From Martelella mediterranea (GTDB lineage Bacteria; Pseudomonadota; Alphaproteobacteria; Rhizobiales; Rhizobiaceae), in the NCBI RefSeq assembly GCF_021021415.1, contig NZ_JAINWJ010000014.1:62001-126000 (forward strand): a DNA stretch of 64,000 nt, in the 5' to 3' direction. Below, piece after piece: positions 1-64,000 of the stretch (within the stretch, counting starts at the first letter, position 1; each line of letters begins with the position of its first letter). The position numbers and the translations under genes are program-made. The notes beneath the pieces are model-generated. The model was given only the letters and a program-made list of their open reading frames with translations. It was not told the DNA's origin and did not search any database.

Positions 1-1
1 A

Positions 2-313
2 TCGCTGGCGCTGCTTGCCAAGGACAAGCTTGCCGAACAGCCGAACCTGGTGACGGCCGCCGAGCAGGGCTACAATCTCGACTTCCCGATCTGGGGCGGT
101 CTGGTTGCGCCGAAAGGGCTTGAGGCCGCCGACATCACCAGGCTGGAAACCTCCTGCAAGGCAGCGATCGATTCCGCGCCCTTCCAGGAGCGTATGGAAG
201 CGGTCAAGCAGCCGATCGCCTACATGAATTCGGCCGATTTCGACGCTTTCGTCCACGAAAAATACGAAACCAACCGCAAGCTGCTCGAAAAGGCCGGGCT
301 TCTGGCGAACTGA
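2..313 (+). CDS. tctC: Tripartite tricarboxylate transporter substrate-binding protein TctC, 3' end
   Basis: Partial gene: the reading frame is already open at the window edge and only the last 103 codons are present. The periplasmic receptor of a TTT-family secondary transporter binds a carboxylate and hands it to the TctA/TctB membrane pair. The visible part (FPIWGGLVAPKG, then a helical tail ending KAGLLAN) matches the C-terminal lobe of Bug/TctC proteins. The assignment rests mainly on the next two genes, tctB and tctA, which follow in the standard C-B-A order on the same strand. The bound substrate cannot be told from this fragment. Confidence 0.85.
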   Translation, partial: SLALLAKDKLAEQPNLVTAAEQGYNLDFPIWGGLVAPKGLEAADITRLETSCKAAIDSAPFQERMEAVKQPIAYMNSADFDAFVHEKYETNRKLLEKAGLLAN

Positions 314-465
314 TCGGCTAACGGCTGCCGCGGCTTGCGGCAGCCGTTCCGATGCCGCGCGCTTTCCCAAGCGCGCTGAAACACGCTATCTATTGCTAGA
401 AAATTGCGGCAGGCCCCATCTTGCCGGCATTGCCTATGTCACGTCGAAACGGGCTTGGAGGAAGC

Positions 466-966
466 ATGGACGACCGGCAGATCAGCGACGGCAAGGTGTC
501 ACTGGCAGCACGCATCAGCGAAGCTGCGGTCATCGGCGCGCTCGCGCTCCTTGTCCTCGTGTTCTTCATCCAGACCTTCGAGGAAATCAGCGCCTTTGCC
601 CGCGCGAGCCAGGGCCGCGGACCGTTCTTCTTTCCCCGCTTCGTGCTCGGGGTGATGGCGCTGCTGATCGCGCTTTTGATCCTGCTGTTGCCGGGCGCGC
701 GCCATCGCGGCTCGGAACTGCCCGCGCTCAAGCCATCGCTGCGCATGCTGGCGCTGATGGCGGCAACGGCGGGCTATTGCGCGGCGATGCCGGTGATCGG
801 GTTTCTCGCATCTAGCATCGTCTTCGCGATCGTGGTTCCCGCGATTTTAGGCCGGCGCGACATTCTTGTGCTCGCCGCCGTCGCGGGCAGCTATTCGCTC
901 GCCGTCTGGTTCCTGTTCGAGCGGGTGTTCCTGATCCTTCTGCCCGGCTTTTCATGGCCGTGGTGA
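466..966 (+). CDS. tctB: Tripartite tricarboxylate transporter small membrane subunit TctB
   Basis: Small membrane subunit of the TTT carboxylate transporter, 166 residues with about four hydrophobic segments (for example ALLVLVFFI near residue 25 and ALLIALLILLLPG near 65), as usual for TctB. An in-frame upstream TTG exists at 421, but ATG at 466 has a strong ribosome site (TTGGAGGAAGC) directly before it, so 466 is preferred. It lies 152 bases after tctC and 30 bases before tctA, consistent with one operon. TctB sequences are poorly conserved; the call depends on size, topology and position. Confidence 0.88.
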   Translation: MDDRQISDGKVSLAARISEAAVIGALALLVLVFFIQTFEEISAFARASQGRGPFFFPRFVLGVMALLIALLILLLPGARHRGSELPALKPSLRMLALMAATAGYCAAMPVIGFLASSIVFAIVVPAILGRRDILVLAAVAGSYSLAVWFLFERVFLILLPGFSWPW

Positions 967-996
967 CCTCGTCAAACCGTTAGCCAGGGACGTTTC

Positions 997-2481
997 ATGG
1001 ATCTCATAGTTTCGGCCGCAACCCAGATCGCGACACCGCTCACGCTTCTGGCCATCATCGCGGGAACGCTGGTGGGCGTGATTGTCGGCGTCCTGCCGGG
1101 GCTCGGCTCGGTGATCGGGCTCACCATGGTGCTGCCCTTCACCTTCTCCATGCCGCAGATACCGGCCATTGCGCTGATGCTCGGCGTCTATTGCGGCTCG
1201 GTCTATGGCGGCTCGATCACCGCGATCGTGCTCAACACGCCCGGCACGCCGCAATCGGCGGCGACCGCGCTGGAAGGGTTTCCCATGGCCCAGCGGGGCG
1301 AGGCCGACCTTGCCATTGGCTGGGTCACGACCTCATCCACCATTGGCGGGCTGTTCTCGGTTCTGGTGTTCGTGCTGGCCGGCCCCTCGCTTGCGGCCTT
1401 TTCGCTGCAGTTCACGCCGATCGAATATTTCGCGCTCGGCCTGTTCGCGATGACCTGCATCGCCGGCGTCTCCTCCGGCAATCTCTTGAAGGGCCTTGCC
1501 GCAGGCGCGCTTGGCGTGCTGCTGGCCACCGTCGGGAATGATCCGGTCACCGGCGATCTGCGCTTTACCTTCGACAGTTTCCAGCTTTCCGCCGGCATCG
1601 GGCTGATCCCGGTCATCGTCGGCCTGTTCGCCTTTTCCGAAATGTTCATGCGGGTGCTGACGATCGACAATGACGGGCCGCCGCCCGAACAGATGCGGGT
1701 CGGCTTCCGCATGCCGCCGCTTGCCGCCTGGAAGGGCCGCCTCGGCATGCTTTTGCGCGGCTCGCTGATCGGCTCCTTCGTCGGCGCGTTGCCGGGCACG
1801 GGCGCCGCCACCTCCGCCTTCATCGCCTATTCGGAGGCCCGGCGCGCCTCCAAGCGCAAGGATAATTTCGGCAAGGGCGAGCCGGACGGGCTGGTGGCCT
1901 GCGAAAGCGCCAACAATGCCGTCACCGGCTCGGCGCTGGTGCCGACGCTTTCACTCGGCATCCCCGGCGACCCGGTGACCGCCGTCATGCTCGGCGCGCT
2001 GGTGGTGCAGGGCATTGCACCGGGCCCGCAGCTCTTCGCCAACCATCTCGACCTGATCTATGCGATCTTCTTCTGCCTGATCATCGTCAATCTGGCGATG
2101 TTTGCGATCGGCGCGCTCGGCGCATCGCTGTTTACCCGGGTGCTGCGCATTCCCGAGCCGATCCTGATCGGCCTGATCCTGATCATCGCCACGGTCGGCG
2201 CCTATGGCGTGAACGGCAACCCCTTCGATGTCTGGGTCGCCTTCATCGCTGGCGTCGTCGGCGTGGTGCTGCGGCATTTCCGCTTCCCCGTCGCCCCGAT
2301 CGTGATCGGCATGGTGCTGCAGCCGACCATCGAAATGTCGCTGCGCCAGGGCCTGATCCTGACCCATGGCAATTTCTGGGCGTTCTTCGAGCGCCCGATC
2401 GCGGCCATCCTGTTCGTCATCACCGCGCTGACGCTCTGCTGGCCGCTGCTGCGCAAGGGGTATGCCCGGGTCAAACGCTGA
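997..2481 (+). CDS. tctA: Tripartite tricarboxylate transporter large permease TctA
   Basis: The 494-residue integral membrane subunit that forms the translocation path of the TTT transporter, full length for the family (about 500). It carries the duplicated glycine/proline-rich signatures of TctA: VLPGLGSVIGLTMVLPFTF near residue 30, the NTPGTPQSAAT segment near 78, and the second-repeat counterpart GALPGTGAATSAFIAYSEA near 264. Many hydrophobic segments run through the protein. Import is cation-driven in characterised relatives; substrates range over citrate, other di/tricarboxylates and aromatic acids, and nothing here decides which. The gene ends 22 bases before the convergent lipoprotein gene. 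Confidence 0.95.
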   Translation: MDLIVSAATQIATPLTLLAIIAGTLVGVIVGVLPGLGSVIGLTMVLPFTFSMPQIPAIALMLGVYCGSVYGGSITAIVLNTPGTPQSAATALEGFPMAQRGEADLAIGWVTTSSTIGGLFSVLVFVLAGPSLAAFSLQFTPIEYFALGLFAMTCIAGVSSGNLLKGLAAGALGVLLATVGNDPVTGDLRFTFDSFQLSAGIGLIPVIVGLFAFSEMFMRVLTIDNDGPPPEQMRVGFRMPPLAAWKGRLGMLLRGSLIGSFVGALPGTGAATSAFIAYSEARRASKRKDNFGKGEPDGLVACESANNAVTGSALVPTLSLGIPGDPVTAVMLGALVVQGIAPGPQLFANHLDLIYAIFFCLIIVNLAMFAIGALGASLFTRVLRIPEPILIGLILIIATVGAYGVNGNPFDVWVAFIAGVVGVVLRHFRFPVAPIVIGMVLQPTIEMSLRQGLILTHGNFWAFFERPIAAILFVITALTLCWPLLRKGYARVKR

Positions 2482-2502
2482 CCTCTTGCGCGGGCATCCT
2501 TC

Positions 2503-3078
2503 TCACCGTTGCAGGGCACTACAATCCGGCAGACGCTCGATGCCGCGGGTCGCCAGAAGCGCGCCAAACGTCGCGTTCTTCAACAGCGGAATGGCTGGCT
2601 CGCCGTACCGGAGTGTCAGTGCGACATCCACAACCATATCGGAAAGATCCGTACCGCCATCCACACAGCGCGCCGTGAAGGAAACGGAGAACGCGCCCTT
2701 GCCTTCAATGCCGGCCTCTCTGTCCTTCCTGATCTCAGACAACAGCGTCGACATGCGTTCTGCCTCATCGGGCGCAAGCACAAGCTCGACCGTATCGCGG
2801 TTAGGCGCGGCGTCGAGGCGGCGCGCGACCCGCAGGCCCGCCTGCTCCTCCAGCGCCACCCGCCCCGGAACGGCCCAACTGAGCGAAAGGGCGAGATCGC
2901 CATCCCCCACCTGCAACACCGTCGGCTTGGTCAGGGCGACGACGAGCGCATTGGGATCGGCATCGAGCGGAGAAGCGGCCTCAAGCGCCCGCGGCGTAAC
3001 GCCACCCATGGTGGAACACGCGGCCGGAAGCGCCAGGGTTGCGCAACAGAAGGCGCGAAGTAAAAAACGTCGAAACAT
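2503..3078 (-). CDS. Putative lipoprotein of unknown function
   Basis: 191-residue protein with a lipoprotein signal peptide: positive n-region (FRR), hydrophobic stretch and lipobox LPAAC, predicting cleavage before Cys21 and an outer-membrane or periplasmic anchored product. The mature part has no motif I recognise; it contains a GGTDLSDMVVDVALTLRYG stretch and two further Cys that could pair. RBS GAGAGGAATG precedes the ATG. It is divergent from the DUF2975/HTH pair and shares a 71-base intergenic region with nested inverted repeats, so the HTH protein may control it. Function unknown. Confidence 0.75.
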   Translation of the reverse strand: MFRRFLLRAFCCATLALPAACSTMGGVTPRALEAASPLDADPNALVVALTKPTVLQVGDGDLALSLSWAVPGRVALEEQAGLRVARRLDAAPNRDTVELVLAPDEAERMSTLLSEIRKDREAGIEGKGAFSVSFTARCVDGGTDLSDMVVDVALTLRYGEPAIPLLKNATFGALLATRGIERLPDCSALQR

Positions 3079-3090
3079 GACATTCCTCTC

Positions 3091-3139
3091 GATTGACAGA
3101 CATTTATTATTGTTTTACGATAATTTTATATCGTCAATC
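3091..3139. promoter_or_regulatory. Nested inverted repeats between divergent lipoprotein and DUF2975 genes
   Basis: GATTGAC at 3091-3097 is matched by GTCAATC at 3133-3139. Inside lies a tighter pair, ACGATA at 3117-3122 and TATCGT at 3129-3134, with a 6-base AT spacer. The segment is much more AT-rich than its surroundings and covers both divergent promoters. It is a candidate operator for the small HTH protein at 3708-3923; this is inference from position and symmetry. Confidence 0.45.
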
Positions 3140-3149
3140 AAGAGGCATC

Positions 3150-3704
3150 ATGATGAACAACCAAAATTCGCGCGCCATGATCCGGCTGTGCAAGCGGATG
3201 AAGCTCCTGACGCGGGTTCTTCAGGCCATGCTTGCAGCCGGCCTGATCTACGTGGCCTGGACGGCACTTTTCCGGACTGACGGGCTTGCCGCATGGCTGG
3301 CGGACGCTCTTGACCTGAACGTCGCTGTGACCATCACCCCGGCGATCGGACTGGCTTTCGTCGCCACCGCGGTAATCCTGGCGGGGCTGGTTCTCGTCGG
3401 GTTGCAAACCGTCTGGCAGCTTTTCGACCGGCTTCAGCGCGAGCGCCCGTTTTCCTATGAGGCGGCCGCCCTTTTGCGCCGCGCGGGCCTGATCGCGCTT
3501 ACCGGCGCGATTGCGGGCATGGTTCTGCGCCCGGTCGCCACGCTGCTCGCAACGCTTGCCAATCCGCCGGGCGCGCGGGCGATATCAATCGGCCTTGGCA
3601 GCGATCAACTGATGCTGTTTCTGCTCGCCGGATTCCTGTTCGTGATGGGCCATGTGATGGTTCTCGCCACCTCGATCAACGAAGACTATGAGCGTTTCGT
3701 CTGA
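3150..3704 (+). CDS. DUF2975 family membrane protein
   Basis: 184 residues with four hydrophobic segments (LLTRVLQAMLAAGLIYVAW; ITPAIGLAFVATAVILAG; LIALTGAIAGMV; LMLFLLAGFLFVMGHVMV), the topology of DUF2975. The family is typically followed by a short Xre-type regulator, as it is here, 3 bases downstream. The frame is open from 3093, but the ATG at 3150 (or the adjacent ATG at 3153) follows an AAGAGG ribosome site, and the earlier start would translate through the promoter. Molecular function of the family is not established; the pairing suggests a membrane partner of the regulator. Confidence 0.8.
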   Translation: MMNNQNSRAMIRLCKRMKLLTRVLQAMLAAGLIYVAWTALFRTDGLAAWLADALDLNVAVTITPAIGLAFVATAVILAGLVLVGLQTVWQLFDRLQRERPFSYEAAALLRRAGLIALTGAIAGMVLRPVATLLATLANPPGARAISIGLGSDQLMLFLLAGFLFVMGHVMVLATSINEDYERFV

Positions 3705-3707
3705 CCC

Positions 3708-3923
3708 ATGCCGATCATTGTCAATCTCGATGTCATGCTCGCCCGCCGCAAGATGCGGGCGAAGGTCCTCGCCGAACATGTCGGCATCACCGAGCAGAAT
3801 ATTTCGCTGCTGCGTTCGGGCAAGGTGAAGGGCGTGCGCTTTGAAACGCTCGAAAGGATCTGCGCCGCGCTCGACTGCCAGCCCGGCGATATCCTCGAAT
3901 ACAAGCCGGAAGAGAGCGGCTGA
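3708..3923 (+). CDS. Small Cro/C1-type HTH transcriptional regulator (YozG-like)
   Basis: 71-residue protein that is nearly all helix-turn-helix: RRKMRAKVLAEHVGITEQNI followed by the recognition-helix region SLLRSGKVKGVRFETLERIC and a short tail GDILEYKP typical of the YozG-type regulators that accompany DUF2975 genes. It starts 3 bases after the DUF2975 stop, so the two are certainly cotranscribed. Probable target is the nested palindrome upstream of the pair. Whether it represses or activates cannot be told. Confidence 0.85.
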   Translation: MPIIVNLDVMLARRKMRAKVLAEHVGITEQNISLLRSGKVKGVRFETLERICAALDCQPGDILEYKPEESG

Positions 3924-3932
3924 GGGAGAGCC

Positions 3933-4784
3933 CTAAAAATTGCTGGCTGAAAGCGCCGAGATCTCCTGCGCAGCCCGCATCAGCATCGGCAGATGGATCG
4001 AGTTCAGCTTTTCCGGCGGCAGGTTGCGGGCATTGCCGCCAACGCTGAGCGTATAGATGTCGCCGGTCATCGGCGCGCGCAGGACAACGCCGATGGCGTT
4101 ATGTCCCTCCTTCCACTCGCCGAAAGAATCCGAATAGCCATTGCCCGACATCCGCGACAACGCCTCTTCAAGCGCGGGTCGTTTCTCGGCGTCCCAGGCA
4201 TCGCCGTGAATGCCGGCCAGAAGCGCAAACGCCTCGGCGCGTTCCGCCTCGCCCATGGCGAACAGATAGGCCCTTCCGGGCGCGCTTTCAGCCAGCGGAA
4301 TGCGCGAGCCGACATTGAGGTTGAGCGCCACCGCCGTCGGTCGGCGCACCAGTTCGACGAACATCATGTCCGGCCCGTCACGCACCGACAGCGCCACCGC
4401 GCAATCGCCCACTGCGGCGATCTGGTCCATATGCGAGCGCACAAGCTCGCCAAAGCCGAACCGGCCGATCGCCGCATAGCCGAGCGTCAGCACCTGGTTG
4501 GAGACGGCATATTTGCCGTATTCGGGCATGTAGCGCAGATAGCCGAGCTTGGTCAGCGTGCCGAGCAGCCGCGAGACCGTGGTCTTGTGCAGGCCGGTGC
4601 GCTCGGCAAGCGCCTGGGTGCCCAGCACCTTGTCGTCCGCCCGGAAGGCGCGCAGAATCGAAAGACCGCGCGCCAGCGAACTGACGAACGGCCGCTCCTC
4701 GTTCAGGGCCGCGGCCCCGATATCCTGCCGCGGGCGGCCGCGCCGCCGGACAGGTTGATCATTTGTTTGATTGTCCTCGCTCAT
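3933..4784 (-). CDS. IclR-family transcriptional regulator
   Basis: 283 residues. A charged N-terminal tail with an RRRGRPRQ basic patch precedes the winged HTH (LSILRAFRADDKVLGTQALA, then TGLHKTTVSRLLGTLTKLGY, about residues 38-90), followed by the IclR effector-binding domain (for example PLAESAPGRAYLFAMGEAE). It is on the same strand as the ThDP enzyme, 68 bases downstream of it, so it is probably its cotranscribed local regulator. The ligand is unknown; IclR proteins usually sense a small carboxylic acid. Confidence 0.9.
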   Translation of the reverse strand: MSEDNQTNDQPVRRRGRPRQDIGAAALNEERPFVSSLARGLSILRAFRADDKVLGTQALAERTGLHKTTVSRLLGTLTKLGYLRYMPEYGKYAVSNQVLTLGYAAIGRFGFGELVRSHMDQIAAVGDCAVALSVRDGPDMMFVELVRRPTAVALNLNVGSRIPLAESAPGRAYLFAMGEAERAEAFALLAGIHGDAWDAEKRPALEEALSRMSGNGYSDSFGEWKEGHNAIGVVLRAPMTGDIYTLSVGGNARNLPPEKLNSIHLPMLMRAAQEISALSASNF

Positions 4785-4852
4785 GACCCCTGTTTAGCCC
4801 ATCCCGCGCCCGTTTGTCATTGGATTTGACGGGCGCGGGAAGGACAAAATTC

Positions 4853-6565
4853 CTATTTGAGGGCGGAGGGATCCGGCAGGTCGTCGTAATCCGAGCAATC
4901 GCGGTGGCTTGCGGCCGGATCGACCTTGACGTCGATGACGACCGGGCCACCGCGGCTGTGGCCTTCCCGGATCGCATCGCCGATCTGATCGGCCTCGGTC
5001 ACCGTGATCCCGGAGCCGCCGAGACCCTCGGCCACCTTGGCGAAGTCATGATCGCCGAAGTCGACCCCGATCGCCTTGTTGCCGAGATTGTCGCGCACCA
5101 TGCCGAGCCCGGCATTGTTGGCGACCACATAGACGACGTCGAGATTGTGTTCCGCCGCCGTGGCAATCGCATCCATGGTCATGACGAAACCGCCATCGCC
5201 GATCACGCCGGTGACGCGCTTTTCAGGGCAGGTCACCTTGGCGCCGGTTGCCGCCGGCGTCGACCAGCCCATGCCGCCAATGCCGCCGGGGGCGACGAGC
5301 TGATGCGGCGTTCTGAGCGGCAGCGACGAGGTCGCCCAGATGCGGTTGGTGCCGGCATCGAGCGTCAGCAGGTCGTTTGGCGTCAGGAAACCGTCGAGCC
5401 CGCGCATGATATCGGCGTAATGCACCGTGCCGGGGCGGGTCTTGTAATGCGGCAGGTCGCCATAGCGGTTTTCGGCCTTGATCCTGCCGATGAAATCGCT
5501 GCGCCTCGCCGCCTGCGCGGCGTCGACGCCGATGGCATCGAGCAAATAGCGGATCACGTCGGCGGCATCCGCCGTCACCGCCATGTCGACCGGCACGACC
5601 CAGCCGGCATTCAGCGGATCGAGATCGACCTGGATGATGGTCTGCTCGCCCGGCCGTATCATCTTTTCATCGCGGAAACGGGTATATTCCGGGCCGAGGC
5701 TGCAGCCGAGCACGAGGATGACATCGGCGGCCTGGACCATGCGGTTTGCCGATTTCGCCGCCCAGTTGCCCATCATGCCGACGGCCACCGGCGTGGTCTC
5801 GTCGATGACGCCCTTGCCGTGATAGCTGGAGGCGACCGCGATCCCCTCGCGATGGGCGAGCCGCGACAGCATCTCGCCGGAGCGGCTCATATAGACGCCA
5901 TTGCCGGCGATGATGACGGGGCGTTCGGCAGACTTCAGGGTCTCGGCGATCCTGTGCAGCGCATCGCCGTCCGGCTTCATCGGCGTCGAGCGCAGATAGC
6001 CCTCGGTCGGGTAGAGTTTGGCGCGCGGGTGATCCGGCACCTCCTCCTTGATGATGTTGGTGCGCATCACCACAGCCGCCGGTCCCTGGCGCGGCGTCAT
6101 GGCGTGTTTCACCGCAAGCTGGGTGCCATAGATCGCCTCTGCCGGCGTGGTCGCGTAGGTGGCGTATTTGGTCATGGTCTTCATCACCGCGAAGGCATCG
6201 CCCGCGCCGTAATCGCCGGTCATGGTCTGGTAGACGCCGTACTGGGCGAAGCCGTCATAACAGGATGTGTCGGTGAGCACGACCATCGGCGTCGAGGAGA
6301 AATAGGCCTCCAGAATGCCGAAAGCGCCGGTGGAGCTCGCAAACGGACCCTGCGCCATCAACAGGCCCGGTCGGCCGGTGAGCTTGCCCGCGACCTGCGC
6401 CATGACCGAGGCCGACTGTTCCGAGCGCGCCAGCACCAGCTCGAATTCGTCCTTGCGATCAAAAAATGCCGGCAGCGACCATGTGATGCCGAGACCCGGC
6501 AGCGTGAAGCCGCGCGTGATGCCGGCCTCGATAAACGTCTTGATGACGCCCTCATTGGTTTTCAT
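4853..6565 (-). CDS. Thiamine diphosphate-dependent enzyme, acetolactate synthase/decarboxylase-like
   Basis: 570 residues with the three-domain ThDP layout of the POX/AHAS group. The N-terminal Pyr domain keeps the catalytic Glu (LARSEQSASVMA, about residue 48), the middle domain has PVIIAGNGVYMS, and the C-terminal domain has the ThDP/Mg motif GDGGF with NN about 27 residues later (VIGDGGFVMTMD ... YVVANNAGLGM). The frame extends to 6670, but ATG at 6565 follows a GGAGGAAATCG ribosome site and gives the family's usual start (MKTNEGVIKTF). Candidate reactions are decarboxylation or carboligation of a 2-oxoacid; I cannot choose. No small AHAS regulatory subunit is nearby, so branched-chain synthesis is unlikely. 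An IclR gene follows. Confidence 0.85.
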   Translation of the reverse strand: MKTNEGVIKTFIEAGITRGFTLPGLGITWSLPAFFDRKDEFELVLARSEQSASVMAQVAGKLTGRPGLLMAQGPFASSTGAFGILEAYFSSTPMVVLTDTSCYDGFAQYGVYQTMTGDYGAGDAFAVMKTMTKYATYATTPAEAIYGTQLAVKHAMTPRQGPAAVVMRTNIIKEEVPDHPRAKLYPTEGYLRSTPMKPDGDALHRIAETLKSAERPVIIAGNGVYMSRSGEMLSRLAHREGIAVASSYHGKGVIDETTPVAVGMMGNWAAKSANRMVQAADVILVLGCSLGPEYTRFRDEKMIRPGEQTIIQVDLDPLNAGWVVPVDMAVTADAADVIRYLLDAIGVDAAQAARRSDFIGRIKAENRYGDLPHYKTRPGTVHYADIMRGLDGFLTPNDLLTLDAGTNRIWATSSLPLRTPHQLVAPGGIGGMGWSTPAATGAKVTCPEKRVTGVIGDGGFVMTMDAIATAAEHNLDVVYVVANNAGLGMVRDNLGNKAIGVDFGDHDFAKVAEGLGGSGITVTEADQIGDAIREGHSRGGPVVIDVKVDPAASHRDCSDYDDLPDPSALK

Positions 6566-6970
6566 CGATTTCCTCCATTTTGAAAGGAGGATAATCAATC
6601 CCATTAATTCTGCCAAGCGCAATTTTGTAGTGATATGTGGATTTAATGACGAAAGGTTTCGCACCGTCAACCACGTGCGGTCTCCAAGTCTCCAACATCA
6701 CGGGGCTTCGCCGAAGACAAACGGCTATTTTTTGGGGGGAAGCTGGAGCGTTCGGCGGCATGCACGGGCCAGACCGGGGACGCCGCCGTTTAGAGCGTCG
6801 GATGAAAAAGTGGAATCCGGTTGCTCGAAACCCGACGCGGCACGGAAAAAACAGTTCATCGGGAGCCTCACACGAAGCACCCGATGATCTGGAGTATCCG
6901 CCTGGATCAATAAGCTGGCGTGGCCAAGATGGATACTCCACCTATCTGCCAGCGGTCAGTTCGTTCTCGC
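6566..6970. other. Intergenic region without a gene, holding a dispersed repeat
   Basis: 405 bases between the ThDP enzyme and ribH. Short open frames here run through repeat sequence and have no coding character. The segment holds the 49-base dispersed repeat listed separately, a GGCGGC/GCCGCC inverted pair (about 6755 and 6782) and a T-run followed by G-run near 6728. It should contain the promoter of the ThDP enzyme and the 3' end of the rib operon transcript. Confidence 0.6.
6790..6838. repeat. Dispersed intergenic palindromic repeat, copy 1
   Basis: 49-base element beginning TTAGAGC and ending CCCGACGC, with inverted ends GCGTCGG (6796-6802) and CCGACGC (6832-6838) and a central GAAAAAGTGGAA. 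A second copy, about 80 percent alike by eye, is at 22143-22192. This matches the kind of short hairpin repeat found many times between genes in rhizobial genomes. Confidence 0.75.
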
Positions 6971-7411
6971 TCAGGCCGCCGCGACCCTTGCCAGCGCTTC
7001 CAGGGCTTCCACGCAGGCAGCCGCCGCCTCGCGGCCCTTGTTGTGCTCGTCGTCACCCGAGCGGTCGAAGGCCTGGAAGGCGGTGTAGGTGGTGAGGATG
7101 CCGAAGGTGACGGGAATTTCGGTTTCAAGCGAAACCTGCATCAGCCCGTGAGCGGCGGCTTCCGAGATATATTCGAAATGGGCCGTCTCGCCCTTGATCA
7201 CCGCGCCGATGCAGACGACACCGGCGAATTTGCCCGTTTGGGCGAGCTTCTTGGCGACCAGCGGGATTTCGAAGGCGCCCGGCACGTCGAAGATATCGGC
7301 GTCGGAAACCGGCGCGCCGCGTTCAGAGAGTTCCGCCTTTGCGCCGTTCAGAAGGCCGGTGGTGACCTTTTCGTTGAAGCGGGAGATGACGATGGCGATG
7401 CGATGGGACAC
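6971..7411 (-). CDS. ribH: 6,7-dimethyl-8-ribityllumazine synthase
   Basis: Condenses 5-amino-6-ribitylamino-uracil with 3,4-dihydroxy-2-butanone 4-phosphate to lumazine, the penultimate step to riboflavin. 146 residues with family landmarks: IAIVISRFNEKVT at the N terminus, CIGAVIKGETAHFEYIS in the middle and GILTTYTAFQAFDRSG near the C terminus. The frame is open to 7432, but GTG at 7411 follows GAAAGGAAAC at ideal spacing and is preferred. It is the third gene of a ribD-ribBA-ribH operon behind an FMN riboswitch. Rhizobia and Brucella often carry two ribH genes; riboswitch control and the absence of ribE/nusB neighbours suggest this is the ribH2 type, which is inference. Confidence 0.92.
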   Translation of the reverse strand: MSHRIAIVISRFNEKVTTGLLNGAKAELSERGAPVSDADIFDVPGAFEIPLVAKKLAQTGKFAGVVCIGAVIKGETAHFEYISEAAAHGLMQVSLETEIPVTFGILTTYTAFQAFDRSGDDEHNKGREAAAACVEALEALARVAAA

Positions 7412-7458
7412 GCTGTTTCCTTTCAGTGTCAAGATGCGCCGGAACAGGCAGCCAGAGT

Positions 7459-8670
7459 TCAGATCGGCAGAGTGTGACCGAATTTTTCGCGCTTGGCCGC
7501 GAGATAATTTTCGTTGTGAGGGTTGGTGGCGATGATCAGCGGCAGGCGCTTTTCAACCGTCAGCCCGCAGCGCGCGAGCGCCTCGGGCTTCGCCGGATTG
7601 TTGGACAGAAGCTGCAGCCGGGAAACGCCGAGGCTCTTGAGAATATGGGCCGCGGTATAATATTGGCGGGCATCGGCGGGCAGGCCGAGCGCGAGATTGG
7701 CCGCGTGGGTATCGAGCCCCTGCTCCTGCAGGCCATAGGCGCGGATCTTGTTGGCAAGGCCGATGCCCCTGCCCTCCTGGCCGCGCAGATAGACCACGAC
7801 CCCGCCCTTCTCGCCGATCAGCGCCATGCTTTCGGCAAGCTGATCGCCGCAATCGCAGCGCAGCGAGCCGAACACGTCGCCGGTCAGGCATTCCGAATGC
7901 ACCCGCACCAGCGGGTTTGCCGAAAGCGGGCCCTTGACCAACGCCAGATGCTCCACGCCGTCGACCCTGCTCGTGAAGGCGTGGACCTTGAAAGCGCCAT
8001 GCGCGACCGGCAGGTTGGCCGCCGCGACCTCGTCAACGAGGATCTCGGTGCGCATGCGGTATTCGGCAAGCTCGGCGATCGTCAGGAACGGCATGTCATG
8101 CTGTTTGGCAAACGCCATCAGGTCGTCGCGGCGGGCCATCTCGCCGTCGTCGCGCATCACCTCGCAGATCACCGCCGCCGGGTTGAGACCGGCGAGGCGT
8201 GCGAGATCGACCGCCCCCTCGGTGTGGCCGTCACGGGCAAGGACGCCGCCTTCGACGGCCCGCAGCGGGAACATGTGACCGGGCGAAACGACATCGCCGG
8301 GCTTCGCCTCCGGATTGGCGGCGGCGGCGACCGTTCGGGCGCGCTCGGCCGCCGAAATGCCGGTGGTGATGCCCTCTGCCGCCTCGATCGAGACCGTGAA
8401 CGCGGTGGTGTGGCGGGCGCGGTTGTCGGCCACCATCGGGGTCAGGCCGAGACGGTCGACCTGCGCGCCCGTCAGCGTCAGGCAGATCAGCCCGCGCGCG
8501 TACCTGGCCATGAAATTGACGGCGGCGGCATCGGCGAACTCGGCGGCGACCACAACATCGCCCTCGTTCTCTCGGGCTTCATCATCGACCAGCAGCACCA
8601 TGCCGCCGGCGCGCATGGCCTCAAGCGCGCGCTCCACCGGCTCCATAGAAAAATCACGTTCCATCTTCAT
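7459..8670 (-). CDS. ribBA: Bifunctional 3,4-dihydroxy-2-butanone 4-phosphate synthase / GTP cyclohydrolase II
   Basis: 403 residues. The N-terminal half (1-200) is RibB: DDEARENEGD with the acidic metal-binding cluster, then GHTEGAVDLARLAG. The C-terminal half is RibA: zinc-binding cysteines in SECLTGDVFGSLRCDCGDQL and the catalytic-loop sequence YLRGQEGRGIGL, both complete, so both activities are expected. It supplies both precursors of the pathway. The start ATG overlaps the ribD stop by four bases (ATGA), indicating translational coupling, and has an RBS GGAGAAGACC. A 47-base gap separates it from ribH. Confidence 0.96.
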   Translation of the reverse strand: MKMERDFSMEPVERALEAMRAGGMVLLVDDEARENEGDVVVAAEFADAAAVNFMARYARGLICLTLTGAQVDRLGLTPMVADNRARHTTAFTVSIEAAEGITTGISAAERARTVAAAANPEAKPGDVVSPGHMFPLRAVEGGVLARDGHTEGAVDLARLAGLNPAAVICEVMRDDGEMARRDDLMAFAKQHDMPFLTIAELAEYRMRTEILVDEVAAANLPVAHGAFKVHAFTSRVDGVEHLALVKGPLSANPLVRVHSECLTGDVFGSLRCDCGDQLAESMALIGEKGGVVVYLRGQEGRGIGLANKIRAYGLQEQGLDTHAANLALGLPADARQYYTAAHILKSLGVSRLQLLSNNPAKPEALARCGLTVEKRLPLIIATNPHNENYLAAKREKFGHTLPI

Positions 8671-9674
8671 TGGTCTTCTCCGGGCCCTTTAACGGCATCA
8701 AATTCGGGATTGGCATGGGTGATCGCGATACGGTCGGGATTACCCTTGGTGATCAGCACATATTCGTCGGCAAGGCCGGCGTCGAGCACGGCGGCGGTGA
8801 GCAAAGGTCCGGCCTCGACCAGCACTTCCAGCGCGCCCCGCGCGCCCAGCATGGCGAGCGCTTCGTCAAGGCCGGCGGGATTGAGCACGGTGAAACCGCG
8901 CGCGCGGGCCGCTTCGAGATAGCGCTGCGGCACCCGCCCCCGGCGGTCAAGCAAAGCCAGAAACCGGCGCTTGCCGGGAAAGTCAGGCACATGGCGCACG
9001 GTGAATTCAGGATCGTCGGCCAGCACCGTGCCCGATCCGGTGAGGATCGCATCGGCGCGGCGGCGCAGCCTGTGGGCAAACACCAGCGAGGACTTCGAGG
9101 TGAAGGTCTTGCGGCCGGCCGGCGGGACCATGCCGCCGGTCTCGTCCACCGCCTGCTTGACGGTGACCCAGAGCCTTCCCGTCCGGGCATGTTTGGCGAA
9201 GGGAGCGATCAGCCGTCTGGCGGCAGTGCTCTGGCGACGGAGTTCCGGTTCATCGGCGATGAAGACGACATCGAGCCCCGCCGCCTTCAGCCGCGCGCCG
9301 CCCCCGCCCTTGACCGACGGGTTGGGATCGGCCGCGCCGATGACCACACGGCGCGCCGGGGTCGTAAGGATCGCGTCCGAACAGGGCGGGGTGCGGCCAT
9401 GGTGATTGCAGGGTTCGAGCGTGACCACCACGGTGTGAATGCGGCCGAAAACGCCGAGCGCGCGGGCGCTGGCGATCGCCGCCGCCTCGGCATGGGCCTC
9501 GCCGGCCTTCATGTGGTAGCCTTCGGCCAGCACCGCGCCGTGCTCGTCCAGCAACACGCAACCGACCGGCGGATTTGGGGAGGTGGCGCCGGCAAAGCGC
9601 GCGGCACCCTCAAGCGCCCGTCGCAAGGCGGCATGCTCGGCTGATGATATCGTTATGTCCGGGGCTGTGATCAT
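8667..9674 (-). CDS. ribD: Riboflavin biosynthesis protein RibD (deaminase/reductase)
   Basis: Bifunctional pyrimidine deaminase and 5-amino-6-(5-phosphoribosylamino)uracil reductase, steps 2 and 3 of riboflavin synthesis. 335 residues: zinc deaminase domain first (HAEAAAIASA and LEPCNHHGRTPPCSDAI carrying the His/Glu and Cys zinc ligands), reductase domain second (VTVKQAVDETGG, ADAILTGSGTVLADDPEFTV). First gene of the rib operon; 104 bases separate its ATG from the FMN riboswitch. The reductase half ends slightly short and divergent (LVEAGPLLTAAVLDAGLADE) but is recognisable. Confidence 0.95.
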   Translation of the reverse strand: MITAPDITISSAEHAALRRALEGAARFAGATSPNPPVGCVLLDEHGAVLAEGYHMKAGEAHAEAAAIASARALGVFGRIHTVVVTLEPCNHHGRTPPCSDAILTTPARRVVIGAADPNPSVKGGGGARLKAAGLDVVFIADEPELRRQSTAARRLIAPFAKHARTGRLWVTVKQAVDETGGMVPPAGRKTFTSKSSLVFAHRLRRRADAILTGSGTVLADDPEFTVRHVPDFPGKRRFLALLDRRGRVPQRYLEAARARGFTVLNPAGLDEALAMLGARGALEVLVEAGPLLTAAVLDAGLADEYVLITKGNPDRIAITHANPEFDAVKGPGEDQ

Positions 9675-9737
9675 GCCCTTGGCCTCGTTATTGCAACAAG
9701 ACGCCAGCAGGGCAAAAAGCGTAAAAACAGCGTAAAA

Positions 9738-9755
9738 TACCCTCGCAAAAGGGTA
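9738..9755 (-). terminator. Hairpin with U-run in rib leader (candidate riboswitch terminator)
   Basis: On the minus strand TACCCT and AGGGTA form a 6-bp stem with a 6-base loop, followed at once by TTTTA. It sits between the FMN aptamer and ribD, the place of an expression platform. The stem is short, so it may be weak or control may be translational. Confidence 0.4.
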
Positions 9756-9778
9756 GATTCCGCGCGTCGATACGCTTC

Positions 9779-9925
9779 GTTCTCTTCCATCCGGACTCTA
9801 ACCGTCGGCTCCGGAATTACACCGGATCTGCTGACCCTTCTTCGACTTTCGAAAAAGGCGCTCGCGGGCTGATGCTCGATAAGAGCAATTACCGCCGGTG
9901 GGGAATTTCACCCCGCCCTGAGAAC
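9779..9925 (-). ncRNA. FMN riboswitch (RFN element)
   Basis: Minus-strand sequence has the conserved RFN blocks in order: GTTCTCAGGGCGGGGTGAAA, TTCCCCACCGGCGGTAAT, AGCCCGCGAGCGC, GGTCAGCAGATCCGGTGTAA, TTCCGGAGCCGACGGTTAGA and GTCCGGATGGAAGAGAAC. The ends GTTCTC (9920-9925) and GAGAAC (9779-9784) pair as P1. When FMN is bound it is expected to switch off ribD-ribBA-ribH. Confidence 0.97.
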
Positions 9926-10038
9926 GTCACCGGCCCAACCGGACCGGCGACGTAAACTTAGGGGGGCTATCTGAAAATGACAAGCCCGATTCTGTCCTCA
10001 AAGGCGGAGAAGGGCGAGACACAGTGTCAACGCGGCGT

Positions 10039-10392
10039 TCATGCGTCGAGTTCGAACACCGGCACGAAACCGCCAAAGATCATGCGCTTGCCATCGAAAG
10101 GCATTTTCATCTCGCCCATTTCGGGGTCATCGAACATTTTCTGCCAGGCCGCGTCGCGCACCGCCTTGTCCGGCCAGATGACCCAGGAAAACACGACGAC
10201 TTCGTTTTCCTCCCGCTTGACCGCCATCGGGAAGGAGGTCACCTTGCCATCCGGCACGTCATCGCCCCAGCATTCGACATAGTCGAGCGCGCCCCATTCC
10301 CGGAACTTTTTTGCCGCCTGTGCGCATAAATCCACATAGGCCTTCTTGTTTTCAGCGGGAACAGGGACCAAAAACCCGTCTACATACGCCAT
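10039..10392 (-). CDS. DUF1428 domain-containing protein
   Basis: 117 residues matching the DUF1428 pattern along its whole length: YVDGFLVPVPAENKKAYVDL at the start, ALDYVECWGDDVPDGKVTSF in the middle, MPFDGKRMIFGGFVPVFEL at the end. These are small dimeric ferredoxin-like (YbaA-type) proteins without an established reaction. ATG at 10392 follows GGAGG at 5 bases and is preferred over the TTG one codon earlier. Divergent from a MarR regulator with a perfect palindrome between them, so it is probably that regulator's target. Confidence 0.88.
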   Translation of the reverse strand: MAYVDGFLVPVPAENKKAYVDLCAQAAKKFREWGALDYVECWGDDVPDGKVTSFPMAVKREENEVVVFSWVIWPDKAVRDAAWQKMFDDPEMGEMKMPFDGKRMIFGGFVPVFELDA

Positions 10393-10434
10393 CAAATCCT
10401 CCGATATCTTGACTTTGTCCGTTGCGGAACATAC

Positions 10435-10446
10435 GTTGATATCAAC
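10435..10446. promoter_or_regulatory. 12-bp palindrome, candidate MarR operator
   Basis: GTTGATATCAAC is a perfect palindrome located 14 bases before the marR start and 42 bases from the divergent DUF1428 start. MarR proteins bind such palindromes in their own divergent promoters. Assignment is by position and symmetry. Confidence 0.5.
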
Positions 10447-10460
10447 ATAAAGGCACGGAT

Positions 10461-10943
10461 ATGCGCGAAAGTCTACCCCTGTCAGTCACCGTTGAAGTAC
10501 GGGACCGGTGTATCTGCCTTCACCTCCAGCGCGCCGCGCGGACCGTGGGCCGGTATTTCGACGAGGTGCTGCGACCGCTGGGGCTGACCAACGGCCAGTA
10601 CTCGCTGCTGGTCTCGCTCAACCGGCCGGAACCGCCGCGCGTGGCCGAGGTCGCCCATGTGCTGGCGATGGACCGCACCACGCTGACGGCGAGCATCAAG
10701 CCGTTGGAGCGCCGCGGTCTGATGACCTCGTTCCAGGACGACAAGGACAGGCGTGTGCGCCGGCTGAAACTTACCGATGAGGGTCGCAACCTTCTGGAGA
10801 AGGCCGTGCCGATCTGGCGCGAGACCCATGACCGGATCGACAAGGTCGTTGGCGCGGATATCGACCGGCTGCGCGACAACCTTTTGGCGATGACCTTCGC
10901 CTTGCCCGACCCCGACGACGAGATCAGCGATCCAGAGCCTTGA
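10461..10943 (+). CDS. MarR-family transcriptional regulator
   Basis: 160 residues, a typical MarR length. Dimerisation helices flank a winged HTH: GLTNGQYSLLVSLNRPEPPR, the recognition helix VLAMDRTTLTASIKPLERRG, and the wing SFQDDKDRRVRRLKLTDEGR with the family's D-x-R-x-R pattern. Probably represses itself and the divergent DUF1428 gene. Its last 20 bases overlap the convergent uxuA stop, so the two transcripts collide tail to tail. The ligand is unknown; cysteines are present near the N terminus (DRCICL) and might be redox-active, which is speculation. Confidence 0.9.
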   Translation: MRESLPLSVTVEVRDRCICLHLQRAARTVGRYFDEVLRPLGLTNGQYSLLVSLNRPEPPRVAEVAHVLAMDRTTLTASIKPLERRGLMTSFQDDKDRRVRRLKLTDEGRNLLEKAVPIWRETHDRIDKVVGADIDRLRDNLLAMTFALPDPDDEISDPEP

Positions 10944-12120
10944 GGATGCCGCGCAGTTCCGCAAGCCCCTTCAGCCGGCCGATCGCCGGATAGCCGGGCT
11001 GGGCCCTGCGCTTCTGGTCATCGAGAATGTCGAGGCCGTGATCGGGCCGGAAGGGAATGTTCCAGTCGGCGCGGCCCGCGGCCTTGCGCCCCCGCTCCTC
11101 GGCAATCGCCGCCGCCATCAGCGCCACCATATCGGTATCGCCGCCGAGATGTTCCGATTCATAGAACGAGCCTGCAATGTTGGCGCTCTCGCGATGGACA
11201 TTGCGCAGGTGCAGGAAATGCACCCGGTCACCCAGCCGCTCCATCATGCCAGGCAGGTCGTTGTCGGGCCTTACGCCGAGCGAACCGGAGCAAAGCGTGA
11301 TACCGTTGGCGGGGCTATCGACCGCCTTCATCATCGCCCCGTAATCGGCTTCCGTCGACATCACCCGTGGCAGGCCCAGAAGGCCGAAGGGCGGATCGTC
11401 GGGGTGGCAGCAGAGCCTGAGCCCGAGATCCTCCGCAACCGGCGTCACTTCTTCCAGGAAATCAATGAAATGGGCCCTCAGCCCTTCGGCTGAAATCGTT
11501 GCATATTCGGCGAGATGCCGGCGCACATCTTCCAGCGTGAAACTCTCGGCCGCGCCCGGAAGGCCGAAGACGATGTTCTTTGCCAGTTCAGCCTTGCGCG
11601 CTTCATCCATTTCGCCAAACTGGCGGTCGGCCTCGGCGCGCACATCCTCGGCGAAATCCTCATGCGCGCCGGGACGCTTCAGGATATGGATATCGAAGGC
11701 GGCGAAATCGGCGTAGTCGAAACGCATGCAGGTCGCGCCGGTCTTCAGCCGGTAGGCAAGATCGGTGCGGGTCCAGTCCAGCACCGGCATGAAATTATAG
11801 CAGATTGTCTCGATTCCGGCCTCGGCGAGATTTGCCATGCTTGTCTTGTAATTATCGATATGGCGGCGCCAGTCGCCCTTCTGCTTCTTGATATCCTCCG
11901 AAACCGGCAGGCTTTCGACCACTTCCCATTTCAGCCCGGACGGCGCGCCGTCGCTCATCAGCGATAGCTCGGCCTGCCTCCCAGCGATCTCGGCCGGCGT
12001 CCAGACCTCGCCGGTCGGGACATGGTGCAGCGCGGTGACCACGCCTTCTACGCCAGCCTGCAGCATATCGTCGATCGATACGCGATCCAAAGGTCCAAAC
12101 CAGCGCCATGTCTGCCGCAT
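10924..12120 (-). CDS. uxuA: Mannonate dehydratase
   Basis: Dehydrates D-mannonate to 2-keto-3-deoxy-gluconate in glucuronate catabolism. 398 residues, the usual length. Visible signatures are MRQTWRWFGPLDRVSIDDML at the start, LRLCCHPDDPPFGLLGLPRV around the metal site, FLHLRNVHRESANI and the C-terminal FRPDHGLDILDDQKRRAQPG. Upstream and divergent are a GntR/FCD regulator and a TRAP transporter, the common hexuronate arrangement. The partner fructuronate reductase and uronate isomerase genes are not in the window. Confidence 0.95.
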   Translation of the reverse strand: MRQTWRWFGPLDRVSIDDMLQAGVEGVVTALHHVPTGEVWTPAEIAGRQAELSLMSDGAPSGLKWEVVESLPVSEDIKKQKGDWRRHIDNYKTSMANLAEAGIETICYNFMPVLDWTRTDLAYRLKTGATCMRFDYADFAAFDIHILKRPGAHEDFAEDVRAEADRQFGEMDEARKAELAKNIVFGLPGAAESFTLEDVRRHLAEYATISAEGLRAHFIDFLEEVTPVAEDLGLRLCCHPDDPPFGLLGLPRVMSTEADYGAMMKAVDSPANGITLCSGSLGVRPDNDLPGMMERLGDRVHFLHLRNVHRESANIAGSFYESEHLGGDTDMVALMAAAIAEERGRKAAGRADWNIPFRPDHGLDILDDQKRRAQPGYPAIGRLKGLAELRGILKALDR

Positions 12121-12150
12121 ACTCTCTCTCCCGAAACATTTTTCATCTCA

Positions 12151-12190
12151 TTAGAGCATTTCCGATGGAAACCGAATCCCCGGAAATGCC
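12151..12190. repeat. Palindromic intergenic repeat (second type)
   Basis: TTAGAGCATTTCC opens the element; GCATTTCC (12156-12163) is matched by GGAAATGC (12182-12189) around a GGAAACCGAATCC core. It shares the TTAGAGC opening with the 6790 and 22143 repeats but differs inside. It lies in the uxuA/gntR divergent gap and is probably a mobile-like dispersed hairpin, not an operator. Confidence 0.6.
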
Positions 12191-12370
12191 CTATCCATTT
12201 GTTTTACGCGTGTCCGGTCGGCAAACGGTATGCATTTTTCCTGGACGCGCTCAAGCAGCCAAGCCCGGGCGCGCAAACACCCGGATGGCCACGGCACAGG
12301 CTTAGCATTGAAATGTCCTGTTGACTAGTATGGAAGTATGGTGCAACCTGAGAACACAGGGAGGAACGCA

Positions 12371-13066
12371 ATGCTGCCAGAGACAGTGCAAACGACGATT
12401 GCTCCGGGCGCGCCGGTCGGCGCCCAGCTGCATGGCATTCTGCGTGACCTCATCCTTCACAACGATCTGCCGCCCGGCTCCAGACTTTCCGAGTCGGAGC
12501 TTGCTGCCCGCTTTTCCGTCAGCCGCCAGCCGGTGCGCGAAGCCTTCATCAAGCTTTCGGAGGAAGGCCTGCTGGAAGTACGTCCGCAGCGCGGCACATT
12601 CGTGCGCCGGATATCGCAGGCCGCGGTCATGGATGCCCGCTTCGTGCGCGAGGCGATCGAGGCCGATATCGTCAAGCTTCTGGCTGCAAGACCCGATGCC
12701 GGGCTGGTTGAGGAATTGCGGCTCCAGTTGCAGGAACAGCGCGAAGCGGCCCGCACCGACGCCACGCGCTTCATCAAGCTCGACGAACTGTTTCACAAGA
12801 CGCTGGCCGACGCCGCCGGAAAGGCGCGCGCCTGGGCCCTGATCGAGGGCCTGAAGGTGCAGATGGACCGCGTGCGCTATCTCAGCCTGCTGCGCTTCCC
12901 GATGGTCAAGCTCACCGACCAGCATGAAGCCATTGTCAACGCGATCGGCGATGGCGACCAGCAAGCGGCGGAGGCCGCGGCGCGCGGGCACTTGCGCGAA
13001 ATCCTGAGCGACCTGCCCGCGATATTCGAGGAAAAGCCTGAGTTTTTCGAGGAGCCGGGACGCTAG
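12371..13066 (+). CDS. GntR-family (FCD domain) transcriptional regulator, UxuR/ExuR-like role
   Basis: 231 residues. N-terminal GntR winged HTH (GSRLSESELAARFSVSRQPV, then EGLLEVRPQRGTFVRRIS) and an all-helical FCD ligand domain with its metal-binding Asp/His pattern (DARFVREAIEADI, ELFHKTLADAAG, DQHEAIVNAIGDGD, AARGHLRE). An ATG at 12338 is in frame, but ATG at 12371 follows AGGGAGGAACGC and is chosen. Placed between uxuA and dctPQM, it likely controls uptake and breakdown of a hexuronate. A GCCCCGG/CCGGGGC hairpin (13067-13089) begins right after its stop. Confidence 0.9.
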   Translation: MLPETVQTTIAPGAPVGAQLHGILRDLILHNDLPPGSRLSESELAARFSVSRQPVREAFIKLSEEGLLEVRPQRGTFVRRISQAAVMDARFVREAIEADIVKLLAARPDAGLVEELRLQLQEQREAARTDATRFIKLDELFHKTLADAAGKARAWALIEGLKVQMDRVRYLSLLRFPMVKLTDQHEAIVNAIGDGDQQAAEAAARGHLREILSDLPAIFEEKPEFFEEPGR

Positions 13067-13119
13067 GCCCCGGACATTGCCACCGGGGCAAAGCCCCGCC
13101 GTCTGAATGGGAGGACGAT

Positions 13120-14103
13120 ATGAACTACATCGCCAATATCAAAAGCATCGCGCTCGCCGGCCTTGCCGCAAGCCTGATGGCGGGCACGGCGCTTGCCGCT
13201 GACTATACGCTGAGCGTCAACACCGCGCTCGCCACCACGGACCCGCTTTACAAGGGCCTTGAGGCCTTCCGCGACAATGTTGCCGAAGCCTCCGACGGCG
13301 CGCTCGAAGTGCGCCTGTTCCCGAACTCGCAGCTTGGTCCCGACGAGGATGTGCTGGAACAGGCGCGCGCCGGCGCGCCGGTCGCGGTTGTGGTCGACGG
13401 CGGCCGCCTCGCCGTCTTCGTCAACGAATTCGGCGTGCTGGGCGCGCCCTACCTCGCCAATGGCTATGACGGCATCCGCAAGGTCGTCACTTCCGACATG
13501 TTCGACGAGTGGGCGACCACGCTTCACGACGAGGCCGGCCTTGACGTTCTGAGCTTCAACTGGTGGCAGGGCGAACGCCATCTCCTGACCAAGAAGCCGA
13601 TCAACGGGCCGGATGACCTTTCCGGCGTGCGCATGCGCACCCCCGGCGCGCCTGTTTGGACCGGCACGATCGAGGCCATGGGCGCGACGCCGACGCCGAT
13701 GCCCTGGGGCGAGGTCTACTCCGCGATCTCCTCGAATGTCATCGATGGAGCCGAAGCGCAGCTACCCGCCGTCGTCGGCGCCAAGCTTGACGAGGTCATC
13801 ACCAACATCACGCTGACCGGTCATATCAACCTGATCACCGGCCTCATCACCTCCGCCGCGTGGGTGGATTCGCTGCCGGAAAACCTGCAGACGATCCTGC
13901 ACGAGGAAGCGCTGAAGGCCGGCGACATCGCCTCCTACGGCACCCGTGACGCGCTGGCGAGCCTGGAACAGCAGTTGAAGGATGGCGGCGTCACGGTCGA
14001 GGCAATCGACGTTACCCCGTTCAAGGAGCGGACCGCCGTGGTCTATGACAATCTCGGTTACGGCGATCTACGCGACAAGCTGCAGGCCATCGCCGCGCAG
14101 TAA
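13120..14103 (+). CDS. dctP: TRAP transporter substrate-binding protein DctP
   Basis: Periplasmic receptor of a TRAP transporter, 327 residues. A Sec signal peptide (hydrophobic ALAGLAASLMAG, cleavage after ALA near residue 26) precedes the mature protein. Family features: SNSQLG-like LFPNSQLGPDEDVLEQARAG near residue 66, and the GVRMRTPGAPVW segment holding the Arg that usually grips the substrate carboxylate, followed by PTPMPWGEVYSAISSNVIDG. Likely ligand is a hexuronate or related sugar acid because of uxuA and the GntR regulator next door. RBS GGGAGGACGAT. Confidence 0.93.
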   Translation: MNYIANIKSIALAGLAASLMAGTALAADYTLSVNTALATTDPLYKGLEAFRDNVAEASDGALEVRLFPNSQLGPDEDVLEQARAGAPVAVVVDGGRLAVFVNEFGVLGAPYLANGYDGIRKVVTSDMFDEWATTLHDEAGLDVLSFNWWQGERHLLTKKPINGPDDLSGVRMRTPGAPVWTGTIEAMGATPTPMPWGEVYSAISSNVIDGAEAQLPAVVGAKLDEVITNITLTGHINLITGLITSAAWVDSLPENLQTILHEEALKAGDIASYGTRDALASLEQQLKDGGVTVEAIDVTPFKERTAVVYDNLGYGDLRDKLQAIAAQ

Positions 14104-14130
14104 GGCGGCCCGACCCGCTTGAGATAAAGA

Positions 14131-14191
14131 CGGCCGCGCCCTTTCTTCGGGGCGCGGCCGAAAACAACATTCGGCTTCCCCTGGGGAAGCC
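14131..14191 (+). terminator. Two strong hairpins between dctP and dctQ
   Basis: First stem: CGGCCGCGCCC (14131-14141) with GGGCGCGGCCG (14150-14160), 11 bp and an 8-base loop, followed by GAAAACAAC without a T-run. Second stem: GGCTTCCCC (14173-14181) with GGGGAAGCC (14183-14191). Such structures between a receptor gene and membrane-subunit genes commonly protect the upstream mRNA end or attenuate, giving more DctP than DctQM. Confidence 0.6.
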
Positions 14192-14247
14192 CGGGAAAAA
14201 CACGCCGGGGAGCTGTCGCTCCTCGTGCCATATCGGGAGGGGCCACC

Positions 14248-14772
14248 ATGCCCGGTTTCCTCGCAAAGATCGAATATGTCGCAGGCGCGATCCTGCTTGC
14301 GGTCATCACCTTTCTGGTGTTCATCGCCGCGACCATGCGTTTCTTCGGCCATCCGCTGATCTGGTCCGTCGATCTTGCGCAGCTTCTGTTCATCTGGCTC
14401 TGTTTCATCGGCGCGACGCGGGCCATGCGCGAGCGCGGCCATCTGGGCGTCGATTTCCTGGTCCGCCCGTTTCCGCATCGCTACCGGCTGGCGCTGGAGA
14501 CGGCGCTCGCCGCACTGTTCCTCGCCTTTCTCATGCTGCTTGCCTATGAGGGCTACAAGCTCACCATGCTCAACAAGGAACGCCAGTTCGGCGACTCCGG
14601 CCTCTCCTATGCCTGGGTGACGATTGCCGTGCCCGCCGGCTGCGTGATGCTGTCGATCTCGATCCTCGGCAATCTCTGGCAGGCCTGGCGCAATGTGAAG
14701 GACGGGATGCTGGTTTTCACCCGCACCGCGGCCTACGACGAACCGGTGATCCACGCCGGTCCGGCGGAGTAA
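14248..14772 (+). CDS. dctQ: TRAP transporter small permease DctQ
   Basis: 174 residues with four hydrophobic segments (YVAGAILLAVITFLVFIAA; LLFIWLCFIGA; LAALFLAFLMLLAYEG; VTIAVPAGCVMLSISIL), the DctQ fold. The segment HPLIWSVDLAQLLFIWLCFI with a following ARAM/RERGHLGVD motif is characteristic. It forms the membrane complex with DctM. Lies 4 bases before dctM and follows dctP after the hairpin region. Confidence 0.92.
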   Translation: MPGFLAKIEYVAGAILLAVITFLVFIAATMRFFGHPLIWSVDLAQLLFIWLCFIGATRAMRERGHLGVDFLVRPFPHRYRLALETALAALFLAFLMLLAYEGYKLTMLNKERQFGDSGLSYAWVTIAVPAGCVMLSISILGNLWQAWRNVKDGMLVFTRTAAYDEPVIHAGPAE

Positions 14773-14776
14773 GCCC

Positions 14777-16057
14777 ATGGCCCTGATCGGTATCGTCTTC
14801 TTCGCCCTGATGCTGCTTGGCGCGCCGATTGCCTTCGCGATCGGCATTTCGGGCTTCACCTTCTTCCTGACCTCCGACATCATGCCGGTCTCGATCGGCG
14901 TGCAGAAGATCGCGACCGTTTCGCAAAGCTTCCCGCTGCTGGCGGTTCCCTTTTTCGTGCTCGCTGGCCATCTGATGAACGAAAGCGGCATCACCGACCG
15001 GTTGTTCACCTTCTCCAAGGTCGCGGTCGGCTGGATGGCGGGCGGCCTCGCGCAGGTCTCGATCATCCTGTCGACGCTGATGGGCGGCGTGTCCGGCTCG
15101 GCCGTCGCCGATGCGGCCATGGAAGCGCGCGTGCTCGGTCCGCAGATGATCTCCAACGGCTATTCGAAGGGCTATTCCTCCGCCGTGATCGCGATGTCCT
15201 CGCTGATCACCGCGACCATTCCGCCATCGATCGGCCTGATCCTCTATGGCTATGTCGGTCAGGTCTCGATCGGCCGGCTGTTCATGGCCGGCATCGTGCC
15301 CGGCTTGCTGATGATGGCGTTCCTGATGGTTGCCGCCTGGCTCGTCGCCCGCAAACGCAACTACGTCATGAGCGACATGAGGAAGCCGACCGCCGGCGAA
15401 CTCGGCCGCGCCGCCTGGGGCGCCAAATGGGCGCTGCTGTTTCCCGTGCTTCTGATCGGCTCGATCCGCGGCGGGCTGTTCACGCCATCGGAAGTTGGTG
15501 CGTTCGCGGTGGTCTACGCTATCCTCGTCGGCGTCTTCGCCCACCGGGTGATGACGTTTGAGACGATCAAGCGGGCCTTCGGCCATGCGCTGTCGGATAT
15601 CGGCCTGATCATGCTGATCATCCTGATGTCGGGCATGATCGGGTTCGCGATCATCTTCCTTCAGGTGCCGCAGAGCGTGGCGGGCTTCATGCTGGAAAGC
15701 CTCGCAAATCCGGTTCTGATCGTCACCGTCATCCTGATCGGCCTGTTCATCGCCGGCCTGTTTTTCGAAAGCACGATCCTGGTGCTGCTGCTGACGCCGA
15801 TCCTCGTCCCGGTCGTGGTCAAGGCGGGCGTCGACCCGGTGCATTTCGGCATCCTGATGATGACCATCGTCACCTTCGGCGGCATGACGCCGCCGGTCGG
15901 CGTCGCGATGTTCACGGTCTGCAGCCTGCTGGACACCAAGATCGAGGATTATGTGAAGGAATCCTGGCCGTTCATCGCCGCCATCATGGCGCTGGTGGCG
16001 CTGCTTCTGTTCGTGCCGGGCATCGCGCTGTTCCTGCCGAACCTGATGTACGGGTAG
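14777..16057 (+). CDS. dctM: TRAP transporter large permease DctM
   Basis: 426-residue large membrane subunit, 12 or so hydrophobic segments, standard length. Diagnostic motifs: PLLAVPFFVLAGHLMNESGI, LMGGVSGSAVADAAMEARVL, SSLITATIPPSIGLILYGYV, and near the C terminus FGGMTPPVGVAMFTVCSL. Sodium-driven import of the solute delivered by DctP. Completes a dctP-Q-M set beside uxuA and gntR. The 271 bases that follow (16058-16328) hold no gene or clear terminator that I can see. Confidence 0.96.
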   Translation: MALIGIVFFALMLLGAPIAFAIGISGFTFFLTSDIMPVSIGVQKIATVSQSFPLLAVPFFVLAGHLMNESGITDRLFTFSKVAVGWMAGGLAQVSIILSTLMGGVSGSAVADAAMEARVLGPQMISNGYSKGYSSAVIAMSSLITATIPPSIGLILYGYVGQVSIGRLFMAGIVPGLLMMAFLMVAAWLVARKRNYVMSDMRKPTAGELGRAAWGAKWALLFPVLLIGSIRGGLFTPSEVGAFAVVYAILVGVFAHRVMTFETIKRAFGHALSDIGLIMLIILMSGMIGFAIIFLQVPQSVAGFMLESLANPVLIVTVILIGLFIAGLFFESTILVLLLTPILVPVVVKAGVDPVHFGILMMTIVTFGGMTPPVGVAMFTVCSLLDTKIEDYVKESWPFIAAIMALVALLLFVPGIALFLPNLMYG

Positions 16058-16328
16058 CAGCGTCACGCAGGCTTTCGCCCTCGACCCATGCCGTCTGAGG
16101 AGCCGTGTTATCAACCGCCGGCTGCGAAGACACTCGCTGCGGAGATGCTGGGTCCATCCCGCCACGTCATCGTCCGACGAAAGCGCTGCGCATGCTCGAC
16201 GCGGCTTACCGTCCGGGCCCAAATGACAACTTGGAGATAGTTGAACCAGACCCCTGTTCGGTTTAGTGCACCACCGAAACACACTGGAAAAGCGAACAAC
16301 GGCATGATGCCGCGGGGGATATTGTTGG

Positions 16329-17636
16329 ATGGACAAATCGGGTGATCCCGGCCTGTTTGGCCGCTGGTTCCGAGGGCTTTCTCTCAGGGCCTGGCTGATC
16401 GTCGGCTTCATGATGGCGCTGCTGCCGGTCGCGCTCCTTTCCGCCTTCTGGTATCTGGACTATCGCGACCAGCTGCGCGAGCCATTTCGGCAGGTTCTCA
16501 ACACCCAGCACAACGTATCGCTGGCGCTGGAGCGAATCCAGGGCAATCTCTGGGATATCGCCATGGACGTCAACGATTTTGCTCAGACCGGCGACGAAAG
16601 CTACCGCAATCATTTCGAAGCGGCGGAGCGCGAGATCGCCGCCAACCTGCGCAATCTGGAAATGATAACCGATGACTATCCCTCGTTTGAACCTGTGCTG
16701 GAGGGGGTGAGCCAGCAATGGGCCCTGTTACTGCAGGCCGCTTCGGACGTTGCCCCTTTACCCGGCACGGCCGATCAGCCCCTGATGCGCTTCGAAAGCG
16801 TCATCGCCGAAACCGGCAAGCGCGTGGAAAGCATTGCCGAGAGCATGCGCCTCCTGAATGAGGAAAGCCATAGGGAGGCGCTTGCCACGATGGAGCGGCT
16901 CGACCGCTTTGCGGCGATTGCGGGCGTCTTGGCGCTGGTGTTTTCCGGGATCGGCATATTCATCATCGACCAGGCGCTGATCCGCAGCACCGACAAACTG
17001 GTGGAAGGCGCGATGCTGGTCGCGGGCGGCACGCGCAACCGCGAAATCGAGGTGCAGGTTCCGCCGGAGCTTGCCTCCGTGGCGCAGGCCTTCAACACCA
17101 TGCTCAAGCAGATCAACCAGCAGGAAGATGCCCTCGCCGCGGCCGCGCGCGCGGATGGCCTGACCGGTCTTTACAACCGCCGCGAGTTCGACCGCGCGAT
17201 CGACGAGGCTATCGCCGTATCGAAGGAGAGCGGCGAGCCGTTCTCCCTGCTGATGATCGACGTCGATCATTTCAAGCAGTTCAACGACACTCATGGCCAC
17301 CTCGCGGGCGATGACGCGCTCAGACAGGTTGCGGCGACAATTGAACTGACCGCGCGCGAGAATGACCGGGCCTATCGTTACGGCGGCGAGGAATTCGCGA
17401 TGATCTTGCCGGGACTTCGCACCTATGAGGCAACTGCGATCGCCGAGCGCCTTTGCAACACCATCGCCGCGCAGACGCTCATCCTTCCCGACGGACAGAA
17501 GCAGACGCTGACGGTCAGCATCGGCATCTCGGTGTTCAGCCCGCGGGTTTCGCCGCCCAATATCATAGAGCTCGCCGACCGCGCGCTCTATGCCGCCAAG
17601 ATGGAGGGCCGCAACAAGGTGAAGGTCACCGGCTGA
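16329..17636 (+). CDS. Membrane-bound diguanylate cyclase (GGDEF) with periplasmic sensor region
   Basis: 435 residues. TM1 about 21-41, a helical periplasmic region about 45-190, TM2 about 195-214, a HAMP-like linker (LVEGAMLVAGGTRNREIEVQ) and a GGDEF domain from about 270. The signature is GGEEF (352-356), an active variant, and the inhibitory RxxD site is complete (REND, 343-346, five residues before it), so product feedback is expected. Makes cyclic di-GMP. No EAL domain. Start is TTG/ATG-ambiguous by eye but ATG at 16329 after a GATATTGTTGG stretch fits. No obvious operon partner; signal unknown. Confidence 0.93.
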   Translation: MDKSGDPGLFGRWFRGLSLRAWLIVGFMMALLPVALLSAFWYLDYRDQLREPFRQVLNTQHNVSLALERIQGNLWDIAMDVNDFAQTGDESYRNHFEAAEREIAANLRNLEMITDDYPSFEPVLEGVSQQWALLLQAASDVAPLPGTADQPLMRFESVIAETGKRVESIAESMRLLNEESHREALATMERLDRFAAIAGVLALVFSGIGIFIIDQALIRSTDKLVEGAMLVAGGTRNREIEVQVPPELASVAQAFNTMLKQINQQEDALAAAARADGLTGLYNRREFDRAIDEAIAVSKESGEPFSLLMIDVDHFKQFNDTHGHLAGDDALRQVAATIELTARENDRAYRYGGEEFAMILPGLRTYEATAIAERLCNTIAAQTLILPDGQKQTLTVSIGISVFSPRVSPPNIIELADRALYAAKMEGRNKVKVTG

Positions 17637-17666
17637 CCTTCAAAGGCGGTTTCGGGCGATCGCAGG

Positions 17667-18665
17667 TCAGCCCTGCGCCACCCCTTCGATCACATCCATC
17701 CCTCCGACGACGGGCGCGAAATCGCTCCACACGCCCCGCGCTCCCGCGCGCCAGGCGTCCATCTCCTCCGGCTCAAGGAAAGTGGCGCCGTTGGCCTCGG
17801 CAAGCGCCACGGATTGGGCCTCGTCCTCGACGATCAGGCGATTGAAATAGAGCGCGGCCTCGGCCGAGATCGCGCGGAGGATGGTCTGTGTCTCGGGATC
17901 CAGACTGTTCCAGAAGCCGGCTGAAAAATAAAGCACCCCGGCGGCGCGGATATGGCGGGTTTCGGTCATGAACGGCACCACTTCGTAGAGCTTGAAGCCG
18001 GCATAGGCCGATTTGGTCAGGTCCATGGCATCCGCCACGCCGGTGGCGAGCGCGTTATAGGTTTCGGTGATCGGGATGCCGACCGGCGTCGCGCCGTAGG
18101 CGTTCCACAGGCGCGTGTGGAGCGGCGTGTTGATGACGCGGATGGTCTTGCCTTCCATTTGTCCGGGCCGCGTGACTGGTGCCTTGGCCAGCAGGTTGCG
18201 GGCCCCGTAATCGATGAAGCCACCGACGATAAACTGCTCTTGCGCAAGCCGGGCGGAGAGGTCGTCGCCGATCGGCCCGGTGACGACCTCGCGAAGATGG
18301 GCGGCATCGCGAAACAGGAAAGGCAGGTCGAGCAACTGCAATTGCGGCGTCCAGGCCGAAAGCGCCGAAACGGTGGAGAGGCTCGCCTGCACCGATCCGA
18401 GACGGATATTCTCGGCCACCTGTTTTTCGCCGCCGAGCGCGCCATTGGTCACGATCCGGAAGCGGAACCGGCCAGGAAACCGCTGTTCGACCTCATCGGC
18501 GAAGAAGCGCCAGACCATGGTTTCCGGCTTGTCCTCGCCGAGGAGCGAGGCGATGACGACATCGCGCGTGGCGCCGCTGGCGGTTCGCAGATAGGCGGGC
18601 GCGGCAAGCATTGCGGCGGCCGCGGCGCCTGTTTTCAGGAGATGGCGACGATTGAGCGTAGTCAT
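17667..18665 (-). CDS. dctP: TRAP transporter substrate-binding protein (TPP-riboswitch operon)
   Basis: 332 residues. N terminus TTLNRRHLLKTGAAAAAMLA has a twin-arginine-like motif and a hydrophobic core, predicting export, possibly by Tat. The mature part follows the DctP pattern: FPGRFRFRIVTNGALGGEKQ, LDLPFLFRDAAHLREVVTGP, GKTIRVINTPLHTRLWNAYG with the conserved Arg, and GIPITETYNALATGVADAMD. ATG at 18665 is preferred to TTG at 18674. It begins 14 bases after the fused permease gene whose leader is a TPP riboswitch, so the ligand may be thiamine, a thiamine precursor or a breakdown product. Canonical DctP ligands are carboxylates; that conflict is unresolved. Confidence 0.9.
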   Translation of the reverse strand: MTTLNRRHLLKTGAAAAAMLAAPAYLRTASGATRDVVIASLLGEDKPETMVWRFFADEVEQRFPGRFRFRIVTNGALGGEKQVAENIRLGSVQASLSTVSALSAWTPQLQLLDLPFLFRDAAHLREVVTGPIGDDLSARLAQEQFIVGGFIDYGARNLLAKAPVTRPGQMEGKTIRVINTPLHTRLWNAYGATPVGIPITETYNALATGVADAMDLTKSAYAGFKLYEVVPFMTETRHIRAAGVLYFSAGFWNSLDPETQTILRAISAEAALYFNRLIVEDEAQSVALAEANGATFLEPEEMDAWRAGARGVWSDFAPVVGGMDVIEGVAQG

Positions 18666-18679
18666 GGCAGACAAACCTT

Positions 18680-20608
18680 TCAGACAGGAACAGCGAAGAG
18701 GGTGATGACGAACAGGGCGGCGAGAAGCGCCAGAAGAAAGGGACGCATCGCCCTGAACAGGCTTTCCGGCGAAAGACCGGTGACGCCGCCGACAACGAAG
18801 GCCAGCATGCCGACCGGCGGGGTTAGCCCGCCGATCATCAGGTTGACGACGAGGACGACGCCGAAGCGGATCGGATCGATCCCGGCGGAAACGGCGACCG
18901 GCAGCAGGACGGGACCAAGAAGCAGGATCGCCGCCCCGATATCCATTACCAGGCCCGCAATCAGCAGGATCACATTGGCGAGCAGGAGCACGGCAACGGC
19001 GCTGCCCCCGAACAGGCCGGCGAGGTGGCGCACCAGACCGGCGATATCGTCGATCGCGAGCAGGAAGGCGACGGGGGCCGCCGCGCCGATCAGCAGACCG
19101 ATCGCCGCCGCCTCTGCCGCCGACTGGCGGAAGGCGGCGACAATGCTTGAACCGGAACGGCGGGATAGCGCCGCGAGGATCAGCGTGTAGAGCGCCGCAA
19201 GACCCGCCGCCTCGGTCGTCGTGACGATTCCCAGGCGAATGCCGAACACCACGATCAGGCCGAGGCCGAAGACCGGCAGGGCCGCGATCCCGGCCTGCCT
19301 GCGCATTTCAGCCGAAGCCCGCGGCGCGCCGCTCGCGGCCCCCATCGCAAGCCTTATGGCTACAGCGAGAAAGGCCGCCATCAGCAGGCCGGCAAACAGC
19401 CCGCCGACAAGCAGCGCCCCCACCGAAAGATTGGTCGCCGTCGCCAGGATGAGAAAGGCGATCGACGGCGGGATGACGTTGTCGAGAACCGAGGATGCGG
19501 CGACAAGCGCGCCGGCGCGGGCGGGCGAATAGCCATGGCGCACCAGTTCGGGATGGAAGGTCGAGGCGGCAAAGGCGGCATTGGCGACGGAAGAACCGGA
19601 CGCGCCGGAAAACAGAACCCCTGTCAAAAGCGTCGTCTGCGCCAGCCCGCCACGATAATGACCAACGAGCGAGGCCGCGAACTGCACGAGTTTGCCGGCC
19701 GCGCCCGAGAGCTTCAGAAACGCGCCCGCGAGGAGAAAGAACGGGATCGCCAGCAGCAGGAATTTCGACATGCCGGCGACCGTATTGGCGATGATCGCCT
19801 GCTCCGTCTGCAGCGCGCCGAAGGCGATCGCGCCGTAGGACGATGCCAGAAACACATGGGCGAGCGGCGCACCGGCGATGACGCCGAGCGCGGCGGCAAG
19901 GGCGAGCGGCAGGCTGGCCGGTAGTGCGATATCGATCGCGAACCGGCCGACAGCCCAGTAAACAAACCCGCCGAGCGCGAAGCCGAAGATCAGCCGCGCG
20001 CCGCTTGAGCGCTCCAGGTGGCGCAGGCAGAGCAGCACGAGCAGACCCAGCCCGCCCGCCACCGGAAAGGCGAAGCGCACCCATTCCGGAACCCCAAGCG
20101 TTGGCGACATTCCGCCAAGCAACGCGATCGCCTCACGTCCGCCGAGGCACAGGATCAAGCCCGCGACGACGCTGAAGCCGTCGGCCACAGCAGCGAGCAC
20201 GCCGGACGCCCGATCGGGCAGCAGCCTTGCAAGCCCATCGAGCCGCATCGACAGCGGGCCCGAAAGGGTAAGCGGCAGGCCGGCCGAGATCAGCGCGATG
20301 TTCAGCCAGACGCCCAGATCCTCCATGCCGACGACGCCGGTGTGGAAGCCATAGCGCAGCACGACGCCCGCCACGACAAGAGCGAGCATCGCCATCAGAA
20401 TGACAGCGGCGAGCATGCCGAGCGCCGTTTCCAGCGCGTCCGCAAACCGTCCGGCGGTGCTGCGGATCGCCGTCATGGGCACGGACGATGCCGTTCGCAG
20501 GCGGCGCCTGTCTCGAAACATCCGTTCGGACGGCTGAACCATCGGCGGCCCGCGCATGGCATTGGAAGGCAAGACTTCATGATGCGATCCCCAGGATGTT
20601 GCAATCAC
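18680..20608 (-). CDS. Fused TRAP transporter permease DctQM, TPP-riboswitch controlled
   Basis: 642 residues. About residues 45-210 form a DctQ-type small subunit (TALGMLAAVILMAMLALVVA, GMEDLGVWLNIALISAGLPL, MRLDGLARLLPDRASG) and the remainder a DctM large subunit (FLLLAIPFFLLAGAFLKLSG, GASGSSVANAAFAASTF, NVIPPSIAFLILATATNLSV, MIGGLTPPVGMLAFVVGG). Such Q-M fusions are a known TRAP variant. Start is uncertain: GTG at 20608 lies 45 bases after the riboswitch, with in-frame ATGs at 20557, 20542, 20521 and 20476; none has a strong ribosome site, and the first 44 residues look non-conserved. Followed closely by its DctP. Confidence 0.9.
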   Translation of the reverse strand: MIATSWGSHHEVLPSNAMRGPPMVQPSERMFRDRRRLRTASSVPMTAIRSTAGRFADALETALGMLAAVILMAMLALVVAGVVLRYGFHTGVVGMEDLGVWLNIALISAGLPLTLSGPLSMRLDGLARLLPDRASGVLAAVADGFSVVAGLILCLGGREAIALLGGMSPTLGVPEWVRFAFPVAGGLGLLVLLCLRHLERSSGARLIFGFALGGFVYWAVGRFAIDIALPASLPLALAAALGVIAGAPLAHVFLASSYGAIAFGALQTEQAIIANTVAGMSKFLLLAIPFFLLAGAFLKLSGAAGKLVQFAASLVGHYRGGLAQTTLLTGVLFSGASGSSVANAAFAASTFHPELVRHGYSPARAGALVAASSVLDNVIPPSIAFLILATATNLSVGALLVGGLFAGLLMAAFLAVAIRLAMGAASGAPRASAEMRRQAGIAALPVFGLGLIVVFGIRLGIVTTTEAAGLAALYTLILAALSRRSGSSIVAAFRQSAAEAAAIGLLIGAAAPVAFLLAIDDIAGLVRHLAGLFGGSAVAVLLLANVILLIAGLVMDIGAAILLLGPVLLPVAVSAGIDPIRFGVVLVVNLMIGGLTPPVGMLAFVVGGVTGLSPESLFRAMRPFLLALLAALFVITLFAVPV

Positions 20609-20652
20609 GGAGACCGGCGAGAAGAGAAAGGTTATGGCAGAGCGGCCAGATT

Positions 20653-20738
20653 TTCCGTTCCTACGCCGGCATGACCCGGATCAGGTTCAAGGGTCCGGCT
20701 CACCGCCGTCTCAGCATCGCACGATGCACCCCTCGGAA
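20653..20738 (-). ncRNA. TPP (thi-box) riboswitch upstream of a TRAP transporter
   Basis: On the minus strand: P1 strand TTCCG, then AGGGGTGC, a short variable helix (ATCGTGCGAT), GCTGAGA, a second variable helix (GGCGGTGAGCC region), ACCCTTGAACCTGATCCGGG, TCATGCCGGCGTAGGAA and closing CGGAA. All thi-box core elements are present and P1 closes perfectly. The next gene, 45 bases on, is the fused DctQM. No stem with a U-run follows, so control may be translational. TPP would be expected to lower expression. Confidence 0.97.
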
Positions 20739-20833
20739 TAGTCAGGTTTTGTCCGGCTTTTGGGCCTGTGTCAATGGCATGCCGCAAGGCATGGCCGGAA
20801 GCGCCGATGCCGGTTATTTCGGAACGGCCGTTT

Positions 20834-21973
20834 TCACTTCAGCCTTTGCAGCAGAGCCATGGACGGTTCGCCCGTGACATTCAGCCCGTTCTGCCGCTGG
20901 TAGGCGGTGATCGCGGCGCGGGTCTGGTCGCCGAACACGCCGTCGATGGTGCCGGCATCGTAGCCCGCCGCCGAAAGCCGCGACTGCAATTCCTTGCGCT
21001 GGTCGGCGCTGAAGCCGTAATTGTCGTCGGGAAAACTGCCCCTGAGCGGGCCGGCGCCCGCGATCCGGTCTGCGAGATATCCCACGCCCAGCGCGTAATT
21101 GGTGGAATTATTGTAGCGCTTGATGACGTTGAAATTGTGCCCCACGACGAAGACCGGACCGCCCGCCTGCGGCTGTATCCTGGTGCCATCGACGGCGGCG
21201 CCCGGCGAGCCCTCTTCGCCGCCCCAGGGCTGACCTTTCCGCCAGCCGGAGCGGGCAAGATAGTTCGCGGTGCTCGCAAGCGCATCGGTCGGGTCGGCGT
21301 CCCAGATATCGCGCCGCCCGTCGCCGTTGAAATCGACGGCATAGCCGAGATAGGAGGTGGGGATGAACTGGGTATGGCCCATGGCGCCGGCCCAGCTTCC
21401 GGTCATCCGCTCGGGCGTGATATCGCCGTTCTGCAGGATCCGCATCGCCCCGACCAGCTGGCTTTCGAAGAAAGCGCCGCGCCGCCCCTCGACGGCGAGC
21501 GTCGAGAGCGACGAGACCACCGGAATGCTGCCGCGCCGTTCGCCATACATACTTTCCAGTCCCCAGATGGCGACGATGACATTGGCGTCGACGCCATAGG
21601 TCGCCTCGATCCGCTCCAGAACATCGCGGTAACGGGCGTAGTTCGCCCGCCCCTTGGCGACACGCTCGTCGGACGCGGCGATGGCCAGATAATCTTCCAG
21701 CGTGCGCTTGAATTCGGTCTGGTTGCGGTCCTGCTCGATAACCCCCGGCGTGTATCCGGCATTTGCGAACGCCGCCGCCAGCGTGTTGTTGGAAATCCCG
21801 CGCGCGGCCGCGCGGCTCTTGAACCCGGCCACCCACGCGTTCCATTCCGGATTGGCCACCGGCCGCATCGCCGGATCGGCAACGGAGGAAAAACTGCCCA
21901 CCGAACTGTTCGTACACGCTGAAAGCGTCGCGGCAATCACCCCAAGAGAAAACACGCGTCGCGTCAGATACAT
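20834..21973 (-). CDS. Lytic murein transglycosylase with peptidoglycan-binding domain (MltB family)
   Basis: 379 residues. Lipoprotein signal peptide with lipobox LSAC (YLTRRVFSLGVIAATLSAC), then an SLT_2/MltB catalytic domain: the catalytic Glu is in IWGLESMYGE, with GSWAGAMGHTQFIPTSYLGY and VDFNGDGRRDIWD following. The last 60 residues are a PG_binding_1 repeat (AGYDAGTIDGVFGDQTRAAI, TAYQRQNGLNVTGEP). It cleaves glycan strands to 1,6-anhydro-muropeptides from the outer-membrane side. The frame reaches 22036, but ATG at 21973 gives the proper signal peptide and has a GGAGCGGGG site. Confidence 0.93.
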   Translation of the reverse strand: MYLTRRVFSLGVIAATLSACTNSSVGSFSSVADPAMRPVANPEWNAWVAGFKSRAAARGISNNTLAAAFANAGYTPGVIEQDRNQTEFKRTLEDYLAIAASDERVAKGRANYARYRDVLERIEATYGVDANVIVAIWGLESMYGERRGSIPVVSSLSTLAVEGRRGAFFESQLVGAMRILQNGDITPERMTGSWAGAMGHTQFIPTSYLGYAVDFNGDGRRDIWDADPTDALASTANYLARSGWRKGQPWGGEEGSPGAAVDGTRIQPQAGGPVFVVGHNFNVIKRYNNSTNYALGVGYLADRIAGAGPLRGSFPDDNYGFSADQRKELQSRLSAAGYDAGTIDGVFGDQTRAAITAYQRQNGLNVTGEPSMALLQRLK

Positions 21974-22074
21974 AGCGATAACCCCGCTCCATTCGTGCAC
22001 AAACCTAGCGCATCGGCCTCCTGACCGAAAGAGCATGCGCTTGCGTCTATTTTATGGAGATGCGGGAGAGGAAA

Positions 22075-22132
22075 GCACAGCGGCGAAAGGTTTCTCCGCT
22101 GTGCAACCAGGGCTGGCAGGATTCCAGCCCTG
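22075..22132. repeat. Two tandem perfect hairpins
   Basis: GCACAGCGG (22075-22083) pairs with CCGCTGTGC (22096-22104), 9 bp with a 12-base loop. CAGGGCTGG (22108-22116) pairs with CCAGCCCTG (22124-22132), 9 bp with a 7-base loop. They stand only 3 bases apart, directly before the dispersed repeat. No T-run follows either, so they are not ordinary terminators. Confidence 0.6.
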
Positions 22133-22142
22133 TCGGCCTGCG

Positions 22143-22192
22143 TTAGAGCATCGGGCGAAAAAGTGGAACCCGGTCTTTCGATAACCCGACGC
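22143..22192. repeat. Dispersed intergenic palindromic repeat, copy 2
   Basis: Begins TTAGAGCATCGGG and ends CCCGACGC, with GAAAAAGTGGAA in the middle; aligns base for base over most of its length with the element at 6790-6838. Inverted ends match with one mismatch. Confidence 0.75.
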
Positions 22193-22386
22193 GTCAAAAC
22201 AGGGAGCTACCTTGCCGATATCGAGAACGCGAAAAGGCGACACCGAACCTTTCCCGTAAAGCCGAAGGCCATCGTGACTTTCTTTTTTGAAGGCCGCTAC
22301 TCGACAAGGCCTGTCGTGCAACTGTAATCAATTCATCTCAATAATACATGCGATCCGTCAACGGCCAGAAGAGTGAACATTTTCCC

Positions 22387-23694
22387 ATGAAAATCGCAAT
22401 GATCGGCACCGGCTATGTGGGACTCGTTTCCGGTGTCTGCTTTTCCGACTTCGGCCATGAGGTGGTTTGCGTCGACAAGGACCCGGCCAAGCTTGACATG
22501 CTCAGAGCCGGTCAGGTGCCGATCTATGAGCCCGGTCTACAAGAGCTTATGGCCAGAAACATGGAGTCCGGTCGGTTGCACTTCAGCAGCGATCTGCCCG
22601 CGGCGGTGTCGGAAGCCGATGCGGTCTTCATCGCAGTGGGCACGCCGGCGCGCCGGGGCGATGGACATGCCGACCTGACCTATGTCTTCGCCGCGGCCGA
22701 GGAGATCGCCCACGCCATCGACGACTATACTGTCGTGGTGACAAAATCGACGGTACCGGTCGGAACCAACCGGCAGGTTCAGGAAATCATTGCAAGGGCC
22801 AACCCCCAGGCTGATTTCGATGTCGCCTCCAACCCGGAATTCCTGCGCGAGGGTGCGGCGATCGACGATTTCATGCGGCCGGACCGGGTGGTTGTGGGGG
22901 TTCAGCATGAACGCGCGGCAGAGGTGATGGGCGAGATCTATCGCCCTCTCTTTCTGCGCGACTTTCCAATCGTTACGACCGACCTGGAGTCGGCCGAAAT
23001 GATCAAATACGCGGCCAACGCATTTCTCGCTACGAAGATCACCTTCATCAACGAGATCGCGGCGCTCTGCGAACGCGTGGGGGCCGATGTTAAACTCGTA
23101 TCCAAGGGCATTGGCCTCGACAATCGGATCGGCAACAAGTTTCTGCATGCAGGGCCGGGCTTCGGCGGCTCGTGCTTTCCCAAGGACACCAAGGCGCTTG
23201 CCCGGATCGGTCAGGAGCACGGCGTGTCGATGCAGATCACCGAGACGGTAATCAAGCTCAATGACGACATCAAACGCAGGATGGTCGAAAAGGTCACGGA
23301 TCTGTGTGGCGGCACGGTAAACGGCAAGACCATCGCCGTTCTTGGCGTGACCTTCAAACCCAACACCGACGACATGCGCGACTCGCCATCGCTGACCATC
23401 GTGCCGGCGTTGGTGGGCGGAGGAGCGCATGTCAGAGTGGTGGATCCCCACGGTCGTCGTGAGGGCGAGGCCCTGCTACCGGGCGTCCAATGGCTGGAAA
23501 ACGCCTATGAGGCAGCAGAGAATGCCGATGCTGCCGTGATCCTGACCGAGTGGAACGAATTCCGTGCGCTCGACCTGTCCCGGCTGGCGGGCGTAATGGC
23601 GACGGCGAGGCTCGCCGACCTGAGAAATATATATAACAGAGGCGACGCCGAGGCAGCCGGGTTTATCGCCTATGTGGGCGTAGGGCGTCGGTAG
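22387..23694 (+). CDS. ugd: UDP-glucose 6-dehydrogenase
   Basis: Oxidises UDP-glucose to UDP-glucuronate with two NAD+, supplying acidic sugar for envelope or exopolysaccharide. 435 residues. Rossmann start MKIAMIGTGYVGLVSGVCFS, the TKSTVPVGT motif, EFLREGAAIDDFMRPDRVVV, and the catalytic Cys in GPGFGGSCFPKDTKAL are all intact; the C-terminal domain has LGVTFKPNTDDMRDSPSL. The frame opens at 22348, but ATG at 22387 gives the family start although its ribosome site is weak. Neighbours downstream are a BY-kinase and a WecA-like transferase on the other strand. Confidence 0.96.
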   Translation: MKIAMIGTGYVGLVSGVCFSDFGHEVVCVDKDPAKLDMLRAGQVPIYEPGLQELMARNMESGRLHFSSDLPAAVSEADAVFIAVGTPARRGDGHADLTYVFAAAEEIAHAIDDYTVVVTKSTVPVGTNRQVQEIIARANPQADFDVASNPEFLREGAAIDDFMRPDRVVVGVQHERAAEVMGEIYRPLFLRDFPIVTTDLESAEMIKYAANAFLATKITFINEIAALCERVGADVKLVSKGIGLDNRIGNKFLHAGPGFGGSCFPKDTKALARIGQEHGVSMQITETVIKLNDDIKRRMVEKVTDLCGGTVNGKTIAVLGVTFKPNTDDMRDSPSLTIVPALVGGGAHVRVVDPHGRREGEALLPGVQWLENAYEAAENADAAVILTEWNEFRALDLSRLAGVMATARLADLRNIYNRGDAEAAGFIAYVGVGRR

Positions 23695-23830
23695 TCATCT
23701 ACGGCCCGCCGAGATATCCGCGGATCGGAGCCACGAAGGGTCCGGTCCGGACGGAAGCGCATTGCGGTTCCTGCTCCGTGTTTCACGGTCCTGTCGCAGG
23801 TGCCGATTCATCAGTTGCGCGCGAAATGCC

Positions 23831-25945
23831 CTAATCGCTCGCGGTGTCGTAATATTTATCGCCATAGTGGGCGGCATAGCCATAGCCATAGCCATAATTA
23901 TAGCCATAACGCTTGAACCCGTTCGGATCGATCTGATTCAGGACCAGCCCCTCGATCTTGCCTTCCTCGAACGAGCGGATTGCTTCTTCGACCTGACGCT
24001 GATGTGTCGAATCCCATTTGACGATGAAGAGGATGGCATCGACAAACTGGCTCAGCACGCGGGCATCGGGCACGATCAGCACAGGCGGCGCGTCGACGAT
24101 GACGAAATCATACTTGGACCGGGCTTCGCGAAGAAGCTCATCCATCTTCCGTGAGGAGAGAATGTCGGCCGCATTCTTCGTCGAGCGCTCTCCAAACAGA
24201 ATGTCGATATCGAGTTCGTCATGATGGAAAACGGCTTCCTCAAGCGACGTTTTTCCTGAGAGCACGGAAATAAGGCCGGCAGCGCGTTTGGAATTGTCAA
24301 AATACCGATTGAAGGTCAATCGACGCAGATCGCCCTCGACCAGAAGAACTCTCTTTCCCATGCTGGCGAAGTTGAGCGCGAGACCAATGCTGCTCGACGT
24401 CTTGCCTTCGCCAGGTATTGATGACGTCAGCAGGATCACCTGCGGAGGGTTATCGAGATGGGCGAGCAGAACCGATGTTCTGAGATTGCGCACAGCCTCG
24501 GCAAACGGCGATGTCGGGTGACTTTGAAGATAGTGGAAGAAATCATTCCGATGTTTTGCCGGAACGAGGGGCAGCATACCAACCACGGGCAAGCCGGCCA
24601 GTTCCTCCAGTTCCTGAGATGTGCGGAAAGTCTTGTTCCGCATTTCGAGAAGCATGCTGAGCGCACAACCGAAAATAAGACCCACAAACCCGGAAAGCAG
24701 AACAATCCGCTTCTTGGACGGCGCGCTAGCGGCCCCGGGCTCGACTGCGTAGGAAAGGATGACGCTGTCAGCCTGCTGCACCCCCTGCTGGGCAGAAGTC
24801 TCCTTGAGGCGCGCCAGGAAATATTCATAGAGCGTCCGATTGGCTTCCGCCTCACGCGTCAACTGCTCCAGTTCAAGATAAGCGGCGCTTTCCGTCTGAA
24901 TTTTCTGCTCAACCGCCGCTTCCGCAGACTCCAGTGAGGCAAGCTGGCTCTTGTTCTCCGTCGCATCCCTGCGACGTTCGGCGAGCAGCGTCTCCATTCT
25001 TGCATTGAAGCGTGATGCAGCGCTTCTGCTGCGAGACGCGGTCGCCGACAGATCGATGAGCGTTGCATCGCCGAGCAGAACAGCCTTGTCCTCATAGCCC
25101 GTTGCCTGCTCGAATGCGGCAAAGAAATCGTCAGAGGCCGCGACCCTCTGTCGGGTCTCGTCGATGCGATCACGGATCGACTTCAGTTGCCGCTCCAGTC
25201 CACTCAGCACTTCAGGGGTGGTCAGCGGCGTATCGGTCTTGAACTGCTTGACCGCGTTTTCGGAATTTTGAAGCGCGACCTTGAGTTCAGCCACGCGGTC
25301 GCTGAGCCAGTCGATCGCATCGACCGTGGCGCCGCGTTTGACGTCGATCTGACGCTGGACATACTGCTCGGCAATCGTATCTGCTATCAGCGCTGCCTTT
25401 TCAGGATCCTCAGACTGCACGGTTATTCTGAAGGTTGTGGTCCCGGGAACCACGTTCGCCGTGAAATGCGCAAGAAGAGCGCTTACCACCCGTTCGCGCG
25501 TCCGCTCCGGATCAACCCGACCGGCGGTAGGTTTGGAATTCGTTGGCAACAGACCTTTGATGCTGGAGACCAGTTGCGAAAATGCCGTCGGTTCCCTCAG
25601 AGCTCCGTTGAACTCAGGATCCGAGGTCAGATCCAGCATATCAACGACTTTTCCGATCAGTATGCGCGATCTGATTACCTCGATTTCGGACTTCAGCGCG
25701 ACATCATCCGTTCCAATCTGCGCAAGAACGCTCGGCAGATCGATGAGTTTCTCCGACTGGCTGCTCACCATCGTGACTGAGGAGGCCTCATAGATCGGAG
25801 TCGTCATTTTGAAGGCGTAGTACCCGCCCGCCAGAACGAACACAGTGCATATCAGCGCGATCAGAAATTTACGCCGCCAGAAAATGAAGAATATTTTCTG
25901 AAGATCGATTTCATCATTTTCAGTACTGGTTCTAATGTTCTGCAT
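23831..25945 (-). CDS. Exopolysaccharide co-polymerase / tyrosine autokinase (Wzc/ExoP type)
   Basis: 704 residues. N-terminal Wzz domain with TM1 (FLIALICTVFVLAGGYYAF, about 30-48), a long periplasmic coiled-coil region (about 150-400), TM2 (RIVLLSGFVGLIFGCALSML, about 420-440), then a cytoplasmic BY-kinase: Walker A SSIPGEGKTSSSIGLALNF, Walker A' VLLVEGDLRR (Glu where Asp is usual), Walker B FVIVDAPPV. The C-terminal tail has nine Tyr in 21 residues, the autophosphorylation cluster. Controls polymer length and export. ATG at 25945 preferred to TTG at 25954. Convergent with ugd. Confidence 0.95.
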   Translation of the reverse strand: MQNIRTSTENDEIDLQKIFFIFWRRKFLIALICTVFVLAGGYYAFKMTTPIYEASSVTMVSSQSEKLIDLPSVLAQIGTDDVALKSEIEVIRSRILIGKVVDMLDLTSDPEFNGALREPTAFSQLVSSIKGLLPTNSKPTAGRVDPERTRERVVSALLAHFTANVVPGTTTFRITVQSEDPEKAALIADTIAEQYVQRQIDVKRGATVDAIDWLSDRVAELKVALQNSENAVKQFKTDTPLTTPEVLSGLERQLKSIRDRIDETRQRVAASDDFFAAFEQATGYEDKAVLLGDATLIDLSATASRSRSAASRFNARMETLLAERRRDATENKSQLASLESAEAAVEQKIQTESAAYLELEQLTREAEANRTLYEYFLARLKETSAQQGVQQADSVILSYAVEPGAASAPSKKRIVLLSGFVGLIFGCALSMLLEMRNKTFRTSQELEELAGLPVVGMLPLVPAKHRNDFFHYLQSHPTSPFAEAVRNLRTSVLLAHLDNPPQVILLTSSIPGEGKTSSSIGLALNFASMGKRVLLVEGDLRRLTFNRYFDNSKRAAGLISVLSGKTSLEEAVFHHDELDIDILFGERSTKNAADILSSRKMDELLREARSKYDFVIVDAPPVLIVPDARVLSQFVDAILFIVKWDSTHQRQVEEAIRSFEEGKIEGLVLNQIDPNGFKRYGYNYGYGYGYAAHYGDKYYDTASD
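23874..23911. repeat. Hexanucleotide tandem repeat coding the kinase tyrosine tail
   Basis: CATAGC is repeated with small changes four to six times, encoding alternating Gly-Tyr codons near the end of the BY-kinase. Unit length is a multiple of three, so slippage would change the number of tyrosines without a frameshift. Confidence 0.7.
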
Positions 25946-26458
25946 GTCGCTCAAAATTTCAGGCCGTTTCTGGAAATCGGGTTGGTCCTGTCGTCAGTCG
26001 ATCCTGCGCCTTTTCAACGCAGTCGTTCATGGGGCGAGCCGGTTCGGGCGATAGACCAAGCGTCCCGACCAGTCAAGTTTCCGACTGTCGAAGCCAGGAT
26101 TGCAACAGTTTCGCGATTTTGCGGCTCATTGCGGCCACCTTCTACCAACACCGGAAAGCGCTCTGCGACCAAACCGCTCTTTCGCCCGGAACCGGACGCC
26201 TGCAGGAAATTCTGCCAGCGCGGGAAAAGGCGCATTATGCGCAATGCCCCAGCCATGGAACACAACCAAAAGATCGTGGAGCGGGTTGCACAAGCTTAAT
26301 CAAAATCGTTTCTCATCAAGGCCAGATTGCATAGTCTTTTAAGATCCTAATAAGTGCAAGCTATGTACGCCCCTTTCCGTGCGCGTGTCGCCTGAAAAAC
26401 GGGCCCATGCGTCGTTTAACAGTGGCAGAAGACAGAGGGACGTCAATTTGCACTCAGT
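25946..26458. other. 513-base intergenic region, no gene seen
   Basis: Between the BY-kinase start and the WecA-like stop. Small open frames on both strands lack ribosome sites and family features. It must hold the BY-kinase promoter. One perfect palindrome, GCGCAT-T-ATGCGC at 26230-26242, stands out; its role is unknown. Confidence 0.55.
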
Positions 26459-27604
26459 TCATCCGCCTTTTCTGTGCGAAAGTCTTTTGAGATTCAAAGG
26501 CCTGTTGAAATGCACCTTAGTCCCGGCGGGAAGACGCAGGCAGCTCGCGAGCCGGGCGCCGAACTGATAAGTCGCCACGAACAGGCCGGCGAAGAAAACG
26601 ATAGAAAGCGCGGCGGCTGCCGGGTTGTGCCAGAACAACACACCGGCAATAGCCGGCGCGGTGAACATCGGCGCCAGGATCACCGTCGTCATGGGATTGC
26701 TGATATGCCGCGCATTCCGGCCGAGCAAACCAATCTCGAGGGCGCGCATGACCAACTGATGAAAATGCAGCCGGTCGGGTTGATCGGTGGGACGACCGGC
26801 GATGCGGCGACGGAATATGGCAAGCAATGTATCGGCGATCGGCCAGAAGAATATCAGCAGCAGCGCCCACGGAGTCAGGTCCGGAATGAAGTTCAGTATC
26901 AGGAAGGCAAGCCAGGCAAGAATATGGCCGATGCCATAAGCACCCGCGTCTCCCAGGAAAATTTTCCCCAATGGGAAATTGAAGACAAGAAATCCGAGCA
27001 GCGCTCCGATAACGATGGCGCACCAAGCGCTGACCTCGAACAAACCGTTCTGGGCAGCAATAGCCGCCAGGGAAGCCGCGACGACGACGGCAATCAGACT
27101 GGAAAGGCCGTTGACGCCATCAACCAGGTTGAAGGCATTGCAAATGCCAGCTCCGCCAAAAATGGTCACGGCGATCGCAAACGGCGCAAACGTTATGATC
27201 GTGCCGATCAGCGGGATGTCGGCTCGCGGGATCCAGAGCTTGAACAGCACGACAGCGAGCAGCGACGAGACTGCGGCGGCGATCAAGCGGCGACGCGGCG
27301 ACACGTGAAAACCGAGATCCTCCGCCAGACCGGCAAGGAAGACCGGCATCAGCGAGGGCAGCAACAACCATAGATGATGACCGGTCGTATCCGGTATGAA
27401 CATACCGAATGCAACAAGAGCGACTATGATAGCCACCCCGCCAATTCTCGGCGTCGGCACTCGATGAGCACTCTGAACAGCTTTGGTGTCTTTGCGACGA
27501 TCAGAAAATCTGAGATGAAACTTCCGCGTCGATACAATCAGCGCGCATATCGCTGCGGAAACAAAAAATGCGCACACCAGCGCCTGGAAAAAATACCCAC
27601 TCAT
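26459..27604 (-). CDS. WecA/MraY-like undecaprenyl-phosphate sugar-phosphate transferase
   Basis: 381 residues with about ten to eleven hydrophobic segments, matching the glycosyltransferase 4 (MraY/WecA/WbpL) family. Motifs: RVPTPRIGGVAI at the N-terminal loop, the Asp-containing NAFNLVDGVNGLSSLI, and the cytoplasmic FLGDAGAYGIGHILAWLAFL with the GDAG metal-site signature. It starts polysaccharide synthesis by putting a sugar 1-phosphate on undecaprenyl phosphate. HFHQLVMRALEIG near the end resembles the HIHHxL region of WecA-type enzymes. Same strand as the BY-kinase, 513 bases upstream of it. Confidence 0.92.
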   Translation of the reverse strand: MSGYFFQALVCAFFVSAAICALIVSTRKFHLRFSDRRKDTKAVQSAHRVPTPRIGGVAIIVALVAFGMFIPDTTGHHLWLLLPSLMPVFLAGLAEDLGFHVSPRRRLIAAAVSSLLAVVLFKLWIPRADIPLIGTIITFAPFAIAVTIFGGAGICNAFNLVDGVNGLSSLIAVVVAASLAAIAAQNGLFEVSAWCAIVIGALLGFLVFNFPLGKIFLGDAGAYGIGHILAWLAFLILNFIPDLTPWALLLIFFWPIADTLLAIFRRRIAGRPTDQPDRLHFHQLVMRALEIGLLGRNARHISNPMTTVILAPMFTAPAIAGVLFWHNPAAAALSIVFFAGLFVATYQFGARLASCLRLPAGTKVHFNRPLNLKRLSHRKGG

Positions 27605-28110
27605 GAAAGGTGGAACCCCTGCGTGAAAATACGGCTGACCAGGCCGCCCAAACTAATTTCATCGATCAAAATTGAGTAAAATTACAAATAAACGTTTGAT
27701 CTAACTCAAACATCGCAACTAAAAAATGTAACCTACTAAAAAATAAAGTTTTACGCATCCAGCTTTGGCTGTAAATTAGCAGATATTGAAACCTCGTCAA
27801 CCGAGAACTGAAAGACTTATTTGCTTGTGAGATTACGGATCGCTAAAAAGATGCGGATTCTCATATATTCAATCTTAAAGTGTATTAACCGCTAAATTTC
27901 TTGCCGCGGGGACCCGCAAATTCGAAACAGCCAGGGCTGCCTCATTGGCTTCACATCAGCGTCGATGCCATTCGCTGCGATATAGGCACTACAAGCGATG
28001 GAAGCAGAGTGTCTGCCCGCGACCGAGAGAGGGCCCGAAGGGCCACCTTGTATGAAGCGGGTACGCTCCGCACCGCCGCCGCACAGTCTTCCTCCGCAAA
28101 TTTCTTGAAG
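27605..28110. other. 506-base AT-rich intergenic region, no gene seen
   Basis: Between the WecA-like gene start and the cysQ stop. About 27650-27900 is strikingly AT-rich against the GC-rich neighbourhood. It contains an inverted pair GTTTGA (27694-27699)/TCAAAC (27706-27711) and TTTAC...GTAAA around 27750. Near cysQ there is a short GGCCC-GAA-GGGCC hairpin (28032-28044) without a U-run. Likely promoter and regulatory region of the polysaccharide transferase. Confidence 0.55.
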
Positions 28111-28914
28111 TTACCGTCGTGAGAACGGATGAGCCCATCCGATAAACGGCGGATTGGCGAAATCGTTGTCCTCGGCCTGCCGCGTCTTGCCATATACAAA
28201 AACCGTATTGTCTGCACACTCGGTCGTGCCTCCTGCGGCGCGCAGGACTGCGTCGCCGGCGGCGGTATCCCATTCCATGGTTCGCCCGAAACGGGGATAG
28301 ACATCGGCAACGCCTTCCGCGAGAAGGCAGAATTTCAGCGACGAGCCCACCGAGGTGAAATCGGAAACGCCGATCTGCCGCATGAACTCCTCGGTTTCGG
28401 GGCTGTTGTGCGATCGGCTGGCAACCGCGGTCAGAACCTCGCCCTTTGGCCGGCATCTGATCGTTTCGGAGCGCACGACGGCGCCATCAGCCACAATGAG
28501 TTTCTCGGCGCCGTCGGCCGTGGTGCGGTAGGCCACGCCCTTGGCCGGGGCATAGACGATGCCCGCAACCGGCACGCGGCCTTCAATGAGCGCGATATTG
28601 ACCGTAAAGTCTTCCCGCCTGTTGATGAATTCCTTCGTCCCGTCGAGAGGATCGACCAGGAAGAAAGCCTTGCCGGTGATATCGGGAATGCGCCCCGCCG
28701 CAACGCTCTCCTCGGCGATCACGGGAATGTCGGGAAAAGACCGAGCGAGATGGGCAAGAATGATCGCCTCGGCCTGCTCGTCGGCTGCCGTCACCGGCGA
28801 CTGATCCTTCTTGTAGGATACGTCGATGCCGTTCTCATAGATCGACATGATCGTACTGCCGGCTTCAAGAGCTGCATCCAGGAACACTTGCTGCATATCC
28901 GCTATGGCGCTCAC
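28111..28914 (-). CDS. cysQ: 3'(2'),5'-bisphosphate nucleotidase
   Basis: Hydrolyses 3'-phosphoadenosine 5'-phosphate (and PAPS), clearing the by-product of sulfotransfer or sulfate reduction. 267 residues with the inositol-monophosphatase-fold motifs: [21 protein letters not shown], the metal motif [13 protein letters not shown], and [20 protein letters not shown]. It begins with GTG overlapping the cysNC stop (GTGA), so it is the third gene of a cysD-cysNC-cysQ operon; ATG at 28896 is a possible alternative start. Confidence 0.94.
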
Positions 28915-30803
28915 TCCCCCTGCTCCCGGCTCGCGAGGAAATCCTCGATCCGGCTTGCCAGTTCAAACGGCTCATGGCCGACGGTGTGGAGATGAAGCTC
29001 GGCGTTTTCCGGCGGTTCATAGGGCGAGGAAATGCCGGTGAAATTGGCGATTTCTCCGGCCTGCGCCTTTTTGTAGAGCCCCTTCGGGTCACGCTCGGCG
29101 CAGACCTCGATCGGGGTGTCGACGAAAATCTCGATGAACTCGCCGTCCTCCATCATCTCGCGCGCCAGCCGCCGTTCGGAGCGGAACGGCGAGATGAAGG
29201 ACACCAGTACGATCAGCCCGGCATCGGCCATGAGCTTCGCCACCTCGGCCACGCGGCGGATATTTTCGACCCGGTCTTCGGCGGTGAAGCCGAGATCGCG
29301 GTTGAGGCCGTGGCGAACATTGTCGCCGTCAAGCAGATAGGTGTGTTTGCCCTTGGCGTGGAGTATCTTTTCCAGCGCATTGGCGACCGTCGATTTGCCC
29401 GAGCCCGAAAGCCCGGTGAACCACAGCACCGCCGGCGTCTGCGCCTTAAGGCTCGCATGCGCCTTCTTGTTGATCTCGACCGCCTGCCAGTGGACATTGT
29501 CCGCCCGGCGCAGCGCGAAATCGATCATGCCGGCGCCGACGGTCTTGTTGGATATCCGGTCGATGATCACGAAATTGCCGGTGGCGCGGTTGTCCGCATA
29601 GGCATCGAACACGATCGGCGCCTGGGTCGAGATGTTGCAGACCCCGACCTCGTTCATGTGGAGCGCCTTGGCTGCCTCATGGGCGAAGCTGTTGACGTTC
29701 ACCTGATATTTGAGGGCGGTGATCGTCGCCGGCGTCTGGTCCGCCTCGGTGCGCAAGATATAGGAACGGCCGGGGATCATTGCGTCCGCGTCGAACCAGA
29801 TAATCTTCGCCTGAAACTGGTCGGCAACATTGGGCCGCTCATCGGGCGCCACCAGGATATTGCCGCGCGAGACCTCGATCTCGTCCTCGAGCGCAAGCGT
29901 GACGGCCTGACCGGCCTCGGCGCTTTCAAGGTCGCCTTCCATCGTCACGATCTGGCGGATCGCCGAGGACTTGCCGGACTTGGCGACCGTGACGCGGTCC
30001 CCGACGGCAACCCGGCCGGACGCGATCTGCCCGGCAAAGCCGCGGAAATTGAGGTTAGGACGGGTGACAAGCTGCACCGGCATGCGGAACGGTTTTTCCG
30101 CAAGGGCGGATTCGACCGGCACCGTTTCAAGATGGTCCAGAAGGGCCGGCCCCTTGTACCAGGGCATGTTTTGCGAGGGCTGGGTGACATTGTCGCCATA
30201 ACGCGCCGAGATCGGGATCGGCACGATCGTCTCGAACCCGAGATCCCTGGCAAATTCCAGATAATCGGCGACGATCCGGTCGTAGACCTCCTGCGAATAC
30301 TCCATCAGGTCGATCTTGTTGATCGCGACCACGATATGGCGAATGCCGAGCAGCGAGGCGATGAAGGAATGCCGGCGGGTCTGCCGCAGAATGCCCTGAC
30401 GGCTGTCGACCAGCACGATGGCGAGATCGGCGGTCGAGGCGCCGGTGGCCATATTGCGGGTATATTCCTCATGGCCGGGCGTATCGGCGACGATGAACTT
30501 GCGCTTGGCGGTCGCGAAAAAGCGATAGGCGACATCGATGGTGATGCCCTGTTCGCGCTCGGATTCCAGCCCGTCGACCAGAAGCGCGAAGTCGATATCC
30601 GCGCCGGTCGTGCCGTGTTTTGCGCTGTCGCTTTGAAGCGAGGCAAGCTGGTCCTCGAAGATCAGCTTGGTGTCGTAAAGCAGGCGGCCGATCAGGGTCG
30701 ACTTGCCGTCATCGACGGAACCGCAGGTCAGGAAGCGCAGCAGCGATTTCTTTTCCTGTTCGGCGAGATAGGCGATCATGTCGCCGGAAACATCCTCGAC
30801 CAT
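28911..30803 (-). CDS. cysNC: Fused sulfate adenylyltransferase subunit 1 / adenylylsulfate kinase
   Basis: 630 residues. The N-terminal 440 are the CysN GTPase (EF-Tu-like): P-loop [32 protein letters not shown], then two beta-barrel domains. The C-terminal 190 are APS kinase Cys[52 protein letters not shown] and a [11 protein letters not shown] tail. It makes APS then PAPS, as NodQ does in Rhizobium. Start overlaps the cysD stop by one base (TGATG). All catalytic motifs are intact. Confidence 0.97.
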
Positions 30804-31702
30804 CAGAAATACCCCTCGCGCTTCTTCTTCTCCATCGACCCGGCCTCATCCTTGTCGATCATCCGGCCCTGACGCTCCGAGGTTCTGGCCGTCAGCATCT
30901 CGCGCACGATCGCCTGCAGGTCGTCAGCATCGGATTCGACCGCGCCCGTCAACGGATAGCAGCCAAGCGTGCGGAAACGCACCATCTTCTCCGTCACGGC
31001 CTCATCAGAGCCGATCGGCATGCGCGCGTCATCGACCATGATCAGCGCGCCGTCGCGCTCGACCACCGGGCGTTTCGCCGCGAAATAAAGCGGCACGATC
31101 GGGATATTCTCCTTCATGATATATTGCCAGATGTCGAGCTCGGTCCAGTTCGACAGCGGAAAGACGCGGATCGATTCGCCCTTGCCGACACGGGTATTGT
31201 AGGTCTTCCACATTTCCGGACGCTGGTTCTTCGGGTCCCAGGCATGCTGCGCATTGCGGAAGGAAAAGATGCGTTCCTTGGCCCGCGACTTCTCCTCGTC
31301 GCGCCGCGCGCCGCCGAAAGCGGCATCGAAGCCGTATTTGTCGAGCGCCTGGCGCAAGCCAACCGTCTTCCAGAGATGGGTGTGGGTGTTGGAGCCGTGA
31401 TCGAAGGGATTGATGCCGACCTCGACCGCTTCCGGATTGACGTGAACGAGCAGGTCTATGCCGAGATCGTCCGCCATCTTCTGCCGGAAGTCATACATCG
31501 CCTGGAACTTCCAGGTGGTGTCGACATGGAGAAACGGAAAAGGCGGCTTGGCCGGATAGAACGCCTTCATCGCCAGATGCATCATCACCGACGAATCCTT
31601 GCCGATGGAATACAGCATCACCGGCCTCGAAAAGCTCGCGGCGACCTCGCGGAAGATATGAATCGATTCCGCCTCCAGTCTCTGCAAATGTGTAAGAGCC
31701 AT
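30803..31702 (-). CDS. cysD: Sulfate adenylyltransferase subunit 2
   Basis: ATP sulfurylase catalytic subunit, pairs with CysN to make APS from sulfate and ATP. 299 residues: PP-loop [65 protein letters not shown] and the C-terminal KKREGYF are all typical. First gene of the operon; an AT-rich leader precedes it with a GGGAATATTCA ribosome site. cysH and sulfite reductase genes are not nearby, while polysaccharide genes are, so the PAPS could serve sulfation as well as assimilation; that is inference. Confidence 0.97.
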
Positions 31703-32156
31703 TGAATATTCCCGATAATATGAATGAAACCGAATTTTCCAAATGTCGCCTAGAGATAAAGGTTCATACGCAAAATTAAAATGTCAATTTGACCCTTGAT
31801 CCCGTTGTCTTTAGAAAAAAATCCTAAAAACCAGCCGTCCGGAAACTTGCTTGCAGGACTTTCCCTCGGCCACAGCCTGAATTTCAGGCCTCCTCAGCTC
31901 TGTCGACGAGTTGAACGTGGGGCTGCAACGCGCTCCCTGACCAGCGATGTGCCGCTGCTTATATCTTGAAAATCGTGCGTCACCGGGCATATCCGATTTT
32001 GGCGCGCAGAGCAGAGCCGCCAGTGGTCGGCCAAGTATTTGATATGGCCTTGCCTCCGGTCTGAAAATCACGCGGCTTAACACTAGCGTCACCGACACCG
32101 CCGATCCTGCTAATCCACAACCGTGCGCTCTGCAATAGCTGCGGCCACTGTGTATC
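31703..32156. other. 454-base intergenic region, no gene seen
   Basis: Between the cysD start and the LacI-family stop. A 95-codon open frame (31811-32098, minus) has no ribosome site or family pattern and is dismissed. An 11-base palindrome GTCAATTTGAC lies at 31783-31793 in the AT-rich cysD leader and is a possible regulator site. The rest shows nothing distinctive. Confidence 0.5.
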
Positions 32157-33218
32157 TTAACGTATCCTTGAGGTCGACTTCCGTGTGACGAGTTCCGTCT
32201 GGTAAACCACGGTGCGCACCTTTCGATCGGGGTTCTCGATCGCTTCCACGACCAGGTCGATGGCGGCCAGGCCCATGGCCTGCAGCGGCCGGCCTACCGA
32301 GGTCAGCGGCGGCGTCAGCAGGTTGGCGATCGAATTGTCGAAGCCGATGAGGGACATGTCGTCCGGTACGCTGAGCCCGGCCTCGCCGAGGGCCTGCAAT
32401 GCCCCGGCCGCGAGAATGTCGCTGGAGGCGAGGACAGCCGTCGGGCGGCGCTCGATGCCGAGCAGGTCGCGCATCATCTTCCGGCCTTCGCTTGCCGGGT
32501 CATCGCCCGTCAGCGGGAAATAAAGCCCCAGCCTGATCAGGGCCGGATCATCATCAAGGCCGTGGCGGGCAATGGCGGCGCTAAAGGCGGCGAGACGATC
32601 CTCCTCCATCGAGGTGCCGTGCACGCGGGCGCGGTTATAGCGGTCGGGCGCGCCGCCGATAAAGGCGATGCGCCGATGTCCCAGCGCCTGAAGATGATCG
32701 ACCGCCTGGTCGATGCCGCTTGCCGGATCGATCAGGACCGCATCGGTTCCCCCGCAGACCTCCTGCTCGATCTGGATGACCGGTACGCCCGCCTGCAGTA
32801 ACGGCGCCATGCCACTGGCGTTGATACCGTAGGAGAAGATCACCGCATCGGCGCGCTGCTGCAGGAGCTGGACCACGGCGCTCGCCTCGACTTCCGGCTT
32901 CATGCCGTGCTGGAACATCAGCACATTGTATCCGCGGGCAAGCGCCTCGCTTCGGATGGCCTGGCTCAACTGGCTGAAGAACGGATTGAGCGAGCCGTCT
33001 ACGACGATCAGGCCGATCGTCCAGCTGCGCTTGGTTCTGAGCCCGCGCGCCACCGCGTTCGGCCGGTATCCCGTCGCCTTGAGCGCCTCGCGCACGCGCC
33101 GCTGTTTTTCCGGTCCGACCTTGTCCGGCTCGTAGAGCACCCGCGCCACGGTGGCCGGCGACACGCCCGCATGCCGCGCCACATCCCCCATGGTTGACAA
33201 GTGTCGATTTTTTTCCAC
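32157..33218 (-). CDS. LacI-family transcriptional regulator of the adjacent ABC/glucosidase genes
   Basis: 353 residues. N-terminal HTH with hinge (MGDVARHAGVSPATVARVLY, EALKATGYRPNAVARGLRTK) and a periplasmic-binding-like effector domain (TIGLIVVDGSLNPFFSQLSQ, HLQALGHRRIAFIGGAPDRY, PTAVLASSDILAAGALQALG). Start GTG at 33218 has AGAGGCCCGGC before it. Divergent from a Pot-type importer and GH3 glucosidase; two palindromes with a CG centre in the gap are its likely operators. Effector probably the imported glycoside or its product. Confidence 0.93.
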   Translation of the reverse strand: MEKNRHLSTMGDVARHAGVSPATVARVLYEPDKVGPEKQRRVREALKATGYRPNAVARGLRTKRSWTIGLIVVDGSLNPFFSQLSQAIRSEALARGYNVLMFQHGMKPEVEASAVVQLLQQRADAVIFSYGINASGMAPLLQAGVPVIQIEQEVCGGTDAVLIDPASGIDQAVDHLQALGHRRIAFIGGAPDRYNRARVHGTSMEEDRLAAFSAAIARHGLDDDPALIRLGLYFPLTGDDPASEGRKMMRDLLGIERRPTAVLASSDILAAGALQALGEAGLSVPDDMSLIGFDNSIANLLTPPLTSVGRPLQAMGLAAIDLVVEAIENPDRKVRTVVYQTELVTRKSTSRIR

Positions 33219-33239
33219 GCCGGGCCTCTTTTTCTATTG

Positions 33240-33277
33240 ATGATGACGTCATCATTTGCAAATGGTGACGTCATCAT
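33240..33277. promoter_or_regulatory. Pair of 16-bp palindromic LacI-type operators
   Basis: ATGATGACGTCATCAT at 33240-33255 is a perfect 16-bp palindrome with the central CG typical of LacI-family sites. ATGGTGACGTCATCAT at 33262-33277 is the same with one change. Centres are 22 bp apart, about two helical turns, so two dimers would bind one face of the DNA between the regulator and the transporter. Confidence 0.85.
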
Positions 33278-33337
33278 ATGATTTCGAGCGGAATTTTCCA
33301 CTTTTTTCAGCGGCGCTTGCGAGGAAAAGCAGATCCC

Positions 33338-34150
33338 ATGATTTCGAGCCACCTTCTTTCGAGGTCCATCTTGTCGGCGCTGATCGTGATTGCCTACGCG
33401 GTCATTCTCGCGCCCGTGGTGACCGTGGTGGCGATCAGCTTTTTCGACCAGGGCATCATCAGCTTTCCGCCCGACGGGCTCACCCTGCGGTGGTTCGTCA
33501 ACGCCTGGGCGCGGCGTGAATTCACGCAAGGCCTGATCATGAGCCTGGAGCTGGCGCTGATCGCGACCGCCATCGGCGTGCCGCTCGGAACGCTGGCAGC
33601 CTACGGGCTCAATCGCGGCCGGTTTCGCGGCAAGGGCGTGATTTCCACGCTGCTGCTCGGGCCGCTCGCGGTGCCAGCCATCATCATGGGGACCGCGCTT
33701 TATATCTTCTACATCCGCGCCGAAGCGATCATCGACCAGACGATCGTCGGCACGACGGCGGGACTGGTGGCCGCCCATGTGCTGCTGACGATCCCGTGGA
33801 CGGTGCGTCTGGTCGCCGCCAGCATGGAAGGCGTCGATCTGCGCGTCGAGGAAGCCGCCGCCAATCTCGGCGCGCCGCCGGTTGTCGTCGCCTGGCGGAT
33901 CACCCTGCCCATGCTGCGCTCCGGCATTGTCGCGGCCAGCATGTTTTCCTTCATCCAGAGTTTCGAGAATCTAGAGCTTTCGCTGCTGCTGATCGGCCCC
34001 GGCAAGATCACGCTGCCGGTCGCGATGCTGAACTATCTCGAATTCAAGATCGACCCGACGCTTGCCGCTGTCGGCACGATCCAGATCCTTCTGATCGGCG
34101 TGCTGATGCTGGTGACCGACCGCTACGTCAAGCTGTCGCGCGTCCTATGA
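33338..34150 (+). CDS. ABC transporter permease, PotC-like
   Basis: 270 residues with six hydrophobic segments, from ILSALIVIAYAVILAPVVTV at the start to LIGVLMLVTDRYVKL at the end, and the cytoplasmic EAA loop VEEAAANLGAPPVVVAWRIT-type sequence that contacts the ATPase. Belongs to the spermidine/putrescine/ferric-iron-type permease group. An in-frame ATG at 33278 overlaps the second operator and has no ribosome site; ATG at 33338 follows GAGGAAAAGC. The same 12 bases begin both candidate starts. First gene of the importer-glucosidase operon. Confidence 0.88.
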   Translation: MISSHLLSRSILSALIVIAYAVILAPVVTVVAISFFDQGIISFPPDGLTLRWFVNAWARREFTQGLIMSLELALIATAIGVPLGTLAAYGLNRGRFRGKGVISTLLLGPLAVPAIIMGTALYIFYIRAEAIIDQTIVGTTAGLVAAHVLLTIPWTVRLVAASMEGVDLRVEEAAANLGAPPVVVAWRITLPMLRSGIVAASMFSFIQSFENLELSLLLIGPGKITLPVAMLNYLEFKIDPTLAAVGTIQILLIGVLMLVTDRYVKLSRVL

Positions 34151-34171
34151 CCCCAAGGCCCGGAGAGTGTT

Positions 34172-35257
34172 TTGAGCGAACTGATCATTGAACATCTTGC
34201 CAAGGCCTATGGCGACACCCGCGTCGTGAAGGACATCAACCTTCACGTCGAGGAAGGCGAACTGGTGGCGTTGCTCGGGCCATCGGGATGCGGAAAATCC
34301 ACGACATTGCGGATGATCGCCGGCTTCGTGAAGCCGACCGAGGGGCGGATCCTGCTTGGCGGCGAGGACATCTCCCGGCTACCGCCCTACCGTCGCGACA
34401 CCGGCATGGTGTTCCAGTCCTATGCGCTGTTTCCGCATATGAGCGTCGCCGCCAATGTCGGCTTCGGCCTTGAAATGCGCAAGATCGGCCGGGCCGAACG
34501 CGACGAGCGGATCAGACAGGCGCTGGAAATGGTGCGGCTCGACCATCTGGCCGAGCGCATGCCGCGTCAGCTTTCGGGCGGCCAGCAGCAGCGCGTGGCG
34601 CTCGCCCGGGCGCTGGCGATCAACCCGAAAATGCTGCTGCTCGACGAGCCGCTTTCCAATCTGGACGCCAAGCTGCGCGGCGAGGTGCAGCATGAGATCC
34701 GCAACCTGCAGCAGCGGCTGGGGCTGACGACGCTGATGGTGACCCACGACCAGGACGAGGCGCTGACCATGGCCGACCGCCTGGCGATGATGGAAGGCGG
34801 CGTGGTCCGCCAGATCGGCACGCCGCAGGAAATCTACGACACGCCGGATGATGTCTATGTCGCCGGCTTCATCGGCCGCTGCAACCTGATCGCGGGCCGG
34901 CAAAAGGCGCCGGGGCTGTTTGTCAGCGAGGGCGGATCGGAACTGCCCTGCGATCCCGCGAGTGATGCGGGCGCGCGGGAGGTGACCTTCGCCCTGCGCC
35001 CGGAAAAGATCACACTTGTCCCCGTCGCCTCCGAGCCCGACCCCGGAGACGCCGCGACGCGCCAGCGCGCGCGGATCAGCGGCATGGCCTATCTCGGCGC
35101 CCAGACGGAGTTCGAGCTCGATCTTGCCGGCACATCGCTTGTCGCGGTCATGCCCACGCCCTCCCGCAACACCCCTCTTTCCGCTCTCAAGCCCGGAGCG
35201 GAGGTTTTCGCAACATGGCAGGCGCAGGACGCGCGCCTGCTTGCCGAGCGGCCCTGA
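34172..35257 (+). CDS. ABC transporter ATP-binding protein, PotA-like
   Basis: 361 residues. Complete nucleotide-binding domain: Walker A LLGPSGCGKSTTLRMIAGF, Q-loop GMVFQSYALFPHMSV, signature RQLSGGQQQRVALARAL, Walker B MLLLDEPLSNLD, H-loop MVTHDQDEALTMAD; the C-terminal 120 residues form a TOBE domain (REVTFALRPEKITLVP). Starts with TTG after CCGGAGAGTGT. Powers the importer with permeases at 33338 and 36389 and the receptor at 35332. Confidence 0.94.
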   Translation: MSELIIEHLAKAYGDTRVVKDINLHVEEGELVALLGPSGCGKSTTLRMIAGFVKPTEGRILLGGEDISRLPPYRRDTGMVFQSYALFPHMSVAANVGFGLEMRKIGRAERDERIRQALEMVRLDHLAERMPRQLSGGQQQRVALARALAINPKMLLLDEPLSNLDAKLRGEVQHEIRNLQQRLGLTTLMVTHDQDEALTMADRLAMMEGGVVRQIGTPQEIYDTPDDVYVAGFIGRCNLIAGRQKAPGLFVSEGGSELPCDPASDAGAREVTFALRPEKITLVPVASEPDPGDAATRQRARISGMAYLGAQTEFELDLAGTSLVAVMPTPSRNTPLSALKPGAEVFATWQAQDARLLAERP

Positions 35258-35331
35258 ACGGCCCCGGACCAGGCAAGCCGGGTCTGAACGATCCGGACGA
35301 GAAGACGATCAAAAGGAAGAGTGAACAGCCT

Positions 35332-36387
35332 ATGTCAGACAGAATGAAAACAACCCGCCGCGCTTTCCTCGTGGGCACCGCCGCGACATCGCTTATCGCG
35401 CTCGGCGCCGCCGGGCCGGCCTTTTCCGCCGACAAGGGCACCGTGATTGCCTCCGTCTTCGGCGGCGACTATGGCGATATCCTGCGCGCGACCGTCGATG
35501 AGGCGATCATGGCCCCGGAAGGCTACGAGGTCCTTCAGGACATCTCCTCGACCGAGGCCCGCCAGACCAAGCTCAGAACCGAGAAGATGCGCGCCAAGTC
35601 GAGCTTCGACGTGGCCGTGCTCGCCGACCTCGACATGTATCCGATGGCAAAGCTCGGCGTGCTGTCGGAAGTCACCGAGGAGAACGTTCCGCGGCTTTCC
35701 GCGGTCATCCCGGCTCTGCGCAAGACCTATTCGGTGCCCCAGATCTATTCCTACATCGCCATACTCTACAATCCGGAGAAGGTCACCACGCCGCCGACCT
35801 CCTACGCCGATCTGTGGAAGCCGGAATACAAGGGCAAGATCGGCGTATCCGACAAGCTGCATGTGGCGACCTCGGCCGTGGCCGCGCTGGTCGGCGGCGG
35901 CTCGATGAGCGATTTCACCCCCGGCCAGGCCAAGCTTCTCGAACTCAAGGACAAGCAGGACGTCCAGATCCTGCCCTCGAACGAAGCGATCGCCGGGGCC
36001 TTCGAAAGCGGCGATATCTGGATCACGCTCAACTACGTCTCCAGGGCGTATTCCTGGCGCCAGAGCGGCCTCAACATCGAACGCGCCGTGCCATCGGAGG
36101 GCGCGATCCCGATCGCGTTCGAGATGGCCGTGCCGAAGAACGCCCCCAACAAGGAGGGCGGCTTCGCCTATCTCGATGCGGCGCTCGACCCCGAGGCCCA
36201 AATCGGCTTCGCCGCCAAGATGGGCTACCTGCCGACCGTGACCGACGCCGAACTGCCTGCGGAACTCGAGGCGGCAATCGGCCTGCCTGCGGCGGACCAG
36301 GATCGCCTGATCCGGCTCGATGACGACTATCTGATGCAGCATCAGACGGAGATCCTCGACTTCTGGAACCGCGAGTTCAAGGGCTGA
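35332..36387 (+). CDS. ABC transporter substrate-binding protein, PotD-like, Tat-type signal
   Basis: 351 residues. The N terminus MKTTRRAFLVGTAATSLIAL has a twin-arginine motif followed by a hydrophobic stretch and AFSA cleavage site, so it may be exported folded by Tat. Mature part resembles the PotD/iron receptor group (VIASVFGGDYGDILRATVDE, YSYIAILYNPEKVTTPPTSY, ADLWKPEYKGKIGVSD). The frame opens at 35215 but ATG at 35332 after AAAAGGAAGAG gives the signal peptide. Context of a beta-glucosidase and LacI regulator points to a glycoside ligand instead of a polyamine. Confidence 0.88.
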   Translation: MSDRMKTTRRAFLVGTAATSLIALGAAGPAFSADKGTVIASVFGGDYGDILRATVDEAIMAPEGYEVLQDISSTEARQTKLRTEKMRAKSSFDVAVLADLDMYPMAKLGVLSEVTEENVPRLSAVIPALRKTYSVPQIYSYIAILYNPEKVTTPPTSYADLWKPEYKGKIGVSDKLHVATSAVAALVGGGSMSDFTPGQAKLLELKDKQDVQILPSNEAIAGAFESGDIWITLNYVSRAYSWRQSGLNIERAVPSEGAIPIAFEMAVPKNAPNKEGGFAYLDAALDPEAQIGFAAKMGYLPTVTDAELPAELEAAIGLPAADQDRLIRLDDDYLMQHQTEILDFWNREFKG

Positions 36388-36388
36388 A

Positions 36389-37219
36389 ATGGCACTCCTG
36401 GTTTTTCCCGCCGCGCTGCTGGTTTTCGTTCTGCTGGTCCTGCCGATGGCGGGTCTCTTCAGAATGTCGCTCAACCACTACAGCCCGATGGAGATGATGA
36501 CCGCGGCGTTCAGCGGGAAAAACTACATCGCCGCGCTGACCGATCCCTATTACCAGGAGATCATCCTGACGACGGTCGGCGTGGCGTTCCTGTGCATGAC
36601 GCTCTGCCTCCTGCTCTCGCTCGCGCCGGCCTATTGGCTGGCGCGCATGCAGAGCCGGTGGAAATCGGTGCTGATCATCCTGACGCTGTTTCCGCTGCTG
36701 GTCGGCAATGTGGTCCGGGCGGCGGGATGGATGGCGCTGCTCAGCACCCATGGCGCGATCAACGCCTTCCTCGGCATGTTCGGCATCGGCCCGCTCACGC
36801 TGATGTACACCCCGCTCGCCGTGGTGGTGGGCACGACGGCGGTGGTACTGCCCTATATGATCCTCACGCTTTCCTCCGTCGTGGAAACCGTTCCGCGCGA
36901 CACCGAGGAAGCCGCCGCCAATCTCGGCGCGACACCGTTGAAGGTGTTCTTCCGCGTCCTGTTACCGCAAGCGGCCCCCGGGGTTCTCGCGGGCAGCATG
37001 CTGGTGTTCATCCTTTCCATGAACGCCTATGCGACCCCGGTCCTGCTCGGCGGCCCCGGCTTCACCATGCTGGCCCCTGCCGTCTACGACCAGTTCATGA
37101 CCGCCGGAAACTGGCCCTTCGGCGCGGCGCTCGCCTTCGTCCTCCTGGCCACGACCCTCATTCTAACAATGGCTGTGAGCTACGGGCTCTCGCGGTCCCT
37201 CAAGCGCCGCGCCGGCTGA
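36389..37219 (+). CDS. ABC transporter permease, PotB-like
   Basis: 276 residues, six hydrophobic segments beginning FPAALLVFVLLVLPMAGLF, with the EAA loop DTEEAAANLGATPLKVFFRV. Partner of the permease at 33338. It starts one base after the receptor stop, a tightly packed operon. The gene order (permease, ATPase, receptor, permease) separates the two permease genes, less usual than adjacent placement but seen in this family. Confidence 0.88.
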   Translation: MALLVFPAALLVFVLLVLPMAGLFRMSLNHYSPMEMMTAAFSGKNYIAALTDPYYQEIILTTVGVAFLCMTLCLLLSLAPAYWLARMQSRWKSVLIILTLFPLLVGNVVRAAGWMALLSTHGAINAFLGMFGIGPLTLMYTPLAVVVGTTAVVLPYMILTLSSVVETVPRDTEEAAANLGATPLKVFFRVLLPQAAPGVLAGSMLVFILSMNAYATPVLLGGPGFTMLAPAVYDQFMTAGNWPFGAALAFVLLATTLILTMAVSYGLSRSLKRRAG

Positions 37220-37234
37220 AACAGATATTTTGAC

Positions 37235-39640
37235 ATGACCGACATGACCCTCGACGAAAAGCTCGACGCGATGACGCTTGCCGAGCAGGTCAGCCTGCTC
37301 TCCGGCGCGTCCTTCTGGCGCACGGCAGCCATCGATCGCCTCGGCATTCCAGCCGTGAAGATGACCGATGGCCCAAATGGCGCGCGCGGGGAGGATTTTT
37401 CCGGCGGCGTGCGATCCGCCGCCTATCCGGTCGCGATCGCGCTCGCGGCGACGTTCGATCCCGACCTCGTCCATGAAATCGGCGCGGATCTGGCCCGCGA
37501 GGCGCGTTCGAAGGGCGCGCGCATTTTGCTCGGCCCGACCGTGAACATGCATCGCAACCCGCTCAACGGGCGCAATTTCGAGTGTTTTTCCGAGGATCCC
37601 GTTCTCGCCTCGACCATGGCGGTCGCCTATGTCAGGGGCGTCCAGTCGCAGGGCGTCGCCGCCACGATCAAGCATTTCATCGGCAATGAATGCGAGCATG
37701 AGCGCCGCACCACCAGTTCCGAGATCGACGAGAAGACGCTGCGCGAGATCTATCTCCCGCCCTTCGAGGCGGCTGTGAAAGAGGCCGGCGTTGCCTGCGT
37801 GATGACCGCCTATAACGCGCTCAACGGCGTCCATACCTCCGAAAATCCGTGGCTGCTCGATACCGTCCTGCGCCAGGAATGGGGGTTTGAGGGCGTCGTG
37901 ATGTCGGACTGGACGGCAACCCATTCAACCGCAGCGGCCCTTGTCGCCGGTCTCGATCTCGAAATGCCGGGACCGGGGAAATTCCGCGGCGACATGCTGG
38001 TCGAGGCCGTCGAAAACGGAGATGTGCCGCGCGAAGCCGTCCGCCGCGCCGCCCGAAGGGTGCTGAGGCTGATCGAGCGCGTTGGTGCGAAAACGACTGA
38101 CGATCTGGAGACCGAGCGCGCCGAGGACCGGCTCGAAACGCGCACCCTGATCCGTCGCGCCGGCGCGGAGGCCGCCGTCCTGCTGAAGAACGACGGCGAT
38201 CTACTGCCGCTCGCCGGCCCGACGCCCCGCCGCATCGCCGTCATCGGCCCCAATGCGGCAAGGGCGGTGATGTTCGGCGGTGGCTCGGCCCAGATCAATG
38301 CCCATTATGCGATCTCTCCGCTCGAAGGCATCCGCGCGGCGTTTCCCGATGCGCAGGTCGACTATGCGCTCGGCTGTCCCGGCGACCGTTACCTGCCGCT
38401 GATCGACGGCCCCATCGACATCCGTTTTTTTGCGGGAACCGATTTTTCCGGCCCGCCAGTGCTCACCAAGACCGGTGCCAGGAGCGAGTTCCGCTGGTTC
38501 GGGCCGGTGGCGGCCGAGGTCGATCACCGCGCGTTTTCGGCACGGCTTTCGGCTCGCTACGAGGCGCGCGAAACGGGATGGCATGAGATCGGCCTGATGA
38601 GCGCGGGCACCAGCCGCCTCGCCATCGATGGAGAACCTATTCTCGAAGCATGGGAGACTTGGACGCGCGGCTTCAGCTATTTCGGCCATGGCTGCGCCGA
38701 GCGGCGCGGCCGGGTCCATCTCGAAGCCGGAAAACGCTATGAAATCAGCGTCGATTACGCCTGCGGCGACGGCATCACCACCACGCTGAAGGCCGTGCGC
38801 TTCGGCCTCAGGGCGCCCTCGGCGCTCGGTTCGCTCGAGGATGCCGTGGCGCTCGCGCGCAAGGTCGATGCGGTCGTCGTGGTCGCCGGCCTCAACGACG
38901 ACTGGGAAACCGAGGCGGAGGACCGCGAAAGCTTCGACCTGCCGCCCGCGCAGAACGCGCTGATCGAGGCGGTGGTGGCTGCAAACCGCTCGACCATCGT
39001 CGTCATGCAGTCCGGGGCGCCCGTTGCCATGCCCTGGGCGGCAAAAGTGCCAGCGATCCTGCAATTATGGTATCCGGGCCAGGAATGCGGCAACGCGCTG
39101 GCCGACATTCTTACGGGCAAAGCCGAGCCGGGCGGACACCTGCCCCAGAGTTTTCCCGCCGAGGGTGAGGACTACGGCGCGCTCACCCGGTGCCCCGAGG
39201 CCCACGGCAAGGTTGTCTACGCCGAAGGAACGGCCATCGGCTATCGCGGCTTTGCCGCGCGCGGCACGCGGCCGCAATTCCCCTTCGGCCACGGCCTTGG
39301 TTACGCAAGGATCGAATTTATCGATGCACGGCTCGCCTGCGCGGGATCGGCGGTCACTGTCGAGCTTGATCTTTCCAACCGGTCGGAGCGCGCCGGCGGC
39401 ACGGTCGCGCAGATCTACCTGATGAGCGAAACCGGCGCGCCGATACGCCTCGTCGGCTTTTCGAAGGTCACGCTCGAAGCCCGTGAGGCCCGGAGCGTCA
39501 CAATCACGATCCCGGAACGCAGGCTTTGCACATGGGACCCCGACCAGCGCGCGTGGGTACGTACCCCCCTCCCCCTCACACTTGCCATCGGCGCTTCGTC
39601 CGCAGATTTTAGCATTATGAAAACCGTCGCGCCTGAATAG
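37235..39640 (+). CDS. Glycoside hydrolase family 3 beta-glucosidase with PA14 insert
   Basis: 801 residues. GH3 N-terminal barrel with KMTDGPNGARGEDFSGGV near the start, HFIGNECEHERRTTSSEID, and the nucleophile Asp in GFEGVVMSDWTATHST. The second GH3 domain is split by a PA14-like beta domain (about 390-530: IDIRFFAGTDFSGPPVLTKT, SARYEARETGWHEIGLMSAG) as in BglX-like and KmBglI-type enzymes, where PA14 shapes the substrate site. A C-terminal FnIII-like domain ends the protein. No signal peptide, so it acts on imported glycoside in the cytoplasm. Last gene of the LacI-controlled operon. Confidence 0.93.
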   Translation: MTDMTLDEKLDAMTLAEQVSLLSGASFWRTAAIDRLGIPAVKMTDGPNGARGEDFSGGVRSAAYPVAIALAATFDPDLVHEIGADLAREARSKGARILLGPTVNMHRNPLNGRNFECFSEDPVLASTMAVAYVRGVQSQGVAATIKHFIGNECEHERRTTSSEIDEKTLREIYLPPFEAAVKEAGVACVMTAYNALNGVHTSENPWLLDTVLRQEWGFEGVVMSDWTATHSTAAALVAGLDLEMPGPGKFRGDMLVEAVENGDVPREAVRRAARRVLRLIERVGAKTTDDLETERAEDRLETRTLIRRAGAEAAVLLKNDGDLLPLAGPTPRRIAVIGPNAARAVMFGGGSAQINAHYAISPLEGIRAAFPDAQVDYALGCPGDRYLPLIDGPIDIRFFAGTDFSGPPVLTKTGARSEFRWFGPVAAEVDHRAFSARLSARYEARETGWHEIGLMSAGTSRLAIDGEPILEAWETWTRGFSYFGHGCAERRGRVHLEAGKRYEISVDYACGDGITTTLKAVRFGLRAPSALGSLEDAVALARKVDAVVVVAGLNDDWETEAEDRESFDLPPAQNALIEAVVAANRSTIVVMQSGAPVAMPWAAKVPAILQLWYPGQECGNALADILTGKAEPGGHLPQSFPAEGEDYGALTRCPEAHGKVVYAEGTAIGYRGFAARGTRPQFPFGHGLGYARIEFIDARLACAGSAVTVELDLSNRSERAGGTVAQIYLMSETGAPIRLVGFSKVTLEAREARSVTITIPERRLCTWDPDQRAWVRTPLPLTLAIGASSADFSIMKTVAPE

Positions 39641-39658
39641 TAGTAGGTGGTTTGGGCG

Positions 39659-39693
39659 GATCATCCACGATTTTTTTGCAAACGTGGATGATC
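39659..39693. terminator. Perfect 11-bp inverted repeat between convergent genes
   Basis: GATCATCCACG (39659-39669) pairs with CGTGGATGATC (39683-39693); the 13-base loop carries a run of seven T. It lies 18 bases after the GH3 stop and 22 bases before the convergent aldolase stop, the place for a bidirectional terminator, although the T-run is in the loop instead of after the stem. Confidence 0.6.
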
Positions 39694-39715
39694 TCCTGCC
39701 TGATATCAAAGACCA

Positions 39716-40630
39716 TCAGGCCCCTTCCACGGGTCGCTCACCGCCGGCCAAGGCAATCGCGGTTGCAAAACGGTCTATCTCGGACAGGCCGAATTCGGTT
39801 GGCCGAAGAGCAGGCGCACGGTCCCTCACCTCTTCTATGCCGGCCTGCGAGGCGAACAGACGCTTGCCGTAGCAGAGCATGGCGGGAACGGAGCGCGACA
39901 TGAACACGATCGCCGGCAGAATTTGACCGTGAATGCGTTCCGCCTCGGCCACATCGCCGTTCTGCCAGGCATTGAAAAGCCGCACCTGCGCCTTCACGAA
40001 GTCCGGCGCCGGGATCAACCCCACGCCGCCGGAGCGCAGCAGCGAGATGAACTCGATGCCGCCATGACCGCCGAAAACCCGGTAGGCGCCTTCAGAATCC
40101 CTGATGACGCGAGCGATATCGACCGAGAAGCCTTCGCCTTTGAGCAAGGTGATGTTGGGGTGCTGACGGTTCAGTTCTACGAGTCCTGTGGTCGACAGAG
40201 AGACATCGAGATTGACGGGATTGTTTTGAACGGCGACCTCGATATCCACCGCATCGGCGACGTGGCCGAAAAAGCGGATCAGGTCGGCCTGGGACGTGCC
40301 CTTGATCGCCGGCGGTTGCAGGATGACCCAGTCCGCACCCGCCCTAGCCGCGGCCCTTGCAAAGGCAACCTGGCCGGCGGTTGAGGGTTCGCCAACGGTC
40401 ACTGCATAGGGCACCCTGCCGCCAATCATCTCTCCGACCATTTCCGCAAGATGAAGGCGCTCATTGACGTCCATCTTGTGCACCTCGGTGACAAGCCCCA
40501 GCACCGCGATCCCATGCGCGCCCGCTTCGATGCAGTATTCGACCTGGCGCGCCATGGCGGCACGGTCGAGACGGCCCTGATCGTCCCAGAAGGCATAGAG
40601 GATCGGGTAAATGCCCTTCCAGTCGCTCAT
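39716..40630 (-). CDS. DapA-family aldolase/dehydratase (second copy)
   Basis: 304 residues, DHDPS/N-acetylneuraminate lyase fold. Schiff-base Lys is in ITLLKGEGFSV; the entry motif GLVTEVHKMDVNERLHL is typical. The catalytic Tyr of the usual YNxP motif is replaced: here VQNNPVN, Gln in its place. The reaction is probably cleavage or dehydration of a 2-keto-3-deoxy sugar acid, not lysine synthesis. Last gene of the transporter operon; its ATG overlaps the stop of the enolase-superfamily gene by four bases. Confidence 0.85.
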   Translation of the reverse strand: MSDWKGIYPILYAFWDDQGRLDRAAMARQVEYCIEAGAHGIAVLGLVTEVHKMDVNERLHLAEMVGEMIGGRVPYAVTVGEPSTAGQVAFARAAARAGADWVILQPPAIKGTSQADLIRFFGHVADAVDIEVAVQNNPVNLDVSLSTTGLVELNRQHPNITLLKGEGFSVDIARVIRDSEGAYRVFGGHGGIEFISLLRSGGVGLIPAPDFVKAQVRLFNAWQNGDVAEAERIHGQILPAIVFMSRSVPAMLCYGKRLFASQAGIEEVRDRAPALRPTEFGLSEIDRFATAIALAGGERPVEGA

Positions 40631-41814
40631 GCCGTCCCCTTTCGGATATGTTCGAACACCGCCTCGTTCGGCACGACGCCCAGGCCCGGACCTGTCGGAA
40701 TGGTGTAATGCCCGGCCCCGCAGGCCATGTCGCCATCGGTGAAGGCAAGGTTTCGGTCGAAGATCGAGTGCTGGTATTCGTGGTAGGGTACGCGCTGGAG
40801 CGCCGCGGTTGCCTGAAGCGAGGCGGCGGTGAAGATGCCGATCGAGATGGAAGCATGCGGAATGACATTGACATGGAAGGCGTGGGCCATGACGCCGATC
40901 CGGGAAAATTCGGTAATCCCGGTATGGCCGATCTCCGGCTGGATGATGCCCATGGCGCGGGCTTCGAACCGCGGGCGATATTCATAGGTCGTGCGCCATT
41001 CCTCGCCCAGCGCCAGCGGCACGCCGATGCCGCGCGCAACCCGCGCCTGGCCTTCCAGATCCTCCGGCTGGCAGGGGGCTTCGGCAAAATAGAGGTTGAA
41101 CGGCTCCAGCCGCCGGATCAGGCGGATCGCCTCGCTCGCTTCGAATTTCCAGTGCAGGTCGACCATCAGGTCGATATTGGGACCGACCGCCTCGCGCAGC
41201 GCTTCCATCTCGCGGACAATGCCGTCGTCGCTGACGGCTGCGGCGAATTTGATGGCGCGAAACCCCTTGCCGACCCATTCGACCGCGAGCTGGCAGCGTT
41301 CCGCCAGCGTCGCCTTGGGCAGGCCTGAGACATAGGCCGGCAGCGTCTCGTGCCGGCGGCCGCCCAGAAGCTGGGCCACAGAAAGGTTCGCCAGCCTGCC
41401 GAACAGATCCCAGCAGGCGATATCGACGCCGGCCAGGGCATCGACATAATAGCCGCCGAAAAAGCCGCGCACCCGCATCAGGTCGTAGAGGTCCTCATGG
41501 ATCACCGCGGCATCGGACGGGTCGCGGCCGAGCATCACCGGGGCCAGAAGGTTGTCGATGATCGCCTTGACGGCCTCGGGCGCTGCAATCCCGTAGGTCT
41601 CGCCCCAGCCCACCATGCCGCTTTCGCCGGTGATCTTGACCAGCACCGTGAGATCGGATGAGGGATAGATCGAACGGTTGCCCTTGCGGACCAGATAGCC
41701 CTTTTCATTGATGAACTCGCCTTCGCGCAGCGGCCCGAGATAGGGAACCGCGCGCGGAATGTCGATGATGAAGGTTTCGACCTTTGCGATCGCATCCAGT
41801 TGATTGCGGCTCAT
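40627..41814 (-). CDS. Enolase-superfamily sugar-acid dehydratase (mandelate racemase/MLE type)
   Basis: 395 residues. N-terminal capping domain, then barrel with metal ligands Asp (LMVDLHWKF), Glu (LYFAEAP) and Glu (LALGEEWRT); a Lys at FRAIKFAAA and a His at VIPHASISIG are candidate acid/base residues. The usual second Lys of a KxK motif is absent (KFA). Likely dehydrates an aldonate to a 2-keto-3-deoxy acid that a neighbouring DapA-type enzyme then splits. ATGA overlaps at both ends tie it to both DapA-family genes. Confidence 0.87.
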   Translation of the reverse strand: MSRNQLDAIAKVETFIIDIPRAVPYLGPLREGEFINEKGYLVRKGNRSIYPSSDLTVLVKITGESGMVGWGETYGIAAPEAVKAIIDNLLAPVMLGRDPSDAAVIHEDLYDLMRVRGFFGGYYVDALAGVDIACWDLFGRLANLSVAQLLGGRRHETLPAYVSGLPKATLAERCQLAVEWVGKGFRAIKFAAAVSDDGIVREMEALREAVGPNIDLMVDLHWKFEASEAIRLIRRLEPFNLYFAEAPCQPEDLEGQARVARGIGVPLALGEEWRTTYEYRPRFEARAMGIIQPEIGHTGITEFSRIGVMAHAFHVNVIPHASISIGIFTAASLQATAALQRVPYHEYQHSIFDRNLAFTDGDMACGAGHYTIPTGPGLGVVPNEAVFEHIRKGTA

Positions 41815-42749
41815 ATGATCGTTTCCTGTTCTTCCCGCGTCGCCTCGGCAAGCGGATCGTTCTGAAATTCCGGTGACAGGCGCTGCAAAAGCGCCGCCAG
41901 TTCGGCGCGGTCGCCGGCATCCATCTTCGGCCCCTTGCCGCGCACATGGGTGGTCGCCAGCACACCGCGCCGGCGCAGCGTCTCCTTGGTCATGTGCATG
42001 CGGAAGACGGCCTGGAAGGTGAGCGCAGGCAGGCTGACTTCGTAAAGGCGCCGCGCCTCGTCCCGGTCGCCGCGCTGCCAGGCGCCCACCATGCGCACAT
42101 GCAGATCGGCAAACTCACTGGCCGGCATCGTGCCAAGCCCGCCGCGCGCCAGTTCATCGATGACATAGCGCCCACCCGCGCCGCCGAAGACGCCCTCGAT
42201 CGCATCGCCGCAGGCCTCGCGGATCAGCGTCAGGTTCTGCCCGCAGGGCAGCGTCTCTTCCTTGACGTAGCGGATCGCGGGAACGGCGCGGGCGAGCGTC
42301 GCCATATCATCCGCCTTCAATCCCGCCCCGATCGGCACCGGCTGGTTCTGCAGCATCAGCGGCAGCGGACTGTCGGCGCCGATCTGCTCGAAATAGGCAA
42401 GCTGGGCATTAAGATCGTGGCCAATGGCCCCTTGGGCGATGACCATGGCGACGGCCGCCCCTGCTCGTGCGCCGCGCTCGATATGTGTCAGCACGGCATC
42501 CGGATCGGGATCACTCGCCCCGACGATGAAGGGAATACGCCCCTGCAGGCGTGCGCCGAGACGCGCGACCAGCAGGCCGCGCTCATCCGCGCTCAGCGTG
42601 TCGACCTCGCTGGCAACGCCGGGAAAGACGCAGCCCCCGGCGCCTGAACGCAGAACGAAGTCGATGACCCGGTCAAACTGGTCGGGCGCAACCGCGCCGT
42701 CATCGCCAAAGGGGGTGCACAGAACTGGAAAGACACCGGACAATTTCAT
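41811..42749 (-). CDS. DapA-family aldolase/dehydratase (first copy)
   Basis: 312 residues. Starts MKLSGVFPVLCTPFGDDGAV, family-like; Schiff-base Lys in RYVKEETLPCG. As in the other copy, the catalytic Tyr motif reads LQNQP with Gln in the Tyr position. C-terminal region is extended (FQAVFRMHMTKETLRRRGVL) as in keto-deoxy sugar acid aldolases. The frame opens at 42857 but ATG at 42749 overlaps the permease stop (ATGA). Together with the second copy it may handle two intermediates or two stereoisomers. Confidence 0.85.
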   Translation of the reverse strand: MKLSGVFPVLCTPFGDDGAVAPDQFDRVIDFVLRSGAGGCVFPGVASEVDTLSADERGLLVARLGARLQGRIPFIVGASDPDPDAVLTHIERGARAGAAVAMVIAQGAIGHDLNAQLAYFEQIGADSPLPLMLQNQPVPIGAGLKADDMATLARAVPAIRYVKEETLPCGQNLTLIREACGDAIEGVFGGAGGRYVIDELARGGLGTMPASEFADLHVRMVGAWQRGDRDEARRLYEVSLPALTFQAVFRMHMTKETLRRRGVLATTHVRGKGPKMDAGDRAELAALLQRLSPEFQNDPLAEATREEQETII

Positions 42750-43582
42750 TTTACGGCCCCCGCTGTTGCGCCCTGGATGAAGAAGCGCTGCAGCGCGATG
42801 AAGGCCACCGTCACCGGCAGCGCCGCCATCAGCGACGCGGCCATGGCCCCGCCCCAATCCGCGCTGGTTTCATTGAGATAGGTTAGAAGCAGGCCCGGTC
42901 CGATCGTGCGCTTGTCCTCGGAAATAATCAGCGTCAGCGAATAGAGAAGGTCGTTCCAGCTCCACATGAAGGAATAGAGAAACACCGTGACGATCGGCGG
43001 GATCGAGATCGGAAGCACGATCGTGTGCAGGATCCTCAAATCCCCGGCCCCATCTGCGCGCGCTGCCTCGATCAGCTCATTCGGCACCTGACTGAAATAG
43101 CTGTAGAGCATATAGGTGGCGACCGGCAGCGCGAAGACGATGTAGGAAATCATCAGCCCGAGCCTCGTATCAAGCAAACCCCAGTTGACCAGCGCCGGAT
43201 AGATCGTGATCAGCAGCAGGCCGAAGGGAAACATCTGCGCCGACAGCATGAACAGCATCACCGGCCGGCGGCCGATGTAGCGGTATTTGGCGAAGGAATA
43301 GCCGGCATAGACCGCAAGCGTCGCGTTGAGCGCCGCCGAGGACGTGGAGACCAGAAGGCTGTTGCCGAGCTGGCGCAGCAGATCGCCTTCGAACAGTGCG
43401 GTCGCGAAGTGCTTCAGCGTCACATCATGAGGCCAGAATGTCGGGCGGATGCGGTACAACTCGGCATCGGCCTTCAGCGACGAGATCACCATCCAGTAGA
43501 CCGGAAAGAACAGGAAGAAACCGATCACCAGGGCGCAGGCGACAAAGCCGAGCTTGGCGCGGGTTGTCGAGAGATCGAGCAT
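42746..43582 (-). CDS. CUT1-type sugar ABC permease, MalG-like
   Basis: 278 residues, six hydrophobic segments (KLGFVACALVIGFFLFFPVY first) with the EAA loop ELIEAARADGAGDLRILHTI and IVLPISIPPIV following. Standard second permease of a carbohydrate importer. Start at 43582 (ATG) overlaps the stop of the MalF-like gene by one base (TAATG). A much longer upstream open frame exists but is the antisense-like out-of-frame part of malF. Confidence 0.93.
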   Translation of the reverse strand: MLDLSTTRAKLGFVACALVIGFFLFFPVYWMVISSLKADAELYRIRPTFWPHDVTLKHFATALFEGDLLRQLGNSLLVSTSSAALNATLAVYAGYSFAKYRYIGRRPVMLFMLSAQMFPFGLLLITIYPALVNWGLLDTRLGLMISYIVFALPVATYMLYSYFSQVPNELIEAARADGAGDLRILHTIVLPISIPPIVTVFLYSFMWSWNDLLYSLTLIISEDKRTIGPGLLLTYLNETSADWGGAMAASLMAALPVTVAFIALQRFFIQGATAGAVK

Positions 43583-44532
43583 TATTCGACCCCTTTCATC
43601 AGTTGGCGCAGGTAGAAATAGGCGGGCGGCATGATGGTCGCGACCCAGAGCACGCCGACGGTGGCGGCCATGCCGATGTCCCACTGCTCGAAGGCGCGGC
43701 GGTAGACTTCGATGGAAAGCACCGATGTGGCGCGCACCGGCCCGCCGCCGGTCAGCGCCCAGATCGTGTCGAAATGCTGCAGATTGCCGATCATGCCAAG
43801 CACAACGGTGACCAGCAGCACCGGCCTGAGATGCGGCAGGATGTGATCGCGGATCACCCGGTAATTGCCCGCGCCATCGACGCGCGCCGCCTCGATCTGC
43901 TCCTTGTCCATCGAGGCGAGGCCGGCGAGAAAGAACGCCATGAACAGCGGTATCGAAAGCCACACTTTGGTGATCACCACCGCCGCCATGGCGCCCGTTG
44001 ATGTGGAAAGCCAGGCGACCGGATACTCGATCAGCCCCATATCCTGGCCGAGCGCGTTCAAGAGCCCGTAGCGTGAATTGAATATCCAGCCCCACAGAAA
44101 GGCCGAAACCGTGGCCGGCATCACCCAGGGCAGGAGCGAAAGGCCGCGAAGCGCGTTGCGACCCATGAAAGGCTGGTTGAGAATCAGCGCCCAGGCCATG
44201 CCGATGGTGATGGAAAAGAAGGTTGCAAGCGCGACATAGATCAGCGTCGTCACCAGCGAACCGAGGATCGCCGGATCGCTCAGCACGCGGAGATAATTGC
44301 CGAAACCGATGAACTTCGGCTCGCTCATCTCGATCGTGTATTTGTAGAACGACAGGCCGAGCGCCTCGATGAACGGCTTCAGCACGACGATGCAGAACGC
44401 CAGCACCGCGGGCAGCAGCAGCAGCATGCCGATCCGGCCTTCGCCGGCCTTGAGCCCGCCCTTGCGGGCGTAAGGCGAGACTTTGAGCGGGGGCGCGGAC
44501 TGCGCCGCGCCCGTTTCGGGTTCAACGGACAT
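43582..44532 (-). CDS. CUT1-type sugar ABC permease, MalF-like
   Basis: 316 residues; cytoplasmic N-terminal tail, then six hydrophobic segments starting GMLLLLPAVLAFCIVVLKPF. EAA loop DKEQIEAARVDGAGNYRVIR. The N terminus contains the short sequence SPYARKGGLKAGEGRIG typical of MalF/UgpA relatives. Works with the MalG-like permease, the receptor at 44601 and the ATPase at 46751. Confidence 0.93.
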   Translation of the reverse strand: MSVEPETGAAQSAPPLKVSPYARKGGLKAGEGRIGMLLLLPAVLAFCIVVLKPFIEALGLSFYKYTIEMSEPKFIGFGNYLRVLSDPAILGSLVTTLIYVALATFFSITIGMAWALILNQPFMGRNALRGLSLLPWVMPATVSAFLWGWIFNSRYGLLNALGQDMGLIEYPVAWLSTSTGAMAAVVITKVWLSIPLFMAFFLAGLASMDKEQIEAARVDGAGNYRVIRDHILPHLRPVLLVTVVLGMIGNLQHFDTIWALTGGGPVRATSVLSIEVYRRAFEQWDIGMAATVGVLWVATIMPPAYFYLRQLMKGVE

Positions 44533-44600
44533 GGTTTACCTAAGAATGCTGAAGAGGGTTGCGGGGCGGATTTCCGCCGCCCCACTCTGGCGTTTCCCGG

Positions 44601-45845
44601 TCAGTTGCCAAGAATATCTTCCAGACGCGCCTGCATGTCGTCGGCTGCCTCCTGCGGCGACTTCTGACCCAGAAGCGACGCCTGCACCTCTTCGCCGATC
44701 ACGGTCGTGACCTCGGCGCCCTGCGGCAGAGAGGCGATCGTGTTGCGCTTGGGCGAAACCGAGGCGGCAGCCCAGTCGGCGAGATACTGGTCGCTCTGCA
44801 CTTCCTCCGACGCGATGCCGGACTTGGTCGCGGGAAGCGTCGAAAGGCCGACGGCATAGGGCACCAGTTCCTGGTCGGAGAGAAGATGCATCACGAATTC
44901 GACAGCGGGGCTATCGGCGCTCGCGTTCTCATCGCCAAAGACGGTCAGCACATGGCCCCACTGAATGGATACCGGGGTATCGCCCTCTTTCAAGACGGGC
45001 GCCTTGATCGGCTTCACGGCTGCATCGATCTCCTCGCCACGGCCGGAGAAATCGCGGGCGAAGCTCAATGCCTGCGGCGCGTCGATGTAAAACGCGGTCG
45101 CGCCCTGGGCAAACAGGCGGCGCGCGTCCGGCCGGTCGATTTCAGGGGCTGCCAGCCGTTCGGAAACGGCATCGGTCATGAATTCAAGCGCCGCAACGGC
45201 TTCGGGTGAGTTGACGGCGGGCTTGCCGTCCGCCGTCAGCGGTTCGCCGCCGAAGGTCCAGACCCAGGTGATATAATCGAGCAGGATCGAATTCGGGTTC
45301 TTGGTCGCGAGGCCAAGCGGCACGGAATTCGGCACATTGTCGCGCACGGCGACGAGAGCCGCTTTGAACTCATCCATGGTTGCCGGAATGCCCTCAACGC
45401 CCGCAGCGTCCAGAACCTCCGTGTTGGCGACCATGCCGATCGTGCCGACGATCCATGGCAGGGCAAGCTGCTTGCCGTCGATCTCGCCCATGGCGAGGTA
45501 GCCTTCATCGAAGGTCTCGAGCAGCTTGTCGCGGCCGATGATCTCGTTGAAGTCCTGCAGGTCATCGATATTGGCGATGATCGGCAGCAGGCGCGCCTGG
45601 CTCTGGCCGACATCGGGCAGCGTGTTGGTGCGGTCGCGCAGAAGATAGTTCTTGTTCATCTCGCCCCAGGCATAGCCCTGCGCCTCGACCTCTCCGCCAT
45701 CGAAGCTTTCGATCATGCTTTCAATCAGCGGTTTGTTGGCATCTTCGGCGTAGGTCCAGGACATGAACTCCACGTCGGTCGCTGCTGCCGGCAGGGCCAT
45801 AAGCGCGGCCACGGCCGTTGCCATCGCAAATCTTCCGAATTTCAT
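44601..45845 (-). CDS. Extracellular solute-binding protein, CUT1 sugar type
   Basis: 414 residues with Sec signal peptide (MKFGRFAMATAVAALMALPA, cleavage near AAA/TD). Mature part follows family 1 receptors: EFMSWTYAEDANKPLIESMI, GYAWGEMNKNYLLRDRTNTL, PWIVGTIGMVANTEVLDAAG. First gene of a six-gene operon. Two copies of an 18-bp near-palindrome lie in its promoter. Ligand probably a sugar, aldonate or short uronate oligomer that feeds the enzymes encoded downstream. Confidence 0.93.
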   Translation of the reverse strand: MKFGRFAMATAVAALMALPAAATDVEFMSWTYAEDANKPLIESMIESFDGGEVEAQGYAWGEMNKNYLLRDRTNTLPDVGQSQARLLPIIANIDDLQDFNEIIGRDKLLETFDEGYLAMGEIDGKQLALPWIVGTIGMVANTEVLDAAGVEGIPATMDEFKAALVAVRDNVPNSVPLGLATKNPNSILLDYITWVWTFGGEPLTADGKPAVNSPEAVAALEFMTDAVSERLAAPEIDRPDARRLFAQGATAFYIDAPQALSFARDFSGRGEEIDAAVKPIKAPVLKEGDTPVSIQWGHVLTVFGDENASADSPAVEFVMHLLSDQELVPYAVGLSTLPATKSGIASEEVQSDQYLADWAAASVSPKRNTIASLPQGAEVTTVIGEEVQASLLGQKSPQEAADDMQARLEDILGN

Positions 45846-45868
45846 TTCTCACTCCTCCCAGAAATTAA

Positions 45869-45940
45869 TGAAACTTTGTTCCAACTGTATTTTTAGGCGA
45901 AAATCCGCCTTTCCGCAAGAACTTTGAAACTAAGTTCCAA
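45869..45940. promoter_or_regulatory. Two IclR-type operator sites at the transporter promoter
   Basis: TTTGAAACTAAGTTCCAA at 45923-45940 and a close variant TGAAACTTTGTTCCA at 45869-45883. Each is a near-palindrome of form TTGRAAC-N3-GTTYCAA, like known IclR/KdgR sites. The first is identical over 18 bases to the site at 49595-49612 beside the IclR-SMP30 gene. Confidence 0.85.
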
Positions 45941-45941
45941 T

Positions 45942-46754
45942 CTAGACGACGCCGCCATCCACGATCAGGCATTGCCCGGTGACCATGCGGCTATCATCCG
46001 CGGTGAGAAAAAGCGCCATCCGCGCCACATCCGGCGGCAACAGGAATTCCTTCAGGCACTGGCGCGACAGATAGTCGTCGAACTTGCCCTGATAGATCGC
46101 CTTGGCGCGGCTGACCTGCCGCTCGGTCAGAATCCAGCCGGGCGCGATGGAATTGACGCGGACGCCATGTCCGCCGACCTCGCGCGCCAGACTGCGCGTC
46201 ATGCCGTGCACGGCGGCCTTGGCGGTTGTATAGGGCAACAGTCCTGCGGCTCCCTGCATCCAGCTGTTCGAACCCATATTGACGATACTGCCGCCGACGC
46301 CGGCCATATCCGGCAGAACCGCCTGCGCGGCAAACACCTGATGGCGCAGGTTCACATTCTGCCGGTCGTCCCAGTATTCCGGCGTGATCTCTGAAAGCGG
46401 CAGCCGGTCGTCATTGCCGGCATTGTTGATCAGTGCACGGAAAGGCCCCGCTTCAGACCGAAGCGCATCGATCGCGCCACGCAGGGCGTCGATATCCCGC
46501 AGATCGGCGATCCGGTGAAACGGCCTGTTGCCGGTGGTTTCCGCGCAGACGGAGGCCACATGTTCGGCGGCTTCCGCATCGATATCGATGAAGGCAACCC
46601 GCGCCCCTTGCGCGCAGAAGGCCTCGACCAGATACATGCCGATGCCAGAGCCACCGCCGGTGATCAGCACACCGCGCCCTTCAAGGCTGGGATAGCGAGC
46701 GGCCTCAATTTCGACCGGGACAAGTTCGGGATGATCCGAGCGTTCCAGCCTCAT
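45942..46754 (-). CDS. Short-chain dehydrogenase/reductase, probable sugar dehydrogenase
   Basis: 270 residues, classical SDR. Cofactor loop LITGGGSGIGMYLVEAF, NNAG in ALINNAGNDD, catalytic Ser in NMGSNSWMQG and YxxxK as YTTAK. FIDIDAE after the second strand has an Asp that favours NAD(H). In this setting it likely oxidises an aldose to its lactone, the substrate of the SMP-30 domain encoded two genes upstream. ATG overlaps the ATPase stop (ATGA). A 29-residue N-terminal extension precedes the Rossmann fold. Confidence 0.9.
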   Translation of the reverse strand: MRLERSDHPELVPVEIEAARYPSLEGRGVLITGGGSGIGMYLVEAFCAQGARVAFIDIDAEAAEHVASVCAETTGNRPFHRIADLRDIDALRGAIDALRSEAGPFRALINNAGNDDRLPLSEITPEYWDDRQNVNLRHQVFAAQAVLPDMAGVGGSIVNMGSNSWMQGAAGLLPYTTAKAAVHGMTRSLAREVGGHGVRVNSIAPGWILTERQVSRAKAIYQGKFDDYLSRQCLKEFLLPPDVARMALFLTADDSRMVTGQCLIVDGGVV

Positions 46755-47824
46755 GCCGCCACCGGTCGCCTGGCGACATCAACGGCAAGGCCATCCTCGG
46801 CAAAACCATAGGTCTGCGCCGCATCGAAGGCCACGGCGCGCAACACGCCGCGCTCGACCTTCTGCTCGCCCTCAAGCCGCACCTGAAGCAGCCGGTCAAG
46901 GCCCTCCACCTCCAGGTGGGCGAATGTATCGGAGCCCAGATGTTCCGTCGCAACGACCCGGCCGGAAAGCCGGCCGTCGCCGCCTTCGCCGAGCCGCAGA
47001 TGCTCCGGCCGCACACCGATTTCGCTGACGCCGCGCACGGTGGTGGAAAACAGGCCGTCGCCGGGAAGACGCAGTCCCGAACCATCCTCCGTTACCGGCA
47101 GAAAATTCATCTTGGGTGAGCCGATGAAGCCGGCAACGAAGCGATTGGCCGGGCGCTGGTAAAGCTCGATCGGCGAGCCGACCTGCTCGACCCGCCCGTC
47201 ATGCAGCACCACGATCTTGTCAGCGAGCGTCATCGCCTCGACCTGATCATGCGTCACATAGATCATCGTCGTGCCGAGCCGTTCCTTCAGCCGCGCAAAC
47301 TCCATGCGCATATCGACCCGAAGCGCTGCATCGAGGTTGGAGAGCGGCTCGTCGAACAGAAAAACCTCCGGCTCGCGCACGATAGCCCGGCCGATGGCGA
47401 CGCGCTGACGCTGGCCGCCGGAAAGCTGGCGAGGCTTGCGCTGAAGCAGCGGTTCGATCTGCAGGATGGAAGCCGCCGTGCGCACACGGGAATCGATTTC
47501 GTTCTTCTCCGTGCCGGCAAGCCGAAGCGCGTAGCTCATATTCTCTGACACCGTCATATGCGGGTAGAGCGCGTAGGACTGGAAAACCATGGCCACGCCG
47601 CGCCTTGCCGGCGGCACATCATTGACGATCTCGCCGCCAAGCGCGATCGTTCCGGCGGAAACCTCATCAAGCCCGCAGATCATCCTGAGCAGCGTCGACT
47701 TCCCGCAGCCCGAAGGACCAACGAAGACGACGAACTCGCCATGCGAGACATCAAGATTGATATCCTTCAGAACCTCCACCGCGCCATAGCGCTTGTGAAG
47801 GCCGGTAATTTTCAGATCGGCCAT
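46751..47824 (-). CDS. Sugar ABC transporter ATP-binding protein, UgpC/MalK-like
   Basis: 357 residues. Walker A FVGPSGCGKSTLLRMICGLD, Q-loop MVFQSYALYPHMTVSENMSY, signature LSGGQRQRVAIGRA, Walker B FLFDEPLSNLDAALR, H-loop IYVTHDQVEAMTLADKIVVL; C-terminal TOBE domain (SEIGVRPEHLRLGEGGDGRL). ATG at 47824 follows GGGAGGAAAC. Encoded in the regulator operon, apart from its receptor and permeases, but the two operons share operators. Confidence 0.95.
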   Translation of the reverse strand: MADLKITGLHKRYGAVEVLKDINLDVSHGEFVVFVGPSGCGKSTLLRMICGLDEVSAGTIALGGEIVNDVPPARRGVAMVFQSYALYPHMTVSENMSYALRLAGTEKNEIDSRVRTAASILQIEPLLQRKPRQLSGGQRQRVAIGRAIVREPEVFLFDEPLSNLDAALRVDMRMEFARLKERLGTTMIYVTHDQVEAMTLADKIVVLHDGRVEQVGSPIELYQRPANRFVAGFIGSPKMNFLPVTEDGSGLRLPGDGLFSTTVRGVSEIGVRPEHLRLGEGGDGRLSGRVVATEHLGSDTFAHLEVEGLDRLLQVRLEGEQKVERGVLRAVAFDAAQTYGFAEDGLAVDVARRPVAA

Positions 47825-47843
47825 GTTTCCTCCCAAAAGCAGT

Positions 47844-49577
47844 TCAGCCGGCGAACGGCCGGTCCGGTTGCCCCTTGATCTCCGTGTTGATTGCCAGGAC
47901 GCTGCCGGAAAGCGGCGCATCCGACAATTGCCGCGTCGACAGCCTGATGCGGGCCGTGGTGACAAACAGCGTCGTCATGTCCTTTCCGCCGAAGGTGCAA
48001 CTCGTGGGCCGCGGCACCGGCAGCGTGATCCTGCGCTCCGGCCTGCCGTCAGGGGCGAAGCGCTGAACGCTCCAGCCGTCCCAGAGCGCCGTCCAGACAA
48101 ACCCCTCGGCATCCACCGTCAATCCGTCGGGAACCCCGTCATGAGCAGCGATCTCGGCAAAGACGCGCCGGTTGGCGATCTCGCCCGCCTCAAGGTCGAA
48201 ATCATAGGCGTAGATCGTGCGCTTGCCGGAATCTGTGAAGTAGAAGGTGCGGTTGTCGGGGCTCCAGCCGAGACCGTTGGAGATGTGGATTCTGTCCGCC
48301 ATGCGCGTCACCGCGCCATCGGGATCCACCCGCCACAGAGCGCCCCGCCCCGGCTCGGTGTTGATTGCCAGCGTACCGACCCAGAGCCGCCCCCTGGCAT
48401 CGCATTTGCCATCATTGAAGCGATTATCCGGGCGCTCCGCCTCGGGATCGGCGAGCGTGGTCAGGGTGCCATCGGCCGAAAGCGACTTGATGCCGGTCTC
48501 GGTGGCGCAGACGAAGCCGCCGGAGACCTTGGGAACTGCGACCCCGACCAGTTCCGACATCGGCAGAAAACTGCGCTCTCCGGTTTCGGGATCGCCGGTG
48601 ATGACCCGCGGCGCAAGAATATCAACCCAGTGCAGCCGCTGATCGGCCGTTGACCAGAACGGCCCTTCACCCAGGAAATCCTCACCGGGTAACACGCAGC
48701 GGATATCCTCGCGACCGGTATCGAGCGGACGCGGGCCAACGGCGATGGACATGGCAAGCTCTCCGATATTCCCGGCGATCCGGCGCGCGGCCTCAATCAC
48801 ATCCCGACCAAGCGCATGAAGCCGGTCGGCATTGAGGCGATAGGACGGGCCGACAATCCCGATGGCGCCGATCGGGCGGGCGCGATGATCGAGGATCGGC
48901 GCGGCAACCGCGCTGATATCCTCGTGCTGCTCGCCGATGCTGATGGCATAGCCGCGCGCCTTGATGATGTTGAGCTGCTGGTCCAGATCGCCCTTCGAGA
49001 CGATGGTGTGATCGGTATAGACCTGCAGATCCTGCGCACTCAGAAGACGGCGGCGATCGGCCTCCGGCAAATGCGCCGCAATCGCCTTGCCGAGCGCTGT
49101 CGCGTGAATGGCGGCGCGCGAGCCGATACCGTTGGCGATGCGCACCTGACGGTGCTTTTCCCGCTGGTCGATATAAAGAATCATACCGCCGTCCAGGAGG
49201 CCAAGCCGGGTTGCCTCGCTGCTTTCTTCTGCAAGGCGCAGCAGTTCCGGTTCGGCGGCGCCGCGCAGGTCGAACTGGTCCCACACCCTGTGGGCAAGCT
49301 GGAACGGACGCGCGCCGAGCCGGTAACCCTGGTCGCGCTCGTCAAAGGTCGCATAGCGTTCCTCGACCAGCGTTTGCAGAATGCGGTGCAGTGTGCCCTT
49401 GGGCAGGCCGGAGCCTTCCTGAAGCGCGGTGAAGCGGACCGACCCCTCGCCCTCGCTGATCAGGTCGAGTATCCGCAGCCCGCGCGAAAGCGCCTGCATG
49501 CCGGGCGGAATGCCGCCGATTTCCGCGTCGTCCTCGTTGTTTTTCGCGTCCGACAATGACCGCTCCTCAATCTTCAC
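47844..49577 (-). CDS. Fusion of IclR regulator and SMP-30/gluconolactonase domain
   Basis: 577 residues in one uninterrupted frame. Residues about 28-85 are the IclR winged HTH (LSRGLRILDLISEGEGSVRF; GLPKGTLHRILQTLVEERYA) and about 100-275 the IclR ligand domain (ATALGKAIAAHLPEADRRRL). From about 290 to 570 follows a full SMP-30/gluconolactonase propeller with metal ligands present: Glu304 (GEGPFW), Asn434 (ISNGLGWSPD), Asp484 (VPDGLTVD), plus RFNDGKCDARGRLWVGT. It could hydrolyse a sugar lactone, sense it, or both. Start GTG after AAAGGGAAGA. First gene of an operon with the ATPase and SDR. Confidence 0.92.
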   Translation of the reverse strand: MKIEERSLSDAKNNEDDAEIGGIPPGMQALSRGLRILDLISEGEGSVRFTALQEGSGLPKGTLHRILQTLVEERYATFDERDQGYRLGARPFQLAHRVWDQFDLRGAAEPELLRLAEESSEATRLGLLDGGMILYIDQREKHRQVRIANGIGSRAAIHATALGKAIAAHLPEADRRRLLSAQDLQVYTDHTIVSKGDLDQQLNIIKARGYAISIGEQHEDISAVAAPILDHRARPIGAIGIVGPSYRLNADRLHALGRDVIEAARRIAGNIGELAMSIAVGPRPLDTGREDIRCVLPGEDFLGEGPFWSTADQRLHWVDILAPRVITGDPETGERSFLPMSELVGVAVPKVSGGFVCATETGIKSLSADGTLTTLADPEAERPDNRFNDGKCDARGRLWVGTLAINTEPGRGALWRVDPDGAVTRMADRIHISNGLGWSPDNRTFYFTDSGKRTIYAYDFDLEAGEIANRRVFAEIAAHDGVPDGLTVDAEGFVWTALWDGWSVQRFAPDGRPERRITLPVPRPTSCTFGGKDMTTLFVTTARIRLSTRQLSDAPLSGSVLAINTEIKGQPDRPFAG

Positions 49578-49594
49578 TCTTCCCTTTCGTATAT

Positions 49595-49612
49595 TTTGAA
49601 ACTAAGTTCCAA
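49595..49612. promoter_or_regulatory. IclR-type operator in the divergent iclR-smp30 / dehydratase promoter
   Basis: TTTGAAACTAAGTTCCAA, identical to 45923-45940. It lies in the 67-base gap between the fusion regulator and the divergent enolase-superfamily gene, so one site can control both directions. Confidence 0.85.
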
Positions 49613-49644
49613 GTCAAGCAAGGTTTGGGAGGAGTCTGGCCGAA

Positions 49645-50799
49645 ATGCGCATTTCCACGATCGATCACTGGCTTGTCCGCGTCCCGTTTTCCGAAGTGAT
49701 CGCCTGGGGCTCGGGCACGCGGATCGGCACGACGCGGCTGATCTGCAGATTGACGACCGATGAAGGGGTCGAGGGCTGGGGCGAAACGCTGTGCCTGATC
49801 GACGCCGTGCCGGCCGTCTTCCGCGAAGTCGTGGCAAAGATCGGGCCCGGCTATGACATCAACAATGTGGAGCGGCTCCACCGCCATGTTCTGGGGGCGG
49901 GCTACTACCACCACAAGCGCGCCGCCGTCATGGCGATCGCGGCCCTTGAAATGGCGATGTGGGACGCGAAGGGCAAAGCCGCCGGCCTGCCGCTCTGGGC
50001 GATGTGGGGCGGCCGCTGGCGCGACAAGGTCGCGGCTGCGGCCTACACATTCACCCGCGAGCCTGCACAGCTTGCCGAGCGGCTGATGACCTTCAGGGAG
50101 AGCGGCTATTCCAGTTTCAAGGTCAAGATAGGCTTCGACGCCGAAAGTGACATCGCGCTTGCCACGATAGCGCGCGACACCCTCGGCGACGACGCTCATA
50201 TTCGCCTTGACGTCAACGGCGCGTGGACCCGCGCCACCGCGAAACGCCAGCTGGAACGGCTGAGGCCGCTGGCGCCGGCCTATGTCGAGCAGCCGCTTGA
50301 GCTCGACGACCTTGTCGGCGCAAGAGCGCTCGCGCAGAACCAGCCCCTCCCGATCGCGCTCGACGAAAGCGCCTACACGCTGCAGGATGTCGGCAATATC
50401 GTGACAAATCAGGCCGCCGAGATCCTGCTTCTCGACCCGCACCAGGCCGGCGGCCTGTGGCAGGTCATCAAGGCCGCTGCGATTGCCGAAGCAGCAGGCA
50501 TCGAGGTGGGGCTTCATTCGGGCGCGGAACTTGCCATCAGCCAGGCCGCCTATCTGCATCTGGCTGCATCAATACCGAATATGACGCTCGCCATCGATAC
50601 CGAGCGCGCCTATCTTGCCGGCGATATCGCTCACGACCCGCCGCAACTTGCCCATGGAAGCTTCGCCGTGCCTGAGGCTCCCGGCCTCGGCGTAACCCCC
50701 GACCCGGAGATGATTGCCCGCTACACAGTCGACCGGATCGAAGGCGCCTATCTCGATCCTGCGCGCCCCGACTGGTTTCCGGTCAAGCCGCAATACTGA
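49645..50799 (+). CDS. Enolase-superfamily enzyme with KxK motif (mandelate racemase/MLE subgroup)
   Basis: 384 residues. Barrel motifs: KxK as FKVKIG, Asp in RLDVNGAW, Glu in YVEQPLE, Asp in ALDESAYT, then LLLDPHQAGGLWQ and His/Glu-rich VGLHSGAELAIS. This pattern belongs to the MLE-like branch, different from the enzyme at 40627, so the two probably act on different compounds (dehydratase, racemase or cycloisomerase). RBS GGGAGGAGTC. Divergent from the regulator, sharing its operator. Confidence 0.86.
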   Translation: MRISTIDHWLVRVPFSEVIAWGSGTRIGTTRLICRLTTDEGVEGWGETLCLIDAVPAVFREVVAKIGPGYDINNVERLHRHVLGAGYYHHKRAAVMAIAALEMAMWDAKGKAAGLPLWAMWGGRWRDKVAAAAYTFTREPAQLAERLMTFRESGYSSFKVKIGFDAESDIALATIARDTLGDDAHIRLDVNGAWTRATAKRQLERLRPLAPAYVEQPLELDDLVGARALAQNQPLPIALDESAYTLQDVGNIVTNQAAEILLLDPHQAGGLWQVIKAAAIAEAAGIEVGLHSGAELAISQAAYLHLAASIPNMTLAIDTERAYLAGDIAHDPPQLAHGSFAVPEAPGLGVTPDPEMIARYTVDRIEGAYLDPARPDWFPVKPQY

Positions 50800-50954
50800 C
50801 CGAGAAGCCGATATATCCGACTCGGATCAGGATATCGCAAGGTGTCGCGCTGTCCGTCTCGAAGTGACGACCGAGTTTCGCGCCACAATCGCCGGCGGCT
50901 CCCCAAAAACGACTGGACGTTGACGCCCTGCGATCCCTTCTGGCTATTCGGCAG

Positions 50955-51956
50955 CTAGCCTTTAGACGTCGTTGCGGCTTTATCGAGCAAAGACATCGCC
51001 GCCTGATGCCGGCGTCTTTCGCGATAGGCGGAAAATTGCGTGTCGGCGATCACGCCTGCCAGAATGACGCTGCCCATGACCGCGAAATTCAGGGATGAGG
51101 GGATGCCGAGAAGGTTGACGAGGTTCTGCAGCATCTGAAGCAGGATGACGCCAAGAACGACGCCGATGATCGAGCCCTCCCCGCCGCGCAGCGAAAACCC
51201 GCCAAGCACGGCGGCGGCAATCCCGTAAAGCTCGTAGAAATTGCCGTGCGATGCCGGCTGCACTGAACGGGTGTACATCGCGAAGAACACCGCCGAAAGG
51301 CCGGTCAGCAGCATGCACAGCACATAGGCCGAGACGATCACCCTTCGCGTATTGATCCCGGAATAGCGCGCCGCCTCCTCGTTCTTGCCGACGGCGAATA
51401 GATGCCGCCCGAACACGGTGCGGTGCAGGACGAACCAGGAGACGACGGCCACAAGGGCGAAGGCGATCACGGAGTGCGGGATGCCGAAGCTGCGCCCGGC
51501 GACGAGATATTCGAGCGCCGGAAAATCGGTTCCGAAGGTGAAGCCGGCCGTGCCGTCGCGGGTGTAGAAACGGGCAATGCCGCGATAGATCAGCAGCCCG
51601 CAAAGGGTCACCACGAAGGGCTGGAGCTTCAGCCTGGTCACCAGCAGGCCGTGCAGCAGGCCGATGAAAACGGCGAGCACAAGAACGATCGCCAGCGCAA
51701 CCGGCCATGCCACGCCATGGGTCGCGATCAGATCGATGAAGATCACCCCCAGTAGCGCGATGACGGAGCCGACCGAAAGCTCGATCCCGCCGGTCACGAT
51801 GACGAAGGCTTCGGCGATGGAAAACAGGCCGAAAAGCCCGATCAGGTTGGCCGTGTTCGCAAGGTTGATCGGCGACAGGAAGCGCGGATTGACCAGTGCC
51901 ACGATCGCCCCGACGCAGATCACCAGAACCGCAAGCCCGATATCTTTTCTATGCAT
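50955..51956 (-). CDS. Ribose-type ABC permease (RbsC family)
   Basis: 333 residues, hydrophobic throughout; GLAVLVICVGAIVALVNPRF first, the family motif GGIELSVGSVIALLGVIFID near residue 75 and LGGFSLRGGEGSIIGVVLGV near 250. ATG at 51956 is favoured over 51962 because AGGGGC sits 7 bases before it. Last gene of the minus-strand importer set, starting 11 bases after the ATPase gene. Confidence 0.92.
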   Translation of the reverse strand: MHRKDIGLAVLVICVGAIVALVNPRFLSPINLANTANLIGLFGLFSIAEAFVIVTGGIELSVGSVIALLGVIFIDLIATHGVAWPVALAIVLVLAVFIGLLHGLLVTRLKLQPFVVTLCGLLIYRGIARFYTRDGTAGFTFGTDFPALEYLVAGRSFGIPHSVIAFALVAVVSWFVLHRTVFGRHLFAVGKNEEAARYSGINTRRVIVSAYVLCMLLTGLSAVFFAMYTRSVQPASHGNFYELYGIAAAVLGGFSLRGGEGSIIGVVLGVILLQMLQNLVNLLGIPSSLNFAVMGSVILAGVIADTQFSAYRERRRHQAAMSLLDKAATTSKG

Positions 51957-51966
51957 TGTCATGCCC

Positions 51967-53469
51967 CTATCCGACGGCAAGGCGCAGGATGTTTTCCTCC
52001 GACAGCGCCTCATGTTCCAAGATTCCGGCGATGCGGCCGTGGCTCATCACGGCGACGCGGCTCGATACGCCGATCACCTCCTCCATGTCCGAGGAGATCA
52101 TCAGAAGCGCCGTGCCGTTCGCGGCGAGCTCGCGCATCAGGCGGTAGACCTCCGCCTTGGCGCCGACATCGATCCCCCGCGTCGGCTCATCCAGGATGAT
52201 GACCTTCGGCCGTGTGGCCAGCCATTTCGCCAGCACGATTTTTTGCTGGTTGCCGCCCGAAAGCTCCGCGGCGGGCCGGTCGAGCCGGCGGGCCTTGATC
52301 GCCAGGTTTTCGCGCGCGTCGACCGCCAGAGCGAGCTCGGCCCGCCGGTCGACGAAACCGCGTCGCGACAATGCGGCAAGGTTCGGCATCGCGATATTCC
52401 CGGCGATCGTAAAGTCGAGAAACAGGCCTTCCGACTTGCGGTCCTCCGGCACGAGACAGATCCCGGCCCTGATCGCGTCCGGCACCGAGCCGGGCGTAAC
52501 CGGTTTCCGCTCGACGGTCACCGTTCCGGCTTCGATCGGATCGATGCCGAAAATGGCGCGGGCAAGCTCTGTGCGCCCCGCGCCCACAAGCCCCGCAAGG
52601 CCGAGGATTTCGCCGCCGCGCAACGCAAGATCGACGCTTTCATGCGGATAGGCGGCGGTGCGCAGGCCCCGCGCCTCGAGCACGATGTCTCCGCGTCTGT
52701 CGGCGGGCTTCTCGTAGAATTCCGAGACCGGACGGCCAATCATGAGGCGCACCATGGCATCCTTGCGGATATCGGCGCCGACGAGGTCGCCGGCATTCCT
52801 GCCGTCGCGCAGACCGACGACCCGATCGGCGACCTGCTCTATCTCGCCAAGACGATGGGTAATGAACAGGACGGCGACGCCCTGCTCGCGCAAAAGCCGG
52901 ATGACGTCCAGCAGGCGCTGCGTCTCCGAAACGGTCAGGCTCGATGTCGGCTCGTCCAGGATCAGCAGGCGCACATTGGTCGAAAGCGCCCGCGCGATTT
53001 CCAGCAATTGCTGGTCGGCAAGCGAAAGCTCGGCGACCGGATCCGACGGGCCGAAGCGTGTGCCGAGCATGGCGAGCAAGGGTCGTACGCGATCTTCCAT
53101 CGCCGCGCGGTCGATGAAGCCGAACAGGCCCTTGCGCATTTCCCGACCCAGCATCACGTTGCCGGTCACATCGAGATTTGAGAACGGGTTCAGCTCCTGG
53201 TGCACGAAGGCGATGCCATGCGACAACGCGCGGGCGGGCGTCAGGCTTTCCATGCGGTGGCCGTCAATGACGATTGCGCCGTGGTCCGGCCGGATCGCGC
53301 CGCCGAGCACCTTCATCAGGGTGGACTTGCCGGCGCCGTTCTCGCCGATCAGGCCGACCACCTCGCCGCCGGCGATCTCCAGCGAGACGTCGTTGAGGGC
53401 AATGGCGCTGGAATAGACCTTGGTGATGCCGCTCAACGTCAGGGAAATGGGTTTGCCGATCCGTGCCAT
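51967..53469 (-). CDS. Ribose-type ABC ATPase with two nucleotide-binding domains (RbsA family)
   Basis: 500 residues. First NBD complete: Walker A GLIGENGAGKSTLMKVLGGA, signature ELSLADQQLLEIARAL (divergent, as usual), Walker B LILDEPTSSL. Second NBD has the usual degenerate P-loop LAGLVGAGRTELARAIFG, signature ELSGGNQQKIVLAKWL and VIILDEPTRGIDVGAKAEVY. ATG at 53469 follows GAGGAAGCG. Drives the importer with the permease at 50955 and the receptor at 53567. Confidence 0.94.
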   Translation of the reverse strand: MARIGKPISLTLSGITKVYSSAIALNDVSLEIAGGEVVGLIGENGAGKSTLMKVLGGAIRPDHGAIVIDGHRMESLTPARALSHGIAFVHQELNPFSNLDVTGNVMLGREMRKGLFGFIDRAAMEDRVRPLLAMLGTRFGPSDPVAELSLADQQLLEIARALSTNVRLLILDEPTSSLTVSETQRLLDVIRLLREQGVAVLFITHRLGEIEQVADRVVGLRDGRNAGDLVGADIRKDAMVRLMIGRPVSEFYEKPADRRGDIVLEARGLRTAAYPHESVDLALRGGEILGLAGLVGAGRTELARAIFGIDPIEAGTVTVERKPVTPGSVPDAIRAGICLVPEDRKSEGLFLDFTIAGNIAMPNLAALSRRGFVDRRAELALAVDARENLAIKARRLDRPAAELSGGNQQKIVLAKWLATRPKVIILDEPTRGIDVGAKAEVYRLMRELAANGTALLMISSDMEEVIGVSSRVAVMSHGRIAGILEHEALSEENILRLAVG

Positions 53470-53566
53470 CGCTTCCTCAAATGCGTCCGATTGACCCGTG
53501 CGGACGATGATGTCCGCACGGGCGGGAAATGCCTGTGGCGACAGGAGGGACGCCGCATTTCCCGGG

Positions 53567-54514
53567 CTAGCCGCCGATGCGCTTCTTGAGCTCGGCCTCG
53601 AATGCATCGACATTGTCCTGGTCGATGATCTTGGTCGGCACAATGATCAGCCCGTCCGCCGGGATTTCCGATCGGTCGCCCTCCAGATAGGACGCCATCA
53701 GCTTCATGCCCTGATAGCCCCACTGGTAGGGGTCCTGCACGACGGTGCCGGCAAACGAGCCTTCGCGAACGGCCCCAAGCGTGATCGGGTCCTCGTCGAA
53801 GGCGATGACGGTGATGTCGCCCAGCTTGCCCGCCGCCTGCAAAGCCTCATAGATCTTGGGCGGATTATAGGAATAAAAACCCACCATGCAGTTGATGTCG
53901 GGGCTTGCGGCCAGCACGTCATCGACATTGGAGCGGGCCCGGGCAAAGTCGACATCGTCGCCGCGCACATCCACCAGTTCTATGCCCTTGCCCTCGACCG
54001 CCTGACGGAAGCCAGCGATGCGTTCCTTGGCATTGTCCGCCCCGAGAAAGCCGACAAAGCCCATGCACTTGCCGCCATCCGGCATCGCGCCGACCGCGAT
54101 TTCACCAGCCTGGGCGCCGGCTGCGGTGTTCGACGAGCCGAGATAGGCGATCCGGTCGGACTGCGGCGCGTCGCTGTCGGTGGTGAACAGCGGCACCTGC
54201 GCGGCGATCCGGTTGAAGGCGTCGATCGAATTCTTCGGATCGGCCGACGAGATCATGATGGCGTCCGTGCCGGCGGCGACCAGATCGTCCATCAGCGCGT
54301 TCTGCAGGGCGGCGGTGCCCTGCGCCGGATAGCGGAACTGCAGCTCGTAGCCCGGAAGCTCGGCCTGCGCCGCGTTGACGCCGGCCTCGGCCAGTTTCCA
54401 GAAGTCCGATGCGGCATTGACGACGAAGGCCAGTTGCGGTTTGTCGTCGGCCATGGTGGCCGTTGCGGTTACAGCGAAGCCCGCTGCAGCCAGGAGTATG
54501 GATGTCTTGTTCAT
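53567..54514 (-). CDS. Ribose-type periplasmic binding protein 1
   Basis: 315 residues. Sec signal (KTSILLAAAGFAVTATATMA), then a two-lobe sugar receptor of the RbsB group (LAFVVNAASDFWKLAEAGVN, ISSADPKNSIDAFNRIAAQV, VMGFYSYNPPKIYEALQ-like hinge). RBS GGGAGGACATC. It precedes its ATPase by 97 bases. Ligand unknown; such receptors bind pentoses, polyols or hexoses. Confidence 0.92.
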   Translation of the reverse strand: MNKTSILLAAAGFAVTATATMADDKPQLAFVVNAASDFWKLAEAGVNAAQAELPGYELQFRYPAQGTAALQNALMDDLVAAGTDAIMISSADPKNSIDAFNRIAAQVPLFTTDSDAPQSDRIAYLGSSNTAAGAQAGEIAVGAMPDGGKCMGFVGFLGADNAKERIAGFRQAVEGKGIELVDVRGDDVDFARARSNVDDVLAASPDINCMVGFYSYNPPKIYEALQAAGKLGDITVIAFDEDPITLGAVREGSFAGTVVQDPYQWGYQGMKLMASYLEGDRSEIPADGLIIVPTKIIDQDNVDAFEAELKKRIGG

Positions 54515-54625
54515 GATGTCCTCCCGCGACCCTCTCCTCCAGGATCGCTCTTACCAGGTTGAAAATGGCGCACGGCAACGCCGCAACGGGCCTTGCCCGA
54601 CGCCGTGGCATGCGACGGTGCGGAC

Positions 54626-54653
54626 GGGCGACCGCTTGAAGAGCAAGCCGCCC
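54626..54653 (-). other. Hairpin between two receptor genes
   Basis: GGGCG (54626-54630) with CGCCC (54649-54653), then GCTTG (54634-54638) with CAAGC (54644-54648), leaving a 3-base bulge on one side. It sits 9 bases after the stop of the second receptor gene and may end or trim that transcript. No U-run. Confidence 0.45.
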
Positions 54654-54662
54654 GCCGGGGTC

Positions 54663-55655
54663 TCAGTTGTTCTCGCAGAAGCCGGGTTCATCCGCGGTGC
54701 AGACGTCGAGCCCGGTGAACAGCGGATCATCCACCTTTTCGCCATTGATCAGCTGGATCATGACGTCGGGCGCCCGGTAGCCCATCTCGAACGGGCGCTG
54801 GCCGACCTGCACATGGCTGCGGCCCTCGCGGAAGGCCTTGGTCTGCGGCGGCAGCGTGTCGCCGGCGATGATGATCAGGTCCTTGGATTTCAGCCTGTCC
54901 ATCACCTGGTCCGTCACCTGGGTATAGGCCTGCGGGGCGAACTGCGCCCAGCCGCCGATCAGGATGAAGGCGTCGAGGTCCGGATTGGCGGTGAACACAT
55001 CCGACATCTGCTGGTTGGCGAGATCGGCCTGGTCATTGGTGAAGACCGGGCAACCCTCGATCTCGGTCCAGCCGTTCTGCCCGGTGAGCCGGTCGACATT
55101 CTTCTCGCCCGCGATCGTGTCGCGGAAGCCCTGGGCGCGGGCATTGATGTTGTCGGCGGCGACATTGCCGAGCTGAAGGCAGACTGTGCCGCCGTCAGCG
55201 CGGAGCGTTTTCGCCTCTTCCGCCATCTTGACGCCCATCAGATAGTTGTCCGTGCCGAGATAGGTCTTGCGCAGGTCGCGATCCTGCTCGAGGAAATCGG
55301 CATCGATGGTCATGACCGGAACGTCCGGCGCGATCTCGCGGATGCGGTTGGCCATGGCCGGCGCGTTCGACGGCGAAATGGCAATCGCCGCAACGCCACG
55401 GGTCAAGAGGTCATCGACGATCTGCACCTCGCCGGCTTCGTCGGAGGACGAGGCGGGCCCGGTGTAGAGGCACTCGTATTCGCTGTCCTTGTTTTCCGAA
55501 AGCCACTTCTTGCAGCCGAGATTGATCTGCTCGAAGAACGGGTTGTCGAGCCCCTTGACCACGATCGCCAGCGTCTTCTTGTCCTGAGCCCCCGCCTGAC
55601 CGGCAAGAAGCATGGCCGCCGACAGGGCGGTTATAGCCAGATACTTGATATTCAT
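54663..55655 (-). CDS. Ribose-type periplasmic binding protein 2
   Basis: 330 residues. Signal peptide KYLAITALSAAMLLAGQAGA, then LAIVVKGLDNPFFEQINLGC as in RbsB/XylF-like receptors, GVAAIAISPSNAPAMANRIR, and MTIDADFLEQDRDLRKTYLG. Three or four cysteines, including a C-terminal pair (FTGLDVCTADEPGFCENN), probably form a disulfide, unlike receptor 1. The frame reaches 55754, but ATG at 55655 after GAGGAGGAGAATTG is clear. May serve the ATPase/permease pair at 56837-58579 across the divergent promoter. Confidence 0.92.
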   Translation of the reverse strand: MNIKYLAITALSAAMLLAGQAGAQDKKTLAIVVKGLDNPFFEQINLGCKKWLSENKDSEYECLYTGPASSSDEAGEVQIVDDLLTRGVAAIAISPSNAPAMANRIREIAPDVPVMTIDADFLEQDRDLRKTYLGTDNYLMGVKMAEEAKTLRADGGTVCLQLGNVAADNINARAQGFRDTIAGEKNVDRLTGQNGWTEIEGCPVFTNDQADLANQQMSDVFTANPDLDAFILIGGWAQFAPQAYTQVTDQVMDRLKSKDLIIIAGDTLPPQTKAFREGRSHVQVGQRPFEMGYRAPDVMIQLINGEKVDDPLFTGLDVCTADEPGFCENN

Positions 55656-55699
55656 TGCAATTCTCCTCCTCTTCGCAATCGCCGGCAAAGGCTCCTTCC

Positions 55700-56680
55700 T
55701 CAGCCGGGATACCAGACAATGCGCGGGTCGTTTTCCCCGCGCCTGTAGTTCCATGCACGTTCAAAGAGTTCATCCAGGCCGACCGACGGCGTCCAGCCCA
55801 GCACCTTGCGGGCCTTGGCATTGTCCAGCCAGTTGCTGTGAAACGGCGTCGCTATCTCCGCCCGGTCCCTGCCCGCGGTCTCCATCAGCGCGGCGACTGC
55901 GCCGTAATCGACCGGTTCGTTCATGGCGATATTGAAGAGCTCGCCACGGGCCCCAGGGTTGTCGATCGAAAGCAGGATCGCGTCCACCAGATCATCGACA
56001 TGGATGAAGTTGCGCTTCAGAAAGCGGCCCTCGACATCGCGCATGGCGGGAAACACGTCGCCGTTGCGCATTGTCGCAAGTTCAGCCGCCTCGACCAGCG
56101 TTTCCCAGGGCGGGCCGCCGAACTGCGTGTCGTCAAGGGCGAAGGCATATCTGAAATCGTCCTTTTCCATGATCCATGGCGCCCGCAGGATCGTGTAGCC
56201 GACGTCGTACTGGATGCCGAACTGCTCCAGCATCACCTCTTCCATCACCTTGGTCAGCGCATAGACGCCCGGATAGGCGCGACGCGGCGTGGCTTCGGTG
56301 ATTGGCGCGGCGTAGCCCTGAAAGATATGACCAACGACGCAATCGCCGCTGAGTAGCAGGAACTGGCGACCTTTCTCGGACCGGCGGAACCGGTCGAGCA
56401 GCAGGTAGAGCCCCTTCAACGCGACATCGATGGCGAGATCGGGTGACTCCTTCACCGCGGCCAGATGAACGACATGGCTGACGCCGTCCAGCGCCTGCTC
56501 GACCACCTGTTCATCGGCCATGGAACCGCGGATCACGGTGACCCGGCGATCGTCGGTTTCGATGAGGCGGTTGTTGCAAAGCGCCACCACCTCGAAATCC
56601 GAAAAACGCTGCTCGGCCAGAAAGGCGGGCAAGAACACCTGTCCCACTTTTCCGGCCGCGCCGGTCACCAGCAGCTTCAT
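55700..56680 (-). CDS. NAD-dependent epimerase/dehydratase family protein
   Basis: 326 residues, extended SDR fold: LVTGAAGKVGQVFLPAFLAE, VVHLAAVKE, LLLSGDCVVGH, YALTK (YxxxK) and NFIHVDDLVDAILLS. Acts on a sugar or sugar acid, perhaps as a dehydrogenase of the uronate-dehydrogenase kind or an epimerase; free versus nucleotide-linked sugar cannot be decided. ATG at 56680 follows AGGGGGTTTGCC. Probably the first gene of the minus-strand operon, 45 bases before receptor 2. Confidence 0.85.
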   Translation of the reverse strand: MKLLVTGAAGKVGQVFLPAFLAEQRFSDFEVVALCNNRLIETDDRRVTVIRGSMADEQVVEQALDGVSHVVHLAAVKESPDLAIDVALKGLYLLLDRFRRSEKGRQFLLLSGDCVVGHIFQGYAAPITEATPRRAYPGVYALTKVMEEVMLEQFGIQYDVGYTILRAPWIMEKDDFRYAFALDDTQFGGPPWETLVEAAELATMRNGDVFPAMRDVEGRFLKRNFIHVDDLVDAILLSIDNPGARGELFNIAMNEPVDYGAVAALMETAGRDRAEIATPFHSNWLDNAKARKVLGWTPSVGLDELFERAWNYRRGENDPRIVWYPG

Positions 56681-56727
56681 CGGCAAACCCCCTCGATATC
56701 CCCTTGTGTTGGTCGTGATAATTATTT

Positions 56728-56755
56728 AATAATAATATTAAGTCAAGTTATTATT
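56728..56755. promoter_or_regulatory. AT-rich inverted repeat in divergent promoter
   Basis: AATAATAA (56728-56735) and TTATTATT (56748-56755) flank a 12-base core in the 156-base gap between the epimerase and the ATPase genes. The stretch is very AT-rich, which makes chance symmetry more likely. A possible site for the LacI regulator at 58589. Confidence 0.3.
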
Positions 56756-56836
56756 GATTTAGTTATGGCGCCAAGGGAGATTGCCGGATAAGCTCAACGC
56801 TTTCCGGAGCGGCGCCGGACAAGAGGGAGGGGACCT

Positions 56837-57577
56837 GTGTCGAGACTTGTTTTGTCGAAAATATCGAAGAATTTCGGGGCCATTCAGGCCTTGTCATCCG
56901 TGTCGCTGGAAATCGCGCCGGGGGAAGTGCTGGGCCTGATGGGCGATAACGGCGCGGGCAAGAGCACGCTGGTGAAGATCATCGCCGGCAATTTCCCGCC
57001 CTCGGCGGGCGAGATCCGCATCGACGACAAGCCCGTGACCTTCCACCGGCCGCGCGATGCGCAGGATGAGGGCATCGAGGTCGTCTATCAGGACCTGGCG
57101 CTTTGCGACAATCTATCGGCCGCCTCGAATGTCTTTCTCGGCCGCGAGGCCATGCGCCGGGTCGGGCTGGTGAAATACCTGAACTATCGCCAGATGAACG
57201 AGACCGCGGCAGACCTCTTCCGCCAGCTCAAGTCCGAAACCCATCCGCGCGATCTCGTCAGGAAAATGTCGGGCGGGCAGCGCCAGGCAGTCGCCATAGC
57301 GCGCACGCTGCTGTCGAAGCCGAAGATCGTGATGATGGACGAGCCGACGGCGGCGATCTCGGTCCGGCAGGTCAAGGAGGTGCTGGACCTGATCCTGCGC
57401 CTCAGGGATCAGGGCATCAGCGTCATCCTGATCAGCCACCGGATGCCGGATGTCTTCGGCGTCGCCGACAGGATCGCCGTTTTACGGCGGGGCGAGCTTG
57501 TCGCCAGCAAGCCAGCGGCGGGCTCCTCTCCCGAAGAAGTGACCGGTCTCATCACCGGCGCAATCGAAGCGGCATAG
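56837..57577 (+). CDS. Half-size sugar ABC ATPase (FrcA-like)
   Basis: 246 residues, one nucleotide-binding domain only: Walker A GLMGDNGAGKSTLVKIIAGN, signature KMSGGQRQAVAIARTL, Walker B IVMMDEPTAAIS, H-loop VILISHRMPDVFGVAD. Most ribose-type systems use a 500-residue double ATPase like that at 51967; single-domain versions such as FrcA of Sinorhizobium are known and are complete, not truncated. GTG start after GAGGGAGGGGACC. Cotranscribed with the permease 12 bases on. Confidence 0.92.
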   Translation: MSRLVLSKISKNFGAIQALSSVSLEIAPGEVLGLMGDNGAGKSTLVKIIAGNFPPSAGEIRIDDKPVTFHRPRDAQDEGIEVVYQDLALCDNLSAASNVFLGREAMRRVGLVKYLNYRQMNETAADLFRQLKSETHPRDLVRKMSGGQRQAVAIARTLLSKPKIVMMDEPTAAISVRQVKEVLDLILRLRDQGISVILISHRMPDVFGVADRIAVLRRGELVASKPAAGSSPEEVTGLITGAIEAA

Positions 57578-57589
57578 AAAGGCGGACCG

Positions 57590-58579
57590 ATGACCACCAT
57601 GGACCATGTGATATCAAGAAGTCAGCACCGCAACTGGGCCGGAAAACTCGCCACCCAGCAGCTTTTCTGGGTGTTTGTCGCCGCAGTCGCGGCCTGCCTG
57701 GCGCTGAGCCTCATGACCGATACCTTCGCCAGCGAAAGAAACCTGTTCAACGTCGCCCGCAACTTCGCCTTTGTCGGCATCATCGCGATCGGCATGACGG
57801 TGGTGATCGCCTCGGGCGGAATCGATCTGTCGGTCGGCTCAAGCGTGGTTTTGAGCGCGATGGTGATCAGCGTGCTGATGGCCGGCGGCATGTCGTTCTG
57901 GCTGGCCGCTCCGATGGCGATCGGCGCGGCGCTTCTGGTGGGGCTCGTGAACGGCGTGCTGATCGCCTATGGCGGGATGCCGCCCTTCGTGATCACGCTC
58001 GGCACGCTTTCCGCCGCGCGCTCTCTCGCCATGGTGCTTTCCGACAACAAGATGATATGGGAATTCGGGCCCGACCATGATCTCCTGCTATGGATAGGCG
58101 GCGGGTCGACGCTTGGCATTCCGCACCCGCTCTACGCGCTCGCATTCCTCACCCTCGTCATGTCGCTCGCGCTCAAATGGACGCGTTGGGGCCAGCATGT
58201 CTATGCGATCGGCAGCAATGAGAGCGCTGTGCGCCTGACCGGCATTCCGGTCAAGCGGCTCAAGGTCAGCATCTACATGTTCTCCGCCTTCACCGCGGGC
58301 GTGGCGGGTATCCTGATGGCCGGATGGCTCGGTAGCGTCACCACCAATCTCGGCCAGGCGCTCGAACTGACCGTGATCGCCGCCGCGGTGATCGGCGGCG
58401 CCAATCTTGCCGGTGGCGAGGGCACGGCAATCGGCGCGGTTGTCGGCGCGCTTTTGATCGAGGTCATTCGCAACTCGCTGATCCTCCTTGGCATCTCGAC
58501 ATTCTGGCAAGGAATGTTCATAGGTACATTCATAATTATTGCGGTGGCCTTCGACCGAATCAGGCATTTCAGATCATGA
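57590..58579 (+). CDS. Ribose-type ABC permease (FrcC/RbsC family)
   Basis: 329 residues. FWVFVAAVAACLALSLMTDT first membrane segment; family motif GGIDLSVGSSVVLSAMVISV; C-terminal GGANLAGGEGTAIGAVVGAL. Pairs with the half-size ATPase at 56837. No receptor gene follows; the nearest free candidate is receptor 2 on the other strand. RBS AAAGGCGGACCG. Confidence 0.92.
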   Translation: MTTMDHVISRSQHRNWAGKLATQQLFWVFVAAVAACLALSLMTDTFASERNLFNVARNFAFVGIIAIGMTVVIASGGIDLSVGSSVVLSAMVISVLMAGGMSFWLAAPMAIGAALLVGLVNGVLIAYGGMPPFVITLGTLSAARSLAMVLSDNKMIWEFGPDHDLLLWIGGGSTLGIPHPLYALAFLTLVMSLALKWTRWGQHVYAIGSNESAVRLTGIPVKRLKVSIYMFSAFTAGVAGILMAGWLGSVTTNLGQALELTVIAAAVIGGANLAGGEGTAIGAVVGALLIEVIRNSLILLGISTFWQGMFIGTFIIIAVAFDRIRHFRS

Positions 58580-58588
58580 GGCCTGCAA

Positions 58589-59620
58589 GTGGCGACTGCG
58601 CCGATCGTCTTGGAGAATGCATTGAAACCGACAATGATGGATGTCGCCGCCCGCGCCGGCGTATCCCAGGCCACCGTCTCCCTCATTCTCAACGGCAGTT
58701 CCGGCGCCCGCTTCAGCGAAGCCACGCGCAAAAGGGTGTTCGATGCCGCAGAGGCGCTGGGCTATCGCCTGTCCAACAGGACGGCGACCGCCAGCCACGC
58801 GGCCGCCAAGGTCATCGTCTTCCTCGTCGATGAGCTCACCACCGACCCCTGGATGGCGCTCGCCTTCGAGGGCGCGCGGGAAAAGGCGCTGGAGAGCGGG
58901 ATCATCGTCACGCTTGGCGTGTTCCGCAAGGGCGAGGATCCGGATGATGGGGTATTGTCCATCTGCGAAAGCCAGACGCTGGTGGGCTATATCTTCGGCA
59001 CGATCCTGACCCGCAAGGTCGACCCGCCCCAGGCGCTTCTCGATGCGCCTTCCGTGCTCGTCAATTGCTACGACCAGCAGCGCCGCCTGCCCTCGATCGT
59101 GCCCGGCGACGTCGCCGGCGGACGCGCCGCGACCGAGCGGCTGATTGCCGGCGGGCGCAAGCGCGTTGCGCTCATCAACGGCCAGGAGGGGCTCGACAAC
59201 CCGCGCGACCGGCTGCGCGGCTACAAGCAGGCGCTTGCCAGCAACGACCTCGCCTATGATCCGAAGCTCGTGCATTACGGCAACTGGGAGCCGTCATCCG
59301 GCTATGAGAAGACCCACGAACTGATGAGGCTCCCCGACCCGCCCGACGGCATTTTCTGCGCCAACGACCTGATGGCGATCGGCTGTCTGGAAGCGCTCAA
59401 GGAGCTCGGCAAGTCCATCCCCGGTGATGTCGCCGTCGTCGGCTTCGACAATCGCGATATCGCCCAGTTCACCATGCCCCCGCTGACGACCTACCATCTC
59501 CCGATGTTCGAAATGGGCGCGATGGCCGTCGAATTGCTCGAGGACATGATGGGCGGACTGACCAGCGCGCATGACCAGCTCAAGGTCGAGTGTACTCTGA
59601 TCGAGCGGGTCTCGGGTTAG
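58589..59620 (+). CDS. LacI-family transcriptional regulator of the ribose-type importers
   Basis: 343 residues from GTG at 58589 (AGGCCTGCAA before it); a TTG at 58622 preceded by TTGGAGAATGCA is a good alternative and gives the more usual short N terminus before the HTH (MMDVAARAGVSQATVSLILN). Effector domain: IVFLVDELTTDPWMALAFEG, LIAGGRKRVALINGQEGLDN, IFCANDLMAIGCLEALKELG. It lies in the ATPase-permease operon and probably governs both divergent transporter sets and perhaps the enzyme operon downstream. Confidence 0.93.
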   Translation: MATAPIVLENALKPTMMDVAARAGVSQATVSLILNGSSGARFSEATRKRVFDAAEALGYRLSNRTATASHAAAKVIVFLVDELTTDPWMALAFEGAREKALESGIIVTLGVFRKGEDPDDGVLSICESQTLVGYIFGTILTRKVDPPQALLDAPSVLVNCYDQQRRLPSIVPGDVAGGRAATERLIAGGRKRVALINGQEGLDNPRDRLRGYKQALASNDLAYDPKLVHYGNWEPSSGYEKTHELMRLPDPPDGIFCANDLMAIGCLEALKELGKSIPGDVAVVGFDNRDIAQFTMPPLTTYHLPMFEMGAMAVELLEDMMGGLTSAHDQLKVECTLIERVSG

Positions 59621-59791
59621 TCGAAGCTGTCTACCTTTGCGATCTTGGAGGAATATGAGCCCTCGACTCCGACATTTCGATATTTATCCCGCAAAACTCG
59701 AATACGCGAACACAGCCCTGGCTGAGTTGGGATGACAAAAACGGGGCCGTGTAAGGCCAGGGCACCGGGAGGCGCCGCTTCCGGCCCCAGT

Positions 59792-61399
59792 TCAGGAACG
59801 AGAGTCCTTCCTGATCATATCCGCAGCCTTTTCGGCGATCATCACGACGGGCGAGGCCGTGTTGCCGGACACGATTTTGGGCATGATCGAGGCATCGATG
59901 ATCCGCAGACCATCAAGCCCCCGGAACCGCAGCTGCGGATCGACGACGGCTTCGTCGTCAACGCCCATGCGGCATGTTCCGACCGGATGGAAGATCGTGG
60001 TTGCGATGTTTCCGGCCGCCGACAGCAGGGCGTCATCGCCCTCGACCGCCGGCCCGGGGAGGATTTCCTCTGGCGCGTAAGGCGTCAGCGCCTTCGCCGT
60101 CATGATCTTGCGGGCCTGCCTGATGGAGGTGACCGCAATGTCCCTGTCCCTGGCAGCCGAGAGATAATTCAACCGGATTTCCGGCTGTGTCGTGGCGTCA
60201 GCAGTCGTTACGTGACTGGCGCCGACGCTTTCGGGCCTCAGATTGCAGACCGAAACCGTGATGGCGGGAAAAGCGTGAAGCGGTTCCCCCAGCCGTTCGG
60301 TCGAAAGCGGCTGGACGTGATATTCGAGGTCGGGCATTTCCAGCGACGGATCGGATTTCGTAAACATGCCGAACTGGCTCGGCGCCATCGACATGGGGCC
60401 TGATCGCGTCAGCCCGTATTCGAGCGCGATCGCCGCCTTGCCGGAAAGAGAGTGGACCATGGTGTTGAGTGTCTTTGCATTCCTCACCTTGTAGACCGTG
60501 CGGATCTGCAAATGGTCCTGCAGGTTTTCACCCACGCCCCGTCTTGCGAAACGGGTGTCTATCCCGACGGCAGAGAACCGCTCCGGGTCGCCAACGCCGG
60601 AGAGTTCGAGGATTTTCGGTGAGTTGATCGCACCGGCTGAAAGCAGGACTTCAGCGTTTGCACGGGCCGTGAAGGCCGCGCCCTTGTGATGAAACCGGAC
60701 GCCCATCACCCGCCGGCCCTCGATGATCAGGCGTTCGGTCTCGGCGTGGGTGACAAGGCGCAGGTTTGGCCGTTTCAGGGCGGGCCGCAGAAAGCCCTTG
60801 GCCGTATTCCAGCGCACGCCGTTCTTCTGGTTGACCTCGAAGAACCCGCTGCCCTCATTGCTGCCATCGTTGAAATCAGGGCGCGGCATGATCCCGAACT
60901 CCTTCGCGCCCTCCTGAACGGCCTTGAGAATTTCCCAGCGCCCGCGCTGCCGGGCGACTTTCCATTCGCCGCCGCTGCCATGCATCGCGCTTTTGCCCGC
61001 ATGATGATCCTCGGATTTCAGGAAATAGGGCAGCACGTCATCCCATGCCCAGCCGACATTGCCGAGCTGACGCCAGTGGTCGTAGTCGGCGGACTGGCCG
61101 CGCATGTAGATCATGCCGTTGACGGAAGTGCAGCCGCCCAGCACCTTGCCGCGCGGATAGACCAGGCTGCGCCCGTTGAGACCCGGTTCGGCGGCGGTCT
61201 TCATCATCCAGTCGGTGCGCGGATTGCCGATACAATAGAGGTAACCGACGGGTATATGGACCCAGTGGTAATTATCCGAGCCGCCGGCCTCCAACAGCAG
61301 TACGCGGCAGGCCGGGTCCTCGGTCAGCCGGTTGGCGAGAACGCAGCCCGCCGTCCCTGCCCCGACGATGATGTAATCATAGCTGCCGTCCAGTTTCAT
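59792..61399 (-). CDS. GMC-family FAD oxidoreductase (choline/alcohol dehydrogenase type)
   Basis: 535 residues. FAD motif YIIVGAGTAGCVLANRLTED, GMC signature 1 GKVLGGCTSVNGMIYMRGQ, signature 2 region LLSAGAINSPKILELSGVGD, and the active-site His in TIFHPVGTCRMG with the closing GNTASPVVMIAEKAADMI. No signal peptide. Oxidises an alcohol or polyol. Last gene of the minus-strand operon that starts beyond the window edge; ATG overlaps the kinase stop (ATGA). Convergent with the LacI gene, 171 bases apart. Confidence 0.93.
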   Translation of the reverse strand: MKLDGSYDYIIVGAGTAGCVLANRLTEDPACRVLLLEAGGSDNYHWVHIPVGYLYCIGNPRTDWMMKTAAEPGLNGRSLVYPRGKVLGGCTSVNGMIYMRGQSADYDHWRQLGNVGWAWDDVLPYFLKSEDHHAGKSAMHGSGGEWKVARQRGRWEILKAVQEGAKEFGIMPRPDFNDGSNEGSGFFEVNQKNGVRWNTAKGFLRPALKRPNLRLVTHAETERLIIEGRRVMGVRFHHKGAAFTARANAEVLLSAGAINSPKILELSGVGDPERFSAVGIDTRFARRGVGENLQDHLQIRTVYKVRNAKTLNTMVHSLSGKAAIALEYGLTRSGPMSMAPSQFGMFTKSDPSLEMPDLEYHVQPLSTERLGEPLHAFPAITVSVCNLRPESVGASHVTTADATTQPEIRLNYLSAARDRDIAVTSIRQARKIMTAKALTPYAPEEILPGPAVEGDDALLSAAGNIATTIFHPVGTCRMGVDDEAVVDPQLRFRGLDGLRIIDASIMPKIVSGNTASPVVMIAEKAADMIRKDSRS

Positions 61400-62913
61400 C
61401 CATCGGTCTCCGAAGCCGCAAGATCACGCCAGACCGGATCCATGGCCCGCATTGCCCGGCGCCATATCTCATAGCGCCGGTCATAATGGGCGCGCATGTG
61501 CGGATCGGGCGCGAAGGTGCGGGCAGGCCGGGTCATGTTGGCCACCGCCGCCGCCTCATCGGGATGGATGCCGACGCCGACGGATGCTGCGATCACAGCG
61601 CCCAGCGCGCCGGTTTCGCGCGCTTGCGCCACGGTGACCGGGACGCCAAGCCCATCTGCGAACATTGCCGGCCAGTGCGGGGAGCGCGCTCCGCCGCCTG
61701 CAAGCGCCGCCCTGTCGAAGGTGACCCCGGCCTCCGCCAGCACTTCGATGTGGCGGCGATGCTCGAACATCACACCCTCGTAGAGCGCGCGCAGCAGATG
61801 CCCTTCCCCATGCCAGCCGGCCAGCCCGAAAAAGCCGCCGCGCTGATGCGCGCCAAGACGCCCGCCGTAGAGAAAGGGGTGAAACATCGGGTCTTCCCGC
61901 CCCGGCGTCACGCTGCCGACGGCGTCATTGACGAAACCGAAGGGATCGTCGTGATGGCCGCCGCGCTCCACGAAGCTCCTGACATACCATTCCAGATTGG
62001 CCGCCGATGTGGCGCTGTTTTCCATGTTGGCAAACCGGTTGCGGCCATAGGCCGAGATCATGAAGACGCGATCGTCGCGCACAGGCACATCGGAAAAGAC
62101 CTGATTGATCGACCAGCTTCCAACGATAATCGAGGCCGCGCCGCTGCCGACCGCACCCGAGCCGAGCGCGGAGGCCACCACATCGAAATAGCCGGCGACC
62201 ACCGGCGTGCCCTCGGCAAGCCCGGTCGCCTCCGCCGCCGCTCCGGTTGCATTCCCGACAATGCTGGTCGGCTCGACAAGCTCCGGCAACAGCCGTTCGG
62301 CATCGTCGAGACCGTAGAGCGCGAGCAGATCGCTGTCATAAGCGGCCTCAGGCAACCGAAGCAGACCGGCGCCCGACATATCCGAAATCTCGCTGGCTTT
62401 TTTCCCGGTCAGATGCCAGCCTATGACATCCTTGGCGAAAAGCAGCGTCCCCGCCCGCGCATAAAGGTCCGGACGGTTGGCCTTGAGCCATGCAAGAAGC
62501 GTCGGGGTTTGCGATGGCCATGGCCGCTGGAGGCAGATGGCGTGAAGCGCATCGCCTTTGTCCGCATCCAGTTTCCCGGCAAGGGCCGCAGCCCTGGTGT
62601 CGAGCGACTGTATGCCGATCAGCGCTTCATCGTCCCTGTCCAGCAAATAGAGTCCGTTTCCGTGCCCTGCCATGCCGATGGCGGCGATCGCGGATGGCTT
62701 GCAGCCACCGGCCTCAAGGCAGCCCCTGATCGCGACCCGGGCATTGTCCCAAAGCTCGGTGACGGATCGTTCGACCATGCCGGGCGCGGGCGTCTCGGTT
62801 GCGCCATCGATGGCGTGGGCGGCGATTTGTCGCCCCTCGAGATCGAACAGCACGGCCTTGATCACGGTGTTGCCGGCATCCAGCCCCAGCAGATATCTTG
62901 CCTGATCAGCCAC
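61396..62913 (-). CDS. FGGY-family carbohydrate/polyol kinase
   Basis: 505 residues. Phosphate-binding start LLGLDAGNTVIKAVLFD, adenosine region GGGARSPHWPAMFADGLGVP near the C terminus, and NSATSAANLEWYVRSF in the middle, as in pentulose/erythritol/xylulose-type kinases. The catalytic Asp is expected in the SGAGLLRLPEAAYD region. GTG at 62913 overlaps the aldolase stop by eight bases (GTGGCTGA) and suits the family start; in-frame ATGs at 62937 and 62955 would give a larger overlap. Context suggests it phosphorylates a polyol or ketose from the ribose-type importers. Confidence 0.9.
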   Translation of the reverse strand: MADQARYLLGLDAGNTVIKAVLFDLEGRQIAAHAIDGATETPAPGMVERSVTELWDNARVAIRGCLEAGGCKPSAIAAIGMAGHGNGLYLLDRDDEALIGIQSLDTRAAALAGKLDADKGDALHAICLQRPWPSQTPTLLAWLKANRPDLYARAGTLLFAKDVIGWHLTGKKASEISDMSGAGLLRLPEAAYDSDLLALYGLDDAERLLPELVEPTSIVGNATGAAAEATGLAEGTPVVAGYFDVVASALGSGAVGSGAASIIVGSWSINQVFSDVPVRDDRVFMISAYGRNRFANMENSATSAANLEWYVRSFVERGGHHDDPFGFVNDAVGSVTPGREDPMFHPFLYGGRLGAHQRGGFFGLAGWHGEGHLLRALYEGVMFEHRRHIEVLAEAGVTFDRAALAGGGARSPHWPAMFADGLGVPVTVAQARETGALGAVIAASVGVGIHPDEAAAVANMTRPARTFAPDPHMRAHYDRRYEIWRRAMRAMDPVWRDLAASETDG

Positions 62914-63748
62914 GATTATAGATGTCCCACGCTTCATCGCCGCCGGCGCCGTCATGGATGATCGCCATCAGGGCCGCCACCACCGCCTTCGGATTGTCAT
63001 GCTGATAGATGTTGCGGCCATAGACCATGCCTTTTGCGCCCTGCGCTATCAAGGCTGCGGATTTGGCCAGCACCGCCTTCAGATCCTCCTTACCGCCGCC
63101 GCGCACCAGCACCGGCACGCGCGCCGCCTCGACCACGCGATGAAAATCCTCCGGATTTTCGGTCGGGTCCGCCTTGATGATGTCGGCGCCCATTTCGCTT
63201 GCCAGCCGCACCAGCGTCACGATCTTCTCGGCGTCGCCATCGACCTGATAGCCGCCGCGCACGTCATTCGGCAGCATCACCAGAGGCTCGATCATCAGCG
63301 GCATGCCGTATTTGTGGCAGGCCGCGCGCACGCGTGAGATGTTCTCCACGCATTGGCGGAATAGCTCGGGCTCGTCGGGCAGCATGAACAGGTTGACCAC
63401 CACGCAGGCGGCATCCATCTCGAGCGCGCCGATGATCGGCTCATCCGCATTCTGCAGCATCGACCACATCACCCGATGGCGCTGGTCATTATAGGGATTG
63501 CCCATATCGATGCGCATCACCAGCGCCGGCTTGTCCTTTTCCGGCCGGCCCTGCAACAGGTCAGCCGGGCCATAGGCCATCTGGATGGCGTCGGGCTTTG
63601 CCTTGATCAGGCTGTCGACAACGCCGGCCATGTCCTCAAGGCCGACCAGGAAGCTCGGCTCGTTGCAGACCCCGTGGTCGATGGCGACATCCAGGCATCC
63701 GCCATTGGTAAACAATCGATTCATGCGGGCTTTCGTGCTTATGCGCAT
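62906..63748 (-). CDS. DhnA/LsrF-type class I aldolase
   Basis: 280 residues of the DeoC/LacD/DhnA aldolase group. CLDVAIDHGVCNEPSFL start, IQMAYGPADLLQG, YGMPLMIEPLVML, GADIIKADPTENPEDFHRVV with the likely Schiff-base Lys, VLVRGGGKEDLKAVL, and the phosphate-site ending GMVYGRNIYQHDNPKAVVAA. Should split a phosphorylated sugar to two short products. ATG at 63748 with AAGGAGCCGGC; overlaps the upstream GlpD-like gene by 10 bases, so coupled. Confidence 0.9.
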   Translation of the reverse strand: MRISTKARMNRLFTNGGCLDVAIDHGVCNEPSFLVGLEDMAGVVDSLIKAKPDAIQMAYGPADLLQGRPEKDKPALVMRIDMGNPYNDQRHRVMWSMLQNADEPIIGALEMDAACVVVNLFMLPDEPELFRQCVENISRVRAACHKYGMPLMIEPLVMLPNDVRGGYQVDGDAEKIVTLVRLASEMGADIIKADPTENPEDFHRVVEAARVPVLVRGGGKEDLKAVLAKSAALIAQGAKGMVYGRNIYQHDNPKAVVAALMAIIHDGAGGDEAWDIYNRG

Positions 63749-64000
63749 TGCCGGCTCCTTGTCTCTGCTCTCTGTTTCAGAATTTCCGGCGGAACCCCGT
63801 GATAGTCCCGCAACTCTTCGATGACCGCCTGGCATTCGCGCGCCCTGCGGGCGTCATCCCAGCCAAGTTCGTGCGCCATGACGGCCGCAATCGCCTCGAT
63901 CTGACCGTGATCAATCCTGCCGGTGATGGCGAGCGACGTCCGGCGCAGGATGATATCGGACAGGTGCTCGACATGCTCTTCGGCGGTGATCAAGGCGATT
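63739..64000 (-). CDS. GlpD/EryB-like FAD-dependent polyol-phosphate dehydrogenase, 3' end
   Basis: Partial: only the last 86 codons, the rest lies past the window edge. LSDIILRRTSLAITGRI followed by AVMAHELGWDDARRARECQA is the C-terminal (DAO_C) domain of glycerol-3-phosphate dehydrogenases and of erythritol-phosphate dehydrogenase EryB. Placed before an aldolase and an FGGY kinase, a polyol-phosphate substrate is more likely than glycerol 3-phosphate, but that is inference. Confidence 0.8.
   Translation of the reverse strand, partial: IALITAEEHVEHLSDIILRRTSLAITGRIDHGQIEAIAAVMAHELGWDDARRARECQAVIEELRDYHGVPPEILKQRAETRSRQCA

Follow-up and report, generated by a model that had tools for sequence, protein, structure and literature searches.

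Introduction

Among described systems, ThiBPQ and ThiXYZ have an RF00059 (TPP riboswitch) leader and operon links to thiM, thiE and thiD, and both are proposed to take up thiamine or a precursor of it. ThiT, PnuT, CytX and ThiV are further TPP-riboswitch-controlled transporters with a leader of the same family. TRAP transporters normally serve the uptake of organic acids: DctP receptors bind an anionic group through a conserved Arg, as is reported from work on SiaP, and DctQM-type permeases import their cargo using an ion gradient.

The gene for high-affinity thiazole uptake is a gap in the knowledge of vitamin B1. In the sections consulted, a 2018 paper describes thiazole transport systems as being of “unknown sequence identity” (PMC5899164), and a second, likewise consulted in part, gives ThiW as a predicted HET-P transporter (PMC6429828). 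Among the literature matches listed, none was found to link a TRAP transporter to a TPP riboswitch or to thiamine import, subscription papers and supplements being outside the scope. Such a link is absent from the consulted parts of PMC9870897, PMC3284542, PMC6478431, PMC6429828, PMC12542648, PMC5320631, PMC10269641, PMC3333776 and PMC8383342, and the text examined of PMC3766115, whose additional file of 19 transporter groups lay outside the scope, names no TRAP transporter.

Here we describe a TRAP locus of Martelella mediterranea that is like ThiBPQ and ThiXYZ in its RF00059 leader and in its links, in relatives, to thiM, thiE and thiD, and to which transporters of the ThiBPQ and ThiXYZ type have no sequence kinship (Pfam, NCBIfam, E 0.001). 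A riboswitch-led TRAP system in genomes without ThiG is a direct candidate for the missing uptake gene. Because the vitamin B1 sensor RNA leads it and its copies in relatives sit within B1 salvage operons, this TRAP transporter is probably a thiazole uptake route.

Results

The window (the whole 64,000-nucleotide stretch of M. mediterranea DNA that was analysed) carries on its minus strand a TPP riboswitch aptamer, or THI element, at 20641-20743, which matches RF00059 over the full model (1-105; E 7.2e-14) with 75.3 bits, the gathering score being 54.3. The aptamer that the initial annotation had placed at 20653-20738 on the minus strand lies inside this match, and the genes it had reported downstream are there on the same strand with Pfam support: dctQM (18680-20476), encoding the fused small and large TRAP permease, and dctP (17667-18665, from an ATG at 18665), encoding the solute receptor. 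No thi gene adjoins the TRAP locus in the listed stretch, again as had been claimed. The start of dctQM is inferred; it is most likely the ATG at 20476, giving 598 residues, and not the first GTG of the mechanical open reading frame at 20608, since a 35-codon leader ORF (20473-20580, minus strand), with an SD-like GGGGA before it, terminates at that point, its stop overlapping the start in ATGA. Similar short ORFs with an ATGA or GTGA overlap were found by script in eight other Martelella-type leaders (L036, L037, L039-L043 and L084), and a 10-codon ORF was read by eye in L038.

The 5.4 Mb genome of M. mediterranea contains only five TPP aptamers and the orthologue group preserves the arrangement, so the layout of the locus is not due to chance. 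The other four aptamers head thiBPQ, thiX-thiY, thiM-thiE-thiD and thiC. The ThiB of thiBPQ matches TIGR01276 with 391.6 bits (cut-off 317), ThiP and ThiQ are 84% identical to those of a relative, and the best PDB match of ThiY is 3ix1, a formylaminopyrimidine-binding protein; in three relatives (G003, G015 and G020) thiB also lies behind a TPP riboswitch. Binding of TPP and repression by it are inferred from membership of RF00059. In a folding computation on the window leader, the mean unpaired value of the SD was 0.02 with P1 forced and 0.34 with P1 blocked; only one of eight relatives folded, L036, changed in the same direction (0.03 versus 0.16), the others differing by 0.02 or less or in the opposite direction.

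Both proteins match TRAP and Tat-signal families only (Pfam, NCBIfam, E 0.001), with no match to the receptor families of ThiB- or ThiY-type ABC systems. DctQM scores 55.7 bits for Pfam DctQ and 277.8 bits for DctM, and 279.4 bits for TIGR00786 (cut-off 268.45); the receptor scores 192.4 bits for Pfam DctP, its sequence in this search beginning three codons after the ATG at 18665. With all three domains over their Pfam cut-offs and the genes adjacent, the system belongs to the TRAP family, and the receptor falls below the curated cut-off of the subfamily TIGR00787 (162.7 bits, 175.05 needed). The Tat-like signal attributed to DctP is borne out by TAT_signal (23.8 bits, cut-off 22.7). In a Foldseek search with an AlphaFold2 model of DctP (pLDDT 87.7), the ten best PDB chains were all TRAP receptors, with TM scores (query) of 0.83-0.85, and Arg153 and Arg173 are invariant across 49 aligned receptors.

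Orthologues of the TRAP system are present in 11 of 61 genomes (the window’s own and 60 relatives); nine of these 11 close carriers belong to one genus and are not independent. A TPP riboswitch lies directly upstream in ten of them, the own genome and nine of the ten relatives, and in the eleventh (G020) it stands across an assembly break, where two contig ends share an exact 55-nt overlap whose joining would give riboswitch-thiX-thiY-thiM-thiE-thiD before dctQM. The aptamer, full-length and with a conserved core, precedes orthologues that are 63-93% identical. A tblastn search of viral contigs found no relative, and in a plasmid collection the riboswitch is found at five of 12 homologues, four of them with thiX-Y-M-E-D.

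A wider set was found via two peptide patterns, and the best 80 of 195 homologues by likeness to the window protein were taken; it is not a random sample, and elements beyond the fetched flank (6 kb of upstream sequence, less for L108 and L159) would be missed. A TPP riboswitch is present at 21 of these 80 loci, whole in 14 and cut by the end of the flank in seven. At 20 of the 21, dctQM is preceded on its own strand by thiamine salvage genes, an operon link to precursor salvage that the window itself lacks: thiX-thiY is found in 17 (13 of which also have thiM-thiE-thiD), thiE alone in three, and none in one. ThiE is identified by TIGR00693 (178 and 166 bits, cut-off 145). Together with the riboswitch in the orthologue genomes, these operons uphold the placing of the TRAP system in the thiamine regulon; they also rule out the argument that the absence of an adjoining thi gene makes the window locus unrelated to thiamine, and conservation across relatives and homologue loci rules out a chance aptamer.

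None of the 59 riboswitch-free loci has a same-strand match to thiX, thiY, thiM, thiE or thiD in the fetched flank. At 36 of them the flank encodes an SsuA-like protein, whose best PDB match is 2x26, a binding protein for aliphatic sulfonates, together with an SsuD-like monooxygenase that scores 426 bits, under the cut-off of 510; 17 have neither thi nor monooxygenase context; the genome of R. straminoryzae (G078), counted among the carriers, has one locus of each type. A thiamine role for the entire receptor family is thus rejected, given that the fetched flanks at 59 of the 80 loci show neither a riboswitch nor a thi match. According to the initial annotation, its proposal would fail if orthologues generally lacked the riboswitch. 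On this point the outcome is split: in the window’s own supported clade the riboswitch is present in 28 of 28 rows, whereas none was seen in the fetched flank at 59 of the 80 homologues (59-67% identical to the window), which are mostly in a sulfonate-like context.

In a first tree (91 rows, the intended outgroup rows being absent), 28 of the 31 riboswitch rows fall in one supported clade (99/99), which includes three pairs apparently from the same genomes, and the riboswitch-bearing L044, L105 and L144 fall outside it. Asp149 and Arg237 occur in all 28 receptors of this clade, versus Asn149 and Trp237 at all 59 riboswitch-free loci; L105 and L144, which have both riboswitch and thi genes, retain the residues typical of the riboswitch-free branch. 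A second tree of 78 rows, without three duplicates and 26 near-copies and with 11 added loci and five distant paralogues as outgroup, labels L045 riboswitch-bearing. It does not recover the main clade as one branch and its base, with long rows, is unresolved, so the ancestral riboswitch state is left open. On supported branches the riboswitch label must change at least twice in the first tree and at least four times in the second, and the link therefore arose or was kept in several lineages.

The initial annotation had proposed to score which thi genes the orthologue genomes lack. True ThiG (a match of over 300 bits) is absent from all 11 close carriers, as against its presence in 26 of the 50 other genomes, and ThiM is present in all 11. 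Six of the 11 have ThiC without ThiG. Among named genomes, true ThiG is found in two of 21 riboswitch carriers versus 13 of the 28 others tested, and ThiC in seven (one in partial pieces) versus 19; strong matches to ThiM, in 21 of 21 versus 24 of 28, do not separate the groups. These searches took in only 29 of the 59 riboswitch-free loci, and one of the 28 genomes (G089) carries, in a second copy, both riboswitch and thi genes, leaving true ThiG in 13 of 27. Since ThiC also differs between the groups, the deficit of riboswitch carriers extends to thiamine synthesis as a whole and is not confined to the thiazole branch; 14 of the 21 lack both ThiC and ThiG, and none of 32 carriers has ThiG without ThiC. 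Nor is the TRAP system present wherever thiG has been lost, as four of 13 genomes of the genus have neither true ThiG nor the TRAP system and yet keep ThiM. ThiC without ThiG, and with no known thiazole route identified, is found in five of the 27 named genomes that lack a riboswitch copy.

Discussion

We propose, with a probability of roughly 0.6, that the locus encodes a TRAP importer, repressed by TPP, which takes up the thiazole half of thiamine. What is observed directly is the riboswitch, the gene family, their conservation, the partners in the operons and the absence of ThiG from carriers that have ThiM; transport, ligand and direction of regulation are inferred, without binding data. 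When TPP is low, the riboswitch would permit expression of dctQM-dctP, and Tat-exported DctP would capture the thiazole precursor in the periplasm for DctQM to move inward, driven by an ion gradient. ThiM would then phosphorylate the precursor and ThiE couple the product to HMP-PP, which could come via ThiC or from imported pyrimidine (ThiXY). Carboxythiazole (cHET) is inferred to be the most likely ligand and HET the second; cHET, in keeping with the carboxylated thiazole that the initial annotation had raised as a question, is favoured by elimination and because a conserved Arg binds the anionic group in DctP receptors and Arg153 and Arg173 do not vary.

Gene content alone leaves other ligands possible. 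It is unlikely that an ordinary acid of organosulfur or C4 type is the cargo of the TRAP system, with its riboswitch reporting metabolic demand and not a thiamine precursor: the riboswitch-free homologues, many beside SsuA-like and SsuD-like genes, and the three riboswitch loci outside the main clade speak for it, but the thi genes upstream of dctQM at 20 of 80 loci are all at riboswitch-bearing ones, and the repeated label changes in both trees put the link in several lineages. The sulfonate-like context of the sister branch would also suit import of the pyrimidine half as HMP, formylaminopyrimidine or a pyrimidine methanesulfonate, as sulfite cleavage of thiamine yields pyrimidine sulfonate, and thiD is in 13 of the 21 operons. 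This we hold to be quite unlikely, with thiX-thiY already in 17 of those operons, the own ThiY matching a pyrimidine-binding protein, and six close carriers having the ThiC with which they should make HMP-P.

Import of thiamine itself or thiamine phosphate is slightly more improbable. TPP riboswitches commonly lead thiamine importers, and the 14 carriers without ThiC and ThiG could live on thiamine, so that neither it nor pyrimidine is excluded for them; the own genome, however, already has thiBPQ under a separate riboswitch, three relatives have a riboswitch-led thiB, and the thiM, thiE and thiD of the same operons serve precursors and not thiamine. It is scarcely credible that the aptamer is a chance match or a dead relic before an unrelated transporter. 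The lack of an adjoining thi gene in the window and a predicted SD-masking switch that was not reproduced among the eight folded relatives would fit a relic, but not a full-length aptamer whose core is conserved before orthologues as far apart as 63% identity.

If import of the thiazole half is the true function, the thiamine regulon gains a transporter class, and vitamin exchange in seas and soils becomes readable from genomes. The neighbours of the riboswitch-free branch suggest that its ligand is an organosulfur anion, such as a sulfonate. Going further is tentative, and we would doubt it sooner than assert it: the TRAP system would be the first sequence-identified high-affinity importer of cHET, which is an anionic thiazole vitamer, the family’s other branch would import organosulfur anions for sulfur release, and sulfur-acid receptors would have been recruited to the thiamine regulon more than once.

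ThiW, like the window TRAP system, belongs to the thiamine gene set as a predicted importer of thiazole type, and is presumably of a different protein family and from different taxa. Homologous TRAP systems lie in SsuA-/SsuD-like operons of Agrobacterium, Rhizobium, Thioclava and Marinibacterium. The riboswitch-free homologues, with receptors 59-67% identical to that of the window, have a dctQM match before dctP at 57 of 59 loci (none in L092 and L109) and, unlike the window system, no riboswitch or thi match at any of the 59 in the fetched flank. TRAP systems of the DctPQM type share Pfam DctP, DctQ and DctM with the window system; an example is the Burkholderia ambifaria receptor 4n15/4ln5, which is 28% identical to the window DctP with a TM score (query) of 0.83-0.84, and whose Arg residues in the GAR and RV motifs line up with those of the window receptor. 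The window family has DAMDLTKSAY where 4n15 has DAAENNLPSY, and, unlike the 4n15/4ln5 system, the window-type TRAP transporter has a TPP riboswitch as its leader and a link to thi genes.

Organization of the locus

On the minus strand of the window, a TPP riboswitch (20641-20743) leads dctQM, encoding a fused permease, and dctP, encoding a receptor that carries a Tat-type signal, both identified by family profile searches. The complete thi-box aptamer and Tat-like signal proposed in the initial annotation are both confirmed, the former by a match to Rfam RF00059 over the entire model length at 75.3 bits (cut-off 54.3). As also stated there, no thi gene stands beside the locus, its neighbours being a transglycosylase gene upstream and a GGDEF gene on the opposite strand downstream.

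Aptamer and permease are separated by a 35-codon leader ORF (20473-20580, minus strand), which follows an SD-like GGGGA and whose stop overlaps the likely dctQM start at 20476 (ATGA). Leader ORFs of 10-35 codons, with an SD-like sequence and overlapping the following start codon as ATGA or GTGA, separate the riboswitch from the first gene in all ten Martelella-type copies examined (the window and homologous loci L036-L043 and L084), an arrangement that perhaps reflects translational coupling; short overlapping ORFs were also reported by script in some other loci, where they were not assessed. Fold calculations favour masking of the SD sequence in the window (mean unpaired 0.02 vs 0.34), support it weakly in L036 (0.03 vs 0.16) and do not support it in the other seven relatives folded, so the expression platform remains unsettled. 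A second TRAP set in the window (13120-16057), with separate dctP, dctQ and dctM recognized by eye, has no Rfam TPP match; a mannonate dehydratase-like gene lies nearby (10924-12120), and the set perhaps serves hexuronate use.

Thiamine genes of the genome

The genome holds five TPP aptamers, and the remaining four lead thiX-thiY (an ABC importer), thiM-thiE-thiD, thiBPQ and a lone thiC. ThiB scores above its equivalog cut-off (391.6 vs 317), ThiP and ThiQ are 84% identical to a relative's proteins, and the closest solved structure to ThiY is the formylaminopyrimidine-binding protein 3ix1. The name thiX is based on context, the nearest NCBIfam models for the R. deserti protein tested being sulfonate-type permeases, below cut-off. 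No true ThiG (a thiazole synthase match above 300 bits) was found in this genome, the sole match being a 23.8-bit fragment. With thiBPQ, thiXY, thiC and thiM-thiE-thiD, the genome thus has the genes for importing thiamine and the pyrimidine, making the pyrimidine, phosphorylating thiazole and joining the two halves; no thiazole source was found in it.

Conservation in close relatives

Among 61 genomes (that of the window and 60 relatives), 11 carry an orthologue at 57-100% identity, clearly separate from paralogues, which reach at most 33% among the matches listed. The riboswitch lies upstream in the window and in nine of the ten other genomes. In the tenth, G020, the contig ends ahead of dctQM, and a second contig, carrying riboswitch-thiX-thiY-thiM-thiE-thiD, ends in 55 nt that exactly overlap the beginning of the first contig. 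In five relatives thiE, its identity checked, sits between riboswitch and dctQM, with stop/start overlap of the two genes where read (L039, L040, L043). All 11 have ThiM and lack true ThiG, which is present in 26 of the 50 genomes without an orthologue. ThiC is present in six of the 11. Four genomes of the genus without an orthologue likewise lack true ThiG and ThiC and retain ThiM; the riboswitches examined there lead ThiB, ThiXY, or a ThiX/ThiY-like set with TenA (assigned by eye).

The wider family

Scanning named genomes turned up 195 relatives, and the 6-kb flanks of the best 80 were searched with a TPP model derived from 30 aptamers. The initial annotation held that its proposal would fall if orthologues generally lacked the riboswitch, and here the evidence is divided: it is present in 21 of the 80 loci (seven of these matches cut by the flank end) and absent from the flank in 59. 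Where present, it is accompanied by thiX-thiY before dctQM in 17 loci, 13 of which also have thiM-thiE-thiD, by thiE in three, and stands alone in one; in Rhizobium lemnae successive genes overlap from thiM through thiE and thiD to dctQM. No match to thiX, thiY, thiM, thiE or thiD was found within the 6-kb flanks of the 59 non-riboswitch loci. Among 12 homologues on plasmid records, five have the riboswitch, four of these with the full thi set. The dctQM match of L189 (7377-8809) and the dctP match of L190 (8917-9881) each fall into two overlapping pieces, which may be frameshifts or sequencing errors.

An SsuA-like protein and an SsuD-like monooxygenase precede dctQM in 36 of the 59 non-riboswitch loci, the monooxygenase match alone in six more, and neither in 17. 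In Agrobacterium pusense the SsuD-like protein scores 426 bits, below the cut-off of 510, and the SsuA-like neighbour, with no signal peptide evident by eye, best matches the aliphatic-sulfonate-binding protein 2x26. Such sets on the receptor's other branch (L087:2124-4111, L163:4948-6983, L190:4725-6725), the SsuA-like protein seemingly without signal peptide and an ArsR-type regulator sometimes joining, perhaps point to an organosulfur pathway, as yet uncharacterised, that uses a TRAP importer.

Gene content was compared for 50 loci in 49 genomes, comprising every one of the 21 riboswitch loci and 29 of the 59 without a riboswitch. True ThiG occurs in 2/21 carriers vs 13/28 others (Fisher p 0.011, uncorrected for kinship), ThiC in 7/21 vs 19/28, and ThiM, by strong matches, in 21/21 vs 24/28. 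One of the 28, G089, which has ThiC but not ThiG, proved to carry a second copy accompanied by riboswitch and thi genes; five of the remaining 27 also have ThiC but not ThiG, and a copy of this kind was not found in them. No carrier has ThiG without ThiC, counting the sets of 11 and 21 together (32 in all, with some species in both).

Receptor phylogeny and structure

In a first tree, one supported clade holds 28 of 31 riboswitch-bearing receptors and no others, with three placed elsewhere, and supported branches force at least two changes of riboswitch label; at least four are forced in a second tree that covers more lineages, includes long outgroup rows and leaves the base unresolved. Asp149 and Arg237 are found in 28/28 receptors of the riboswitch clade, Asn149 and Trp237 in 59/59 without riboswitch, and the three outliers have Asn/Trp (two) or His/Phe (one). 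In L191 (Neorhizobium sp. SOG26 plasmid, 6867-9900) a TPP riboswitch lies directly ahead of dctQM-dctP, and its receptor clusters with the riboswitch-less copy L109 in the second tree, apparently a separate recruitment as judged from sequence. Two record titles look wrong for their DNA: in the first tree L136, 'Bacillus subtilis SK6B4', falls with Pseudochrobactrum, and L084, 'Marinicella sp. W31', with Martelella.

The AlphaFold2 model of DctP is good (pLDDT 87.7) and has only TRAP receptors among its ten best PDB matches (TM 0.83-0.85). In the Arg region said to be kept, Arg153 and Arg173 are unchanged across 49 aligned receptors and align with arginines of the TRAP receptor 4n15. The second of these arginines reportedly binds the ligand carboxylate in TRAP receptors, as in SiaP.

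Discussion

The locus is best read as a TRAP importer for the thiazole half of thiamine. The riboswitch, the TRAP genes, their operon partners, and the lost thiazole synthase with its kept kinase are observed; from these we infer the direction of regulation and the route, in which low TPP would allow expression, DctP would capture a thiazole acid, DctQM would import it and ThiM and ThiE would then use it. Carboxythiazole (cHET) fits best as ligand, in the absence of binding data, because it is anionic and, according to PMC5899164, its use requires ThiM in Ostreococcus, its phosphate cHET-P supplies ThiE, and E. coli lacking thiG can use it at sub-picomolar levels through a transport system whose sequence is unknown. 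The thiazole alcohol HET, having no acid group, suits an Arg-based receptor less well.

In the literature examined, which excludes most subscription papers and all supplements, we found no paper linking TRAP transporters with TPP riboswitches or with the import of thiamine, so a regulon database may already list such a case. The individual parts, riboswitch and TRAP genes, are of known kinds, and it is their combination that is new within the literature examined.
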